DNA of 64,000 bases. It comes from Clostridiales bacterium (lineage in GTDB: Bacteria > Bacillota > Clostridia > Christensenellales > JAISNN01). A model generated the notes under the pieces. It worked only from the letters and a program-made list of their open reading frames with translations. It was not told the origin of the DNA and made no database searches. Location of the stretch: contig JAISNN010000088.1 in NCBI GenBank assembly GCA_031276195.1, positions 1-64,000 on the forward strand, written 5' to 3'. Positions 1 through 64,000 of the stretch are shown here, piece by piece (the first letter of the stretch is position 1; each line of letters starts with the position of its first letter). A program made the translations under genes and the position numbers.

Positions 1-515
1 CCCCTCCCACGGAGGGGAATATGAGGAAAGTGAGGGAAGTTTCGCCCCACCCCTTTGATCCCCTCCCACGGAGGGGAATAGCGGATAATAAGAAAAATGC
101 CGTTAAAATGCGTCGCTTTTGTTTCCTATCGTCATGGACGTAAAAGGTGAGTTTCAAGCGGAACGTTACGCCCCACCCCTTTGCCCCCTCCCACGGAGGG
201 GAATATAAGGATAATAAGAGAAATACCGTTCAAATGCGTCGCTTTTCGTTTTTTGCCGTCGTTGACGTAAAAAGTGAAATTTCAAGCAGACGTTACGCCC
301 CACCCCTTGACCCCTCCCACGGAGGGGACTGTAAGGATAATAAGAGAAATACCGTTCGAATGCGTCGCTTTTCGTTTTTTGCCGTTGTTGATGTAAAAAG
401 TGAAATTTCAAGCAGACGTTACGCCCCACCCCTTGATCCCCTCCCACGGAGGGGAATATGAGGAAAGTGAGGGAAGTTTCGCCCCACCCCTTTGATCCCC
501 TCCCACGGAGGGGAA
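1..515. repeat. Tandem cluster of about 125-bp elements, each with the hairpin CCCCTCCCACGGAGGGG
   Basis: Core CCCCTCCCACGGAGGGGAAT near 1, 60, 185, 311, 438 and 497; spacer 'aataccgttcaaatgcgtcgcttttcgttttttgccgtcgttgacgtaaaaagtgaaatttcaagcagacgttacgccccacccc' is repeated. Confidence 0.9.
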
Positions 516-524
516 TATAAGGAT

Positions 525-870
525 AATAAGGTAAGAATATAAAAGCATTCAAAAAAGAATACGAAACGGTTCAAAAAAATTTAAAAAACGAAAACGAATA
601 TAAAAGTATTCAAAAAATAAAAGAGAATATAAAAGGATTCAAAAAAGAATACGAAACGGTTCAAAAAAATTCAAAAAACTAAAAACGAATATAAAAGTAT
701 TCAAAAAATAAAAGAGAATATAAAAGCATTCAAAAAAGAATACGAAACGGTTCAAAAAAATTCAAAAAACGAAAAACGGATATAAAAGCATTCAAAAAAC
801 GAAAAACGGATATAAAAGCATTCAAAAAACAAAAAAAATATAAGAGCATTCAAAACGTGAAAAAAGACGT
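525..870 (+). repeat. Purine-rich degenerate tandem array upstream of yqfD
   Basis: Repeated 'gaatataaaagcattcaaaaaagaatacgaaacggttcaaaaaaattcaaaaaacg'. Confidence 0.85.
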
Positions 871-907
871 GAAAAGATAAAAAAAGAATGCAAAAAGGGG
901 ATTCACG

Positions 908-2023
908 ATGGATTATACTGTTTTTAGAATCGCTTCCCTAAGATGCGAAAAGGCGGTTTCGCTTCTTTCCGCGAAAGGCATACTTGTTTTTGACGCGAAA
1001 ATAAAGGAAAACGACCTTTATTTTAAGGTAAAAAGAAATGACCGCCGAAAGATAATTGCATTATTCGACGAAATGTGCTATACTTATCAAGTCGTCGGCG
1101 AATACGGGCTTTTTTTCCGTATTTCCGCGTTTTTTAAGCGGAAAGGGCTGGTCGCCGGAGTCTTAATCGCCGCCGTTTTGCTTTCTTTCGTCAATTCGCG
1201 CCTGAACGAAATACGGATAAACGGACTGAAAACCATAGAACCCGCCGTAATCGAGGCGGTTTTGGAAAACGAGGGCATAAAAAAAGGCGTAAAAACGAGC
1301 GCGATCGACAAAAAACGGCTGGAATATATAATCGTTAGTTCGGTTGACAAAGTCGCTTTCGCCTCCGTCAAGATAAGCGGAATGACGCTTATCGTCAATC
1401 TGTATGAGGAATTGCCGCCGCCCGCCGCGGTCGATATGACAAAGCATACCCCCGTTATTGCAAAAAAAGACGGGACGGTTTCGCGCATCGTTACTCTAAG
1501 AGGTACGCCCGCAGTAAAAGCCGGCGAAGCGGTGAGGGCGGGGGACGTTCTCATTCATCCGTATGTCAAAGTCGGGGACGCGGACGCCGGAACGAGGGCT
1601 TCGGGCGAAGTTTTCGCAAAGGTGTGCTATTCCGGGACGGCGGCGTTCGTTGAAAACGGCGTAGAAACCGTTTTGACGGGCCGGTCGGAAAGTTTTAATC
1701 TCATCGGGATTTTCGGCGCGGCGATAGGAAAAACTCCGGCGTCTCCGTATGCGTTATTCAAAACCGCCGTTAAGACGCGCGGCCTTTTCGCGCCCGTACC
1801 CGTCAAACTTACAAGACTGACGTATTTCGAGTTGAAAACCGAGAACGTAACGCGCGTGTTCGAGGAAGAACTGCCGAACCTTATCGAACGCGCAAAAAAA
1901 GACGCGCAAAAAACTCTGCCCGCCGGAGCGGACGTTACGGACTCTTGGTATGTCGTCAGGAACGTCGTGGACGGAGGGCGCGTCGTCGAATATTATTATG
2001 AGGTTGAGGAAAAGATTTCGTAG
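908..2023 (+). CDS. yqfD: Sporulation protein YqfD
   Basis: 371-aa ORF with YqfD-like N-terminus and TM; directly precedes phoH as in Clostridia. Confidence 0.85.
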   Translation: MDYTVFRIASLRCEKAVSLLSAKGILVFDAKIKENDLYFKVKRNDRRKIIALFDEMCYTYQVVGEYGLFFRISAFFKRKGLVAGVLIAAVLLSFVNSRLNEIRINGLKTIEPAVIEAVLENEGIKKGVKTSAIDKKRLEYIIVSSVDKVAFASVKISGMTLIVNLYEELPPPAAVDMTKHTPVIAKKDGTVSRIVTLRGTPAVKAGEAVRAGDVLIHPYVKVGDADAGTRASGEVFAKVCYSGTAAFVENGVETVLTGRSESFNLIGIFGAAIGKTPASPYALFKTAVKTRGLFAPVPVKLTRLTYFELKTENVTRVFEEELPNLIERAKKDAQKTLPAGADVTDSWYVVRNVVDGGRVVEYYYEVEEKIS

Positions 2024-2039
2024 GAGAGGCGGGAATACA

Positions 2040-2285
2040 AAAAAAGCGGAACGCTTAAAAAATAGAATACTTGAAAAATAAAACGTTAAACACGGAATAC
2101 TAAAAATAGAATACTAAAAATAAAACGTTAGAAAATAGAACGGCAAGAAGGGAAAACTAAAAAACGGAACGCTAAAAAAACGGAATGCAAAAAATAAAAC
2201 GTTAAAAAGGGAACACTAAAAAAATAGAATACTAAAAAACGGAATACAAAAAAATAAAAGGTTGAAAAACTAAAAACGAAAAATC
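2040..2285 (+). repeat. Purine-rich degenerate tandem array upstream of phoH
   Basis: Repeated 'aaaacggaatactaaaaataaaacgttaaa'. Confidence 0.8.
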
Positions 2286-2299
2286 GGAGTAAAAAGTAT

Positions 2300-3265
2300 T
2301 TGGACGAATTTGATAACAACATTACGATAAAATATACAATCGACGACTTTGACAGTATCAAAGCCTTGTTCGGAAACGCCGACGAAAATATAAAATTTCT
2401 CTCCGAACATTTTAACGTTACGATTTTTCCGCGCGACGACGCTTTTAATATCTACGGCGAAAGGCAAAACGCCGAAAATGCCGAAGCGGTTCTCGACGCC
2501 TTCGTCAAACTCTCAAAACGCGGCGGCTCACCAAAAAAAACCGACCTCAAAATCCTCGTCGACCTCCTCCGCGACGGACGGCTGGACGGTATCGACGCGC
2601 TTTTCGACGTCGTTGCCGCGACCGCAAAGGGCAGAAATATACGCTGCAAGACGATAGGGCAAAGGCTCTATGTCCGCGCGATTATGCAAAATGACCTTTG
2701 TTTCGGAATCGGCCCCGCGGGAACGGGAAAAACTTATCTCGCCGTCGCGCTCGCCGTCAAAGCATACAAAAATAAAGAGGTCGAAAGAATAGTGCTGACG
2801 CGCCCCGCCGTGGAAGCGGGCGAAAAACTCGGATTCTTGCCGGGAGATTTGCAGGAAAAGGTCGATCCTTATCTCCGTCCGCTATACGACGCGCTCCAAG
2901 AGATGTTCGGCTTCGAAACCTATCAAAAACTCGTCGAACGCGGAAATATAGAGGTCGCGCCGTTGGCTTATATGCGCGGACGTACGCTGTCCGACGCTTT
3001 TATCATTCTCGACGAGGCGCAGAACGCCACGAAAGAACAAATGAAAATGTTCTTGACGAGAATGGGAGAGGGAAGCCGCGTCGTGGTTACGGGCGACGTA
3101 ACGCAGACGGATTTGCCGCCCGAAAAGTCGGGACTTGTCAACGCCGTCGAACTTTTAAAGGATATCGACGGGATCGGAATCGTGTACCTTTCGGGGAAGG
3201 ACGTCGTCAGGAGCGGACTCGTAAGACGCATTATCGAAGCGTATGAGAACGACGGGAAAAATTAG
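2300..3265 (+). CDS. phoH: PhoH family ATPase (TTG start)
   Basis: Walker A GPAGTGKTYLAVALAV, 'RPAVEAGEKLGFLPGDLQEKVDPYLRPLYDAL', 'FIILDEAQNAT', 'VVTGDVTQTDLP'. Confidence 0.95.
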   Translation: MDEFDNNITIKYTIDDFDSIKALFGNADENIKFLSEHFNVTIFPRDDAFNIYGERQNAENAEAVLDAFVKLSKRGGSPKKTDLKILVDLLRDGRLDGIDALFDVVAATAKGRNIRCKTIGQRLYVRAIMQNDLCFGIGPAGTGKTYLAVALAVKAYKNKEVERIVLTRPAVEAGEKLGFLPGDLQEKVDPYLRPLYDALQEMFGFETYQKLVERGNIEVAPLAYMRGRTLSDAFIILDEAQNATKEQMKMFLTRMGEGSRVVVTGDVTQTDLPPEKSGLVNAVELLKDIDGIGIVYLSGKDVVRSGLVRRIIEAYENDGKN

Positions 3266-3299
3266 ATAGCGCAAATATAAAAATTATAGCGGTTTAAAA

Positions 3300-3505
3300 A
3301 TCGGACGCCCACCCCTTTATCCCCTCCCACGGAGGGGAATGTAAGGATAATGAGGGAAATATCGTTAAAATGCGTCGCTTTACAAGTCCTATCGTCATTG
3401 ACGTAAATAGTCCATATCAAACGGAGCGTTACGCCCCACCCCTTTGATCCCCTCCCACGGAGGGGAATTGAGGATAATGAGGGAAGAAGTCGCCCCACCC
3501 ATACG
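3300..3505. repeat. Two copies of the CCCCTCCCACGGAGGGG element
   Basis: Cores near 3321 and 3450 with the same intervening 'atgcgtcgctt...gacgtaaa' spacer as at 1-515. Confidence 0.85.
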
Positions 3506-3519
3506 GTAACGGGTAAAAA

Positions 3520-4035
3520 TGTCGAAAAATTTTATAAAAAAGCGCGGTATAGATCCGCGTTTATAAGCGTCAAAAAAGACATACGAAGGGCAAAAGGCGC
3601 GGCGTGAAAAACACGTCGGAAAAGAGAGATATAAAGGCGTAAAAAAACATAAAAAACCGCAAATGTAAATCAAAAAAAACGCGGTATAGATCCGCGTTTG
3701 TAAGCGTAAAAAAGCATACAAAGAGAAAAAAACGCGCGGTGAAAAACACGCCGGAAAAGAGAGATATAAAGGCGTAAAAAGACATAAAAAACCGCAAATG
3801 TAAATCAAAGAAGGCGCGGTGTAGATCCGCGTTTATAAGAGCGTAAAAAAAGCATACAAAGAGAAAAAAACGCGCGGTGAAAAACACGCCGGAAAAGGCA
3901 TACAAAAGCAAAAAGTGCGGCGTGAAAATGCGACAAGAAAGACATACAAAAGCAAAAAGTGCGGCGTGAAAATGCGGCAAGAAAGACATACAAAAGCAAA
4001 AGGCGCGGCGTGAAAAACGCGTCCGGAAAAGATAA
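3520..4035 (+). repeat. Degenerate tandem array upstream of the HDIG gene
   Basis: Repeated 'aaaaacgcggtatagatccgcgtttataagcgtaaaaaagcatacaaagagaaaaaaacgcgcggtgaaaaacacgccggaaaa'. Confidence 0.85.
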
Positions 4036-4053
4036 AAAAGCGAGGGAAAATTT

Positions 4054-5544
4054 ATGAGTAAAGAAAAAAGAAGGGCGGGAGCGTCCGCCGCGGATACGGC
4101 GGAAGAAAACGGAGAAAATACCGCGCTCGCCCCAAAAAAGGACAAGCGCGCGCGCGCGCAATTTTTTAAGGCTCTCGGGCTGAACGCCGCCGTTTCGTGC
4201 GTTTTGACGTTGTTTTACGCTTTCGCCGTGCGCGGAGGTTTCGGGACGGGTTGGGATAGAGAGAGCATAACGGAAGTTATAACGGTATTTTTCGTCTTAA
4301 CTCTCGTCTATATTCTGCTGTTCGCTTACGAAAAATATTTTGCGGAGGCGTTGAAAGGCAATTCCATAAAACCTTTCGCGGTTTCGCTCTTGATTTCGGC
4401 GGCGACGGTGGGCGCGTCGCTGGCGTTTATGAAATACGTTTCGGTGTTTTTTGTTCCGATCGCCTTTTTGTTTTTGCTTTGCGCGGCTCTCGTCGGGCTT
4501 AGAACCGCTATTTTTAACCTCTTTACTACCGCGCTCGCGCTGTGTTTTATAGTCCTGAACAACAACGGCGTTTACGACGTCAACGGCGCGATATGCGGAA
4601 TTTTGTGCAACACCTTTACGGGCGCGCTGATGATTTTCGCGTCCGGAAAGAACGGCAAACGCGTCGACATACTCTTCTATAACGTATTTTTCGGATTTAT
4701 CGCCGCGGCGATTTCGACGGTCTACGCAACCCTTTCCTATGAATTCTCTACGGAAAACGCGCTTTGGCTTTTCGCGTCCGTCGTCGCGTCCGTAGCGGTA
4801 TTTTGGCTGCTTTTGCCCGTTTTTGACAAGATTTTCGACGTTTGCACCGATTTCAGAATATTCGAATATACAAATCCCGCAAACCCCGTCTTGAAAGAAT
4901 TGAAAGAAAAAGCCCCCGGAACATACCATCACTCCATTATGGTCGCGTCGCTCGCCGAGGCTTGCGCGGAGGCGGTCGGAGAAAATCCGCTGCTCGCGAG
5001 GGCGTCGGCATATTATCACGACATAGGAAAGATCAAAGCCCCCGAATTTTTCGGCGAAAATCAGTTCGACGGCTATAATCCGCACGACGAATTGATCCCC
5101 GAGGTCAGCGCAAGCAAAATTATCGCGCATACCAAAAACGGCGTCCAAATCCTCAAAGAAAAAGGATTCCCCGAGGAAATCGTCAGAGCGGCGGAGGAAC
5201 ATCACGGTACGTCGCCCGTCAATTTTTTCTATAATAAGGCGAAATATATGACGGAGGGCGGGCTGGAATCAACCGATTACGTCTATGACAATCACAAGCC
5301 GACGACGAAAATTTCCGCGATTTTGATGATATGCGATACCGTCGAATCGGCGGTCAGGGCGAACCAAAGCGCGGATACGGAGGCATTGATCGCGAAATTG
5401 ATAAAGGATAAGATCGATATGGGACAGTTTAACGAGTGCGATATTTCATTGAAGGATATCGAAATTATAAAAAAGACGTTGGTCGAAAGTATTCCGCATA
5501 TGTTTCATTCGAGGGTCAGATACCAAACCGAAAAGAAAGAATAG
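4054..5544 (+). CDS. 7TM-HD/HDIG domain membrane phosphohydrolase (YqfF/PgpH type)
   Basis: Multiple TM, then 'YHHSIMVASLAEACAEAVGENPLLARASAYYHDIGK...EEHHGT'; synteny with phoH and ybeY. Confidence 0.93.
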   Translation: MSKEKRRAGASAADTAEENGENTALAPKKDKRARAQFFKALGLNAAVSCVLTLFYAFAVRGGFGTGWDRESITEVITVFFVLTLVYILLFAYEKYFAEALKGNSIKPFAVSLLISAATVGASLAFMKYVSVFFVPIAFLFLLCAALVGLRTAIFNLFTTALALCFIVLNNNGVYDVNGAICGILCNTFTGALMIFASGKNGKRVDILFYNVFFGFIAAAISTVYATLSYEFSTENALWLFASVVASVAVFWLLLPVFDKIFDVCTDFRIFEYTNPANPVLKELKEKAPGTYHHSIMVASLAEACAEAVGENPLLARASAYYHDIGKIKAPEFFGENQFDGYNPHDELIPEVSASKIIAHTKNGVQILKEKGFPEEIVRAAEEHHGTSPVNFFYNKAKYMTEGGLESTDYVYDNHKPTTKISAILMICDTVESAVRANQSADTEALIAKLIKDKIDMGQFNECDISLKDIEIIKKTLVESIPHMFHSRVRYQTEKKE

Positions 5545-5557
5545 AACCGCCGACATT

Positions 5558-5674
5558 TGACGAATGCGGCATTTCATTGAAGGATATCGGAATTATAAAA
5601 AAGACGTTGGTCGAAAGTATTCCGTATATGTTCCGGTCGAGGGTCAGATACCAAACCGAAAAGAAAGAATAAAG
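5558..5674 (+). repeat. Tandem copy of the 3' end of the HDIG gene
   Basis: About 117 nt nearly identical to 5430-5546, offset 128 bp so out of frame with the parent gene; encodes ISLKDIGIIKKTLVESIPYMFRSRVRYQTEKKE*. Confidence 0.9.
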
Positions 5675-5719
5675 GACGTTTTAAATTTTTTACATAGTTT
5701 TCAAGAGGAGTAATGGAAG

Positions 5720-6193
5720 ATGCTCGTTTTGTTTGATTTTCCGAACGGATATGAAGAGGATTTGAAAAGGGTGTATAAAGCCGCGCTCAAAAAACTCGGA
5801 CAGCGCGATATTTTCGACGTCGAGGTTTCAAATACCGCGAAAAATAAAATGAAAAAAATCAACCGCGAGACGAGGGGCAAGGACGCGGTTACGGACGTTT
5901 TGTCCTTTCCGAACCTTTTGATCGAGAGTTTTCCCGTCAAAAAAAGCGCGTTTAAAACCGATATAAATCCCGAAACGGGGCGTTTAACTCTCGGCGAAAT
6001 AGTCGTATGCTATGACAAAATTAAGGAGCAGGCGGAGGAATTCGGGCATTCGTATAAGCGCGAGTGCTGCTATCTTTTTTTGCACGGACTGCTGCACCTA
6101 TTCGGGTTTGACCACGAAAACGATGAGGATAAAAGGGTTATGAGAACCGCGGAGGAGGAGATTATGAGCGCGGCGGGGATAGGGAGAGAGTAG
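5720..6193 (+). CDS. ybeY: Endoribonuclease YbeY
   Basis: Zinc motif 'HGLLHLFGFDHE'; 'VLSFPN'. Confidence 0.95.
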   Translation: MLVLFDFPNGYEEDLKRVYKAALKKLGQRDIFDVEVSNTAKNKMKKINRETRGKDAVTDVLSFPNLLIESFPVKKSAFKTDINPETGRLTLGEIVVCYDKIKEQAEEFGHSYKRECCYLFLHGLLHLFGFDHENDEDKRVMRTAEEEIMSAAGIGRE

Positions 6194-6535
6194 CGGTTAG
6201 CGGCGGCGGTATTAAAAGTGAAAAACGGCGGTATAGTACCGCGGAAAGTGAGATATAAAAAGCGGAAAAAGATATCGGAAAAATACAATATAAAGATTCT
6301 AAAAGATATGGTAAGAAAACCCGGAAAAGAGGGTAAAAAAGTTTTTAAAAACGGCGGTATAGTACCGCGGAAAATGAGATATAAAAGACGGAAAAACACA
6401 ATATCAAAATCCGAATAAAAAACATAAAAAGCGGCGTGGGGAAACACATACGAAAAATTTTTTTAGGGAAGAGTCCTATCGCTATTTTATTTTCAAAATA
6501 TGCAATTCGGGCGGTTCCGAAAAGGGGGTACTTTT

Positions 6536-6937
6536 ATGCTTGACAAGGATACCGATTTGGCTTATATAGCCGATTTACTCGTTCCCGCGGCGAAAGCGGC
6601 GGCGGAAAACGCATACGTTCCGTATTCCGAAAGGGCGACGGGCGCGGCGATTTTGACCGCGGACGGCATCATATACGGCGGAGCCGCCGTCGAGGTCGGA
6701 GTTTTTTCCGCGTCGATATGCGCGGAACGCGCCGCGATCGCAAGCGCGGTAACCGCGGGCGAAACGCAGTTTGACGCCGTGGCGGTGTATAGTTTCGGCG
6801 GAGAACCGATCTGCCCTTGCGGACTTTGTATGGAAACTATCGCGGAGTTCGTCAAGGGGATCGTCGTCATCGCCGCGTGCGACGAAAAAATGGATATATA
6901 CTACATAGAGGACATCAAGAATTTAGGAAAAAAGTAA
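6536..6937 (+). CDS. cdd: Cytidine deaminase
   Basis: 'CAERAAIASAV' and 'PICPCGLCMETI' zinc motifs; start moved to the ATG at 6536 after GGGGG. Confidence 0.85.
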   Translation: MLDKDTDLAYIADLLVPAAKAAAENAYVPYSERATGAAILTADGIIYGGAAVEVGVFSASICAERAAIASAVTAGETQFDAVAVYSFGGEPICPCGLCMETIAEFVKGIVVIAACDEKMDIYYIEDIKNLGKK

Positions 6938-7119
6938 GGAATTTTATAGCGTTAAATGAAAAAAAACGAATAGAACCGTCGTTTTAGAAAATTGCGAATA
7001 CGGTAATATATGGAAAAATTCAGGCAAAAAGTAATGAATTTTATAGCGTTAAATGCAAAAAAAACGAATGAAAAACACGCTTATGTTATATAAAAAACAT
7101 ACAAAATAAGGAAAAATAT

Positions 7120-8013
7120 ATGTATAAATCATGCTTTATATCCATCGTCGGAAAGCCGAACGCCGGAAAATCTACCCTTTTGAATACGCTGATCGGCGAA
7201 AAAGTGTCGATCGTTTCGTGGCGGCCGCAGACGACGCGCAACATAATAACGGGAATTTTGCACGGCGAAGACTATCAAATCGTCTTTTTGGATACACCGG
7301 GCATACAGTCCGGCAAGAGTATGCTGGGCGAGTATATGGCGAAAAGCGTCAAATCCGCCTCGGACGGCGCGGACGCGGTTCTATACGTCGTCGACGGCGC
7401 GAAAAAAATCGAGGAGGACGAATACCGCGATATAGAAAAAATGTCGTATTCGCAAATCCCGCTCGTCGTCGCCGTGAATAAAACCGACGATGCGAATAGG
7501 GAATTGCTCGTCAAAAACCTTTTGAGATTCAACGAAATGAAAAAAATCGCCGCGATCGTTCCCATTTCCGCGCTGAAAGGCGGAAACGTCGAAGCGTTAA
7601 AAGACGAACTGAAAAAGTTTTTGAAGGACGGCGAAAAATATTATTCGGAGGATATGATCACCGATAAAACTTTACGCTTTTTGGCGCAGGAAATCATACG
7701 CGAAAAGACGCTTCTATACCTCGAAAAAGAGATCCCTCACGGCATAGGCGTCAATATAACGAGTTATATAGTGCGCGAAAACGGAATCGCCGATATAGAG
7801 GCGGAAATCATAGCCGTAAAACAAAGCCATAAGCCGATTATTATCGGGAAGGACGGCGCGATGCTCAAAAAAATCGCGTCTGCGGCGCGGCGCGATATCG
7901 AGAAAATTTCAGACGAGAAAGTGTTTTTGAAGGTTTGGGTCAAGGTCAGAGAGGATTGGCAGGATAACTATTCGTATTTAAAAGAATTGGGATACGACAA
8001 GAAAGAAATATAG
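7120..8013 (+). CDS. era: GTPase Era
   Basis: 'GKPNAGKSTLLNTL', 'DTPGI', 'NKTD', C-terminal KH domain 'SHKPIIIGKDGAMLKKI'. Confidence 0.97.
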   Translation: MYKSCFISIVGKPNAGKSTLLNTLIGEKVSIVSWRPQTTRNIITGILHGEDYQIVFLDTPGIQSGKSMLGEYMAKSVKSASDGADAVLYVVDGAKKIEEDEYRDIEKMSYSQIPLVVAVNKTDDANRELLVKNLLRFNEMKKIAAIVPISALKGGNVEALKDELKKFLKDGEKYYSEDMITDKTLRFLAQEIIREKTLLYLEKEIPHGIGVNITSYIVRENGIADIEAEIIAVKQSHKPIIIGKDGAMLKKIASAARRDIEKISDEKVFLKVWVKVREDWQDNYSYLKELGYDKKEI

Positions 8014-8152
8014 AGAAAGCGTTTGGTTTTTTAAGGAATTTTGCGTTTCGCGCTTAAAATAGGAGTTTAGTTTTTGGAATTTTATGTTTCGGATTGGAAA
8101 AGAGTTTAATTTTAAGGGATTTTATGTTTTCTAACCGCTATATAAGACGCGC

Positions 8153-8620
8153 TTATTTATAGTCGTCATAAAAATAAGAGTCAAACCGCGCTCTGCGTTC
8201 GGCGCGTCTTTGTCTTTTTTCCGCTTTTCGTTCGGCGCGCCCGCATTCGCGCCGATAGATATATTCTTCGCGCTCGCGCCTCAGTGCAAGGCGTTCGTTT
8301 TTTTCGTCCTCTCTTTTTTTGTTAATTTCAAAGATTTTTCCGTTGATTTTTTTTACGACGGCGGCAATGCTGACGATCGTCCAAAAGACGAAACCCGCGG
8401 CATAGAGCCGCGTATTTGTATCCCAAAAAGTTGGGCGGAAACCGAAAAAGAGTATGAGAATTCCGCCGAACACGACGTAGAAAAACAGATAGAAAAATCC
8501 GCCGTAGATGACCGCCGTAAGCGCGTTGAAAACCGCCCTCAAAACTGAAAAAAGCAGTTTGAAGGTTATGGTATAGAGAATTGCGCGGCATATGTCGCGG
8601 AGTTTGTCAAGTATTTTCAT
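8153..8620 (-). CDS. Hypothetical membrane protein with basic, coiled-coil-like C-terminus
   Basis: 155-aa ORF, TM segments followed by 'KKREDEKNERLALRREREEYIYRRECGRAERKAEKRQRRAERRARF'. Confidence 0.5.
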   Translation of the reverse strand: MKILDKLRDICRAILYTITFKLLFSVLRAVFNALTAVIYGGFFYLFFYVVFGGILILFFGFRPTFWDTNTRLYAAGFVFWTIVSIAAVVKKINGKIFEINKKREDEKNERLALRREREEYIYRRECGRAERKAEKRQRRAERRARFDSYFYDDYK

Positions 8621-8982
8621 AACGGAATCCTAACGGGGTGATTTTTTGATTTTTTTTTAATCTCCGCTTCCTTAACCCTTTTCACGGAGGGGAATTGCGT
8701 GTATTATCATTATAGACGCGATTTATAAAATATAAATGCCGATTTTGTTTGCATATTATTTGATTTTGTATTAAAATAATAAGTAGTTTATATAGAAAAT
8801 AATAGCGCGTAAAGAAAGCGACGCGAAAAAGAGATAAACGAGCGAAGAAAGCGACGCGAAAAAGAGATAAATAAACGAAGAAAACAACGCGAAAAACAAA
8901 AAATACGCGGAAAAATTAATGCAAGCAAGTAAGCCGCGCATACAAAATTCATCAAAAAAAGTCCACAAATAACGGAGGTTTT

Positions 8983-10254
8983 ATGGCGAAAAGTTGGTAT
9001 ACCTATCTCGTTCCGGCAGAGGAAAAACGTATCGAACCGCCCTTTATCGTGCCGTCGGCGCAAAAAAAGGGCAGAATCAAAAAAACGATAGACATTATGT
9101 TTATCGAATATACGAGGCTTTTCCGCGTCAATCTGCTCGTCGGCGCGGCGTTTCTGCCCTTTTTGATCTATGTTTTTAGCGTCTTTTTGGACGTCGCCGC
9201 GGTGCAAAACTCTCTCGGCTACGCGCTGAATACCGGAATCGGCTGGCCTCTCGCGTCCGCCGACAACGCCGCAAAACTCGCCGCCCTCATCGGGACAATA
9301 CAAGCGCGCGCGGTCTACGCTTTTTTGTTCGCGCTGATCCCGGGTCCGCTGCTCGCGGGCGCGTTCGACGTCACAAAACTGCTTATGTGGCAAAACTCCG
9401 AAGTAAAAGTCTTTTCGACGCTGATAAAAGCGGTCAAAAAAAATTGGTGGAAATATACCGTCTTGTATTCCGTGTTTTGCGCGGGCGCGCTCGGCGTCGC
9501 GGAACTTGCGCTCGGACAGTATCAAGCCGCCCTCTTAGGTTCCGCGCCGATCGGCGGGTATGTCGGGCTGGGCTTTTCACTCCTCGCGCTCTTGACGTAT
9601 TTTGTTTTTATGATGTACGCCTTTTCGATGATCCCCGTATACGGCGAATTGAAATTTTTGGACGCGTTAAAAAACGGCGCGCTGTATACTTTCGGAATCT
9701 ATCCTTTAAATATCATTTTTGCGATCGTCTGCTTTTCACCCGTTCTCGTCGTCTTTACGGGCAGCGTAACCGCTATGACGATCCTGTTTATCGCGGCGGT
9801 GTTTCTGCTCTTGACGCTGTACGCGTTCTTTTGGACGAGTTTTTGTCAATACGGCTTTGAGAATTTTTTGAATAAAGTGTATGAAATATACGTTGCCGAA
9901 AACGCTAAAATCGGCGGCAAAAAAGCGGAAAGTAAAAATATCGAAGGAAAGACGGAGAATAAAAACGCCGCCGGGAATAAAAAAGCGGAAAGCAAGAACG
10001 CGGAGGGAAGTAAAAAACCGGAGAGTAAAAACACGGAGAATAAAACCGCCGAAGGAAGTAAAAAACCGGAAAGCAAGAACGCCGTTGAGAATAAAAAAGC
10101 GGACGGTAAAAAGACCGTAAATAAAAATTTCGACGGGAATAAAAAAACGGAGAATAAAACCGCCGCCGAAAACAAAAATTCCGAAACGAATCCGGGTGAA
10201 AAAAAGAAAAAACCCGTGAACGTATATAAAAATCCGAAAAAGAAAAAGAAATAA
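8983..10254 (+). CDS. Polytopic membrane protein with Lys/Asn/Glu-rich repeat tail
   Basis: RBS 'acggagg'; TM helices, then repeated 'KKAESKNAEGSKKPESKN'. Confidence 0.75.
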   Translation: MAKSWYTYLVPAEEKRIEPPFIVPSAQKKGRIKKTIDIMFIEYTRLFRVNLLVGAAFLPFLIYVFSVFLDVAAVQNSLGYALNTGIGWPLASADNAAKLAALIGTIQARAVYAFLFALIPGPLLAGAFDVTKLLMWQNSEVKVFSTLIKAVKKNWWKYTVLYSVFCAGALGVAELALGQYQAALLGSAPIGGYVGLGFSLLALLTYFVFMMYAFSMIPVYGELKFLDALKNGALYTFGIYPLNIIFAIVCFSPVLVVFTGSVTAMTILFIAAVFLLLTLYAFFWTSFCQYGFENFLNKVYEIYVAENAKIGGKKAESKNIEGKTENKNAAGNKKAESKNAEGSKKPESKNTENKTAEGSKKPESKNAVENKKADGKKTVNKNFDGNKKTENKTAAENKNSETNPGEKKKKPVNVYKNPKKKKK

Positions 10255-10514
10255 GAAAAACCGTATAGAAATCCGGTAAAAAGTTGAGCGGAAATTCGAC
10301 GGAAATACTCTGAAAAATTAAAAAAAGATATAAAAAACAAATCGAAATTTTGAAAAATCCGATAAAATACCTAATAAAGACGCTAAAAAACGACGGAAAT
10401 ACCGTAAAAAGTTAAAAATTAAAAATAAACAAATAAAATTAAATAAATATCCGATTAAATCCCGAAAAAAAAACGGTTAGAATTTATGCGGATTTTTGCG
10501 GACGGCTTAGATGT

Positions 10515-11276
10515 ATGGAATATTCCGCTCTTTATAAATATTATGACCTTTTGATGAAAGACTACCCCTACGAAAAAACGGCGGCGTTCGTTTCGGAAAG
10601 GCTGAAAACACTCGGCGGTTCCGCGTCGCATCCGTTAAAAGGCTTTGAATTCGCTTGCGGAACGGGCAAAATGACCCTCGCGCTCGCGGAAGCGGGATGC
10701 CGTATGACCGCGTCGGACGTGTCGGGCGATATGCTCAACGCCGCCGCCGAAAAAGCAAAAAACGCGGGACAAAAAATTATTTTTTTGAACGCCGACGTGA
10801 ATAAACCCACGCTTTTAGGAAAGTATGACTTCGCCGCGTGTTTTACGGACGGCTTTAATTACGTCGAATCTTTATCCCGTATGGAACGGCTTTTTGGGAT
10901 GATTTACGGCGCGCTGAGAGAAGGGGGATTGCTGATTTTCGATATGAGTACGGCGTATAAGGCGAGAAATATTCTGTCCGAAAGGCTGTATTTCGACGAC
11001 GGGGAAGAGTTGTCGTTTTTTTGGAGGAATTCAAAATATTCGGATAAAAGCCGCAAAATCCGTATGAATTTGACATTTTTCGAGAAAAAAGACGGGGTTT
11101 ATGTGCGTTCCGATGAGGAAAACGCGCAGTATTTTTATGAAAACGGCGAAATCGCGGAGATTTTGAAAAAAAGCGGCTTTAAAGCGGAATTTTTTGACGA
11201 AAAGTTGAACGCCGTAAAGGGCGGATTCAAAAGGAATTTTGAAAGGCTGGTCGTCGCCGCGAGAAAAGAAAATTGA
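10515..11276 (+). CDS. Class I SAM-dependent methyltransferase
   Basis: 'GFEFACGTGKMTLALAEAGCRMTASDVSGDML'. Confidence 0.9.
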   Translation: MEYSALYKYYDLLMKDYPYEKTAAFVSERLKTLGGSASHPLKGFEFACGTGKMTLALAEAGCRMTASDVSGDMLNAAAEKAKNAGQKIIFLNADVNKPTLLGKYDFAACFTDGFNYVESLSRMERLFGMIYGALREGGLLIFDMSTAYKARNILSERLYFDDGEELSFFWRNSKYSDKSRKIRMNLTFFEKKDGVYVRSDEENAQYFYENGEIAEILKKSGFKAEFFDEKLNAVKGGFKRNFERLVVAARKEN

Positions 11277-11499
11277 AAAAAGGAAAATAAAAAGCGTTTT
11301 TTGAATGGAAAGGTTTTGTAGAGAGTAACGAATAGAACGAAAAACGAAAGATATTTGTTAAGTAAAAGAGAATTTAAAACTAAAAGATATTTGTTTAATT
11401 AAAATGTTTTTTCCGATGAAAAAAGAAACGAAAAAGCGTTTTTTGAATGAAATTTTTATCGGTAAAAAAGTAAGGAAGTTATACGGGAATAATATATAT

Positions 11500-12615
11500 A
11501 TGAGTGTTGCGAAAAAGTATTTATTAAACGGTTCGATCGTCGTTACGGTTATCGATTCCACGGACATTTTACACGAGGCGGCGAGGCTGCACGGGTTGGG
11601 AGCCTTGCCCGCGGCGGTCTTGAACCGCGTTTTGACCGTCGGGGTCTTTATGGGGCGCGACCTGAAAAACGAGGAGGATAAACTGTCCGTAATCGTTTCG
11701 GGCGCGTCGGAGGACGGCTCGGGCGGCGAATCGGTGAAGATTGCCGTCGCCGCGAAAATGGATTCCGTCAAGGGATACGTCGAAGAAGGGCGGCTGCTTA
11801 TAAACGGCGAAGCAAAAAAATATTGCGAAAAAACGGATAACTATGAAAAAACAGACGGCGAAGCGGATTGCGGAAACGGCGGTAAAAAAATTTCCGAAAA
11901 TAAAATAAATTCCGAAAATGAAACGGATTCCGAGAATACAATAAACGCCGAATATAAGACGAACGGCGAAACGGAATGCAATGCCGCAAAAGAAATAAAT
12001 TCCGAACAAAAAATAAATTACGAAGACGAAACGACCGCCGCGACGGCATTCAAAAACGCCGCGGACTCCGCCGCGGGCGGCGAGGGATATATAACCGTCA
12101 TCAAGGATTCGGGAATGAAAGAACCATATACCGGACGGTCGGAATTGGTCAAAGGCGATTTGTCGTCCGATTTCGCCCTCTATTTCACTGTCAGCGAACA
12201 AAAACCCTCCGCCGTCGTCTTGGGCGAATATTTCAACGGAAAAAAAATACTCGCGGCGGGAGGTTTTTTTGTGCAGGTTCTGCCAGGCGCGGACGATTTT
12301 TTGATCACGATCGTGCAGGACATACTTAGAGATTTCGGCGATTTCGGAAAAATGCTCCGCGAATTAAAAACGCCCGACGCGATTATGGACACATATTTCG
12401 CGGACTTTGACGTGAAAAAAATCGACGAGTTCACGCCGCGTTATTTTTGCGGGTGCGGCGGGGAAAGAACGCGGAATATTATACGTATGCTGGGGCGCGC
12501 CGAAGCGTATGAAATCTTGAAAAACGTCGGAATGATCGAGGCGCGCTGCGACTTTTGCGGAAAGATATATCGATACGGAGCGAAAGAAGTCAAAGAAATT
12601 TTCGAACAAAAATAA
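11500..12615 (+). CDS. hslO: Hsp33-type redox chaperone with low-complexity insertion
   Basis: 'NGSIVVTVIDSTDILHEAARLHGLGALPAAVLNR', C-terminal 'CGCGGER...CDFCGKIYRY'; start at 'MSVAKK'. Confidence 0.9.
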   Translation: MSVAKKYLLNGSIVVTVIDSTDILHEAARLHGLGALPAAVLNRVLTVGVFMGRDLKNEEDKLSVIVSGASEDGSGGESVKIAVAAKMDSVKGYVEEGRLLINGEAKKYCEKTDNYEKTDGEADCGNGGKKISENKINSENETDSENTINAEYKTNGETECNAAKEINSEQKINYEDETTAATAFKNAADSAAGGEGYITVIKDSGMKEPYTGRSELVKGDLSSDFALYFTVSEQKPSAVVLGEYFNGKKILAAGGFFVQVLPGADDFLITIVQDILRDFGDFGKMLRELKTPDAIMDTYFADFDVKKIDEFTPRYFCGCGGERTRNIIRMLGRAEAYEILKNVGMIEARCDFCGKIYRYGAKEVKEIFEQK

Positions 12616-12763
12616 CGCTAAAACATAAACGTGAAAAATATAAACGTAAAAAACGCAAGCGCGGAAAGTGGGAATTTTAAAAGTGAAACGGTATTAAAAA
12701 CGAAATAATTTAAATTTTAAATTTAAAGAATTTAAAGTAAATTTAAAATTAAAGGAGAGCGGA

Positions 12764-14446
12764 ATGGTTGTGATTCCAAAACTCGGAAAGGCGGAAGTGA
12801 AAGATGGAAAAATAGATTTGAGAACGCTGAAAAGCGTCTTTATTTGCGCGGAATTCGGCGGGATTTTGCCCGTCGTCAACCGCACGCTGTTTGAAAAAAT
12901 CGGTTTGCATTTGCAAAGCGGCGGCGCGGACGATATCCCGGGTATGCGGATTTTTTTTGACGGGCATTTGAATCCCGAGGGTTATGAAATGAAAATTTCA
13001 GAAAGCGGAATAGACATAAAAGCGGGAGGAAAAAACGGTGCGCTCTACGCTTGTCAAACGCTTAGAGCCGCCTTGAAAGCGGACGCAAAAACGCGCGGTT
13101 ATACCAAGGATTTTGGCGGAAATCCGGACGCTTCCGCGAACCCGAAAGCGGACGCAAAAACGCGGATCTATACCGCGGATTTTTGTGAAATTTCAGACGC
13201 TCCCGCGTATTCGTACAGGGGGCTGCTGATCGACGTCGCGCGGTATTTTTACGACGCGGAATACATAAAAAGAATACTCGATTTGATGCTTTTACACAAA
13301 ATGAATACTTTGCATTTGCACCTCACCGACGATCAGGGCTGGCGAATCGAAATTAAAAAATATCCGCTTTTGTCCGAGATCGGAAGTAAACGCGAAAAGA
13401 CGCATATCGGCGGTTGGAAAAATAAAAACGACTTGGACGACGGCAAGCCTCATTCGGGATTTTATACGCAAAAAGAGATGAAAGAAATCGTCGCTTACGC
13501 CGCGGAGATCGGAATTCAAATCATTCCCGAAATCGATATGCCCGCGCACTTTGCCGCGGCTTTCGCGGCGTATCCGCATTTGGCTTGCCGCGACAAAAAG
13601 GTGAGCGTGCCGTGGTATTTCGGCGGACACTACCCCTCCGTTCACGGCGAGCGCGACTGGAACAGAAGCGCGTGCATAGGGAAGGAGGCGACTTTTAGAT
13701 TTATTTTCGACGTTATCGACGAGATTTTCGATATATTTCCCGCGCCGTATTTTCATATCGGCGGCGACGAAGCCCCGAAGGACGAATGGAAAAATTGCCC
13801 CGACTGCCAAAGACTTATGAAATCCGAAAATATCGGGAGCGTCGAGGAATTGCAGAGATACTTTATGCGGAAAATAAACGCCTACGTCAAGAGCAAGGGC
13901 AAAAATCTCATCGCGTGGAACGAGGCTTTGGAGGGCGGAAATTTCGATACGGAGATGATCGCGCAGTATTGGACGCCCAAAAAAGACCCGAACGTCCGTG
14001 AGTTTCTGAAAAAAGGCGGCAGAGTTTTGGTCAGTAAGCATAACCCTATGTATTTCGATATGCCGTTTTCTCAATATCCGCTGAAAAATATCTATAAGTT
14101 TAAACCGTCGGAGCCGATCGGGGAGGAGTATGCGGATCGGATCGCGGGCGTGGAAGCCGCCGTCTGGACGGAGTGGCTGGGAAGCCGCGAAAAATTGGAA
14201 TTTCGCCTTTTGCCGCGTCTTTCGGCGGCGGCGGAGGTTTGTTGGACGGGCGGCGGCGGAGAGGATTACGCGGAATTTTCGGCGCGGATAAAGGAATTCG
14301 GCGAGATATACGAGGGCTTGGGCTTCAATTACGCGAGGGCGAAAACCGCCGATCCCAAAAACCCGGTAAAAAGAATTTTGACTATGCGCGATTTTTTCTT
14401 TAAGGATCCGGACAGAGAGTTTAAGGAAAACGAAAAATTGAAATAA
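12764..14446 (+). CDS. Glycoside hydrolase family 20 beta-N-acetylhexosaminidase
   Basis: 'YRGLLIDVARYF', 'HLHLTDDQGWRIEIKKYP', 'PEIDMPAH', 'HIGGDE'. Confidence 0.95.
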   Translation: MVVIPKLGKAEVKDGKIDLRTLKSVFICAEFGGILPVVNRTLFEKIGLHLQSGGADDIPGMRIFFDGHLNPEGYEMKISESGIDIKAGGKNGALYACQTLRAALKADAKTRGYTKDFGGNPDASANPKADAKTRIYTADFCEISDAPAYSYRGLLIDVARYFYDAEYIKRILDLMLLHKMNTLHLHLTDDQGWRIEIKKYPLLSEIGSKREKTHIGGWKNKNDLDDGKPHSGFYTQKEMKEIVAYAAEIGIQIIPEIDMPAHFAAAFAAYPHLACRDKKVSVPWYFGGHYPSVHGERDWNRSACIGKEATFRFIFDVIDEIFDIFPAPYFHIGGDEAPKDEWKNCPDCQRLMKSENIGSVEELQRYFMRKINAYVKSKGKNLIAWNEALEGGNFDTEMIAQYWTPKKDPNVREFLKKGGRVLVSKHNPMYFDMPFSQYPLKNIYKFKPSEPIGEEYADRIAGVEAAVWTEWLGSREKLEFRLLPRLSAAAEVCWTGGGGEDYAEFSARIKEFGEIYEGLGFNYARAKTADPKNPVKRILTMRDFFFKDPDREFKENEKLK

Positions 14447-14465
14447 TATACTTTATGAATAATGA

Positions 14466-14499
14466 GAGAGAATGCCGTTTGAGGCGTTCTCTTTTTTTA
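14466..14499 (+). terminator. Rho-independent terminator after GH20
   Basis: GAGAGAATGCC-GTTTGA-GGCGTTCTC followed by T-run. Confidence 0.8.
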
Positions 14500-14629
14500 T
14501 TTTTTTGATATTCAAGTTTGCGGTGTTCTTTTTTTATTTTACGATATAAAGTTTGCGTGTTCTTTTTTATTTTTTGATATTTAAAAAGGTATATAATTTT
14601 TTTTTGAGGCAATAATTTTAGGGCTTGTT

Positions 14630-14848
14630 CGGTTGAAATGAAATGAAAAACGATTGGAATAGAGATGAAAAAACGATTGAGATAATGCCGAAAAACGGCT
14701 AAAATAATGAGTGAAAACGGTTGGAATAGAGATGAAAAAAGATTGGAATAATACGGAAAAACGGTTGAAATAGTGCGGAAAAACGATTGAAATAATACAA
14801 GAAACGGTTGAAATAATGCGGAAAAACGATTGAAATAATACAAAAAAC
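14630..14848 (+). repeat. Purine-rich tandem array upstream of spoIIR
   Basis: About 10 degenerate copies of 'gaaaaacggttgaaataatgcg'. Confidence 0.9.
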
Positions 14849-14860
14849 GGAGGTTTTTTT

Positions 14861-15421
14861 ATGAAAAAAGGCGCGTACATAGCCGCCGTTGCAGTTGCCG
14901 CGGCGGTTATATCGGGAATTTTTGCCGCAAATATGTTCCTTGGATACGTAAAGACAGGCGAACCCGAAACGGAATATTTACGCATCCATATCCGCGCAAA
15001 CAGCAATTCCGCGGAGGATCAAAGCGTCAAATATTCGATCCGCGACGAGACGGTCGCATACCTTACTCCCGTTCTCGCGGAATGCCGCACGGCGGAAAAC
15101 GCGGCGGAAAAAATCCGCGAAAGCCTAAACGGGATTTCCGCGCTGGCGGATAGGGTTCTCGCCGCGAACGGGTTGAACTACAATGCTAAGGCGGAGATCA
15201 GGGCGGAGGAATTTCCGACGAGAATATACGGGGACGTGGTTTTAGAACAAGGGGTCTATAACGCTTTGATTTTGGAACTTGGCGAGGCGAAAGGGGATAA
15301 TTGGTGGTGTATAGCCTTTCCTCCGCTTTGCTTCATTCCCGCGGAGGACGACGGGAGCGGATTGGTCAAATATCGGTCTAAAATATGGGAAATTATAGAG
15401 GAATTTTATGAGAATCGGTAG
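14861..15421 (+). CDS. spoIIR: Stage II sporulation protein R
   Basis: 'LRIHIRANSNSAEDQSVKYSIRDETV', 'GDNWWCIAFPPLCF'. Confidence 0.92.
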   Translation: MKKGAYIAAVAVAAAVISGIFAANMFLGYVKTGEPETEYLRIHIRANSNSAEDQSVKYSIRDETVAYLTPVLAECRTAENAAEKIRESLNGISALADRVLAANGLNYNAKAEIRAEEFPTRIYGDVVLEQGVYNALILELGEAKGDNWWCIAFPPLCFIPAEDDGSGLVKYRSKIWEIIEEFYENR

Positions 15422-15489
15422 GTGAAAATTTTGAAAATTGCGGAAGAATATAGGAATTATAGACGTAATTATATAAAAAGCGATAAAAA

Positions 15490-15580
15490 TGACGCCCCAC
15501 CCCCTTACCCCCTCCCACGGAGGGGAATTGAGGATAATAAGGGAAGTTAGCCCCAAATATACGCCGCTACCACGGAAGGG
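15490..15580. repeat. CCCCTCCCACGGAGGGG element plus a degenerate copy
   Basis: 'cgccccacccccttaccccctcccacggaggggaattgaggataat'. Confidence 0.85.
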
Positions 15581-15724
15581 TTTGCGGAATAAAATCTCGG
15601 GGAATAAGACTGTATCAAATATAAAAAACACAGAATTTTGCTAAAATCGGTGGGTAACTATCTTGAAAAATGTGGAATTATAGGCGGAATTTTAAAAAAC
15701 TATATGTATGTTTTTAAAAAAAAT

Positions 15725-15965
15725 TAGGCGAAAAACAGTTTGAAATACGGTAAAAAACAGTTTGAAAATCGGCGAAAATAGTTTGAAATACGGTAAAAAA
15801 CAGTTTAAAAATCGGCGAAAAACAGTTTGAAATACGGTAAAAAACAGTTTGAAAATCGGCGAAAAACAGTTTGAAAATCGGCGAAAATAGTTTAAAATAC
15901 GGTAAAAAATAGTTTAAAAATCGGCGAAAAATAGTTTAAAAATCGGCGAAAATAGTTTAGAATGC
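15725..15965 (+). repeat. Purine-rich tandem array upstream of sleB
   Basis: About 11 copies of 'gtttgaaatacggtaaaaaaca' / 'gtttgaaaatcggcgaaaaaca'. Confidence 0.92.
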
Positions 15966-15996
15966 GGAAATTTATGGAAATCGGGAGGGATAAATT

Positions 15997-16713
15997 ATGA
16001 ACGGAGGAATAAAAGTTTTTGCGGCGGTGTGTATTTTGGCTCTCGCCGCGGGGTATGCCTTGGTCTTTTCGGACACTTTTTCACCGAATGCGCCCGAGTC
16101 TTGGACCTTTGAAAGCGAGATCGCGGAAGCCGCCGCTTTGAAACAGGGCAGCAGGGGCGACGACGTCAAAACCGTGCAGAAAAAGTTGAAAAATTGGGGG
16201 TACTATTCCGGTTCCGTGGACGGAATCTACGGCGCGCAAACCGCCGCCGCCGTCAAAGCCTTTCAAAAGAAAAATAAATTGACCGCCGACGGAATCGTCG
16301 GAACAAAGACCGCCGCCGCAATGGGTATAAGCCTTTCGGGGACGACGGCGGGGGGATATAAATCTTCCGATCTCGACCTTCTCGCTAAGTGCGTGTACGC
16401 GGAGGCGAGGGGCGAACCGTATACGGGGCAGGTGGCGGTCGCCGCGATTATATTGAACCGCGTCAAAAGTCCGCAGTTTCCGAATACCATTCCCGGGGTC
16501 ATATATCAGCCGTGGGCGTTTACGGCGGTTCACGACGGGCAGATCAATCTCACGCCGAATCAAAACGCATACAACGCCGCAAAAGACGCGCTGAACGGTT
16601 GGGATCCTACCTACGGCTGTATATATTATTATAATCCGCGAACCGCAACGAGCCAATGGATTTTTAGCAGGGAAGTTAGGCTGACTATCGGGAATCATAA
16701 ATTTTGCGTATAG
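15997..16713 (+). CDS. sleB: Spore cortex-lytic enzyme SleB (PG-binding plus hydrolase)
   Basis: 'GSRGDDVKTVQKKLKNWGYYSGSVDGIYGAQTAAAVKAFQ' and 'LLAKCVYAEARGEPYTGQVAVAAIILNRV'; next to ypeB. Confidence 0.92.
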   Translation: MNGGIKVFAAVCILALAAGYALVFSDTFSPNAPESWTFESEIAEAAALKQGSRGDDVKTVQKKLKNWGYYSGSVDGIYGAQTAAAVKAFQKKNKLTADGIVGTKTAAAMGISLSGTTAGGYKSSDLDLLAKCVYAEARGEPYTGQVAVAAIILNRVKSPQFPNTIPGVIYQPWAFTAVHDGQINLTPNQNAYNAAKDALNGWDPTYGCIYYYNPRTATSQWIFSREVRLTIGNHKFCV

Positions 16714-16779
16714 ATAGGCGGAAACGATAGGGCGTAAGTTGTATAAAATAAAGGATAAAAACAATAAAAAACGCCGTGA

Positions 16780-17010
16780 GCGCGCCGTGTAAAATATAGC
16801 GTAAGATATATAAAATATAAGAGATAAAAAGAGTAGAAAAATGAGGTATAGTACCGCGAAAAATTATATAATATAAATTATATAAAAACATAAGAAAAAA
16901 ATATTGCAAATGCGGCGTGTAAAATATAGCGTAAGATATATAAAAGATAAGAGATAAAAAGAATAAAAAAAACGAGGTATAATAGCGCGAAAAATTATAT
17001 AATATAAGTC
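16780..17010 (+). repeat. Two tandem ~130-bp copies upstream of ypeB
   Basis: 'gcgtgtaaaatatagcgtaagatatataaaagataagagataaaaagaa..aggtatagtaccgcgaaaaattatataatata' twice. Confidence 0.85.
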
Positions 17011-17032
17011 ATATTTAAGGAGAGTGTAAAAA

Positions 17033-18394
17033 ATGGATCGCGAAAACAAAAAAGCGAAAACCTACGACGCAAAAAAAACGTCAAAACTTTTGCTTATCGT
17101 TTCTTCGATATTGCTTGCCGGGACGATCGGGCTGGTCGTGCATAACGTCGTCGTAAAAAGGGACAGGGATTCGTATATGCAGGAGATCGAAAACGACTAC
17201 GAACTGTCCTTTTACGAGTTGATTCAAAGCATAAACGACGCGGAAAGTAAACTTGGAAAACTGACGGTTTCGACGGGGCGTAAAAATCAAGAGACTCTGT
17301 TGAACGAAATCAATAAACTCGCGGCGGTTTCGATCGGTCACCTCAGCCATTTGATTCAAAAGGACGGAGGCGACCTTAAAATTGTGAGATTTATAAACCA
17401 ACTCGGCGACTACGCCGACTATCTGTACGGAAAAACCGTAAACGGCGAGGCGTTGTCAAACGGGGACAAGGACAAGCTGGGAGAGATACAAACTATGGTT
17501 CAAAGGCTGGGACAAGAACTTTCAAGCGTTCAAAACAAGATGGACGAGGGATACAGGCTGATCAACGGCTATTCGGGCAAGGACGCGTTTTTGGCGGACA
17601 TATTCGACGGGCTGAACGAAACGACGGTCGAATATCCGAAAATGATATACGACGGACCGTTTAGCGACGACGCGGAAAAAAAGACCGCGAAAGGGCTTGA
17701 CGGCGAGGACGTTTCGGAGGAGGACGCGCGCGGAATTATCACCGGAATTTTCGGCGGCAAGGGCATCGGCGGCATAGATTTTTTGAACGAGAGCGGCGGC
17801 GTTATTCCCGCGTATAATTTCCTTATGCGCGGCGACGGCGGACAAGAGATCTATATCGCCGTTACGAAGCGCGGCGGCAGGATTTTGAATATGGATAATT
17901 TCCGCTCCGTAGAGGGCGGCGGACTGTCCGAAGAGGAATGTATCGACGCTGCAAGCGCATTCGCCGCGCTGATAGGTTTTAGCGATATGAAAAACGTTTG
18001 GGTGAGCGATTACGACGGCGTTTTGTATGTAAATTTTGCCTATGAAGAGGGCGGCGTGATATATTATCCCGATATGATAAAAGTCAAGGTCGCTTCGGAT
18101 AACGGAGAGATTTTGGGCGTAGAGACCGCGAACTATTTTTTGAATCACACGGAACGCGCGCTGAAACCCGTCGGGATCGACGCGCATACGGCGGGGGAGG
18201 CGGTGTCGGATAAATTGGTCATAGAGTATGTGCGGCTCGCGCTGATTCCGAAAAAGGGCGCGGAAGTGTTGTGTTATGAATTTTATTGCGGCTATGACGG
18301 CGCGGACTATTTTGTTTATGTGGATGCGGAGAGCGGCGAGGAGACGGATATTTTGAGGGTCATAGACAGCGGCAGCGGAAGGTTGTTGTATTAG
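17033..18394 (+). CDS. ypeB: Germination protein YpeB
   Basis: N-terminal TM, 'YMQEIENDYELSFYELIQSINDAESKLGK', PepSY-like C-terminus; follows sleB. Confidence 0.9.
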   Translation: MDRENKKAKTYDAKKTSKLLLIVSSILLAGTIGLVVHNVVVKRDRDSYMQEIENDYELSFYELIQSINDAESKLGKLTVSTGRKNQETLLNEINKLAAVSIGHLSHLIQKDGGDLKIVRFINQLGDYADYLYGKTVNGEALSNGDKDKLGEIQTMVQRLGQELSSVQNKMDEGYRLINGYSGKDAFLADIFDGLNETTVEYPKMIYDGPFSDDAEKKTAKGLDGEDVSEEDARGIITGIFGGKGIGGIDFLNESGGVIPAYNFLMRGDGGQEIYIAVTKRGGRILNMDNFRSVEGGGLSEEECIDAASAFAALIGFSDMKNVWVSDYDGVLYVNFAYEEGGVIYYPDMIKVKVASDNGEILGVETANYFLNHTERALKPVGIDAHTAGEAVSDKLVIEYVRLALIPKKGAEVLCYEFYCGYDGADYFVYVDAESGEETDILRVIDSGSGRLLY

Positions 18395-18399
18395 GGTAA

Positions 18400-18665
18400 G
18401 CGGTCGCCCCACCCCTTGCCCCTCCCACGGAGGGGAATATAAGGTAATGAGGGAAGTTTCGCCCCACCCATTAGATTCACTCCCACGGAGGGGAATAGCG
18501 GAGAATAGAGAAAGCCTTGACGGGTATTTTTAAGGGGAGCGGAAGGTTGTTGTATTAGGGGGAAGCGGTCGCCCCACCCCTTGCCCCTCCCACGGAGGGG
18601 AATATAAGGAGAATAGAGGAAGCCTTGACGGGCATTTTTAAGGGGAGCGGAAGGTTGTCGTATTA
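18400..18665. repeat. CCCCTCCCACGGAGGGG cluster plus copies of the ypeB 3' end
   Basis: Cores near 18420, 18478, 18584; 'ggaaggttgttgtattaggg' near 18378, 18540, 18650. Confidence 0.88.
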
Positions 18666-18708
18666 GGGCGGTTGGGGTCAAAGAGGATATTTTTTGCATA
18701 AGTTTGAT

Positions 18709-18752
18709 TTAAGAGGTGAAAAATTGGGATATTTTGTCAATTTTTTACCTCT
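18709..18752 (+). terminator. Likely terminator after ypeB
   Basis: AAGAGGTGAAAAATTG ... CAATTTTTTACCTCTT stem. Confidence 0.6.
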
Positions 18753-19079
18753 TATTTTTACCCTTTAAAGATTTGACATTAAATTAAAAAAGATATATCA
18801 TAAATATGGTCATAAATATGCGTATTTTAAAAGAAAGGGAAAATTAAATTTCTTTTGAATTTTAAAAAATCCTTTTAGGCGCGGTACTGTATCGCGGATT
18901 TAATGGCAAAATATCAACGCAAATATTATATCGTAGGGGCGGATAGGCTAAGAAAAATCCGTATTATAGTTTAATGTGTAAAACGGCGCGAAAAACGAGG
19001 CTCTATACCGCGTATTTTCGGAGAAAAAATTAGCGCGTATGTTATATCGCGGAGAGGTTGAAGTATATTTTGTGAAACG

Positions 19080-19570
19080 TGAATTGTGTTTTTTGGGGCT
19101 GAAAGTTGTTTTTTAGGCGGTACTATATCGCGGATATTTGGAATGAAAGTTGATATAGGTGTTATATTAAATGTTATATTATACGGGCGTAAGCGTATGC
19201 GGGGAAAGGGTTGATTGTGTTTTTTGGGGCGGAAAGTTGTTTTTTAGGCGGTACTATATCGCGGATATTTGGAATGAAAGTTGATATATATGTTATATTA
19301 AATGTTATATTATACGGGCGTAAGCGTATGCGTGGAAATGGTTGATTGTGTTTTTTGGGGATAAAAATTGTTTTTTTAGCGGTACTGTACCGCGGGTATT
19401 TGGAATGAAAGTTGATATATATGTTATATTAAATGTTATATTATACGGGCGTAAGCGTATGCGTGGAAATGGTTGATTGTGTTTTTTGGGGCGGAAAGTT
19501 GTTTTTTAGGCGGTACTATATCGCGAATATTTGGAATGAAAGTTGATATAGTTGATATATATGTTATAGG
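19080..19570 (+). repeat. Four tandem ~130-bp repeats upstream of the MGMT gene
   Basis: 'ttgtgttttttggggcggaaagttgttttttaggcggtactatatcgcggatatttggaatgaaagttgatatatatgttatattaaatgttatattatacgggcgtaagcgtatgcg' iterated. Confidence 0.92.
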
Positions 19571-19582
19571 AGATCTCTTTGT

Positions 19583-19879
19583 ATGAGTTTTTTTGACGAG
19601 GTGTACGAGGTTGTAAAAACCGTTCCGAAGGGAAGGGTTATAAGTTACGGCGGCGTCGCCGCGCGCTGCGGAAAGCCATCGGCGGCGCGGCAAGTCGGGT
19701 GGGCTTTGCACGTCAATCCCGATCCCGAGCGTATACCTTGCCATAGGGTGGTTACGAAAGACGGGCGGTGCAGCGCGGCTTTCGCTTTCGGCGGTGAGAA
19801 CGAACAGATCGCAAGGCTCTTGGCGGAAGGTGTGGAATTTGCGGACGGAAAGGTCGATATGGAGAAGTACGGGGTTTGA
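19583..19879 (+). CDS. Short methylated-DNA--protein-cysteine methyltransferase family protein
   Basis: 'VPKGRVISYGGVAARCGKPSAARQVGWAL' and PCHRV active-site motif with Cys retained. Confidence 0.9.
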   Translation: MSFFDEVYEVVKTVPKGRVISYGGVAARCGKPSAARQVGWALHVNPDPERIPCHRVVTKDGRCSAAFAFGGENEQIARLLAEGVEFADGKVDMEKYGV

Positions 19880-20014
19880 GAACTCGTATTTATAGGTAAC
19901 GGATTAAAAGTTGATTAATATAACATTTTAAAAAATATTAAAAAAAAGTATTGACAAACAAATAAATTTAAGTATATAATGTATTTAGATACCTAAACAG
20001 TTGCAGTAGTTGTT

Positions 20015-20240
20015 TGGAAAAAGCAAGCAAAGATATGACGGAAAGCAAGTAAAGTTATGACGAAAAGCAAGCAAAGATATAACGAAAAGCAAGCAAAGAT
20101 ATAACGAAAAGCAAGCAAAGATATAACGAAAAGCAAGCAAAGTTATAACAAAAAGCAAGCAAAGTTATAACAAAAAGCAAGTAAAGATATGACGGAAAGC
20201 AAGCGAAAACAAAAGAAAGGCATAACGAAAAGCAAAAAAA
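20015..20240 (+). repeat. Tandem array upstream of the MMPL gene
   Basis: About 9 copies of 'gaaaagcaagcaaagatataac'. Confidence 0.93.
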
Positions 20241-20363
20241 CGAGATATAAAAGCCTTATAAAGATTCGGTTTTTAGCATATAGATAGAAAAATATTTAAT
20301 AATCGGCGCGCGGAAAAAAAATTGCGGCTGCGGCGCGCGGAAACAAAGGAGTTACATAGTTTT

Positions 20364-23300
20364 ATGATTAAAAAAATTGCGGAATTTGTCGTGAACAAGC
20401 GGATTGCCATAGTCGTTTTGGTTTTGGCGTTCGCCGCGCTCTGCGGATATTGGACGACGAAAATTGAAGTGAATTACGATTTCATAAAATATCTGCAATC
20501 GGATACCGATTCGGTCAAGGCGATCGACGCTATGAAAGAGGAATTCGGAATGACGGGAACGTCCGAAGTTATGGTCAAAAATTTGACGCTCGGCGAAGCG
20601 AAAGAGATTCAAGGCAGGCTCGCGGACGTCGAGGGCATTAAGACCGTAAACTTTTTTAACACGCCCGTATACTTTCTCGACGAGGACGGCGACGGCACGG
20701 GCGACGCGCTCTTTAAATTGTTTTTCGACGGCGACGACTATTCGGTCAAGGGCGAAAACGTCGTTTCGGAGATCGGAGAAATCTTAAAAGATCACGATAT
20801 CGCTTTTAACGGCGCGCTGGTTCAGAACGTTGAACTGAAAAACAGGATTCAAGAGCAGATCCCGATGGCGACCGCCGTCGCTGTTTTGGTCGCGGCGATT
20901 ATCTTGATTTTGACTTCAAAATCGTGGTTCGAGGCGTTGATTGTAGGCGTGATGCTGGGCGTTGCGGTCGTCATAAATTTGGGGACGAATTATCTTCTCG
21001 GAGAAATTTCTTTCGTTACACAATCAATCGCGGCGATATTGCAACTCGCGCTCACGATAGATTATTCGCTTATGCTCCTGCATCAATACCGTGAGGAACT
21101 GTCTTTCGGCGCGGGCGCGGCGGACGCTATGAAAAACGCCCTCGCAAAAACGGCTTCGCCCATTTCGTCGTCGGCGTTGACGACCGTCGCGGGGCTGGGC
21201 GCGATTATGCTGATGAGTTTTACGCTCGGCTTCGATATCGGGCTGGTTCTCTCGAAAGCGGTTTTGTGCAGTATGGTTTCGGTCTTTTTGCTCATGCCGC
21301 CCCTGGTCGTCATATTCGCAAAACAGATCAAAAAATCGGAACATAAGGACATAATAAAAGAACCGAATAAGAAAAATACGAGATTCGCTAAGGGCATAAA
21401 CAAAATCAAAAAGCCCGCCGCGGTCTTTTTCGCGTTGGTTTTGATCGGATCGTACTTCGTTCAAACGGGCGTGAACTTTATTTATCTCGAAACCGCAAAA
21501 GATATGGTCGGAAAGAAAAACGCCGTTGAGGAACGCTTCGGATACAGCAACCTTATGATGGTTATGACGCCGAAAGCCGAAACGGATGAGGATTACGCGA
21601 AACATTCCGCGCTCGTCGAATGGCTCAAAACGCAGACGAATTCCGAAGGTAAACCCGTATACCGCGACGCTCTCTCCACCGTAACGCTGACGCGCCGCCC
21701 CGTGAACGCAAGCGAAGCGGCAAACCTGCTCGGAATCGACGAAAAATTGACGGGACAACTTTTCGGAATGTATTATCTCGAACGCGGAATCGCGGACGGC
21801 GGCGCGGAAGAGATGTCGATGAAAGAATTCTCCGCATACCTCAACGGAATCTTGTCCGGAAAAAACGAACCGCCCTTTGACTTCGATATAAGAGAGGTCT
21901 TGGGAGAGGAAACCGCGGACGTTTTGACGGGGCTTTTGGGCTTTATAGACGAAGGAATCAATGCGGACGGATTGTACGCCTTTTTGCAAAACGAGAGCGT
22001 TAAAAATCTCGGAATCGACCTTTCGGGGCTGCCGAAAGAATATATAAATCAAATTTTCGGAATGTATTACGCCGAAAAAGGACTGTTCAACGAAAAAGCC
22101 TCCCTCCGTGAGGTCATTAACTATCTCGACGAAAAACTCGAAAATCCGGGCGCGGACGGAATCGACGTCGGCGCGTTCTTGACGGAGGACGAAAAAACGG
22201 CGGTCCGCGCTTTCGCAAAACTGCTGAACGCTCTAAACGACGAAACGGGATTGTCCCCGGGCGATTTTTACGGCGTCTTGACGGACGGGGATATTCAATC
22301 TCTCGGGATATCGTTCGGAAATATCACGGAGGCGCATATAAAGCACGTCTACGCATACTATAATTTCCAAAAATTCCAAAAGGAAGGCGGAGTTTATAAA
22401 ATTTCCGTGTGCGAATTCGTCGGCTACCTCAACGAAATCGCGAAAGGCGGCGCGGAAGCGGAGATGATCAAGGGGATTTTAGGCGAAACGAATTTTGATA
22501 TCCTTATGAATTACGTTTCGCTCCTGAACGGCGTCATCGGCATAATTCCGCAAGAATATACGCCCGATGAACTATTCGATATGATTCAAGGCGGCGGTCT
22601 CGACGGGGCGTTCGGGCTGTCTTTCGCGGAGTTTCCGAAGGGATATATAAAGCAGTTGTACGGAATGTACTACTACGCGAACGGCTTTTTAGACGACGCG
22701 AAGTTTTCTATGTATGATTTGATCAAATATCTCGCGGAGGCGTCCGCCGGAGATGCCGAATCAAACGTCGACCTGAACGCCCTCTTGGGAAACGGCGGCG
22801 CGGACGTATTGCGGGCGGCGGCGTTTATGCTGGATCTTGCGCTTTCGGAAACGCCCGTTTCGCCGTCGGCATTCTTTGAGGCGGAGGAGTTTGAGGGGAT
22901 TTTGAATTCGTTCGAGGGAATCGGTGGCTATATCAACCACATATACGCGTATTATAATTTTAAGCAAATGACGGGAGATTATAAAATCACCCCCGGCGAC
23001 TTTATCGTCTATCTATGCGGAGCGGCGAGAGGAGCCGAAAACGTCAAAACGACGCTCGATATCGAAAACCTCTTAAAGGATACGGGCATAGACTTTGAAC
23101 TCGTACAAAAAGGCGCGGGAATGTTGGAAGCGGCGATCGCGCTCTTGGATAATACGGATAATACGTATACGCCGGAGGAATTTCAAACGGCTATAAAAAG
23201 CAGGCTTTCAAGTTACGGCGGCGACGCCGCGGACTTGGCGGAGAAAATCGATATCGCGTATATAAATCAAATCTTCGGAATGTATTACTACCACGACGAC

Positions 23301-26300
23301 AGAATGAACGGAGACGGATACGATAAGATAAATATGAAAAACCTTTTGGCGTTCGGAGACGGGCTCGTTTCGGGAGACATTCCTTTCCCGATCGACGTCA
23401 AAGAACTGCTCGGCGAAAACGCGGCGTTTTTGAGGGCGGCGAAAAGTTTCTCGGACATTTTGCAACCGTCAATACCGGATCAATATGAAAACGAATATAC
23501 TTATGACGGGCTTTATACCGCTTTGACGGAGGACAAGATAAAAAACGCGGTCGATATCACGAATATAGACGGAAAGGGAACGGGAATCACAAAGGACTAT
23601 TTGGAAATTTTGTACGCGTGGAAACAGTATAAAAAACACGGAATGACGCTCGGGACGTTGGATTTGACGGATGCGGTGAAAGCACTTTTTAAACTCGCGG
23701 ATATGGCGGGACGGGGAATAGATTCCTCTACGCAAAGTCTTATCAACGTAAGTGTCGCGGGTTTGATTTTGTTTAATCCCGATAAATACAAAGGGCTGAC
23801 ATGGGACAAAGCGGCCGACACCATCGTTCCGTTATCCGGCGGACAAGCAACGCGCGAGACGGTCGAACTCGCGTACGCCGTCGAATTCTTTGAAAAGCAA
23901 AGAATAGGCGTTAGCGACAACGCGGGCGATTTGTTCGCTTTTGTAGCGGACGAGATGACGGAGCCGGGAAATCCCGCCTATTTGGGAATCGTGAGCGATA
24001 TGCTGAAAGGCGGCGCGCTGAACCTCTTGAAAGCCGCCGTCAAAATGAGCGAAGAAGCGGAGATATGCAAAACGCATACGGAAATGGCGGAGACGCTGAA
24101 CGGCTACGCGGAAGTCTTCGGCTTGAAGGGCGAAAACGGAAAAGACGCGGTTCCCGACGCGCTCGTGAAACAACTGTATATACTCTATTGGGGAAACCGC
24201 GGTTTTTCAAATATGGAAAACAACAAGAAACCGAGGGATGTCGTTTTGAAAGACCTTTTGGAATATCTGTCGTCCGCGGTAACGCCCGAATCGGAAAACT
24301 TTGAGGAGTTTATATATAACAACGTTCTCGTTCCCGTCCTGTCGGGCTTTGTAAAGGAGGGCGCGCCGAAAGAGGATTCGGAAAACGAAGCGAAAAAACT
24401 TATCGCCCTCGCCGCGGGAATTTTTTCGGACGTCGATAAAAACCTCAAAACACCGCTGACATACGCCGAAACCGCGGAAATTCTGAAAGAATATATGTCC
24501 GTCCTTGCTACGGACGGGGAAATTCCCGTCACGGAACTTACCGAACAAGCGTACGCGATGTATTATTATAACGCCGAAACCGAGAAGGCTTTAAAAGGAG
24601 TTTTGTTGACGGATTTAGCGAAATTCTTAGGGGGATTGATCGACGAAAATCAAACGGCGTATAACCCCGTCATCGCGGACGCGCTCGGCGAAAACGCGGA
24701 CGCGGCGGCGGAAATTTTCGGAATCGTAAAGGAACTTTACGGCGATATAAATAAGCCGCTTTCCGTGTCCGAAACGGTCGAAAAATTGACGGAATATACG
24801 TCGGGTATGGACGGCGCGCTGAAAATCGACGGAGAACTTATCGAACAGGCGTGCATATTGTACCTTTCCGCGAATGATTATAAAGGGATCGGGTTTGAAA
24901 GAGCGGTTGCGGTCGCCGATATTCTCGGAGTGATTTCCGGTTCGCTCGAAAACGAGAACGGGCTTATATACGGAATCGTGTTCGGCACCCTCGCGGGCGA
25001 AAACCCCGACGAAACGAAAATCGCCGAAACGAAAGAAACAATCGAAACGATTAAAAATGCGGCTCTCGCCGCCGCGTTCTTAAATACGCAATACGATATC
25101 GGCGAAATCGCCTCTCTCTTGGAGGGCTTGTCGGAGATCGAAGGGTTGGATTTCGATATCGGCGGCGAATTGATCGAACAGGCGTTCGTTATGTACTTTT
25201 CGGGCAAAGGTGAAACCGCCGCGGAGCCGATCGGCTTTTTGGAAACCGTAAGATATATAAGAGATCTGATCGACGGCGACGGAAAGAACGATAACGCGCT
25301 GATCGCGGGCTTTTTGGGCGCGGACTTAAAGGACGCTTTGATTTTGGCGGAGAAGTTGGCGAAGGAAAGCGGCGATCCCGTTTCGTATGAGGACGCCGGA
25401 GCGTTGATCGAAAAATATTTGAACGGTTTGAACGGCGCGGATCCCGAAGCGGGCGCGGGCGTGTTCGGCGAAACGGATTTCGGTATCGCGGACGGCGCGG
25501 ACTATACCGCCCTTATGCTCCAAGCCTATATTATGTACGCCGGAAACAAAAACACCCTCCCGGCGCATAAAGCCGAATTAACGGACATTTTTGAATACGC
25601 CGTTTCGCTGACGGAGAACGGCGGCGGCGAATTCGGTTCGGTCATAGAGGGGCTTTTGGACGGGCTTTTCGACGGAGAATTATCTCCCGAAGCGGTCTCG
25701 GAATTGACCGAAAGCGTCCGCGCGTTCCTTAGCGGAACGAATTCAAAAAAGACCTATACCGATCTTGCGAACGAAATAAATTTACTCGCGGAAGCCGTTA
25801 AAGGGATCGCGGAAGACGCGGAAACCGCCGAAATCGACGCGCGTCTGTTCGAGCAAGTCTACGTTATGAAAATGTTGGAGGAAAATACTCTGCCGACGGA
25901 GAAAGTTACCGTTTCCGATTTGGTTTCATTCCTATACGAGATAATCGACGACGACATCGTTTCGGGCTTTATAGACGGCGGAATGCGCGCCGAAATAGAC
26001 GACTACCGCGATTCGCTGAATACCGCGGAGGCGATGTTCAACGGAAAAGAATATTCCAGAATGGTCTTTACGTTCGATCTTCCCGCGTCCGGGGACGAGG
26101 CTTTCGCTTTTACCCTCAGCCTCAAAGCGAAAGCGGAGGAACTCTTCGGACGGGACGCCAGAATCGCGGGGAACAGCGTCGTCTTAAAAGATATCAGCGT
26201 AAATTTTGAAAAAGATACGGTCGTAACCTCCGTCGCGTCTATTATATTTGTGTTTTTGATCATCGCGCTGATCTATAAATCGTTTATGATTCCCGTCATT

Positions 26301-26858
26301 TTGGTTCTGCTCATTCAAGCGGCGACTTGGATCGCATTCTCAATGGCGGTTATTCTCGGCGAACCCGTGTACTTTATGGCGTATACCGTGGTTTCGTGCA
26401 TACAAATGGGCGCGGCGGTCGATTACGGAATACTTTTGTCCACAAAATACCTGTATAACAGAAAGTTTATGAATAAAAAAGACGCGGCGGGCTGCGCCGT
26501 AAAAGATTCGTTGAAAACGATTTTGACCTCCGGTTCGATTATGGTGATCGCGGGCTTCATACTTTATATCGCGTCTACCACGCTGGTGCTTTCAAGTATC
26601 GGTATGTACATTTTCAGAGGCGTGGGAATGTCGATCTTGATGACGATCTTTATACTGCCCGCGCTGCTCTTAATCTTTGACGGGTGGATCGAAAAGACAA
26701 CCAAAAACGCGGACTTCTATAAGGGCGGCAAAACGATCGACGGAGGAGATTTTAAGTTTAAAGACGAGAACGGTGTTTCGATTCCGCTGGAAAGACAAAC
26801 GGACGAGAAAGGCGGCTTGTTTTTCGGGAGCGGAGAAACGGACGGAAATGAAAATTAA
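20364..26858 (+). CDS. Giant MMPL/RND-family membrane protein with repeat-expanded extracellular loop
   Basis: RBS AAAGGAG then ATG at 20364; two MMPL-like TM blocks ('ALTIDYSLMLLHQYREE', 'AAVDYGILLSTKYL') flank ~1500 aa. Confidence 0.9.
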   Translation: MIKKIAEFVVNKRIAIVVLVLAFAALCGYWTTKIEVNYDFIKYLQSDTDSVKAIDAMKEEFGMTGTSEVMVKNLTLGEAKEIQGRLADVEGIKTVNFFNTPVYFLDEDGDGTGDALFKLFFDGDDYSVKGENVVSEIGEILKDHDIAFNGALVQNVELKNRIQEQIPMATAVAVLVAAIILILTSKSWFEALIVGVMLGVAVVINLGTNYLLGEISFVTQSIAAILQLALTIDYSLMLLHQYREELSFGAGAADAMKNALAKTASPISSSALTTVAGLGAIMLMSFTLGFDIGLVLSKAVLCSMVSVFLLMPPLVVIFAKQIKKSEHKDIIKEPNKKNTRFAKGINKIKKPAAVFFALVLIGSYFVQTGVNFIYLETAKDMVGKKNAVEERFGYSNLMMVMTPKAETDEDYAKHSALVEWLKTQTNSEGKPVYRDALSTVTLTRRPVNASEAANLLGIDEKLTGQLFGMYYLERGIADGGAEEMSMKEFSAYLNGILSGKNEPPFDFDIREVLGEETADVLTGLLGFIDEGINADGLYAFLQNESVKNLGIDLSGLPKEYINQIFGMYYAEKGLFNEKASLREVINYLDEKLENPGADGIDVGAFLTEDEKTAVRAFAKLLNALNDETGLSPGDFYGVLTDGDIQSLGISFGNITEAHIKHVYAYYNFQKFQKEGGVYKISVCEFVGYLNEIAKGGAEAEMIKGILGETNFDILMNYVSLLNGVIGIIPQEYTPDELFDMIQGGGLDGAFGLSFAEFPKGYIKQLYGMYYYANGFLDDAKFSMYDLIKYLAEASAGDAESNVDLNALLGNGGADVLRAAAFMLDLALSETPVSPSAFFEAEEFEGILNSFEGIGGYINHIYAYYNFKQMTGDYKITPGDFIVYLCGAARGAENVKTTLDIENLLKDTGIDFELVQKGAGMLEAAIALLDNTDNTYTPEEFQTAIKSRLSSYGGDAADLAEKIDIAYINQIFGMYYYHDDRMNGDGYDKINMKNLLAFGDGLVSGDIPFPIDVKELLGENAAFLRAAKSFSDILQPSIPDQYENEYTYDGLYTALTEDKIKNAVDITNIDGKGTGITKDYLEILYAWKQYKKHGMTLGTLDLTDAVKALFKLADMAGRGIDSSTQSLINVSVAGLILFNPDKYKGLTWDKAADTIVPLSGGQATRETVELAYAVEFFEKQRIGVSDNAGDLFAFVADEMTEPGNPAYLGIVSDMLKGGALNLLKAAVKMSEEAEICKTHTEMAETLNGYAEVFGLKGENGKDAVPDALVKQLYILYWGNRGFSNMENNKKPRDVVLKDLLEYLSSAVTPESENFEEFIYNNVLVPVLSGFVKEGAPKEDSENEAKKLIALAAGIFSDVDKNLKTPLTYAETAEILKEYMSVLATDGEIPVTELTEQAYAMYYYNAETEKALKGVLLTDLAKFLGGLIDENQTAYNPVIADALGENADAAAEIFGIVKELYGDINKPLSVSETVEKLTEYTSGMDGALKIDGELIEQACILYLSANDYKGIGFERAVAVADILGVISGSLENENGLIYGIVFGTLAGENPDETKIAETKETIETIKNAALAAAFLNTQYDIGEIASLLEGLSEIEGLDFDIGGELIEQAFVMYFSGKGETAAEPIGFLETVRYIRDLIDGDGKNDNALIAGFLGADLKDALILAEKLAKESGDPVSYEDAGALIEKYLNGLNGADPEAGAGVFGETDFGIADGADYTALMLQAYIMYAGNKNTLPAHKAELTDIFEYAVSLTENGGGEFGSVIEGLLDGLFDGELSPEAVSELTESVRAFLSGTNSKKTYTDLANEINLLAEAVKGIAEDAETAEIDARLFEQVYVMKMLEENTLPTEKVTVSDLVSFLYEIIDDDIVSGFIDGGMRAEIDDYRDSLNTAEAMFNGKEYSRMVFTFDLPASGDEAFAFTLSLKAKAEELFGRDARIAGNSVVLKDISVNFEKDTVVTSVASIIFVFLIIALIYKSFMIPVILVLLIQAATWIAFSMAVILGEPVYFMAYTVVSCIQMGAAVDYGILLSTKYLYNRKFMNKKDAAGCAVKDSLKTILTSGSIMVIAGFILYIASTTLVLSSIGMYIFRGVGMSILMTIFILPALLLIFDGWIEKTTKNADFYKGGKTIDGGDFKFKDENGVSIPLERQTDEKGGLFFGSGETDGNEN
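21700..25960 (+). repeat. About 14 degenerate ~100-aa protein repeats inside the MMPL gene
   Basis: Motif recurs every ~300 nt: GQLFGMYYLERG, YINQIFGMYYAEKG, HIKHVYAYYNFQK, YIKQLYGMYYYANG, YINHIYAYYNFKQ, YINQIFGMYYYHDD, YLEILYAWKQYKK, VELAYAVEFFEKQ, VKQLYILYWGNRG, TEQAYAMYYYNAE, IEQACILYLSAND, IEQAFVMYFSGKG, MLQAYIMYAGNKN, FEQVYVMKMLEEN. Confidence 0.88.
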
Positions 26859-27260
26859 TTAATACGGACTTTTTGCGTCAATGACGACGGGGAACGGAAA
26901 GGGCGCATTCTAAAACTTATTCAAGATTATTCGCCCGTTTCAAGGGGACGGGACGGCCGCTTCTGAAAGGAAATTTCAGCCAAAATAAAATTACGCGAAT
27001 AAACGACGGATTGCCGCGCATTCTATTAGCGAACCGATAAATGATTTTGTCTATCGAAAGCCTTCCTTGATACGGAAAACGGAGATATATATGAGGATCG
27101 CGTCTTTTTAGACGCCAAAAAAATCCCGCGCTTTCCGGATTTCGGCGGACGGACGGTGATATTTGAGTTTTTGGGTTCGTCAAAATATGAACGTTTTTTA
27201 AACAAGCGGAGACGTTTTTCCGCCGATTGCAAAAACGTTCAAAAAAAAGGAAGGTGAGCG

Positions 27261-27359
27261 GTGGAAAATAAGGAAAGACTTTGGGACATTTTTTCGCGGA
27301 CGGGTAATCCGTGCGTGTACAGGCTTTATAAGGCGGTCAAAGACCCCGAATCAAAGTGA
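27261..27359 (+). CDS. yqzL: YqzL-like small protein, 32 aa, GTG start; absent from the ORF track
   Basis: RBS GGAAGGTGAG, then (V/M)ENKERLWDIFSRTGNPCVYRLYKAVKDPESK*; YqzL-like pattern (W..F..TG....Y..YK) upstream of recO. Confidence 0.65.
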   Translation: MENKERLWDIFSRTGNPCVYRLYKAVKDPESK

Positions 27360-27659
27360 TTTTAGCGTGTAAAGCGTATGCGCCGCCGGATAATCTCAAA
27401 ATAAGACGGTCAAAGACCGCGAATAAAAGAGGTTTTCTTAGGCGTATGCGTCGCTTGACGACCTATAAATAAAAGACGGCGCGGCAGCCGGATCGGAGGA
27501 TTCGATTCACATTCGGCGGCGTTTATAAAGGCAAGGTTGTTATAGCGCATAAGTTATAATGAACGGGGCGTAAATTTTCGGTATTTCAGGCGGTATAGTA
27601 CCGTCGGATTTGAGAGAAAATATCTATCGGATTTAAAGGATAAAAACCATTGGATTCGA

Positions 27660-27870
27660 GGGATAAATACCGTTTCGGTTCGGAACGGCGCGGAAGCGGA
27701 TAATTGCGGGATATTTCCCGGGCGAGCAAAAGCGGATTCTTTCTTGCGGTCGCCCGGATGCAAAAAAAAGAACGGGTAAAACCCGTCTTGGCGGAGAATG
27801 GCTTAACAGCCGCGGAGACGTCGCCGCTTTTTGTCCTGCCGCGATTGATATAGATTGCGACCTTTATAAC
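27660..27870. ncRNA. Candidate structured region with several GC-rich hairpins upstream of recO
   Basis: CCGGGCGA...TCGCCCGG; ACGGGTAAAACCCGT; GGCTTAACAGCC nested in GGCG...CGCC, then CTTTTT. Confidence 0.35.
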
Positions 27871-27953
27871 GGTTTGCGTGAAAAAAAATAACGCCTTACG
27901 AATTCAAAAAAATGTCTTGACGGAAATTCCAAAAACAAAACGGAGTAATTATA

Positions 27954-28877
27954 ATGGACGGATTGAAGCTAAACGCCTTATGCGTAAAAGCGGTCGATTA
28001 TAAGGACAACAAAACATTGCTTACTTTATGCACCATAGAGAAGGGCAAAATCGGCGCGGCGATAAGCGGAGTAAAATCCGAAAAATCAAAGTTACGGTTT
28101 GCGGCTTCTCTTTTGTGCTTCGGCGAATATATTTTTTCGGAGCGCGGCGGCCGCTATACCGTTACGGGCTGCACCCTCACCGACGGTTTTTTTGAGGCGC
28201 GAAACGGCGTCGAACGACTGTATTCCGCGCTGGCGGTAACGGAAATCTTGGACAAAACGACGGAGGAGCATACGGATATTTCCGCGAATATCTATTCCGC
28301 TTTGAACGCCTTGAAAAATATCGCATACGGGGAAAATCCGCTCGGCGCGCTTTTGGAATATACGGTTGCGGCGTCGGCGGAGGCGGGGTACGCTATCGAT
28401 TTGAAAACCTGCGCGGGGTGCGGCGCGCCCGCGGCGGAAGGGTGGTTCGACGCGGAGACGGGAGGCGGAGTTTGCGGGGCGTGCAGAACGCGCAATTCGG
28501 TCGGAATGTCAAAGGGCGCGTTTAGGCTGCTATATAACACGGTATATAACAAAAAGCGCGGTATAGAACCGCGTGAAAACGGCGTTTTAAATTCCGCGAA
28601 TAGCGGCGCGAAAACGCAAAAAAACGACGCTTTGAATTCGGAGGATATCGGCGCGAAAGCGCAAGGGAATGAGGTTTTTAGTTCGGAGAATAGCGGCGCG
28701 AAAACGCGGCGAAACGACGCTTTGAATTCCGGAAACGGCAGTATCGAAATACATAAAAACGACCTTGAAGATAATTTATATGAATGTTTGAGAGTCGTAA
28801 ATTCCTATTTTTCCGCGTGCAACGAGGTTCGTATAAACGCCTTGAATCAGTTGCTGTCTTTGAGATTTTTTAAGTGA
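27954..28877 (+). CDS. recO: DNA repair protein RecO with repetitive insertion
   Basis: 'LNALCVKAVDYKDNKTLLTLCTIEKGKIGAAISGVK', CxxC zinc motif 'CAGCGAP...CGACR', 'LNQLLSLRFFK'. Confidence 0.88.
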   Translation: MDGLKLNALCVKAVDYKDNKTLLTLCTIEKGKIGAAISGVKSEKSKLRFAASLLCFGEYIFSERGGRYTVTGCTLTDGFFEARNGVERLYSALAVTEILDKTTEEHTDISANIYSALNALKNIAYGENPLGALLEYTVAASAEAGYAIDLKTCAGCGAPAAEGWFDAETGGGVCGACRTRNSVGMSKGAFRLLYNTVYNKKRGIEPRENGVLNSANSGAKTQKNDALNSEDIGAKAQGNEVFSSENSGAKTRRNDALNSGNGSIEIHKNDLEDNLYECLRVVNSYFSACNEVRINALNQLLSLRFFK

Positions 28878-29316
28878 AATAAGCGTTTGTAAGCGGTTTA
28901 ATTTATAGGTTTTTCAAATGAAATTTTCCTAAGCGCGGAATAATAAGCGTTTATAAGCGGTTTAGTTTATGGGTTTTTTAAGTGAAATTTTTTATCTTTC
29001 ATTAGGATTTTTATTCATTTAACGGATTTTTTTAAAAAAATCCGCGCACGTTTAGCAAATTTTGATAATTTTCCGGAATAAAAAATGAAAAAACATTGAC
29101 ACGGACGCGTTTTTAGGTTAAACTATATTCATAAAACTTTTAATCTTTTTACTTTCATCGCTGAAAACATACGTTTTGCTTTTTTAAACCGTTTTATGAA
29201 GTAAATTTAAAAAGTATATCGGGTGTGTGGATTGAAAGTTTAAGATTAGTATAAAACAATCTAAACGGCGGAAACGGATTTTAATAAAAAATAATAGGCT
29301 AACCGGGGAGGTTCGT

Positions 29317-29817
29317 ATGGTTTGTATCGGTTGCGGCAGGGAAATTGGCGGCGGCGAGCAGTATTGCAAGCATTGCGGCTTTAAATCCGATGTAACTTAT
29401 GCCCGAAACGGCGGCGGCGCGTCGGGCGGCGGCGCGAAAGCGAAAAAACGTAAGGCTGCCGGCGCGGAGTACGGTTGGGATTCGTTCGCGCAGGTGAAAG
29501 GCGGAGCGTTGGAGGGCTATTATCAGCCCGCCGTCATTAAACGCCGCGGGCTGTGTGCGCGGAAACCGCGCGTTTCAAAGGTGTATGACGGCGCGGCGGT
29601 CGTTTCGCTTTTTATCGCGGCGGCGGCTTTGGTTTGCGCTTTTTTGGGCGTATTCGGGGTTGCCGTCGTTCCTTATGCGGGCGCGGCGCTTGCGGTTGCC
29701 GCGGTGATCGCGGCGTTTGCGGAAAAGCGTAAAAATTTTAACTATACATATGTCGGAATCGCACTCGGAATTATCGCCTTTTTTGGTTCGGTATACGGAA
29801 TTTTTATCGGATTATAA
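29317..29817 (+). CDS. Zinc-ribbon membrane protein
   Basis: 'CIGCGREIGGGEQYCKHCGFKSD' plus TM helices. Confidence 0.8.
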   Translation: MVCIGCGREIGGGEQYCKHCGFKSDVTYARNGGGASGGGAKAKKRKAAGAEYGWDSFAQVKGGALEGYYQPAVIKRRGLCARKPRVSKVYDGAAVVSLFIAAAALVCAFLGVFGVAVVPYAGAALAVAAVIAAFAEKRKNFNYTYVGIALGIIAFFGSVYGIFIGL

Positions 29818-30044
29818 AAAAAATCGAAACGGGTTGAGGCTATATTAAAAACGGAATTAAAAATTCAAATGTCTAAACCGCGTATTTTTAGATTATCGCT
29901 TTTTTGGGTTCGGTATACGGAATTTTTATCGGACTATAAAAAAATCGAAACGCGGGATGCGTAATTAGGAAAAATTAATGCCATTTCATTTTCCGTTTCG
30001 GAAGTGAAACGGCATAAGAAATCGGAGGATCGGTAAAAAACATA

Positions 30045-30635
30045 ATGTCTGAAAATCATAAAACGAGATTGAAAATTTTTAACGAGGCTCTTATTTTGTT
30101 CTCGCAAAGGGGATACAAAAACGTTACGATGAGAGATATCGCGTGCGCCGTGGGCATCAAGGCGGGTTCGATTTACAGCCATTTCAAGTCGAAATCGCAC
30201 CTTTTGGGAGAGATGTACGATTTCTTTTTGGAAAAGCAAAGGGAGATCGCGCCGTCTCTCGAAAAGTTGCTTGCGGACGCCGAAACTAAGCCCATACGCG
30301 AGGTTTTTATGTCGCTGGACTATCATTTTTCGGATGCGGAGGAATTGATGGACAGGATCGTCGTCGTCGCCTGCGCCGAATCGCGGACGGACGAACTGAG
30401 CGGCGAATTTGTCCGCAAAACGTATACCGAACTGCCGAAAAAATATTTGGGCGCGCTTTTGGAAAAACTGATCGAAATCGGACGCATAGAACCTATGAAC
30501 GTGGACAATTTTTTGTATATTTTTTCGAGCGTCGCGTTCTATACGACGATGCGGCTGTTCACGAAATATCAACCGACCGTCGAGCAGTGGCTGCGCGTTT
30601 GGGAGACGATGTTTTCGATGATAAAACAAAAGTAG
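30045..30635 (+). CDS. TetR-family transcriptional regulator
   Basis: 'RLKIFNEALILFSQRGYKNVTMRDIACAVGIKAGSIYSHFKSKSHLL'. Confidence 0.93.
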   Translation: MSENHKTRLKIFNEALILFSQRGYKNVTMRDIACAVGIKAGSIYSHFKSKSHLLGEMYDFFLEKQREIAPSLEKLLADAETKPIREVFMSLDYHFSDAEELMDRIVVVACAESRTDELSGEFVRKTYTELPKKYLGALLEKLIEIGRIEPMNVDNFLYIFSSVAFYTTMRLFTKYQPTVEQWLRVWETMFSMIKQK

Positions 30636-30784
30636 ACCGGATCGTTTTATGATTGTTTTAGAAAATTTTGAATTGCGGAAACGGAAACGATTAACGGTTT
30701 GCAAAAAATCAATACGACGGCAAACGCGCCTTAAATAATTCAAAAATATTTACGGCGTATTTTTATACATTTACGACGCAAAAT

Positions 30785-31100
30785 CGAAACGTTTAAAGTA
30801 TTATTTCATATGAGATACCAAAGGGTTTGCGGAGTTATTACGGCGTTATTTATGTGATATGCCGAAAGGGTTTACGGTATTATCCGTATGAGATATTAAA
30901 AATGTTTACGGCATTATTTTTTTATACGTTTATTACATAATGCGGAAACGTTTACGGTATTATTTCATATGAGATACCAAAGGGTTTGCGGAGTTATTAC
31001 GGCGTTATTTATGTGATATACCGAAAAGGTTTACGGTATTATTCGTATGAGATATTAAAAATGCTTACGGCATTGTTCTTTATATATTTACTATATAATA
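30785..31100 (+). repeat. Two ~160-bp tandem copies upstream of the cysteine desulfurase gene
   Basis: 'tttacggtattatttcatatgagataccaaagggtttgcggagttattacggcgttatttatgtgatat' near 30795 and 30953. Confidence 0.92.
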
Positions 31101-31146
31101 CATAGTTTGGTATTGCTTTTTATAAGGAGCGGATAAGGAAATACAT

Positions 31147-32430
31147 ATGATTTATTTGGATTATGCGGCGGATACCCCCGCGGACGAAGCCGTTTTGAAG
31201 GTTTTTTTGGAAACGCAAAGGGAATTTTTTGCCAATCCGAATTCCTCTCACGCCTTAGGCGCGGCGGCGGCGGAAAGGCTGAAAACGGAAATTGAGAAAA
31301 TTAAGAGTTTTTTTGAGGGCGCGGAAGACTATGAATTCATTCCCACAGCGACCGCGAGCGAGGCGAATAATCTCGCTTTGAGGGGAATAGCCGAAAGTTA
31401 TAAAGAAAACGGAAAACATATAATATCCACATATTTGGAGCATCCGTCCGTAGGCGGCGCGCTTACGTATTTGCAGGGGAGGGGCTATGAGGTCGAACTC
31501 GTCCAGGTCAAAAAAGACGGAAAAATCGACCTCGAACACCTCGAATCGCTGATGAGAAAGGATACGGTTTTGGTTTCGGTGTGCGCGGTCGACAGCGAAT
31601 TAGGGACGGTTCAGCCGATCGGGGAGATTGCGAAGATCGTTTCAAAATATCCGTTATGCCGTTTCCACACGGACGCGGCGCAAGCGGTCGGGAGGCTTTC
31701 GGAATACAAAGATTTGACGCATAAAGATAAGGACGGGGATAAAGACTACGGAAATGGGAAATTTCATACGGACGCGGCGCAAGCGGTCGGGAGGCTTTCG
31801 GAATACAAAGACTTGACGCATAAAGATAAGGACGGGGATAAAGGCGGCGGAAAGGATAAGGATGTTAAATTTTCACTTCAAGGTATTTCTTGCCTATCGT
31901 TCGCCGCGCATAAATTTTACGGATTGAACGGCGCGGCGTTTTTGGTTCGTCATAAAAAAACGGTTTTAACCCCTTTGATTCACGGAGGGAGCAACGCTTC
32001 TTTGTATCGCGGGGGAACGCCTTCGCTGCCGCTCGCCGCGTCCGCAAGAGAGGCTATCGAACGCGCGTATTCGGAGGCGGAAACGCGGTATAGAAGCGTC
32101 CTTTTTCTCAACGTTTTTTTGAGAGATGAATTGTCAAAAATCAAAAGGATCAAGATAAACAGTCCGAAAGACGCGTCGCCTTATATCCTCAATATAAGCG
32201 TCGACGGGATCAAGGGCGAAGACACAAAGGACGCGCTCGGCAAGCGCGGAATCTGCGTGTCGGTCAAGTCCGCCTGCTCCGTCAAAAATGTGCCGTCAAA
32301 GGCGGTCTATGCCGTTACGGGCGACAAAAAACGCGCCGCGTCGTCTTTCCGCGTCAGCCTTTCGCACTTGACGGCGCGAAGCGAAGCGGAGGAATTCATA
32401 AGAGCGGTGAGGGAGATTTGCGGCGAATGA
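31147..32430 (+). CDS. Cysteine desulfurase/class V aminotransferase (NifS-like) with in-frame 33-aa duplication
   Basis: 'MIYLDYAADTPADEAVL', 'FHTDAAQAVG', 'SFAAHKFYGLNGAAFLV', 'GGTPSLPLAAS'. Confidence 0.93.
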   Translation: MIYLDYAADTPADEAVLKVFLETQREFFANPNSSHALGAAAAERLKTEIEKIKSFFEGAEDYEFIPTATASEANNLALRGIAESYKENGKHIISTYLEHPSVGGALTYLQGRGYEVELVQVKKDGKIDLEHLESLMRKDTVLVSVCAVDSELGTVQPIGEIAKIVSKYPLCRFHTDAAQAVGRLSEYKDLTHKDKDGDKDYGNGKFHTDAAQAVGRLSEYKDLTHKDKDGDKGGGKDKDVKFSLQGISCLSFAAHKFYGLNGAAFLVRHKKTVLTPLIHGGSNASLYRGGTPSLPLAASAREAIERAYSEAETRYRSVLFLNVFLRDELSKIKRIKINSPKDASPYILNISVDGIKGEDTKDALGKRGICVSVKSACSVKNVPSKAVYAVTGDKKRAASSFRVSLSHLTARSEAEEFIRAVREICGE

Positions 32431-32565
32431 ATTTATCTTTATCCGTATAGAAAATTTATAAAAACAACGGAAAATTTAATAAAAACGATACGGGAACATA
32501 TAAAAAGCGATTAAAAAAACATACCGCGTAAAACGTTATAAAATAGTATATATCTTGTGATATAT

Positions 32566-32590
32566 ATTATATTATATTATATTATATTAT
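32566..32590. repeat. Pentanucleotide microsatellite (ATTAT)5
   Basis: Direct reading of the sequence. Confidence 0.9.
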
Positions 32591-32663
32591 AAATAACGCC
32601 GCAAAAAAAGCCGGCAAAAAAACGCGGCGTAAAATAATTCGGTTCACGAAAAAAAGGTGAAAA

Positions 32664-33497
32664 ATGGAAAGATACGAACAAATCGAAAGAAGTATAATCA
32701 CCACATACCGGGCGCATATTTGGAAAAAATTCGTCGAGGCGGTCAACGAATACCGATTGATCAAAAACGGCGATAAAATCGCCGTCTGCATTTCGGGCGG
32801 CAAGGATTCTATGCTTATGGCGAAGTGCTTTCAGGAATTGAAAAAACACGGAAAAAATAACTTCGAGGCGGTCTATCTCGTTATGGATCCCGGCTATAAC
32901 GAAATCAACCGCTTGACGATAGAAAATAACGCCAAACTTTTGAACATTCCGGTCACGGTATTCGATTCGGATATTTTTGAGGCGGTCGCGTCCGTCGACA
33001 AAACGCCGTGTTATCTTTGCGCGAGAATGAGACGCGGCTGTCTGTACTCGAAAGCGAAAGAATTGGGATGCAACAAAATCGCGCTCGGACATCATTTCGA
33101 CGACGTGATCGAAACGGTTATGATGGGTATTTTGTATAACGGACAGATTCAATCGATGATGCCGAAACTGCATAGCGACAATTTCGAGGGGATGGAGTTG
33201 ATCCGTCCGCTGTATAAGGTCAAGGAGCGCGACATAATAAATTGGAAAAATTATAACGACCTGAATTTCATTCAATGCGCCTGCCGCTTCACGGAGAACT
33301 GCACGGTTTGCGACAACGGGGGAGGCGGTTCGAAAAGACAGGAAATGAAATATCTTATTAAGACATTGAGAAAAAACAATCCGAACGCCGATTTAAATAT
33401 TTTTAACAGTATGTATAATATCAATCTCGATACGGCGATAGGGTATAAAAAGGACGGCATAAGACACGGATTTTTAGACGGATATGAGGAGAGTTGA
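32664..33497 (+). CDS. TtcA-like PP-loop tRNA thiolation family ATPase
   Basis: PP-loop 'CISGGKDSMLMAK', 'PCYLCARMRRG', 'ALGHHFDDVIET'. Confidence 0.88.
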   Translation: MERYEQIERSIITTYRAHIWKKFVEAVNEYRLIKNGDKIAVCISGGKDSMLMAKCFQELKKHGKNNFEAVYLVMDPGYNEINRLTIENNAKLLNIPVTVFDSDIFEAVASVDKTPCYLCARMRRGCLYSKAKELGCNKIALGHHFDDVIETVMMGILYNGQIQSMMPKLHSDNFEGMELIRPLYKVKERDIINWKNYNDLNFIQCACRFTENCTVCDNGGGGSKRQEMKYLIKTLRKNNPNADLNIFNSMYNINLDTAIGYKKDGIRHGFLDGYEES

Positions 33498-33499
33498 TC

Positions 33500-33614
33500 G
33501 CCGCTTTAAATATTTTTAACGGTATGTATAATATCAATCCCGATACGGCGATAGGGTATAAAAAGGACGGCATAAGGCACAAATTTTTGGACGGATATGA
33601 GGAGAGTTGATCGC
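33500..33614 (+). repeat. Tandem copy of the 3' end of the TtcA-like gene
   Basis: About 110 nt nearly identical to 33392-33503, offset ~113 bp. Confidence 0.92.
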
Positions 33615-33620
33615 CGGTCG

Positions 33621-34052
33621 TTAAATATAAAACATATATCCCGTTCCCGTCGTCTTGCTTTTTTCGACGACGGCTTGCAGGGTGATTCCGTTCAAAAGAT
33701 TTCCGACGAACGAGTCCAGCGGCTCCCAAACCGTGCTTTGAACGGCCTTTTCGATATACGCCGACGGCGAATCGAAATTTATTTCCGTGCGTTCAAAAAG
33801 CCCCGTTTCCGTCGCTTTCAGAATGTCCGAAACCGTGATTTTGTCTGCGGAAACGTCCAAAAAATAGCCGCCTTGCGAGCCTTTGACCGACTGGACAAGC
33901 CCCGCATTTTTCAAAAGCGACAAGACTTGTTCCAAATATATCTTGGAAATTCCGAGTTTTTTTGCTATATCGACGGCGGTTTGGTGCGCGGAACGCTCCG
34001 CAAGACAGACCATAACGGCGATTCCGTAACGTCCTTTCGTTGAAATTCTCAT
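33621..34052 (-). CDS. Rrf2-family regulator lacking the Fe-S cysteine triad
   Basis: 'MRISTKGRYGIAVMVCLAERS...VDIAKKLGISKIYLEQVLSLLKNAGLVQSVKGSQGGYFL'; only one Cys. Confidence 0.92.
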   Translation of the reverse strand: MRISTKGRYGIAVMVCLAERSAHQTAVDIAKKLGISKIYLEQVLSLLKNAGLVQSVKGSQGGYFLDVSADKITVSDILKATETGLFERTEINFDSPSAYIEKAVQSTVWEPLDSFVGNLLNGITLQAVVEKSKTTGTGYMFYI

Positions 34053-34372
34053 ATGAACCATCCTTTAAAGAAATTTTTTTGCAATAAATAAATCGCGGAT
34101 ATATACATTGATATTGTTTAACTTTCAAAAACAGTATAAGTTTATATGTTTGATATACATTGGCTATATTTTAAAGCATTTAGGCGAATTTGTCAATAGG
34201 TTTAGGATAATTTGAAAAATAAGGATTTTAAAGTTTAAGATATGAATGAATTAACGCCGAGAAAGGTCGAAAATATCTTTAACGGAGCGGATCGAAAAGT
34301 ATCGCCGATAAAGGTCAAAAAAAGTATCTCTGCGGAGCGTATTGAAAAATAAGGATTTTAAAGTTTGAAAAT

Positions 34373-35698
34373 ATGAATGAATTAACGCTGAAAAACGTCA
34401 AAAAAAAGTATCTCTACGGAGCAAACGCCCTGAACGGGGTGAGTTTTTCTCTGAAAAAAAACGAACGCTTGACGCTGTTCGGCGGCGGCGGCGCGGGGAA
34501 AACAACTCTCTTGAAGGCCGTTGCGGGATTGACGGACTTCGATGGGGAAATTCTTCTCGACGGGGTTGACATACGCGGAATTCCTCTTAAAAAGAGGGGT
34601 ATTTCGATGACCTTTCCCGACGCGTTTAAGCCGCGGAAAAGCGTCTATGAAAACCTCCGTTTTTCCTTTGAAATCCGCGGTATAGAAGGGAAAATTTTTG
34701 AGGAAAAATTGCGCGAAATAGACGGAATTTTCGGTATAGGATATCTGTACTTTTTTAAGTTTAAAGATCTAAACCAAAGGCAGAAAGCCGTCGTTACCGC
34801 CGTGCGCTGCCTTATACGCGAAGCGGAATTGTATATCCTCGACAATCCGTTAAAGGGCTTGCCAAAAGAAGAAAAGCGTGATTTTCTATTGAAAATGTTG
34901 ACCTATTTAAAGGGGCGCGGTACGCTGATCTATGCGACGGACGACCTCGGCGAGGCGCGTTTTTTGAATTTTTTCAATGTCATTTTGGATTGCGGATATG
35001 TGAGCGGAAAGGGCTTTTTTTCCGAACTGTATTTTAAACCGCGCGAACTTTCGGTTTGCCGCCTTTTGGGAATGAACGTCTTTGCGGACGGGGAGGAATA
35101 TGCCGTCGTGAAACCCGAGAATTTGGAATTTGAGCCGTATAGCCTTGAACGGCTTAGTAAGGAGAAAGAGGAGAACGACGGGCGCGGCCGCCGCGATGAA
35201 AACGGCTTAAAAGATGATTATAACGGAGAAACGGGCGCGTTTTTTTGCGGTTCGGTTGGAAATGCGGCGGAAGATGAGAGCGGTTTGAGCGGTGATGATA
35301 GTGGGGAAACGGACGCGGTTTTTTGCGGTTCGGTTGGAAATGCGGCGGAAGATGAGAGCGGTTTGAGCGGTGATGAGAACGGGGAAACGGACGCGGTTTT
35401 TCGCGGTTCGGTTGGAAATAAGACGGGAAATGAGATCGGTCGCGGAAAAAAAACAGACGGGAATTTTAAAAGTTTATGCGCGGAGGCGGTGTTGATCGGG
35501 ATCGAGAGCGGTTTTATGTGTGAGGTATATCATTTCGTTGCGGAAAGAGAGCCGCGGGAGTTTTTTTGCGCGGCGCGTTCCTTTTCTCCCGAAAACGGCG
35601 GATCTATACCGCCGAAAATCGGTGAAAAATACGCGCTTTTTTATGACGAAACGAAGGCTTTACGATATAATAAAGCGGATGAAAAGGCGATAGATTGA
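34373..35698 (+). CDS. Orphan ABC-type ATPase with degenerate motifs and acidic repeat insertion
   Basis: Walker A 'GGGGAGKTTLLKAVAG'; signature region 'DLNQRQKAVVTAVRCL'; Walker B 'LYILDNPLKGL'. Confidence 0.8.
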   Translation: MNELTLKNVKKKYLYGANALNGVSFSLKKNERLTLFGGGGAGKTTLLKAVAGLTDFDGEILLDGVDIRGIPLKKRGISMTFPDAFKPRKSVYENLRFSFEIRGIEGKIFEEKLREIDGIFGIGYLYFFKFKDLNQRQKAVVTAVRCLIREAELYILDNPLKGLPKEEKRDFLLKMLTYLKGRGTLIYATDDLGEARFLNFFNVILDCGYVSGKGFFSELYFKPRELSVCRLLGMNVFADGEEYAVVKPENLEFEPYSLERLSKEKEENDGRGRRDENGLKDDYNGETGAFFCGSVGNAAEDESGLSGDDSGETDAVFCGSVGNAAEDESGLSGDENGETDAVFRGSVGNKTGNEIGRGKKTDGNFKSLCAEAVLIGIESGFMCEVYHFVAEREPREFFCAARSFSPENGGSIPPKIGEKYALFYDETKALRYNKADEKAID

Positions 35699-35769
35699 TG
35701 AAGCGATACGGAAATCGATCCTTAAATTATGACACATTATACCCCTTAAAATTGATATTTAAGGCAAAA

Positions 35770-35807
35770 AAGCGGAATACTTAAACAGATTAAGTATTCC
35801 GCTTTTT
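35770..35807 (+). terminator. Rho-independent terminator after the ABC ATPase
   Basis: AAGCGGAATACTTAAACAGATTAAGTATTCCGCTTTTTT. Confidence 0.9.
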
Positions 35808-35828
35808 TGTTTGCATAGTATTCTGAAA

Positions 35829-35865
35829 AATCCCCTCGCGCATTCCGCGGAGGGGATTTTTTTTG
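35829..35865 (+). terminator. Second hairpin plus T-run
   Basis: 'aatcccctcgcgcattccgcggaggggattttttt'. Confidence 0.7.
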
Positions 35866-36159
35866 CTCATTTCGGGAGATGAAAAAACCTTTCGCGGGAG
35901 TTTCGGCTTTTTGTTTAGGAGAATTTTTGTCGTATTCATTTTTTTACGTACGTGAATTTTTGTTCGCTAATTTTGGTGATAAAGAAAAATTTTTGTTTGA
36001 CTTGCGTTAAGTTGTTTGCGTTTATTCCGTGCCGCCGCGTTTTGGGAAAAAGCCGGGAAATTTTCGGCCGGCAAGTGTGGTATACTGGTAGACGTTGCCA
36101 AATTGAAATTGACACTATTTACAAAACGCAAAACAATACGATAATAAAAAGATAAAAAA

Positions 36160-36470
36160 ACGTTAAAGCAAGCTGGAAAAACAAAACGCGGAAGTGAAAG
36201 GCGGAAAATACCGAATAAGACGATAAAAAGGATAAAAAATACGGTAAAACAAGACGGAAAAATAAAACGCGAAAGTGAAAAGGCAAAAAACGCCGAATAA
36301 GACGGCAAAAACGAAATACGTAATAAGACGATAAAAAAATATAAAAAAGGCGAAACGGCGTGAAATAATACGGAAAAACGTATATCGGAACGGCGAAAAA
36401 CGCCGAATAATAGGGCAAAAAACGCCGTAAAAAGCGAAAAATATAAAAACATTAAACCATATCGGAGAGT
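36160..36470 (+). repeat. Purine-rich degenerate array upstream of the YDG protein
   Basis: Repeated 'gataaaaa..acggtaaaacaagacggaaaaataaaacgcgaaagtgaaaggc..aaaaacgccgaataagac'. Confidence 0.8.
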
Positions 36471-36477
36471 ACATTTT

Positions 36478-39400
36478 ATGAAAAACTTTGTTGCAAAAAC
36501 CCGGACGCGCCTAATCAAATACATAACCGTCATAGCGGCGATAGTCCTGACGGGCGGGCTCGGCTCGCTCTTTACCGCCGGGCAATTAAGCGGAGAGGGT
36601 AAGTTTATCGGCGGTTCGGCGCGTGAAAATACCGTTTCGGCGGCTAAGGTTAACGTGGACGTTCCGACGTTCAGGATCGATAATATCGAAGGAACGGGCG
36701 CGAATTTGAGAATCGGCGTTACATTGGTAAAGGTAACGCTCAAGATGAACGCCGATTCCGAAGACTACGCCGACGGGGAAATCACCGCAATCAAAGATTC
36801 GCAAGAAACGATAGCCAACGTTTCCCATACCGGTCTTTGGACCGCGTTTGCCGCGAAGTTGGGTTACGTTAAAGACGTCGGGGCGTTTTGGGAGGACGAG
36901 AAGCCCACGGGGATTATGTTCGGAGACGGTACGACGCCTCTTTCGATTCCCGAATGGGGCAAGAAAGTTCCGTTTTTTACGATGAACCCGAAAAATAAAA
37001 AGGACGTGATAATTTTCGGTCAAGCCGCTGCCGCTTCCGCGGATAATAACTTGGAAACCGAACCGCTGATCTATTATGATCCCGTATCCGCGGCTGGTTT
37101 GGCGGATCTGTATATCTCGAAATCGGTTAAACTGACAAGCCGCCTTACCTCCGTATTGAAGATCGGCGGGACGGGCGTCGGAAAGATATGTATCAACGGT
37201 GAATTGAAAAAAATCGAAGACGCTCCGAAGAACGTTAATCCCGTCGTCGAAGTCGCGACCTCCGCGTCTATGACGCAATTTTCTTGCGGCGCGAAAATCG
37301 AAAACCAAGGGAGCGGCTACGGCGTATCCTTTACGGGAAAGTTTCGCGGCTCCGCTCCGACGTTTACGGGGAGTATAATCACGGGAATAGAGGGGGAAGA
37401 GACCGGCGACGCGGGGCTTTATTTCGGCGCGGAATGCCGCTTTACCGAAGCCTATTTAAACGCGGCGGTAATTAAAAATATCGGCGTTAAAAAAGAGGCT
37501 TACGCCGCCGAGTTTAACGGACGTCCGAAGGTAACCGTGGGGAACGGCTCGCTTATCGAAAGCGGCACTGCGGTAACGTTAAAGATCAATCTCGACTCTA
37601 CTCCCTCTCTGTTGAACTTCAAAGAGGAACTTATAGTCAAAGGAAAGTCGCGGATCGTAAATACGAACGAGTCGGACGGCAAGGCGTTGCTGGTCGACAA
37701 GGGGCGCGTTCATATACAAAACGAAGGGACGACGGTCGAAAGCCGCGGCGAAAAAAGCAATACCATATATCTCAAAAACCAAGCCGAAAACGTCGCTATT
37801 TTGCAGGTTAAGGTGTCGGACGGCGCGCTCGTAAAGGGGAAGGGTACGGTCGTCTATGCCGATACTGAAAAATTAGGCGCGGGCTCGGGCGGCACGATCG
37901 GAGAGGAATGCGACAACGGGGTCGCGGTCGGAAGCGGCGGCAGAATCGAAACGGAGGGAAACGGCGCGGACAACGCGGCGGTTTTTCTAAAAAACGGGGC
38001 GGCGGCGCGCATTATCGACGGAAGCGTCGTGTCGAAAGGCGTAAGTTCTTGTATCAGAATGGAAAATAATAATTCCGCGTCGAAGATTGTAGGCGGCAAG
38101 TCCGAAATCGTCAACGAATATACGGGGGATTCCGCCGCGAATTATATGATTTATATAAAGGAAAGCCCCGATTTGATCCTCAATATCGAGGGAGCAAGCG
38201 TCGTATCCAAAGCCAAAGACGGAGGCGGAATCTATCTGGACGGCGCGGCTCTGTCGATCGTCGCGGAAGCGAGACTTAATGCGAATATAGGCAAATATCC
38301 CGCCGTATATCTGAAAAATAACGCGCGTATCCTTGTCAAAAACGGGCATATAACGGGTATAGTTCAGTCCGGCGCGGACGCGGATTTGCGCGGAGTTATC
38401 GTCAACGATTCGGAGAGAAAAGGTACGGCGGACGATAAGGACGGCGCGGTATTTATAACGGACGGCGGAAAGGTGAGCGCGGAAACCGCGGAAGGCGCGT
38501 CGCTTTTTGTTCCCGCGGTCTATTCGACGGACGGAACGGTGCTGATTTTGAACGGGGACGCCGATAACGGCATAACCGTAACGGCAAAAACTAACGCGGA
38601 TAAGATGTATAAAGGAACTATAATGCTCGACGGCGAAAACGCAAGCCTCTATATCGAAACGAAACAAACGTCTTCCGCGGTCGTTTCGGAGGGAACGGGT
38701 CCGTTGATTTATAACAAAAGAGGGAACGCCGCCGATTACGGCGGAGTTTACGGTAACGCGGTCGGCATAAAAAGCGGAATCGTGGGATCGGGTACGGACG
38801 GAGAGAGGGTAACGATCGAAACCGTGTGCGGAGGCGTATACGTCGCGCCGGGCGCGTCCGTCGGCGGTTATTGCGGCAAGAACGCGGAAAAGGGCATAAT
38901 ATTCGCATACGGCAGTTCCGAGATCATAGTCGAAGGTACGGTCAAGTCCGAAAAGGATTACGACGACGGCGCAAACGCGGTTTATCTCTCCGCGGGTACG
39001 CGCCTGCATTTGAAGGGCGCGGGTACGGCGAAAATTCAAGGAGCGATAAATATCGCGGAGGACGGCGGCGCGTCCAACAGAACTATGTCCGCGGATTTCA
39101 AACCCTCGGAGAGCGGAGGTAAATTGACTTTCGCCGTGAGGGATCGGGACGCGCGCGGCAAGTTTATTCTGTTTTACGCCCCGGCGAATCAAAGTTTGAG
39201 TACGGATCATTTCGCCGCTTATAAAATCACAAAAAAAGACAAGATGAAACTCGACGTAAAAAGCGTGCCGAACGGGGACGAAACGGGCAAAAACGACATT
39301 GCGGTAGATATAGAAACGGAGGAAATTAAAATCGAAAAGATCGTTATTTCATCCAAAACATACGACAAAAGCGACGACGTTCTCGATACGCAGACGGTGA

Positions 39401-42123
39401 GCGTAACTTTCAAAAAAGCGGGCGGCGACGGCGCGGAAGTTACGGTTTCGTTTAAGATAATTTCCTTTAAATATGCAAGCGCGAACGCGGGAAAAGACAT
39501 AGAGGTTTCGGGGACGGTCGAATTGAGCGACGAGGATAAAGATTTTTATCATTTTGCCGTCGATAATGAAAAAGTGCAGTCGATCGATATAACCGCGAAG
39601 GCGGAAATCACCCCGAAAGAGTTGACGCTGACGGGCGTAACCGCGTCCGATAAGGTGTACGACGGAACGGCGGAAGTAACGACGCTGACGGGAGGAACGA
39701 TAGAGGGGGTCTTGGACGGCGATACGGTGGACTTTGAATTGTCGGACGGAACGACGGAAAATCGAAAGACGGGAGAGAATAAAAAGGTAACGTATAAGGC
39801 GGTATTGAGCGGAGAGGACGCCGGAAATTATACGGTAAAAAACCAAAACGAAGTCAAGATCAATATCACCGCAAAAGAAGTAGATATAACGGGATTGTAC
39901 GCCGATAATATGACGTATAACGGAAGTACGGAAGTTAAAATCTTAACCGATAAGGTAAAAATCTCGGGATTAGAAACGGTCGATAACGGAAAGGTAAGCG
40001 TCGAAGTAAAGAACGCAAAAGTTTCAAATAAGAACGTCGGAGACGGGAAAGCCGTAACGTATACGGTCAATTTGACGGGGGACGAAGCGGAGAACTACAA
40101 GATTAAAAACCAAAACGAAGTCAAGATCAATATCACAGCAAAAGAAGTAGATATAACGGGATTGTATGCCGATAATATGACGTACAACGGAAGTACGGAA
40201 GTTAAGATCTTGACCGATAAAGTAAAAATCTCGGGCTTGGAAACGGTCGATAACGGAAAGGTAACGATCGAAGTAAAGAACGCGAAAGTTTCAAATAAGA
40301 ACGTCGGAGACGGAAAGGTCGTAACGTATGCCGTTAGTTTGACGGGGGACGAAGCGGAGAATTACAAGATTAAAAACCAAAACGAAGTCAAGATCAATAT
40401 CACAAAAAAAGAATTGACGATAGCGGGAATCAAGGCGGTTGACAGAACCTATAACGGCGAAAAAACGGTCGCTTTGGATCTTAGCGGAATGGAGGTAAAA
40501 GGGCTTATCGAGGGCGACGAGGTTACGGTTTCGGCGGATACGTTCGGGTACGTTGAAAGCGCGGAGGTCGGGAGCGGCAAAAAAGTTGCGGTCGGATACG
40601 AAGTTTCGGGCGCGGACAAGGAAAACTACACCTTTGCCGATATCGGTTACGTGACGGTGAATATCACCGCCGCCCCCGCCGAACCGGAAAACCCCGAAAA
40701 TCCCGAAAACCCCGAAAATCCGGAAAATCCCGAAAATCCTGAAAACCCCGAAAATCCCGAAAATCCCGAAAACCCGGAAAATCCCGAAAAAACGATCGAC
40801 GGAACTAAGGAAGCCGAAATCGACGAATTTTTGAAAAAATACGGCGGCAATACGGCGGAATTGGTTTACGACGCGAAAGACCATGCGAACGATCTTAACG
40901 GTAATTTGACCGAAATCAAAAAGATTGAGGGAATCGCGGACGCGGAGTTAGTCATAGAGCAAGGCGGCGCGGTTGTAAGCGCGATCAAAAACGCGGGAAC
41001 GTATACCCTGACCTTGACGATAAAGACAATTACGGGCGAAAAATCGGGCTGGACTTTCAATGACAAAACGACGGAAAAGGCGGTAACTTGGACGGTTCGG
41101 ATCAAAAAAGCGGCGGTAACCGTAACGGTCGAAGCCGATAACAGAGAGTACGACGGAACGAATACGGTGAAAATTCATATCGATAAAGATAAGATTTCGG
41201 GAATACTCGGAAGCGACGATTTGACTATCACCGCGGAAACGGGAACAACGGCGGACGCGGGCGTGGGTAAGGACAAGCCGTTCACGCCGAACGCGGTCAT
41301 AACGGGAGCGGACAAAGACAATTATGAAATAGTCTTTAAAGGCGCGACGGTTACGATCAAGGCGACGAATACGGAAAATCCGCAGCCCGGCGAAAAACCG
41401 TATGTCATCGGCGGAGAGGTGATCGAAGCCGGGATCGAAGCCGCCGAAACGGAAAACGCTCTCAAAGCGGATTACGACGGAGCGGCGCATACGGACGAAG
41501 CGTTGGAGGGCTTACTCGGCGGATTGAAAGGTATCGGCGGAATCGCGGATGCGGTTGTCAAGGGCTACAAAAAAGCGGACGGAAACGCGGTTGACGCGAT
41601 GAAAGACGCGGGAACTTACACCGTCGAGATCGAATTGACCGCCGACGAAAAAGCGGAAGCGCCCGCGTATGCTTGGGCGTTTGCGGACGGCGAAAAGACT
41701 TATACCGTATATGTAACCTATACGATCGGCAAGATTAAGTTGACGGTGAAGGGTATAACGGCGGTTGACAGAGTGTACGACGGGACGATGAAGGTTGATT
41801 TGAACACGGACGGAATGACGATCGAAGGGTGGGCGACGGATGACGACGAAGCAAAATTCACCCTTATGATCGCGCCGAAAGGAACGGTCGGCAGCGCGGA
41901 CGCGGGAACGGACAAAACCGTTACGTTAGACATAAGCGGAACCGCGCTCGGAAACTACGTCGTCGAGTATGCCCCCGTTACGGTAAACATTCTTGCCGCG
42001 CCCGAAGAAGAAGGGCTTGGCTCTCTATGGAGTTTATTCCTGCTCGCATCGTTTACGGGTTTTGCCGTGTATTGCTTGTTTGCGTATATCGCCCAAAAGA
42101 GAGAGGTGAAGAGAAGAAGGTAA
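36478..42123 (+). CDS. Large secreted, membrane-anchored surface protein with beta-helix-like N-terminal half and YDG domains
   Basis: N-terminal TM; 'VYDGTAEV', 'TYNGSTEV' x2, 'TYNGEKTV', 'EYDGTNTV', 'VYDGTMKV'; (NPE)n linker; C-terminal 'LWSLFLLASFTGFAVYCLFAYIAQKREVKRRR'. Confidence 0.88.
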   Translation: MKNFVAKTRTRLIKYITVIAAIVLTGGLGSLFTAGQLSGEGKFIGGSARENTVSAAKVNVDVPTFRIDNIEGTGANLRIGVTLVKVTLKMNADSEDYADGEITAIKDSQETIANVSHTGLWTAFAAKLGYVKDVGAFWEDEKPTGIMFGDGTTPLSIPEWGKKVPFFTMNPKNKKDVIIFGQAAAASADNNLETEPLIYYDPVSAAGLADLYISKSVKLTSRLTSVLKIGGTGVGKICINGELKKIEDAPKNVNPVVEVATSASMTQFSCGAKIENQGSGYGVSFTGKFRGSAPTFTGSIITGIEGEETGDAGLYFGAECRFTEAYLNAAVIKNIGVKKEAYAAEFNGRPKVTVGNGSLIESGTAVTLKINLDSTPSLLNFKEELIVKGKSRIVNTNESDGKALLVDKGRVHIQNEGTTVESRGEKSNTIYLKNQAENVAILQVKVSDGALVKGKGTVVYADTEKLGAGSGGTIGEECDNGVAVGSGGRIETEGNGADNAAVFLKNGAAARIIDGSVVSKGVSSCIRMENNNSASKIVGGKSEIVNEYTGDSAANYMIYIKESPDLILNIEGASVVSKAKDGGGIYLDGAALSIVAEARLNANIGKYPAVYLKNNARILVKNGHITGIVQSGADADLRGVIVNDSERKGTADDKDGAVFITDGGKVSAETAEGASLFVPAVYSTDGTVLILNGDADNGITVTAKTNADKMYKGTIMLDGENASLYIETKQTSSAVVSEGTGPLIYNKRGNAADYGGVYGNAVGIKSGIVGSGTDGERVTIETVCGGVYVAPGASVGGYCGKNAEKGIIFAYGSSEIIVEGTVKSEKDYDDGANAVYLSAGTRLHLKGAGTAKIQGAINIAEDGGASNRTMSADFKPSESGGKLTFAVRDRDARGKFILFYAPANQSLSTDHFAAYKITKKDKMKLDVKSVPNGDETGKNDIAVDIETEEIKIEKIVISSKTYDKSDDVLDTQTVSVTFKKAGGDGAEVTVSFKIISFKYASANAGKDIEVSGTVELSDEDKDFYHFAVDNEKVQSIDITAKAEITPKELTLTGVTASDKVYDGTAEVTTLTGGTIEGVLDGDTVDFELSDGTTENRKTGENKKVTYKAVLSGEDAGNYTVKNQNEVKINITAKEVDITGLYADNMTYNGSTEVKILTDKVKISGLETVDNGKVSVEVKNAKVSNKNVGDGKAVTYTVNLTGDEAENYKIKNQNEVKINITAKEVDITGLYADNMTYNGSTEVKILTDKVKISGLETVDNGKVTIEVKNAKVSNKNVGDGKVVTYAVSLTGDEAENYKIKNQNEVKINITKKELTIAGIKAVDRTYNGEKTVALDLSGMEVKGLIEGDEVTVSADTFGYVESAEVGSGKKVAVGYEVSGADKENYTFADIGYVTVNITAAPAEPENPENPENPENPENPENPENPENPENPENPENPEKTIDGTKEAEIDEFLKKYGGNTAELVYDAKDHANDLNGNLTEIKKIEGIADAELVIEQGGAVVSAIKNAGTYTLTLTIKTITGEKSGWTFNDKTTEKAVTWTVRIKKAAVTVTVEADNREYDGTNTVKIHIDKDKISGILGSDDLTITAETGTTADAGVGKDKPFTPNAVITGADKDNYEIVFKGATVTIKATNTENPQPGEKPYVIGGEVIEAGIEAAETENALKADYDGAAHTDEALEGLLGGLKGIGGIADAVVKGYKKADGNAVDAMKDAGTYTVEIELTADEKAEAPAYAWAFADGEKTYTVYVTYTIGKIKLTVKGITAVDRVYDGTMKVDLNTDGMTIEGWATDDDEAKFTLMIAPKGTVGSADAGTDKTVTLDISGTALGNYVVEYAPVTVNILAAPEEEGLGSLWSLFLLASFTGFAVYCLFAYIAQKREVKRRR
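39841..40400 (+). repeat. Near-identical 267-bp (89-aa) YDG repeat units
   Basis: 'aaccaaaacgaagtcaagatcaatatcac' at 39841, 40108 and 40375. Confidence 0.92.
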
Positions 42124-42137
42124 AATGGAATAAAGAT

Positions 42138-42167
42138 AAAGCGTTCGGTATTTTTATCGAACGCTTT
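42138..42167 (+). terminator. Terminator after the YDG protein
   Basis: AAAGCGTTCG-GTATTTTTAT-CGAACGCTTT. Confidence 0.75.
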
Positions 42168-42429
42168 AATCTTTAATTTGAGCCGTTTACCGTTTTGCGT
42201 TATGCCGTATTATTATATTTATATCGCATTTTCATTATGTTGTGTTGTATCGCATTGCGTTTAATATCGCATCGCCTTCTACCGTATCGCGTTATACCGC
42301 ATTTTACAATCATACGCTTGATTAAAAAGTCTAACCGCTGTATTTTCGTAAATTTATACGCTTTTTGATAAATAACTATATTTTATTTTGTCTTTTTAAA
42401 AAAATGTGATATACTGTATGAGATATAAA

Positions 42430-42660
42430 CGACTTGCGTATATAAAATAAAGAAAAGCCGTACGCGAAGCGAAGAAAAGGATATACGAACATAAAGAAAA
42501 AGGTATACAAATATAAAGAAAACGAATACGCAAAATAAAGAAAAAGGTATATAAAATAAAGAAAAAGATACGCAAAATAAATAACTTGCGTATACAAAGT
42601 AAAAAAAAACTATATTCGGAATAAAAAAATTGCGTATGCGAAATGAAAAAAAGCGGTATG
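42430..42660 (+). repeat. Purine-rich array upstream of coaX
   Basis: Repeated 'aaataaagaaaaaggtatacaaaataaagaaaa'. Confidence 0.85.
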
Positions 42661-42745
42661 CGGAATATTAAATTATCGTCCGTTTAAACGGTTGATTTTT
42701 ACGCGTGAACGCCGATTGAAATGCGGTGGGAGGGTTTTGTTTTTT

Positions 42746-43528
42746 ATGATTTTGGTTATGGATATAGGCAACACGAATGTCAAGTTCGGTTTGTTCGACG
42801 GCGCGGTTTTGAAACAGAGTTGGAGAATTTCCGCATCGAAGTCCAGAACGGCGGACGAATTGGGGGTCGTAATCGGGAATCTTTTCGCGACCGCGGGACT
42901 GTCGTATAAGGACGTTCACGGCGTCATTATGGCGTCCGTTCAGCCCGCGCTGAACTATACCGTCGAGCATGCGTGCGAATATTATATCGGGAAAAAACCG
43001 ATTATCGTCAATTCGGATATCTTAACGGATATGAAATTTATGTACACAAATCCCGAAGAGTTGGGCGCGGACAGAATCGTGAACGCCGTCGCGGCATACG
43101 GCGAATACGGCGGTCCTTGCATCATCGTAGACTGCGGAACGGCAACCACTTTCAGCGCGGTCAACGCGGACGGCGCGTTTTTGGGCGGCGCGATCGCCCC
43201 GGGAATCAAAGCGAGCGCGGACGCTCTGACCGAAGCCGCGTCGAAACTCCCAAAAATCGAACTAAACAAGCCGAAAAATATAATCGGAAAATCGACGATT
43301 AGCAATATGCAGTCGGGAATCATAAACGGCTTTACGGGGCTTGTGAATTATATTTTGATCAAAATGAAAAAAGAAGACGAACTCTCGGGCGCGAAAGTTA
43401 TCGCGACGGGCGGACTGAGCGAACTGATCGACTTCGACGAGGGCTTAAACGTCATAAAAGACCGCGCGCTTTCCATCAAGGGATTAAAACTGATATACGA
43501 CAAAAATTACGATAAATATACCCGTTAA
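42746..43528 (+). CDS. coaX: Type III pantothenate kinase
   Basis: 'MILVMDIGNTNVKFGLFD', 'NPEELGADRIVNAVAAYGEYGGPCIIVDCGTATTF'. Confidence 0.96.
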   Translation: MILVMDIGNTNVKFGLFDGAVLKQSWRISASKSRTADELGVVIGNLFATAGLSYKDVHGVIMASVQPALNYTVEHACEYYIGKKPIIVNSDILTDMKFMYTNPEELGADRIVNAVAAYGEYGGPCIIVDCGTATTFSAVNADGAFLGGAIAPGIKASADALTEAASKLPKIELNKPKNIIGKSTISNMQSGIINGFTGLVNYILIKMKKEDELSGAKVIATGGLSELIDFDEGLNVIKDRALSIKGLKLIYDKNYDKYTR

Positions 43529-43539
43529 ACTTACGGTAA

Positions 43540-43855
43540 AAAACGGCTAAAAACACGCGGTATAGAAGCGCGGAAAATTGATACGAAAAAACTAATAAAT
43601 TTGCATATAAAAGCAGGTAAAACGAGATAAAAAAACGATTAAAAACACGCGGTACTGTACCGCGGAAAAACGAGATAAAAAACGGGTAAAATCAACCGTT
43701 AAAAACGCGGAAAAAACGCGGAAAAATAATGCAGAAAAGCGTGAAAAATAATACCGAAAAAATATAAAAAATAATGCGGAAAAACATAGAAAAATAATGC
43801 GGAAAAGTAAAAGAAATATATATTAAAAACGCTTGAAATTAAGATAAAAAAATAA
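43540..43855 (+). repeat. Purine-rich array upstream of hom with two palindrome copies
   Basis: 'aaaaacacgcggtatagaagcgcggaaaa', 'aaaaacacgcggtactgtaccgcggaaaa', repeated 'aataatgcggaaaaa'. Confidence 0.85.
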
Positions 43856-43869
43856 GGAGAAACTGTTTT

Positions 43870-45150
43870 ATGAATAAGGTCGGAGTCGCCTTGCTGGGGC
43901 TTGGAGTCGTCGGGAGCGGAACGTATAAAATTCTCGTCGAGCAGCGCGAAAAAATCAAGAAAATCTACGGCGTAGATTTGGAAGTTTTGCACATTTTGGA
44001 GCGGGACAAGAGCAAAGCCGCCGCTCTCGGAATCGATCCCGATATCGTTTCGACGGACGTCGAAAACGTCCTGAATAATCCCGATATAAAGATTGCCGCG
44101 GAGTTTTTCGGCGGCACGGAACCCGCGAAAACCTTTCTTGTCAAGTGCCTTTTGAAGGGCAAGAGCGTCGTTACGTCAAATAAGGAATTGGTTTGTAAAC
44201 ACTTCGCCGAATTGGAAGCCGCGGCGGCAAAAGGGAAAGCGGGTCTGTATTTCGAGGCGAGTTGCGTGGGCGGCGTTCCCGTGATACGGACGCTCACCGA
44301 CGCTATGCAGGCGAACGACATCAAGGAAATTAAGGGCATCATAAACGGCACGACAAACTATATTTTGTCGAGTATGGCGAACGACGGAACGGACTATAAG
44401 GACGCGCTCCTTTCCGCGCAGAGGCTTGGATATGCCGAAGCCGATCCTACCGCGGACACGGAGGGCTACGACGCGTCGTATAAACTGAGCATTTTGTCGT
44501 CCTTGGCATACAATAAGCACGTTCCTCTCGACAAAATTTTCCGCGAGGGAATCAATAATATCACCGCGGAGGATATAAATTTCGGCAAGGAATTTGGTAT
44601 GACCTTGAAACTTCTCGGAATCAGCAAAAATATAGACGGAAAAATCGAGGCGCGCGTCCATCCCGCGTTTATCGACAACAATCACCCTTTGGCGAGCGTG
44701 AAGGGTTCGTTTAACGCCGTTCATTTGGTCGGGAACAACGTCGGCGACGTTATGCTGTACGGACGCGGCGCGGGCGACCTTCCGACGGGCAGCGCGATTG
44801 TCAGCGATATCGTTTTCGCGGCGGCGCAAACCAAACACAGACGCTACGCCTTTGTTTCGGAACGCGTCAAGCCCGCCGATTTTATAAGCGACTTTTTGTC
44901 GGAATATTATATCAGAATGAAGGTGAGCGACAAGGCGGGGACGCTCTCGAAAATCTCGGGCGTTTTCGGGAAATTCGGCGTTTCCATAACTACGGTATTG
45001 CAAAAGCCGCCGACGGACGACAGCGGAATCGTTTCGATTATCTTTATCACGCATTTGACGCGCGAAGGGGCGATCTCGAAGGCTATCGGCGCGATCAAAG
45101 AACTTGAAAACGTCGCGGAAATCTCGAACGTCATACGCGTGGAAAAATAG
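43870..45150 (+). CDS. hom: Homoserine dehydrogenase
   Basis: 'VALLGLGVVGSGTYKIL', 'IINGTTNYILS', C-terminal ACT domain. Confidence 0.96.
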   Translation: MNKVGVALLGLGVVGSGTYKILVEQREKIKKIYGVDLEVLHILERDKSKAAALGIDPDIVSTDVENVLNNPDIKIAAEFFGGTEPAKTFLVKCLLKGKSVVTSNKELVCKHFAELEAAAAKGKAGLYFEASCVGGVPVIRTLTDAMQANDIKEIKGIINGTTNYILSSMANDGTDYKDALLSAQRLGYAEADPTADTEGYDASYKLSILSSLAYNKHVPLDKIFREGINNITAEDINFGKEFGMTLKLLGISKNIDGKIEARVHPAFIDNNHPLASVKGSFNAVHLVGNNVGDVMLYGRGAGDLPTGSAIVSDIVFAAAQTKHRRYAFVSERVKPADFISDFLSEYYIRMKVSDKAGTLSKISGVFGKFGVSITTVLQKPPTDDSGIVSIIFITHLTREGAISKAIGAIKELENVAEISNVIRVEK

Positions 45151-45357
45151 GATTTAAGGAAACTTTCGCGGGAAAATAAATTCGGCGCGATCAAAGAACT
45201 TGAAAACGCCGCGGGAAAGCAAGATTTAAGGGAAATTTTTTAAGAAATAAAAATATGGAAAAAACCGATATAAAAAAGTAAATTTATTCATTTTAAACGC
45301 GGTATAGTGCCGCGGAATATTAAGTCTTTCGTATATGGAAAAAATAGATATAAAAAA

Positions 45358-45394
45358 GGGGGCCGCGCCGCGTTTTAGGCGGCGCGGCTCCTTG
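45358..45394. terminator. Bidirectional terminator between hom and the convergent ADH gene
   Basis: GGCCGCGCCGC-GTTTTAG-GCGGCGCGGC. Confidence 0.7.
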
Positions 45395-45423
45395 AAATAT
45401 TAAACGTTTTAAATTAAAAAAAA

Positions 45424-46632
45424 CTATAAATCAAAATTTATCTGTTCCGCGTTTTGACTCCGCGGCGTGATTACGCCTTTCATAAAACTGAGATTATAAA
45501 TTTTCATAACGTCCTTGAAGTCGAGCGGTTTTCTGTCGAATTTGAAAAGATCGCCCATAACGTCGATGGCGTTTTTTGTATAATTTATAATCATATTTTT
45601 ATTCATTCCGTAGCGTTTATAGTCGATATTCGCGACAAAACAAGACTTTTTCAGGTTGTGGAGAAATTCGATAAAACCCTCGGGCGCGGGATACGAACCG
45701 GCGGCGGCGGACAAATCTTTTAAGCGGTCGGGGCATACCGTCAAAAAATGATTGAAATAGTCTTCGCACAAAAAAACCAACCCCGCGCCGTGCGGCAGGC
45801 TTCGGTGATACGCGCTGAGCGCGTGTTCCATAGAATGCTGCGACGTGCAGCCCGAAAGGCATTCGACAAAGCCCGAAAGGACGTTCGCGTAGGAGAGATT
45901 TTTCCGCGCTTCGAGGTTGTTCGGGTTTTCAACGGCTTTCGGAAGATATTTTGCGGCGAGCGAGACGCTTTTTAGGGCGTACATATCGCTAAGAGGGGAC
46001 GCCGCTTTGTTTATGTAACCTTCCGCGGCGTGCATAAGGATATCGAATCCGTGAAACGCGGTCAGTTCGCACGGAACGGACAGCGTAAGTTTCGGATCGA
46101 TAAAACTTATCGCGGGATAGAGGCATTCGCCTTCGAGTCCGACCTTTTCGCAAGTAACTTCCTTGGTTATCACCGCGAACGGGTTGACTTCCGAACCCGT
46201 CGCCGCCGTCGTCGAAAAAAGCACGATCGGAAGCGCGCCGTATCTCATCGGGAGGTTTTTTCCCGTGCCGCCCGAAACGTAGTCCCAAAGGTCGCCGCCG
46301 TTTTTGTAGAGCATCGCGATACATTTCGCGCTGTCCATAACGCTTCCGCCGCCGAGACCGATTACGAAATCGCATTTTTCCAACTTCGCCAACTCCGCCG
46401 CCTCTTGAACGTTGGCTTTGAAGGGGTTGGGCGCGATTTTGTCGTAGACGACGTAGGACGTGCGGCATTTTTTTAGTTCGGTCGTCAGGCGGTCGAGATA
46501 CTTGAACCTTTTGACCGAATTTCCGCCCGTAACGATCAACGCCTTGCCGCCCGGGAGTCTGCAATTTTGAATTTCATCGAAAGCGTCGTTTTTAAAAATC
46601 ACCTTTGTGGGAATGTGATAACAAAAATTCAT
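45424..46632 (-). CDS. Iron-containing alcohol dehydrogenase
   Basis: 'FVIGLGGGSVMDSAKCIAM', 'TTAATGSEVNPFAVI', 'HGFDILMHAAEGYI'. Confidence 0.94.
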   Translation of the reverse strand: MNFCYHIPTKVIFKNDAFDEIQNCRLPGGKALIVTGGNSVKRFKYLDRLTTELKKCRTSYVVYDKIAPNPFKANVQEAAELAKLEKCDFVIGLGGGSVMDSAKCIAMLYKNGGDLWDYVSGGTGKNLPMRYGALPIVLFSTTAATGSEVNPFAVITKEVTCEKVGLEGECLYPAISFIDPKLTLSVPCELTAFHGFDILMHAAEGYINKAASPLSDMYALKSVSLAAKYLPKAVENPNNLEARKNLSYANVLSGFVECLSGCTSQHSMEHALSAYHRSLPHGAGLVFLCEDYFNHFLTVCPDRLKDLSAAAGSYPAPEGFIEFLHNLKKSCFVANIDYKRYGMNKNMIINYTKNAIDVMGDLFKFDRKPLDFKDVMKIYNLSFMKGVITPRSQNAEQINFDL

Positions 46633-46966
46633 AAACAATCCTTTTAAACGCCGAATTGAATTTTGACCGAACGCCGCTTTTTTTAAGCGGCATTTTTTAT
46701 ATATCTATATGTCCGTATTCTTTATACTTATATAATAATATTATCGCTTATATCCATATCTATATCTATACCTATACTTATATACCTATATACTTAATAT
46801 GCCAATATACTTCATTATATCAAAAATACGGCGTTTACGCAATAAAATTTTTTGTAGTTTTTGGGAATTCGTTTACAATTTTCACGCAATATGTTTATTC
46901 GCGGTTTTAAGCGGAATATTTCGTGTCCGGAAAGAGGGCGGTTCGTTTTATTCGGAGTTTCATAAG

Positions 46967-46995
46967 AAAGACCGTAAAAACTTTTTTACGGTCCG
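46967..46995 (-). terminator. Terminator for the 47040-47819 gene
   Basis: Minus strand GACCGTAAAAAAGTTTTTACGGTC then T-rich. Confidence 0.6.
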
Positions 46996-47039
46996 GTTTC
47001 TTTTTTTCGTAATGTTTTTTTTAAATCCCTCGTTTGTGC

Positions 47040-47819
47040 TTAGGGGGAGGGCGCGGCGATCCATTTTGCGAATATCGTAACGGGTTTTACCGTACCCGCC
47101 GGGATATACGCGATCTCCGTTCCGGGAATAAAATCTCTGTCGGTATACCAGCCCGCGAATATAAACCCTTCTTTATACATTTGTTCCGTTCCGGGGAGAG
47201 TTATCTCCTCCTCGACCGTAAACGTACCCAAAGGAATGGCTCCCGACGCATAGCCGCCTCCGTTCAGCACTACGTTTATCGGGAAATTGAAAGGAATCCA
47301 TTTCGCGTAAAGCGTCGTATCTGCCGTTATTTTTGACGTGAAATCAAATTTTGTTTGCAATTCCGGATCTTCGTACCAATCCTCAAAGACATATCCCTCT
47401 CTGACGGGGAAATCCGGCTTTTCTATAACCGACAACTTCCATACCACGCGGCGGTCGACGTCGCTCCCGCCCTTCGAGTCGAACCTGACGGTCGCCAAAG
47501 GATTAAAAAAGAAGTATGCGGTGAGCAGCAGCCCCGCGATGATAAGCCCCGTGAGGAAACGCGTCAAAGCGGCGTTTCTCGGGGGGATGACGTAGGGATA
47601 TTTTTTCTTTAACCGTTCGTTTTTTACGGCTATTTTTATTTTTTTCTTTTCGGCGCGTTCCTTTGCCTTTAATCTCGCTTTCGCTTGTTTTTTCGCGGCG
47701 AGTTTAGCCTTTTTTTTGGCGATTTCGCGCGCTTTCGCCTCGGCTCTCAATTCCGATTTTGACTTCGGCGGAACTTTTTTGAGTTTTTTATTTTTTTTGA
47801 CCGCTTTTTTCTTGCTCAT
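47040..47819 (-). CDS. Membrane-anchored protein with two InlB B-repeat-like domains
   Basis: Lys-rich N-terminus, TM 'LTRFLTGLIIAGLLLTAYFFF', then 'VREGYVFEDWYEDPELQTKFDF...ITADTTLYAKW' and 'GFIFAGWYTDRDF...VTIFAKW'. Confidence 0.85.
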   Translation of the reverse strand: MSKKKAVKKNKKLKKVPPKSKSELRAEAKAREIAKKKAKLAAKKQAKARLKAKERAEKKKIKIAVKNERLKKKYPYVIPPRNAALTRFLTGLIIAGLLLTAYFFFNPLATVRFDSKGGSDVDRRVVWKLSVIEKPDFPVREGYVFEDWYEDPELQTKFDFTSKITADTTLYAKWIPFNFPINVVLNGGGYASGAIPLGTFTVEEEITLPGTEQMYKEGFIFAGWYTDRDFIPGTEIAYIPAGTVKPVTIFAKWIAAPSP

Positions 47820-48369
47820 CGAAAAAACTCCCCGATATTTTTCGTAATCGCCATAAACAACCCTCGGCGGTATCCCGCGCGGCGCAAATATTCCGTTTAA
47901 AATTCCGCGCAAGCAATAAAAAACGATAAGGGTATTATTTAAGGATATTATTTAGTATAGTATATAGTATACATATAAATCACTAAAAAGTCAATATATA
48001 TTTGCAAATTTTTTTTAATTATTTGATATAAAAAACGCGGCGGAAAACTTTTTTAAAAAAGTATTTTCCCCCTACGCCCTCTTTCAAAAACTTTAAATAA
48101 TTTTTCGGCGTTGAGTTTTTTGGGAGTTGAAAAAAGCGCGGCGGCGTTGATTTTTTTGAATTGTAAAAGAGGCGCGGCGGCGTTGAGTTTTCGGGTTACA
48201 AAAAAGTGAGGCGTTGAATAATGGGGTCGTTATGGGAATTTTTCGCCTCTCACGGCAAATGAATGCGGCGTCTTTTTAGATCGGACGCCGCCGGACTTTA
48301 AAGTTTAACGAAAATATATCCGGATAAAAAAATGTTCATAACCTATAAATTTGTTGAAAAAAGAGATTT

Positions 48370-48410
48370 TGTGGATAAAACTACGAAAATGTGGATAACT
48401 GTGTGGATAT
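48370..48410 (-). promoter_or_regulatory. Cluster of three DnaA-box-like sites
   Basis: TGTGGATAA at 48370-48378 and 48390-48398, TGTGGATAT at 48402-48410 (reverse complement of consensus TTATCCACA). Confidence 0.55.
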
Positions 48411-48584
48411 GTAGGGACGAATTTCCATTTTTAAATTTTTTGCTTCAAAATCGGGGGTTTTTTGTAATTTTCATATTAAAAGGCTAAAAAAATTAATATA
48501 TATTTACCCAAAAAACAATATTTTTCGCGAAAATCCGCGTTTTTTCATTGACGAAAAAACACGCTTAATGCCGTTTCGGAAAAA

Positions 48585-48622
48585 AAATCAAAAATTTTTA
48601 AAAATTTTTGATTTTTTTGGTG
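48585..48622. terminator. AT-rich perfect inverted repeat
   Basis: AAATCAAAAATTTTTAAAAATTTTTGATTT. Confidence 0.5.
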
Positions 48623-48826
48623 AAAAAGGGTTGAAAGTGGAGAAGATATGTGATATAATAATGACGTGATAAAAAAACAGACCGTATTCGCTTTGTTTCG
48701 GGCGTTCGGCGGAGTTGAATTTTGAACCGATAGGGGAAAATGACCGACGGCTAAGTCCGTTCGGCGGCTTTGGACTTTGACTTCGGAGTAGATATGACGT
48801 TTGTTTTTTAAAATTCGGGAGAGAAA

Positions 48827-49327
48827 ATGAGTTTCAGCGGAAATCAACGTTTATTATTAGACGAAAAAGGTCGTATGAGAATACCGTCGCGCTACCGCGA
48901 CGAACTCGGTGACGATTTCGCGCTGTCGAAAGGTCCGAAAAACTGTATCTATATTCTTTCCGCAAAAAAGGCGCGCGAGTATGAGGACGACCTGATCGCC
49001 CTAAACGCCGCCGCCGATATATTCGACTTTGACGGGCAGATGATTTTGAACGCCGCCGCCGACGCGCTGTATTTTCCCGACGTGGACGAGCAGGGCAGGT
49101 TCGTTTTGAAAAACGAATACAAGGCGTTCGCATCCATAAAAAAGGAAATCGTCGTTTCTGGCGCGACGGACAAGTTGACGCTTTGGGGAGCGGAGAGATA
49201 CGACGAACTGTTCGGCGGATCGAATTATGAAACGATGATCAAAAAATTGTACGAGATGAAGATGAAAAAAGCCGAATTTGAAAAAGACAAGCAAAGACAA
49301 AACGCGGACGCGCAAGACGGCGAATAA
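48827..49327 (+). CDS. mraZ: Transcriptional regulator MraZ
   Basis: 'LLLDEKGRMRIPSRYRDEL', 'DEQGRFVL'; precedes rsmH. Confidence 0.95.
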   Translation: MSFSGNQRLLLDEKGRMRIPSRYRDELGDDFALSKGPKNCIYILSAKKAREYEDDLIALNAAADIFDFDGQMILNAAADALYFPDVDEQGRFVLKNEYKAFASIKKEIVVSGATDKLTLWGAERYDELFGGSNYETMIKKLYEMKMKKAEFEKDKQRQNADAQDGE

Positions 49328-49329
49328 AA

Positions 49330-49600
49330 AAACGCAACGGCTATATAGATACTATAATATAAAGCGAAAGAAAAAAAACTAAAAAATAAAATGCGGAATG
49401 AAAAATACCGCTAAAAAGCCGCTATATTATAGATACTATATAATATAAAACGAAAGAAAAAAGACTAAAAAATAAAATACGGAATGAAAAATACCGCTAA
49501 AAAACCGCTATATTATTGATACTATATAATATAAAGCGAAAGAAAAAAACTGAAAAATAAAATACGGAATGAAAAATACCGCTAAACCGAACGCGGGCAA
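49330..49600 (+). repeat. Three ~85-bp tandem repeats between mraZ and rsmH
   Basis: 'gatactatataatataaagcgaaagaaaaaaactaaaaaataaaatacggaatgaaaaataccgctaaaaa' x3. Confidence 0.92.
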
Positions 49601-49670
49601 ATAACCGCCGCTATAACCGCATAATCACCGATCACCGACCGCTAAACTTAAAACGGGAAAATAAAAAATT

Positions 49671-50603
49671 ATGAAATTTAATCACGTTCCCGTAATGCTC
49701 GGCAAGTGCATAGAGGGTTTGAATATAAATCCGGACGGAATTTATTTCGACGGGACTCTCGGCGGCGGCGGACACAGCCTCGAAATCGTAAAAAGGCTGA
49801 CTTCCGGCAGGTTGATCGCCGTGGATCGCGACGGCGACGCCATAAAAGCGGCGTCTTTGCGTCTTAAAGCGTATTCGGACAAAATCACTTTCATTCACGA
49901 CGATTTTAAAAACGTCGCGAAACGGTTCGGCGACTTCGGAATCGCTAAGTTGGACGGCGTACTGCTCGACCTCGGCGTGTCGTCCTATCAAATCGACGAC
50001 CCGAAAAGGGGATTTTCATACCGCTTTGACGGCGGACTCGATATGCGGATGGATCAAGAGCAAGAATTGACGGCTTTCGATATCGTCAACGGATATTCGG
50101 AGAGCGAACTTACGAAAATATTTTTTCAATACGGCGAGGAGAGGTTTTCAAAACGGATCGCCGAAAACATCGTCAAAAACAGAAAGCAAAAGCCGATAAA
50201 AACCACGGGCGCGCTTTCTGAGATCATAACGGACAGCGTTCCGATAAAATTTCGGTACGCGGACGGAAACCCTTGCAAAAGGGTATTCCAGAGTTTGAGA
50301 ATTTGCGTAAATTCCGAACTCGCGGGATTGTACGAGGGAATACTTTCCTTGGCGGGGCGGTTAAAAAAAGGAGGAATCATCGAAGTAATTTCTTTTCATT
50401 CGTTGGAGGACAGGATCGTCAAGCAAGCCTTTAAATATATGGAAAGCGATTGCGTCTGCGGCAAGGGTATGCCCGTTTGCACGTGCGGAAAGGTCAGAGA
50501 GGGGATTATTCTGACAAAAAAACCGCTGACTGCCGACGAAGGGGAATTGAAGGCAAATCCGAGAGCGGCAAGCGCGAAACTGAGAATCTTGGAGAAGGCG
50601 TAA
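49671..50603 (+). CDS. rsmH: 16S rRNA (cytosine1402-N4)-methyltransferase
   Basis: 'NHVPVMLGKCIEGLN...DGTLGGGGHSLEI', 'LDLGVSSYQID'. Confidence 0.97.
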   Translation: MKFNHVPVMLGKCIEGLNINPDGIYFDGTLGGGGHSLEIVKRLTSGRLIAVDRDGDAIKAASLRLKAYSDKITFIHDDFKNVAKRFGDFGIAKLDGVLLDLGVSSYQIDDPKRGFSYRFDGGLDMRMDQEQELTAFDIVNGYSESELTKIFFQYGEERFSKRIAENIVKNRKQKPIKTTGALSEIITDSVPIKFRYADGNPCKRVFQSLRICVNSELAGLYEGILSLAGRLKKGGIIEVISFHSLEDRIVKQAFKYMESDCVCGKGMPVCTCGKVREGIILTKKPLTADEGELKANPRAASAKLRILEKA

Positions 50604-50890
50604 GGCGGGTAATTTTTTGCGGCATATAAAAATGAGGCGAAAAATGCGGAAAAACGCGGCAGCGCGGCATTAAAAAATGCGGAAAAACGCGGCGGCGCGG
50701 CATTAATATAACGCAAAAAAGGCAAAAAATCTACGGATGAAACGAATAATTTTATATAATAAACGGTATAAAATATCGTGATTCAATAAAAAACCGATGA
50801 AAAATCGGTAAAAAACCGATAAAAATTAATAAAAACATAAGTCAAACTTATCTGATTTGAGAAATGACAGGTTTTACAGGGGGACCGCTC

Positions 50891-52471
50891 ATGGATTACT
50901 CTTTTAGAAGCGAGTTCGGCGATCGGGAGAGCGGATACAAATCCGCTTTGACTTCCGGCAATTCGACGAACAAAATCAAAGCGCGCACTACGTTTGAATA
51001 CGATGTGCAGCCGTCCGCAACGACTAACTTTTCGGGTGGAGCGCAGCCGTCCGCAACGACTAACTTTTCGGGCGGAACGCAACCGTCCGCAACGGCTAAC
51101 TTTTCGGGCGGCGAATTCGCGCGCGGCGGACGCGGTGAATATTCCGTGGGTTACGCCGGCGTTACCGAGTACGGCGACGAAGAAGCCGAGCGCGTCGACA
51201 AACAAAGAAGGCAGGCGGAGGGCGTAAGGGTGCTGTACGCGCCCATTATCAAAACGAACGAAACCGCTGCGAACGCGGGCGGAGCGCAAACGGCGGGGAA
51301 TGCCGTTCAAGCGGGCGACGCCGTAAATATACCCGATCGCGGCGAAAACCGCGGCGCGGGGATTTTTGACGCGGGACAAAACGGCGCGAATCAAAACGAT
51401 TTTCAACAAACGCGCGGCAGACCCGAATCCTATGTGGATTTTGCCCTTAGGAACAAGAATTTTGAATCGCGGACGAGAAACGCGAATACCGCGAACGGCG
51501 GTTTGTACGTAAGCGCGCCGAATAATTCCGTTCCGAGCGGCGGTGCGTATGTGAATAATCCGGCTCAAAACGCGGGAGCGTATGTGAATAATTCCGTTCC
51601 GAGCGGCGGCGCGTATCAGAACGGCGGCGCATATGTGAATAATCCGGCTCAAAACGCGGGAGCGTATGTGAATAATTCCGTTCCGAGCGGCGGCGCATAC
51701 GGCACATCCGCTTTAAACGCGGAAGCGGGTTTCGGCGTGAACGTTTCGCGCGCGCAAAACGGCGCGTCGCCGGCGGAGAGGCTCTTTTACGGGAGCGGTT
51801 CGTCGTCGGACGGTTTCTTTGAAAACGCGGTGTCTACGGTTCGTTCGGATTTTGACAGACGGCAAGAACTCAACAAACTTTTACGCGAACACGAGGAAAA
51901 AAGAGCCGCTTTGGACAGTTACGACGACAAGGTAAAATACATATACGAGACGGTAAAAAACAACAGAAACGGCGAGATTTTGAACGTCGGAACCGACGGT
52001 ATAGAACCGCGTTTTGAGAGGGATTTTTCATACTCCGCGGAAGGCTTTGCCGGGGTGGATACGGATAGCGTATACGGCGGTTTTGACGACGGCGCAAAGG
52101 TCGTTGAAATTTCCTCCGGCGCGGACTCGATCCGCGTCGTCGAGCCGAGCAATTTTAGGCGCGTACGGCAAGTCGAGAAGCGCGGCGCGGATTTTTACGA
52201 CATCGACGGCGAATTTAACGGCGCGTATGAAGGGCGTTCAAAGACGGAGGGCGGCAAATCGGGATTTTTCAGATCGCTTTTCAAGAAAAAGGACGGAACG
52301 GGACGCGCAACGGGTTTGACGGGGCTTGGGAAGTTCGTCGTGTGCGTGTACGTCGCGCTTGCGGCGGCTCTCGCCGTCTTTATAATCTCCAACCAAAGCG
52401 GAACGGGCGGCGCGCCCGTCGACAGTTCGCAACCAGCGGCGGTTGAGATTGAGAGCGTTTCGGACAAATAG
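50891..52471 (+). CDS. Unusual repeat-rich protein with one C-terminal TM at the ftsL position of the dcw cluster
   Basis: 'QPSATTNFSGGA' x3; '(GG)AYVNNPAQNAGAYVNNSVPSG' repeats; coiled-coil-like 'FDRRQELNKLLREHEEKRAALDSYDDKVKYIYETV'; TM 'KFVVCVYVALAAALAVFIIS'. Confidence 0.75.
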   Translation: MDYSFRSEFGDRESGYKSALTSGNSTNKIKARTTFEYDVQPSATTNFSGGAQPSATTNFSGGTQPSATANFSGGEFARGGRGEYSVGYAGVTEYGDEEAERVDKQRRQAEGVRVLYAPIIKTNETAANAGGAQTAGNAVQAGDAVNIPDRGENRGAGIFDAGQNGANQNDFQQTRGRPESYVDFALRNKNFESRTRNANTANGGLYVSAPNNSVPSGGAYVNNPAQNAGAYVNNSVPSGGAYQNGGAYVNNPAQNAGAYVNNSVPSGGAYGTSALNAEAGFGVNVSRAQNGASPAERLFYGSGSSSDGFFENAVSTVRSDFDRRQELNKLLREHEEKRAALDSYDDKVKYIYETVKNNRNGEILNVGTDGIEPRFERDFSYSAEGFAGVDTDSVYGGFDDGAKVVEISSGADSIRVVEPSNFRRVRQVEKRGADFYDIDGEFNGAYEGRSKTEGGKSGFFRSLFKKKDGTGRATGLTGLGKFVVCVYVALAAALAVFIISNQSGTGGAPVDSSQPAAVEIESVSDK

Positions 52472-52496
52472 GATTTGAAAAGTTTGACTAGTATAA

Positions 52497-52690
52497 TTTA
52501 AAACGGCTTAAAGTATGCGGATATGGTACACGATAAGCCGTTTTTTTTGTTGTGTTTTTATGGCATTGTATTTTTTTTGTATTCCGCGAGGCTTGCCGCG
52601 GTTTTTTTTATGGCGTTTTCCGTAATTTAAAACGGCTTAAAGTATGCGGACAGAGTATATAAATAAGCCGTTTTTTGTTGTGTTTTTAGG
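52497..52690 (+). terminator. Duplicated terminator hairpin
   Basis: 'AAAACGGCTTAAAGTATGCGGA...TAAGCCGTTTTTT' near 52500 and 52628. Confidence 0.75.
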
Positions 52691-52946
52691 GGATTTTATG
52701 TCGGTTTATTAGTATTTTTTGCCATAGTATTTTTGACGGCGGTTGATTTTATTTTATTCGTATTTCCGTATTTGTGCTTTTGCCGCGCTTGTTTTTTATT
52801 TTATTCACATTTTTTTTGACTCTGTATTTTTATGGTATTGTTTTTATTTTATTCGTATTTTTATCATAGTGTTTTTATATGCGGCATATAGTTTATAGCG
52901 ATTTTATTTTTTCGGTCGGTTTTGCGTTTTGTCCGGAGTGTTTTTT

Positions 52947-54854
52947 ATGAATAATTTCAATTTTTATTTTAAGCGTAGGTTGTCCGCGTTCACCGTGCTG
53001 ATAGCCTTTGTTTTTGCCGCGCTTCTTGGCAGGCTTTTTTACGTTCAGGTCGTGATGTCGGCGGATTTGCAGGCGAAAGCCCTTGATCAATGGACGCGCG
53101 ATCTCGAACTCGACGCGGAACGGGGAAAAATTTATGACCGAAACGGAGTGGTTTTGGCGGAAAATTCGACAAAATACACCGTTTATGTCCGTCCGAACGC
53201 CGTTTCGGACCCGGAAAGCGTCGCGCAAGCGTTGGGCGAACTCTTGGATGCGGATTGCGAAAAACTTTTGGGAGAGATCAAGGCGCATAAAAAATCCGAA
53301 ATTACCGTCGCGAAAAACGTCGAGAGATACACTATGCTGGACATTATGTCGCGTGAAATGAACGGCGTATATTTTTCCTCTAAAAACAACCGCGTATATC
53401 CTTACGGAAATTTTTTGACGCAGGTCGTGGGATTTGTGAACGGCGACGGGAGCGGACAATCGGGGATCGAACTTTTTTACGACAAATACCTGACGGGGAC
53501 GGACGGGCGCAGTCTCACCGAAACCGACCTTATCGGAAAGGGTTTAAAGGGCGGCGCGACGGTTTATATTCCGTCGATTCCCGGAATGAACGTCAATTTG
53601 ACCGTGGATTATAGAATTCAGAGCATCGTCGAAAGCGCGGTTTCGGAAGCCGCGGAAACGCATAAAGCAAAGGGCGTTGCGGCGATCGTTATGAACGCCA
53701 AGACGGGGGAGGTTGCGGCGATGGCGCAATATCCGTCTTATGACTTGAATTACGTTCCGCGCGGCGATATAGCCGCGCTTTTCGAGAATTCTAAGAGCGC
53801 GCTTATTTCGGGCGTTTTCGAGCCGGGTTCGACGTTTAAGATTTTGACCGCCGCCGCCGCTTTGGAGGAGGGGCTTGTGAATTCAAGCAAACTTTTCACC
53901 TGCCCGGGATACAGAATCGTCGACGGACAGAAAATAAAATGCTGGAAGACGAAGGGACACGGCACGCAGACCTTTATCGAGGGCATTCAAAACAGTTGCA
54001 ACTGTGTTTTTATGGATTTGGTTCAGGCGTTAGGTACGGAGAGGTTTTATAAATACCTAAAAAAATTCGGAATTTTCGAGCGGACGGGCATAGATTTGAG
54101 GGGCGAGGCTTCCGCGCTTTCGATCGCGGAAAAGAACGTCAAGACGGTCGATCTCGCGCGTATCGGTTTCGGGCAGGCGATCGCGATGACGCCCGTCGAA
54201 CTTTTGAACGCCGTTACGTCGGTCGTCAACGGCGGAAACGTTTTGACGCCTTATTTGGTCTCGTCAATAATCGACACGAACGGCAAGATTGTTTTAAGGA
54301 ATTACCCTAAAATAAAGGGCGTATCGGTGAGCGGAAAAACGAGCGCGGTTATGCGGCAATACTTGGAAAGCGTCGTGAAAAACGGCGGGGGAAAGGCGGC
54401 CGGCGTTCCGGGCTATCCGATCGGCGGCAAGACGGGAACGGCGCAGAAATATCAAAGCGGCGGCGGGATCGCGCAGGGAAAATATATCGGTTCGTTTATC
54501 GGTTTTTATCCCTCTTACGATCCGGAATACGTGTTGATGTTCATCGTGGACGAACCCGGGACGGGAGTGTATTACGGGAGTATCGTAGCCGCGCCGTACG
54601 CTGGTAAAATATTTTCGTCGATGTTCAATTATCTCGATATCGAGCCGAATTTCACGGAGGGCGATTTCGCCGATATGGTGGAATTTGAAATGCCCGACCT
54701 GCGCGGAATGGCCTTTTACGACGCGGAAAGTTTGCTGAAAAAAATGGGAATTTCATACGAATTTGAGGGCGATGGGGATTTCATTACATATCAAATTCCC
54801 GCGGCGGGGAGTAAGATTACGGCGAGAAACGTCGTATATATCACGACCGGTTAG
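52947..54854 (+). CDS. Class B penicillin-binding protein (FtsI/SpoVD type) with PASTA domain
   Basis: 'FEPGSTFKILTAAAALEEG', 'SCN', 'GGKTGTAQKY', C-terminal PASTA-like 'MPDLRGMAFYDAESLLKKMGISYEFEG'. Confidence 0.94.
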   Translation: MNNFNFYFKRRLSAFTVLIAFVFAALLGRLFYVQVVMSADLQAKALDQWTRDLELDAERGKIYDRNGVVLAENSTKYTVYVRPNAVSDPESVAQALGELLDADCEKLLGEIKAHKKSEITVAKNVERYTMLDIMSREMNGVYFSSKNNRVYPYGNFLTQVVGFVNGDGSGQSGIELFYDKYLTGTDGRSLTETDLIGKGLKGGATVYIPSIPGMNVNLTVDYRIQSIVESAVSEAAETHKAKGVAAIVMNAKTGEVAAMAQYPSYDLNYVPRGDIAALFENSKSALISGVFEPGSTFKILTAAAALEEGLVNSSKLFTCPGYRIVDGQKIKCWKTKGHGTQTFIEGIQNSCNCVFMDLVQALGTERFYKYLKKFGIFERTGIDLRGEASALSIAEKNVKTVDLARIGFGQAIAMTPVELLNAVTSVVNGGNVLTPYLVSSIIDTNGKIVLRNYPKIKGVSVSGKTSAVMRQYLESVVKNGGGKAAGVPGYPIGGKTGTAQKYQSGGGIAQGKYIGSFIGFYPSYDPEYVLMFIVDEPGTGVYYGSIVAAPYAGKIFSSMFNYLDIEPNFTEGDFADMVEFEMPDLRGMAFYDAESLLKKMGISYEFEGDGDFITYQIPAAGSKITARNVVYITTG

Positions 54855-55154
54855 GACGCGCTTTTTTATACCCGTTACGCTTTCAAATCATATTTGACCG
54901 GCGATGCCGCAATCCGTTTAATTAATTTTTTTTGCGGCGCGTCAAAATGCGGCGCGTTTGCATAGTATTCTAATATTTCCGGATAATAGAATACTTAATC
55001 TGTTTAAGTATTCTATTATCTATAAGATTTACGGGGTAAATTTTAGAATATATAATCTGTTTATATATTCTAAAAGACCTTTAAAGAGATAAAAACGTCA
55101 AAAAATATAGAAAAAAACGCTTTTGAAGCGAATATAAAAATAAGGTGATAAAAA

Positions 55155-56786
55155 ATGAAACAACTTGTCGAACTCTTAAAAAATGTCAAAATCGTGAAAA
55201 AATGTGGGGCTATGCCTCTTGAAATTACCGACCTTGCGATTGACTGCAAAAAGGTGAAAAACGGAGGAATTTTTATCGCGGTCAGAGGATCCGCCGCGAA
55301 CGGAAACGACTATATTTTTGACGCGCTAAAAAACGGAGCCGCGCTGATTGTGTCGGACGACGAAAGAGCGTTAAAAAAAGGAATCGGGAATTTTTCGGAG
55401 AAAGAAACCGGATTAAAAAACCGAACGGCTGATGCCGGAGGTGAAATAACGCCGAAAGAGGAAAGCGGAAATTATTCGGAAAACGAAACGCAAAACGTTT
55501 GCGGAGGTGAAATAACGCCGAAAGAGGAAAGCGGAAATTATTCGGAAAACGGAATTGAAATCCCGTACATAATAGTCGAGGACGCGAGAGAGGCATACGC
55601 TTTCATCGCGGCGAACTATTTCGGAAACCCCGCGGCGGGTATGCGGTTCATCGGGATTTCGGGTACGAACGGAAAGACTACGATAGCGCATATGATATAC
55701 CATATATTATATTCAAACGGCATAAAAACGGGGCTTATCGGCACGATCGGAAACATTATCGACGGCTTGCGCGGGGAGACGGATATGACTACGCCCGATC
55801 CGTACGAACTTTTTGCCGTTTTGAAAAAAATGAGAGATTGCGGAACGGAAGTCGTCGTATCGGAGGTTTCGGCGCACGCGATATACCTAAAAAAGATAAA
55901 CCCGATCATCGCCGACGTGGCGGTTTTCACAAATTGTTCGCAAGATCACATAGATTTTTTTAAGACGATGGAAAAATACGCCGAAGTCAAAAAGTCGTAT
56001 TTCACAAAAAAACACGCGCGGAGCGTCGTTATAAACGCCGACGATTCGGTTGGCGTGGAGATTATCAACGGCTCTGACGCGAAAGTCATAAGTTACGGAA
56101 TCAAAAATCCGTCCGACGTGTTCGCGATCAATATACGCCTTTCTATGGCGGGTTCGGGTTTTTTTGCCAATCTTTTCGACGACGTGGAGGAAATCCGCCT
56201 GCCTATACCCGGGCTTTTCAACGTATATAACGCTCTCGCCGCGATGACGGCGGCGCGGCTCTTGAATATATCGCTGAAAGATTCCGCGGAAAGCCTTTTG
56301 AGTCTGCCCGAAATTCCCGGACGGTTCAATCTCTTGACGGCGGAAAAATGCGGCTTTGTCATAGACTACGCGCATTCTCCCGACGGTCTGAAAAAAATTC
56401 TCATAGCGGCGAGGGGGATCACCAAAGGACGGCTGATATGCGTATTCGGGTGCGGCGGAAACCGCGATAAAATTAAACGCCCGATTATGGGGCGCGTCGC
56501 CGCGGACTACGGCGACTTTACAATTCTCACGTCCGATAATCCGCGCTTCGAGGAGCCGGAAGATATAATACGCGATATCGAAAACGGCTTAAAGGGTATA
56601 ACGGATCAATATATGAATATAATAGACAGAGAAAAGGCGATAAAAAAGGCGTATGAAATAGCCGGAAAAAACGACCTTATCGTCGTCGCCGGAAAGGGAG
56701 CGGAGGATTATATAGATATTAAGGGCGTGAAATACGAATACGGCGACAGGAGAGTTATAGAGGAAATTATCGCATCCGAGCGTTGA
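55155..56786 (+). CDS. murE: UDP-N-acetylmuramyl-tripeptide synthetase (MurE) with a 22-aa tandem duplication
   Basis: 'GISGTNGKTTIAHMIYHIL', 'DYAHSPDGL', 'TSDNPRFEEPEDIIRDI'. Confidence 0.93.
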   Translation: MKQLVELLKNVKIVKKCGAMPLEITDLAIDCKKVKNGGIFIAVRGSAANGNDYIFDALKNGAALIVSDDERALKKGIGNFSEKETGLKNRTADAGGEITPKEESGNYSENETQNVCGGEITPKEESGNYSENGIEIPYIIVEDAREAYAFIAANYFGNPAAGMRFIGISGTNGKTTIAHMIYHILYSNGIKTGLIGTIGNIIDGLRGETDMTTPDPYELFAVLKKMRDCGTEVVVSEVSAHAIYLKKINPIIADVAVFTNCSQDHIDFFKTMEKYAEVKKSYFTKKHARSVVINADDSVGVEIINGSDAKVISYGIKNPSDVFAINIRLSMAGSGFFANLFDDVEEIRLPIPGLFNVYNALAAMTAARLLNISLKDSAESLLSLPEIPGRFNLLTAEKCGFVIDYAHSPDGLKKILIAARGITKGRLICVFGCGGNRDKIKRPIMGRVAADYGDFTILTSDNPRFEEPEDIIRDIENGLKGITDQYMNIIDREKAIKKAYEIAGKNDLIVVAGKGAEDYIDIKGVKYEYGDRRVIEEIIASER

Positions 56787-56814
56787 TAAACGCGCTTCGA
56801 TACGCTTAAAAATC

Positions 56815-56965
56815 CGCTTTTAAATATAAATAAATCCGCCAAAAAACGCGGTATTATACCGCGAAAATCCGCTTTTTAAAATGCGGAAAAACGGAAAGAA
56901 AAATAGGTTTTTAAATATAAATAAATCCGCTAAAAACGCGGTATTATACCGCGAAAAAATAAGGG
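56815..56965 (+). repeat. Duplicated ~95-bp spacer segment with two GCGGTATTATACCGC palindromes
   Basis: 'tttaaatataaataaatccgccaaaaaacgcggtattataccgcgaaaa' near 56819 and 56910. Confidence 0.9.
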
Positions 56966-56977
56966 CTTTTAAGTATT

Positions 56978-57997
56978 ATGAGCGAATACAAAAACCTAAT
57001 TATTATACTTCTCGCGGCTCTCGCGGCTTTCGCCGTATCGATGCTGATTTCGCCGTTTGTAATAAAAATTACAGAACGGATAAAGGCGGGGCAGCCTATT
57101 TTGAAATACCTCGAACACCACGAAAAAAAGGTCGGAACTCCCACGATGGGCGGCTTCATTTTTATCATTCCCGCCGCGCTCATAACTCTTTCCGTCGGCT
57201 ATAACCGCCTTTCTCTCGTAGCGGTTTTGACGGCGGCAAGTTATGGAATCGTCGGTTTTTTGGACGATTTTATAAAGGTTCGACGCGGGATGAACGAGGG
57301 CTTGAAGCCATATCAAAAGGTCGTCGGGCAACTCGGAATCGCGGTCATCGCGACGCTTTTCGCATATTATAACGACGGTATAGGAACGTCCGTAAAAGTG
57401 CCTTTTTCCGTTTTTGAGGTCGATCTCGGGATATGGTTCATACCTTTTTCGATTTTCGTTTTCGTCGCCGTAACGAATTCCGTAAATTTGACGGACGGAA
57501 TAGACGGGCTTGCCGGCGGTTCGGGCGCGGCGGCTTTCGCGGCTTTTTCGGCGGCGGGAATTTTGTACTATTTGGAGGCGGCGCACTACGGCGCGGCGGC
57601 TTTCGCGGACGGTTTGTTTTCGCTGGCGGTTTTTTCGGCGGTTTTTTCGTGTTCTCTGCTGGGTTTTTTGTGGAAAAACGCCGGTCCTTCGAGGATTTTT
57701 ATGGGCGATACGGGTTCGCTGGCGATCGGCGGAGGTTTGGCGGCGGCGGCGATATTTATGCGCAATCCGTTGATTTTGCCGATCGTCTGCGCCGTATACG
57801 TATGGTCGAGCGTAAGCGTAATTTTGCAAGTGGCGTTTTTTAAGGCGGCGAAGAGACGGATATTTAAAATGTCGCCCTTTCATCATCATTTGGAATTAAA
57901 AGGTTATTCGGAGGCGAAAATTACGACGTTCTATACCGTCGTTACGATAGCCGCCGGGCTGGTCGGGATTATTTCCGTGATATTAAATTTGAGTTGA
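56978..57997 (+). CDS. mraY: Phospho-N-acetylmuramoyl-pentapeptide transferase
   Basis: 'KKVGTPTMGGFIFI', 'GFLDDFIKV', 'NLTDGIDGLAGG', 'FMGDTGSLAIGG', 'FHHHLELKG'. Confidence 0.97.
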   Translation: MSEYKNLIIILLAALAAFAVSMLISPFVIKITERIKAGQPILKYLEHHEKKVGTPTMGGFIFIIPAALITLSVGYNRLSLVAVLTAASYGIVGFLDDFIKVRRGMNEGLKPYQKVVGQLGIAVIATLFAYYNDGIGTSVKVPFSVFEVDLGIWFIPFSIFVFVAVTNSVNLTDGIDGLAGGSGAAAFAAFSAAGILYYLEAAHYGAAAFADGLFSLAVFSAVFSCSLLGFLWKNAGPSRIFMGDTGSLAIGGGLAAAAIFMRNPLILPIVCAVYVWSSVSVILQVAFFKAAKRRIFKMSPFHHHLELKGYSEAKITTFYTVVTIAAGLVGIISVILNLS

Positions 57998-58201
57998 TTT
58001 AAAACTTTCGCGGATCGGGGCCGCCGCCGCGTAATTTAAGACGCGGAAAAATATAAAAATACAGTATTTCGATAATACGGAGCGCGTTTTTTATCCCGAT
58101 CCGTTGTTTTTTATGTCAATCGTTTTTTCTTGTATTGCATAGTATTCTATAGCGCGGAATACTCTATTTTTTCTAAAAAATAACAATTATACTGATTAAA
58201 C

Positions 58202-58339
58202 TTTTAATCCGTACGGTATACGGATTAAAATCCGCCGCCGGCTTTGACGGCGCGGGGCGGAAAATTCACCCGTTTAATGCCGTCATAGCGGTAAACCCGG
58301 CAAAATGTTTGCATTTTGCCGCCGCTCTTATAAGAGCGG
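58202..58339. ncRNA. Candidate structured intergenic element with serial perfect hairpins
   Basis: TTTTAATCCGTA-CGGTA-TACGGATTAAAA (58202-58230); GGCAAAATG-TTTG-CATTTTGCC (58299-58320); CCGCTCTTATAAGAGCGG (58322-58339). Confidence 0.4.
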
Positions 58340-58720
58340 TTTTAGATCAAAGGTACGTTTGATTTAAAAATTTAACCGCTATATAACTTTTTTTAATATA
58401 AATTTATCCAAAACACTATACATTGTGTTTTTTTTATGGTATAATAACAAAAAAGGCGTTTATTTTAAGACATTAATTTCAAAAAGATTATCGTTTAAAA
58501 ACAAATTCAAAAAATCAAGCGGCGTTAAATTCAAAAAAAAGAATCCAACGGGGAAAGAGTTAGATTCAAAAAAGAGCGTTGCTTACCAAAAAAACAAATT
58601 CAAAAACGACGCGCGTTAAAAACCGCGCTAATTCAAGAAAAAAATCAAAATCGGGAAAAAGTTAAATTCAAAAAAAGAATCAATCAAAAAATTTTAAATT
58701 CAAAAAAAAGGAGTTTTATT

Positions 58721-59590
58721 ATGGCCGTTATGTTTTGCGACACGAACTGCGAACTTTGGTTTGACAAGGCGCGCGAATTGGATTTAAAGGTGATCAAAAT
58801 GCCTTACACGATCGGCGGAAAGGAATTCTATTACGATCTCGGCGAGAAAACCGATTTCAAAAACTTTTACGACGAGATGAGGAGCGGAAAAACCCCCAGC
58901 ACTTCGGCTCTCAACGCCGACAATTACAAGGAATATTTCGAGCCGTATTTCAAGGCGGGAGAGGACGTTCTCTACGTTTCTTTTTCGGACAAACTGTCCG
59001 CGACGTTCACTTTTATGGATCAAGCCGTCGCCGAATTAAAGGAAAAATATCCCAAAATAAAGTTTGTCAGATTCGACACGCGGGCGATTTCGCTGCCCGC
59101 CGGAATGCAGGTCTATCTCGCGAAAAAATATATGGACGGCGGGCATACGATCGACGAAACGGTCGAATATCTCAAAGACCTCACAAAGCATATCGCCGTG
59201 GAATTCGTCGTGGACGATTTGAAATATTTGAAGCGCGGGGGCAGAATTTCGGGTTTGCAGGCCGCCGTCGGGACGCTGCTCAATTTTAAGCCGATTTTGA
59301 AGTTGAGCGACGACGGAAAGATTGTCAATACGACCAAGGTCAACGGCAGAACGAAGGCGATTACGCACATCGTGGAGGGCATAAAGGCCAAGGGTACGGA
59401 TTTGGATAAATATCCGATCGCGATAATCCACGCGGACTGCGAGGCGGACGCGCTCAAATTAAAAGAAAGATTGACGGCGGAGTTGAACAATCAAAATCTT
59501 GACATTTGGATTCAGCCCATAGGTCCGGTCATAGGGACGCATTGCGGACCGGGAACTTTGGCTTTGGTATATCACGGAACGGGGAGATAG
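58721..59590 (+). CDS. DegV family fatty-acid-binding protein
   Basis: 'GKTPSTSALNADNYKEYFEPYFKAGEDVLYVSFSDKLSATF', 'GRISGLQAAVGTLLNFKPIL', 'GTHCGPGTLALVYHG'. Confidence 0.93.
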   Translation: MAVMFCDTNCELWFDKARELDLKVIKMPYTIGGKEFYYDLGEKTDFKNFYDEMRSGKTPSTSALNADNYKEYFEPYFKAGEDVLYVSFSDKLSATFTFMDQAVAELKEKYPKIKFVRFDTRAISLPAGMQVYLAKKYMDGGHTIDETVEYLKDLTKHIAVEFVVDDLKYLKRGGRISGLQAAVGTLLNFKPILKLSDDGKIVNTTKVNGRTKAITHIVEGIKAKGTDLDKYPIAIIHADCEADALKLKERLTAELNNQNLDIWIQPIGPVIGTHCGPGTLALVYHGTGR

Positions 59591-59830
59591 GTTTTTATAC
59601 GGAATTGCGGAAATAACGAGCGGAAAAAGAGTTTTTACGCGGTATAGTACCGCGGTTTATCAACGGAAAAAGCGTACGGGTTTTTTATACTAATTGCGGA
59701 AATAACGAGCGGAAAAAGTTTTTTTACGCGGTATAGTACCGCTGTTTGTCAACGGAAAAAGCGTACGGGTTTTTTATACGGAATTGCGGAAGTAACGAGT
59801 GAAAAAAGTTTTTTTACGCGGAAACGATAT
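59590..59830 (+). repeat. Three ~90-bp tandem copies carrying two palindromes, downstream of degV
   Basis: 'attgcggaaataacgagcggaaaaagtttttttacgcggtatagtaccgcggtttatcaacggaaaaagcgtacgggttttttatac'. Confidence 0.92.
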
Positions 59831-59926
59831 AAAACAAACTATGTAAAACAATAAAAAAATAATATCAAAAATATAAAAACAAACGACAAGAAAATTTAAG
59901 AAAAAAAACAAACGGAGATAAGATCG

Positions 59927-60496
59927 ATGTACTATACCGTGGATTTTTATGGCATAGAGAGGAAACTCCCGATTTGCCCGATCAGCGAAACCCTTCAAAT
60001 CGCCGCTTTTAATATGCTGGGCGACAACGAATTGACAAAGGTTTTGGCGGAGGAAGCGTACAAAAAAATCGAAAATCTGGATTTCGATATTTTTTTGACC
60101 GCGGAATGCAAGGGGATAGCTTTTACGCAGGAGGTTTCGCGCCTTTTTTACGAAAGGAAAAATCAAAAGTTTTTTGTGGCTGCGCGCAAGGGCTTTAAAC
60201 TCTATATGAACGAACCCGTTTCGGTCGAGGTCAATTCGATCACGACGAAGTCCTCCCAAAAACTCTGGCTGTCAAAGGACGAAGCGGGCAAACTGAAAGG
60301 GAAAAAGGTCGTCATAGCCGACGACGTTATTTCGACGGGGAACACCGTCGCCGCGATTTATAAACTTCTTGAAAAGGTCGGGGCGGAGGCGGTCGCGGAA
60401 CTTTGCGTATTCGCCGAGGGGAGCGCGACGGAGCGGAAAAATATATTTTATCTTAAAAAATTGCCTTTGTTTGACGGAAACGGAAGAGAGATTTAG
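59927..60496 (+). CDS. Purine phosphoribosyltransferase-like protein
   Basis: PRPP motif 'KKVVIADDVISTGNTVAAIYKLLEKVGAEAV'. Confidence 0.82.
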   Translation: MYYTVDFYGIERKLPICPISETLQIAAFNMLGDNELTKVLAEEAYKKIENLDFDIFLTAECKGIAFTQEVSRLFYERKNQKFFVAARKGFKLYMNEPVSVEVNSITTKSSQKLWLSKDEAGKLKGKKVVIADDVISTGNTVAAIYKLLEKVGAEAVAELCVFAEGSATERKNIFYLKKLPLFDGNGREI

Positions 60497-60954
60497 GATT
60501 TATATTTTATAGTATTCCGGAATTTTCAGAATGCGGATTAATAAAACACGCGGACGGAAAGCATATTCTATCTTAAAAAATTGCCTTTGTTTGACGGAAA
60601 CGGAAAAGAGATTTAGGATTTCGGGATTTTATAATCCGCGTTAATCAGGGCGCGGCTGTTGTTTTTTTGGAATGGAGTATCGTTACGATATAAAAATTTT
60701 GTTTACAAAGCGGTTTTTTACGCCGTAAATATTTAAAAATTTACATATAAATGTGAGTCATAAAAAAAACTTTCTTTATTCCGCTTGTAATTATACATAA
60801 AGTATGATATAATTAATATTAAGAACCCGTACTATGCCGATATATTTTCCGTCGTTTTAAATCGTTAAAGCGGCTGGTAAAACGGATTTTTTAAAAACTC
60901 TATTTTTACACCACAATTTATACCAACAAAAGTTAATCGGAGGTTTTTTTATTT

Positions 60955-61740
60955 ATGATGGATGTCAAGACAAAAGCCGGCATCAACTTGCACGCCGTGT
61001 TGCGCAACATTCAAGAACTGTGCGACATCGACGAAACCGCGGGTAATGCCGTCAAAGGCAAAAAAATTACCGTGAAATTTTCCGTCAAGGGCTGCGAGCC
61101 TATGGCTTTGGCTTTCGACGACGGGAAATGCGTCTATCTTCGCGGCGACGCCCTGAAAGAGGGCGCGAAGGGCGCGCTCAAACTGTATTTTTCCTCGCCC
61201 GAGAAGTTCAACACTCTCGTGGACGGCGGAAAGGTTACGCCCATTCCGTCCGGGGCGATAACTAAGATCGGATTCGTCTTGAAAGAATTCAATATACTTA
61301 CGGAGCGTTTGGCGCACTATCTCCAACCTACGGAAGCGGAAAAAGCCGAACTTTTGACGGATAAGACGTATTTTAAAGACAACACCACACTTCTCGCGTA
61401 CACCGCTTTTCACGCCCTTGCGGAGATCGGGAATACCGATCCCATCGGACGCGAAATCGCGCGCAGAATGCCCGACGGAAATATCAGTATCGAGGTCAAG
61501 AACGGTCCGTCGATCGGCATTTCGGTCAAGGGGGGGCGTATGGCGGCGCAAATCGGCGGATTTGAAAAGCCGAGCGCGCTTATGGTGTTCGACAATCTCA
61601 ACGTCGTAAACGACGTATTAAACGGAAAAACCGACGTTTACAGCGCGATGGGTATGGGACTTTTCGCCATCAGCGGATTGATTCCCCTGCTCGACAATAT
61701 GAGCCATCTTTTGGGCTTTGTTCCGAAATATTTGGGTTAA
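60955..61740 (+). CDS. SCP2-like lipid-binding domain protein
   Basis: 'KITVKFSVKGCEPMALAFDDGKCVYLRGDALKEGAKGALKLYFSSPEKFNTLVDGG'. Confidence 0.55.
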   Translation: MMDVKTKAGINLHAVLRNIQELCDIDETAGNAVKGKKITVKFSVKGCEPMALAFDDGKCVYLRGDALKEGAKGALKLYFSSPEKFNTLVDGGKVTPIPSGAITKIGFVLKEFNILTERLAHYLQPTEAEKAELLTDKTYFKDNTTLLAYTAFHALAEIGNTDPIGREIARRMPDGNISIEVKNGPSIGISVKGGRMAAQIGGFEKPSALMVFDNLNVVNDVLNGKTDVYSAMGMGLFAISGLIPLLDNMSHLLGFVPKYLG

Positions 61741-61760
61741 TTTTAGGAGGATTTTTATTA

Positions 61761-63005
61761 ATGGACAAGTTGAACGTTTACGACAAGAGCAGATCGCTGT
61801 ACAACAGAGCGTTGAAGTGCATTCCTCAGGGCGTGTACGGGCATTTAGGCCCTTCTAACGGCTGTATGATTCCCGTCGACTACTACCCGATTTTTTCTCA
61901 GAAAGCGAAAGGCGCGTATTTTTGGGACGTCGACGGAAATAAATTTTTGGATTATATGTGCGCTTACGGTCCGAATATTTTGGGATATAACGACGAGGAC
62001 GTCGACAAAGCCGCTTTGGCGCAACTCAAAAAAGGAAACTGTACCACAATTCCCGATTCGGTTTTGGTTGACTTTGCCGAATTGTTGACGGACACCACGG
62101 GCAAAGATTGGGCGTTTTTCGCCAAAAACGGCGGCGACGTAACCGCTCTTTCGGTCTTGACGGCGCGCGCCGCGACGGGCAGGAAAAAAATCGTTATGGT
62201 AAAGGGGGGATATCACGGCGTCGCTCCTTGGATGCAAAAATTGGGCTATGCCGGAGTGGTCGAGGAGGACGTCGGAAACAACCTTTACGTCCATTGGAAC
62301 GACATAAAGGAATTTGAGGATTTGATAAGCAAATACCCCGGTCAGATCGCCGCCTTTATCTCCACGCCGTATTATCATCCGACCTTCGAGGACAACAAAC
62401 TTCCCGCCGAAAACTATTGGAAGGGCATTCGCGACCTCTGCACAAAGCACGGGATCGTACTCATTTTTGACGATATACGCTGCGGATTCAGATTGAACAT
62501 AGCGGGTTCGGACGCGCACTACGGCGTGAAAGCCGATTTGATCACTTTCTGCAAGGCGATCGCGAACGGATATAACGTTTCCGCGCTTTGCGGAGTCGAC
62601 TCGTTGAAGGGGGCGGTTTCCGACGTATTCTACACGGGAAGTTATTGGATGTCCGCCGAGCCTTTCGCCGCGGGCGTGGCTTGCATAAACAAAATGAAAA
62701 GAGAAAACACGATCGCGACCTTGCGTTTTACCGCCGACAAACTCCACGGCGGATTGAAAGAAGTCGCAAAAAAGAACGGACGCGAGATCGTCATCACGGG
62801 CGAACCCGTTATGTGGTATATGCGCCATACGAACGACGAGAATTTCTTTATGCACCAGGCGTGGGTCGCCGAATGCGTCAGACGCGGCGTTTTCTTTGCG
62901 AATCATCACAACCATTTTGTCAATTCCGCGATAACCGACGAGGATATAGCGTTTACGCTGGACGTCGCCGACAGAGCGTACAAAGCGATTAAGGACAAGT
63001 TTTAA
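61761..63005 (+). CDS. Class-III aminotransferase, glutamate-1-semialdehyde aminomutase-like
   Basis: 'YFWDVDGNKFLDYMCAYGPNILGY', 'LIFDDIRCGFRLNIAG', 'ADLITFCKAIANGY'. Confidence 0.9.
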   Translation: MDKLNVYDKSRSLYNRALKCIPQGVYGHLGPSNGCMIPVDYYPIFSQKAKGAYFWDVDGNKFLDYMCAYGPNILGYNDEDVDKAALAQLKKGNCTTIPDSVLVDFAELLTDTTGKDWAFFAKNGGDVTALSVLTARAATGRKKIVMVKGGYHGVAPWMQKLGYAGVVEEDVGNNLYVHWNDIKEFEDLISKYPGQIAAFISTPYYHPTFEDNKLPAENYWKGIRDLCTKHGIVLIFDDIRCGFRLNIAGSDAHYGVKADLITFCKAIANGYNVSALCGVDSLKGAVSDVFYTGSYWMSAEPFAAGVACINKMKRENTIATLRFTADKLHGGLKEVAKKNGREIVITGEPVMWYMRHTNDENFFMHQAWVAECVRRGVFFANHHNHFVNSAITDEDIAFTLDVADRAYKAIKDKF

Positions 63006-63016
63006 TGAAAAACGGA

Positions 63017-63052
63017 ATAGGGAAGCGTCGTTTTAAGGCGTTTCCCTATTTT
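63017..63052 (+). terminator. Terminator after the aminotransferase
   Basis: AATAGGGAAGCG...CGTTTCCCTATT. Confidence 0.75.
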
Positions 63053-63099
63053 CCGGTTTTATGGTATTTTTACGCGTATAAATATATCGGAATTTTCAT

Positions 63100-63400
63100 T
63101 GCAAAGCGTATCAATTTTAAGAGGTATTATACCGCGTTTTTTACGCGTATAAAGAATCGGAATTTTCATTGCAAAGCGTATCAATTTTAAAGGGTACCGC
63201 ACCGCGTTTTTGCGCGTATAAAAGCGGCAAAATTTAAGAGACGCCGCGCCGTATTTTTCAATCATAATTTTTCAATCATATAAAGCATAATGTTTTAAGG
63301 GAAAGCATAGGTTTTAAGAGGTATTATACCGCGTTTTGCGCATATAAAAACATTAAAATTTAAGAGGTACTATACCGCGTTTTTTACGCGCATTTAAGAA
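63100..63400 (+). repeat. Array of about 5 degenerate repeats with half-palindromes
   Basis: 'ttttaagaggtattataccgcgttttttacgcgtataaaaa' iterated. Confidence 0.88.
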
Positions 63401-63457
63401 TATCGATTTTAAAGAATATTGATATCATTGATATCAAGGGAATACGGAGGGAATATT

Positions 63458-64000
63458 ATGAAATTTACGGTTAAAAATTCCGAGATTAAAGATTTGTGGA
63501 AAAATGTTTCTTGGTTCGGGCGTACAAGAAGCCTGATGGTTTTCCGATTTATTTGTATACTTATCGCTTTTTTGCTGACAAATGCTATTTTTATTGCGAT
63601 TGTTCTTTCAAACGGCAGTAGCGCGGGAGTTTTAGAATATTTTAATTCCGTTGGGAAATACATAATGATCGGTTCCGCCGCATTTTATGTTTTGATTGCC
63701 ATTTTTATCGCAATTAGGTTGTCAGATTATCATGTTTTTGCGGCGGATGGTGAAAATGTATACTTTACGGACAAAAGAACCGTAGATAATAAGCAACGGA
63801 AGCGGCCTTATAACAATACTTCGTGGTTCGAAGAGGGATTATATTCGATAGAAAAGTATTCTTATTCCAAAAATAAAAGCGGCGAGGGCGTTTTTGTTAT
63901 TTCCTTTATCGAACCGTCGGATGCCGGAGGACACGGAAAAATAATCGGTATAAAATGCAAATCTTTGAGCGACCCGGGCAGGCTAAAATCTCTTTTGGAT
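63458..64000 (+). CDS. Hypothetical protein with two TM helices, truncated by window end
   Basis: RBS ACGGAGGG; open frame MKFTVKNSEIKDLWKNVSWFGRTRSLMVFRFICILIAFLLTNAIFIAIVLS... to end of window. Confidence 0.7.
   Translation, partial: MKFTVKNSEIKDLWKNVSWFGRTRSLMVFRFICILIAFLLTNAIFIAIVLSNGSSAGVLEYFNSVGKYIMIGSAAFYVLIAIFIAIRLSDYHVFAADGENVYFTDKRTVDNKQRKRPYNNTSWFEEGLYSIEKYSYSKNKSGEGVFVISFIEPSDAGGHGKIIGIKCKSLSDPGRLKSLLD

Follow-up and report, generated by a model that had tools for sequence, protein, structure and literature searches.

The window analysed here, a 64,000-nucleotide stretch of a Clostridiales contig (JAISNN010000088.1), carries a gene for a 2164-residue MMPL-family RND transporter (Table 1). 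The ORF starts at an ATG with the ribosome-binding site AAAGGAG, and a TTG at 20322 is a possible alternative start. The protein matches Pfam family PF03176 (E = 9.6e-44; 150 bits against a cut-off of 20.5) in two stretches, residues 45-324 and about 1924-2108, and residues 344-1876 separate the two MMPL halves. Hydropathy analysis placed hydrophobic segments around two large loops (TM1-2 and TM7-8) and none within the insert. The repeat array falls in the TM7-TM8 loop and porter loop 1 has no insert, in agreement with the first-pass annotation, which had described two MMPL-like blocks around repeats in one extracytoplasmic loop. The insert is large, acidic (pI 4.2) and extracytoplasmic.

Asp-Tyr pairs in TM4 and TM10 are invariant in four orthologues of the genus, and their equivalents are near-invariant across 24 relatives. 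By analogy with MmpL3, we take them to be proton-relay pairs. The core of the protein is an ordinary MMPL transporter with both relay pairs present. The neighbouring genes encode GH20, SpoIIR, a cell-wall hydrolase, YpeB, an MGMT-like protein and RecO; no biosynthetic or partner gene lies beside the transporter gene, and its neighbourhood is not conserved, with gene order differing among congeners.

An assembly or annotation artefact could have joined two MMPL genes around unrelated sequence, and in two congeneric genomes (G001 and G002) contig ends do truncate the orthologue within the array. However, assembly fusion is ruled out because full-length orthologues of like design, with 8-10 units, are intact in three congeneric genomes (G005, G003 and G004). 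A like design also occurs in other orders and GC content is fairly even along the ORF, leaving the artefact next to no probability and the ORF as one gene, as the first-pass annotation had it.

Table 1. Features of the transporter locus (positions in the window; aa, residues of the protein).
Feature	Position	Strand	Evidence or remark
Sigma-A type promoter, TTGACA-18-TATAAT (12/12)	19951..19980	+	
Palindrome-like element GTATATAATGTATTTAGATAC, overlapping -10 and start	19972..19992	+	Common to padR and acyltransferase promoters, six genomes
Leader tandem array, 22-bp unit x 8.5	20019..20204	+	Unique within this genome
MMPL-family RND transporter gene, 14-unit insert	20364..26858	+	Single ORF without internal stop
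MMPL half 1: TM1, porter loop 1, TM2-6; TM4 pair D233-Y234	20364..21395	+	Pfam, hydropathy, residues invariant in orthologues
TM7 and first beta-alpha-beta half (PC1-like), porter domain 2	21396..21713	+	Hydropathy; homology to G001:C107 model
Unit 1, aa 451-548	21714..22007	+	Iterative and independent HMMs
Unit 2, aa 549-646	22008..22301	+	Iterative and independent HMMs
Unit 3, aa 647-749	22302..22610	+	Iterative and independent HMMs
Unit 4, aa 750-845, closest to unit 2	22611..22898	+	HMMs, unit comparison
Unit 5, aa 846-954, closest to unit 3	22899..23225	+	HMMs, unit comparison
Unit 6, aa 955-1067, closest to unit 1	23226..23564	+	HMMs, unit comparison
Unit 7, aa 1068-1154, diverged; matches G005 unit 5	23565..23825	+	HMMs, unit comparison
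Unit 8, aa 1155-1255, most diverged	23826..24128	+	HMMs; E 7e-4 with independent HMM
Unit 9, aa 1256-1380; matches G005 unit 6	24129..24503	+	HMMs; E 1.5e-3 with independent HMM
Unit 10, aa 1381-1480	24504..24803	+	Iterative and independent HMMs
Unit 11, aa 1481-1591	24804..25136	+	HMMs; E 1.8e-3 with independent HMM
Unit 12, aa 1592-1706	25137..25481	+	Iterative and independent HMMs
Unit 13, aa 1707-1816	25482..25811	+	Iterative and independent HMMs
Unit 14, aa 1817-1895, continues directly into porter strand; orthologous to relatives' last unit	25812..26048	+	HMMs, unit comparison
Second beta-alpha-beta half (PC2-like), porter domain 2	26049..26198	+	Homology to G001:C107 model
MMPL half 2: TM8-12; TM10 pair D2020-Y2021	26199..26702	+	Pfam, hydropathy, invariant residues

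Fourteen diverged units and their history

Where about 14 repeats had been counted initially, an iterative HMM search found exactly 14 diverged units of ~105 aa each between TM7 and TM8, with start-to-start spacings of 87-125 aa. An HMM built only from units of other genomes recovered the complete series of 14 in its proper order, at E values from 8e-20 to 1.8e-3. As controls, 200 shuffled inserts gave a best domain of 8e-5 and three domains below 1e-3, and the reversed insert gave a best value of 0.085. Units 7-9 and 11 are weak singly (E 6e-6 to 2e-3) and draw their support from register and orthologues; a broader family-wide HMM scored 12 of the 14. The array has two blocks: units 1-6 resemble one another (Z up to 23), units 9-14 form a second set, and units 7 and 8 belong to neither. 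This block structure had been proposed together with an EQA motif shared by the last six units; the two sets hold, but EQA is exact in units 10-12 only, with LQA or EQV in units 13-14.

Our data support the proposed history of duplication followed by divergence. Most of the units have positional counterparts across species, and the insert evolves at ~2x the rate of the core. Its dN/dS of about 0.19-0.25 (dN 0.30/0.19; dS 1.60/0.77) shows purifying selection. The genome as a whole contains 4.7-5.2 tandem-repeat arrays per 10 kb, compared with 0-0.6 in most congeners, and some of these lie inside housekeeping genes. Such a repeat-rich background, and a paralogue with 5 versus 7 units in close species, would fit a near-neutral ratchet in which a harmless domain is duplicated in tandem and copy number adds no function. 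Against this, the 14 units went undetected as DNA tandem repeats, and because they are too diverged for such detection they are older than the genome's tandem-repeat process. The positional matches, the constraint on the insert, and the presence of multi-unit arrays in two separate clades and in several orders also argue against a ratchet, which we consider distinctly unlikely.

Predicted fold and distribution of the unit

The first-pass annotation had proposed a helical insert and an AlphaFold model of it. For the window protein's insert the resulting model was poor (pLDDT 49.7, pTM 0.35), and a Foldseek search with it was uninformative given this low confidence. In contrast, a five-unit relative (G001:C107, 1050 aa) was modelled confidently, with a mean pLDDT of 84.9 and 72-92 over most of the array. 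This model displays the full MMPL fold, with porter domain 2 split in two by the four-helix units (helices of 8-21 residues) and a beta-alpha-beta element on each flank of the array (strands 383-390/410-415 before it, 827-834/862-865 after it). The relative's model thus supports all-helical units, as had been proposed, and places them between the two beta-alpha-beta elements of that domain. The closest structures found by Foldseek were MmpL5, MmpL4, HpnN and MmpL3.

Of 32 units compared with Pfam, at most 2 matched any one family, in no case credibly, and the PDB held no credible full-length match for the unit, ruling out a known repeat family; a viral structure library likewise gave no significant match. 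An EF-hand pair was considered because the model showed helix-loop-helix spacing and bridge residues that come in pairs. A targeted hhalign comparison of the unit with an EF-hand lobe gave P = 3e-4 and a score of 22, versus at most 11.1 for shuffled columns, with lambda repressor about equal to single EF lobes; EF-hands were absent from the results of unbiased PDB and Pfam searches.

Sampling ~1,100 genomes with the unit profile, we found that every credible unit-bearing protein is an MMPL with the unit in a constant position, and that none is an adhesin. Copy number in this one slot is 1, 3, 5, 7, 8, 9, 10 or 14: many ~800-aa Clostridia MMPLs have a single unit, others 3-10, and the 14 of the window protein are the highest observed. 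By profile matching, then, many Clostridia MMPLs have the unit just once, as part of their second porter domain, and in two separate clades it has been multiplied to 3-14 copies. Together with the ordinary core, this overturns the earlier suggestion of a separate RND subclass: the protein is a real, undescribed MMPL variant and does not represent a new transporter class. Three long RND paralogues of the genus (C69, C104 and C35; 1600-1750 aa) contain no units by HMM and were rejected as relatives.

Single-unit MMPLs (such as G369, G255, G474 and the fused G433) share core, unit and position with the window protein, but have a ~170-aa loop and a co-encoded 1050-1310-aa surface protein that multi-unit forms lack. 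A partner gene, following the MMPL gene or (in one case) fused to it, adjoins 18 of 21 single-unit loci and none of 12 multi-unit loci; the pattern of loss coincides with the limits of the clades and could stem from a single event. Other multi-unit MMPLs (G466, G1005, G420, G111, G947 and G001:C107) bear 3-9 tandem copies of the same unit in the identical slot. The G466 group forms a clade apart from the window gene, with fewer copies and, in most members, a divergent TetR gene (also seen beside several single-unit MMPLs), whereas the window gene has no adjacent regulator and has a promoter element in common with a padR gene.

These partner genes bear on the idea of the insert as a scaffold for oligomerisation or assembly, holding MMPL trimers together or docking envelope enzymes without touching substrate. 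A surface protein co-encoded with or fused to single-unit relatives would be consistent with this, and the coiled-coil insert of MmpL10 drives trimerisation (PMC12183618). However, the relative's model shows compact four-helix domains rather than heptad coiled coils, and no binding partner was found; we judge a scaffold unlikely.

A possible lipid exporter and known MMPL systems

The palindrome-like element was found in 18 of 18 promoters of the MMPL, acyltransferase and padR genes across the six genomes that represent the genus. In MMPL promoters it is imperfect and looks like palindromes found scattered through intergenic regions of G000 and G005. The acyltransferase matches PF00668 and WS_DGAT_C, and the regulator matches PadR. 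The PadR protein probably controls expression of the window gene, and an element common to its promoter and those of the PadR and condensation-domain acyltransferase genes suggests a regulated lipid exporter. Promoter and structural evidence together favour export of a lipid-like product, rather than the substrate capture or cell contact raised in the first-pass annotation.

We also weighed a surface recognition or adhesion module, contacting cells, host surfaces or wall polymers, with the MMPL as its anchor. The size, acidity and fast evolution of the extracytoplasmic region, and copy-number variation between species, would suit such a role. Yet in the ~1,100 genomes sampled the units always sit within MMPLs with conserved relay residues, contain no Pfam binding domain, and share their promoter element with a lipid-type acyltransferase, making adhesion improbable in our view.

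We infer a transport role for the protein and propose, at somewhat short of an even chance, a proton-driven exporter of a lipid-like product whose 14-unit stalk in porter domain 2 passes the product outward. The pump would take an acylated, lipid-like molecule out of the outer leaflet, and the stalk would receive it or guide it outward, to enter or cross the wall, a job perhaps done by the separate surface partner in single-unit relatives. By analogy, the stalk would be the counterpart of the coiled-coil insert of mycobacterial MmpL5 and MmpL10. A bolder proposal, which we rate as rather unlikely, is a repeat-built, length-tunable stalk within one RND subunit that replaces the partner and carries a lipid-like substrate across the wall of a single-membrane cell, its reach set by unit number (1 to 14). 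How lipophilic products are exported past the membrane in single-membrane bacteria without TolC-like partners is poorly understood. Because nature offers a single transporter fold in versions with 0, 1, 3, 5, 7, 8, 9, 10 and 14 units, the surface partner gene being present or absent to match, stalk length, partner dependence and export are directly testable.

HpnN and MmpL3 have the MMPL fold and Asp-Tyr relay in common with the window protein; to our knowledge, and among the Foldseek matches, neither has a comparable repeat insert. A literature search found no published account of such repeats, though that cannot prove absence. Closer in design are mycobacterial MmpL5, MmpL4 and MmpL10, which also combine an MMPL core with an insert in porter domain 2 (TM7-TM8 loop) that points away from the membrane, as predicted for the window protein. 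MmpL5 has a 196-aa coiled coil whose deletion abolishes efflux (PMC12501195), and in MmpL10 the extension makes up a trimeric tube (PMC12183618). The mycobacterial insert is a single antiparallel coiled-coil hairpin, about 196-255 aa long, which forms a tube by trimerising, whereas that of the window protein comprises about 1450 aa in 14 tandem units, predicted from the relative to be four-helix, with no sequence relation to the MmpL coiled coils. By the relative's model, this protein family has repeated four-helix units in place of the MmpL4/5-type hairpin, and the gene, unlike MmpL4/5-type genes, has no MmpS gene alongside. The domain that carries the mycobacterial coiled-coil tube thus also hosts a second, unrelated kind of insert, and a length-tunable stalk, if true, would be a solution distinct from both tripartite pumps and that tube.

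A repeat insert in an MMPL transporter

The window's MMPL/RND transporter gene is one stop-free reading frame encoding 2164 aa. Pfam detected two MMPL stretches with nothing known between them, and hydropathy analysis showed a TM7-TM8 span of ~1500 aa without an internal TM segment, bearing out the arrangement proposed in the first-pass annotation. That annotation also described about 14 tandem repeats in this one loop; an iterative HMM resolved exactly 14 units of 87-125 aa each, and an HMM built solely from other genomes' units recovered all 14 in order (200 shuffled inserts, as a control, gave 3 chance domains <1e-3). The array was not detected as a tandem repeat at the DNA level in a scan of the window. 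By similarity the units fall into two blocks, 1-6 and 9-14, the closest pairs are 2-4, 3-5 and 1-6, and most units correspond by position in the congener G005 and in partial orthologues from congeners G001 and G002, a pattern consistent with ancient block duplications and later divergence.

The nearest NCBIfam models are HAE3/ActII/HpnN-type MMPL transporters, all scoring below their curated cut-offs. The first-pass annotation raised the possibility of an undescribed RND subclass, but the evidence does not support a new class. The protein belongs to a known transporter family, and what is undescribed is its expandable repeat insert. Full-length orthologues are found in three congeners (G005, 1740 aa; G003, 1714 aa; G004, 1513 aa), and in two further congeners a contig end truncates the gene. 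For the G003-G004 pair, identity is 59% in the insert (dN 0.30, dS 1.60) and 77% in the N-terminal core (dN 0.155, dS 1.21), values indicating that the insert is under purifying selection, looser than that on the core. The gene, with its insert, is real and conserved.

The genome holding the window (G000) is exceptionally rich in tandem repeats, with 30 arrays in the 64-kb window (10.5% of bases) and 39 in a further 75 kb (L045-L047, L057 and L246; 14%, 5.2 per 10 kb). Most congeners have 0-0.6 per 10 kb, and G004 has 3.2. In-frame tandem duplications in the window even affect housekeeping genes: those for RecO, MurE, an Hsp33-like protein and a cysteine desulfurase-like aminotransferase.

Coordinates of the transporter gene and other features (window positions unless a locus is named)
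Position	Feature	Detail
20364-26858	MMPL transporter gene	
20019-20204	Array in its transcript leader	22-bp x 8.5, unique in genome
11404-12615	Hsp33-like protein	In-frame 18-bp x 8 array, 11883-12024
27954-28877	RecO	In-frame 45-bp x 3.4 array, 28576-28729
31147-32430	Cysteine desulfurase-like aminotransferase	In-frame repeat, 31669-31853, segment HTDAAQAVGRLSEY
36478-42123	1881-aa protein, probably secreted, at least six YDG domains	Internal DNA repeats, 267-bp x 2.2 and 9-bp x 11.6
54985-55075	REP-like palindromes upstream of murE	AGAATATATAATCTGTTTATATATTCT
55155-56786	MurE	In-frame doubled GGEITPKEESGNYSEN
L267 2576 and 2712	REP-like palindromes upstream of a contig 49 gene, G000	AGAATATATAATCTGTTTATATATTCT
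L046 4561-7227	Second MMPL of G000 (C80)	No units
L046 7227-9641	805-aa protein directly after C80	Internal repeats, signal peptide, C-terminal TM
L124 6063-11840	MMPL-surface protein fusion, G433	1921 aa

Distribution of the unit

We searched genomes from the order (n = 248), the class (n = 291), the phylum (n = 399) and a second order (n = 197), and found the unit sparsely distributed. The first-pass annotation had asked whether units always sit inside MMPL proteins; in the genomes searched, every credible match does. Single weak matches in a WYL-type regulator and an ABC ATPase (genomes G303 and G447) were dismissed as chance. Loop length rises with unit count, and the window gene's copy is the longest found.

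Loop length by number of units
Units	Loop length (aa)
None	mostly 99-204; 326 in G058
One	151-226
Three	321-337
Five	465-595
Seven	646
Eight to ten	778-1151
14 (window gene)	1532

A tree of transporter cores, built with the insert left out, contains three unit-bearing groups: a large single-unit clade; a 3-9-unit clade that spans several families and includes a second gene of the window's genus; and the window's orthologues, near which a 3-unit sediment MAG branches with low support. Two clades are thus where high copy numbers arose or persisted. Since one member of the 3-9-unit clade (G965) scores just one unit, loss may also occur.

Neighboring genes and a shared promoter element

The window gene stands alone: upstream are spoIIR, ypeB and genes for a cell-wall hydrolase and an MGMT-like protein, and recO lies downstream; in many relatives a divergent TetR-type gene lies beside MMPL. 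A surface-protein gene adjoins 18 of 21 single-unit MMPL loci, in an operon conserved at L044, L123, L125, L126, L183-L185, L187, L191, L194 and L196, and in genome G433 the two are fused. Where complete, the partner is 1050-1310 aa, with a signal peptide, repeats that we read as GLUG-like (its domain labels are weak), a coiled coil and a C-terminal TM. It is absent from all 12 multi-unit loci that the tree includes. This difference, a clade-level contrast rather than many independent events, suggests that the repeats do the job that other MMPLs hand to a partner protein.

A perfect sigma-A type promoter precedes the window gene, its -10 overlapped by GTATATAATGTATTTAGATAC; the sole other site in G000 within one mismatch lies on contig 38, where it falls in a PadR-family gene's promoter. 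When the mmpL, padR and condensation-domain acyltransferase promoters of all six genomes of the genus were aligned, the element occurred in 18/18, directly at the -10 or just after. The acyltransferase (PF00668/WS_DGAT_C) is present in one copy in each of the six, and absent from two other genomes of the order that were checked. Sulfolipid synthesis and export in mycobacteria couple PapA acyltransferases with MmpL8 (PMC6996325); by analogy, an acylated lipid would be the likely substrate here.

Similar palindromes are also scattered as intergenic elements, for example before murE; these REP-like palindromes are often paired and are more numerous in G005. The 22-bp leader array was not seen in leaders of the window gene's orthologues.

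Predicted structure and comparison with mycobacterial transporters

We ran AlphaFold2 on a five-unit relative (G001:C107) with an alignment of 24 sequences, obtaining a mean pLDDT of 84.9 and four helices per unit. The array begins after a beta-alpha-beta element (383-415) and stops at the start of the next (827-865), so in this model it interrupts porter domain 2, separating that domain's two halves. A model of window residues 360-1160 reached a pLDDT of only 49.7; it is all helical, agreeing with the relative, and its shape is unreliable. Foldseek ranked MmpL5 and MmpL4 first for the relative, then HpnN and MmpL3. Asp-Tyr pairs conserved in TM4 and TM10 point to a predicted proton-driven pump.

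The window insert lies in the domain equivalent to that holding the coiled-coil insert of MmpL5, which efflux requires and which has been proposed to act as a conduit (PMC12501195); in MmpL10, the coiled-coil insert forms a trimeric tube (PMC12183618). On this reasoning, the window insert would most likely extend the path outward from the porter domain, with adhesion, a scaffold role and neutral expansion as rival explanations. The MmpL5 and MmpL10 inserts are each one long hairpin, whereas the window insert is predicted to comprise many small helical domains.
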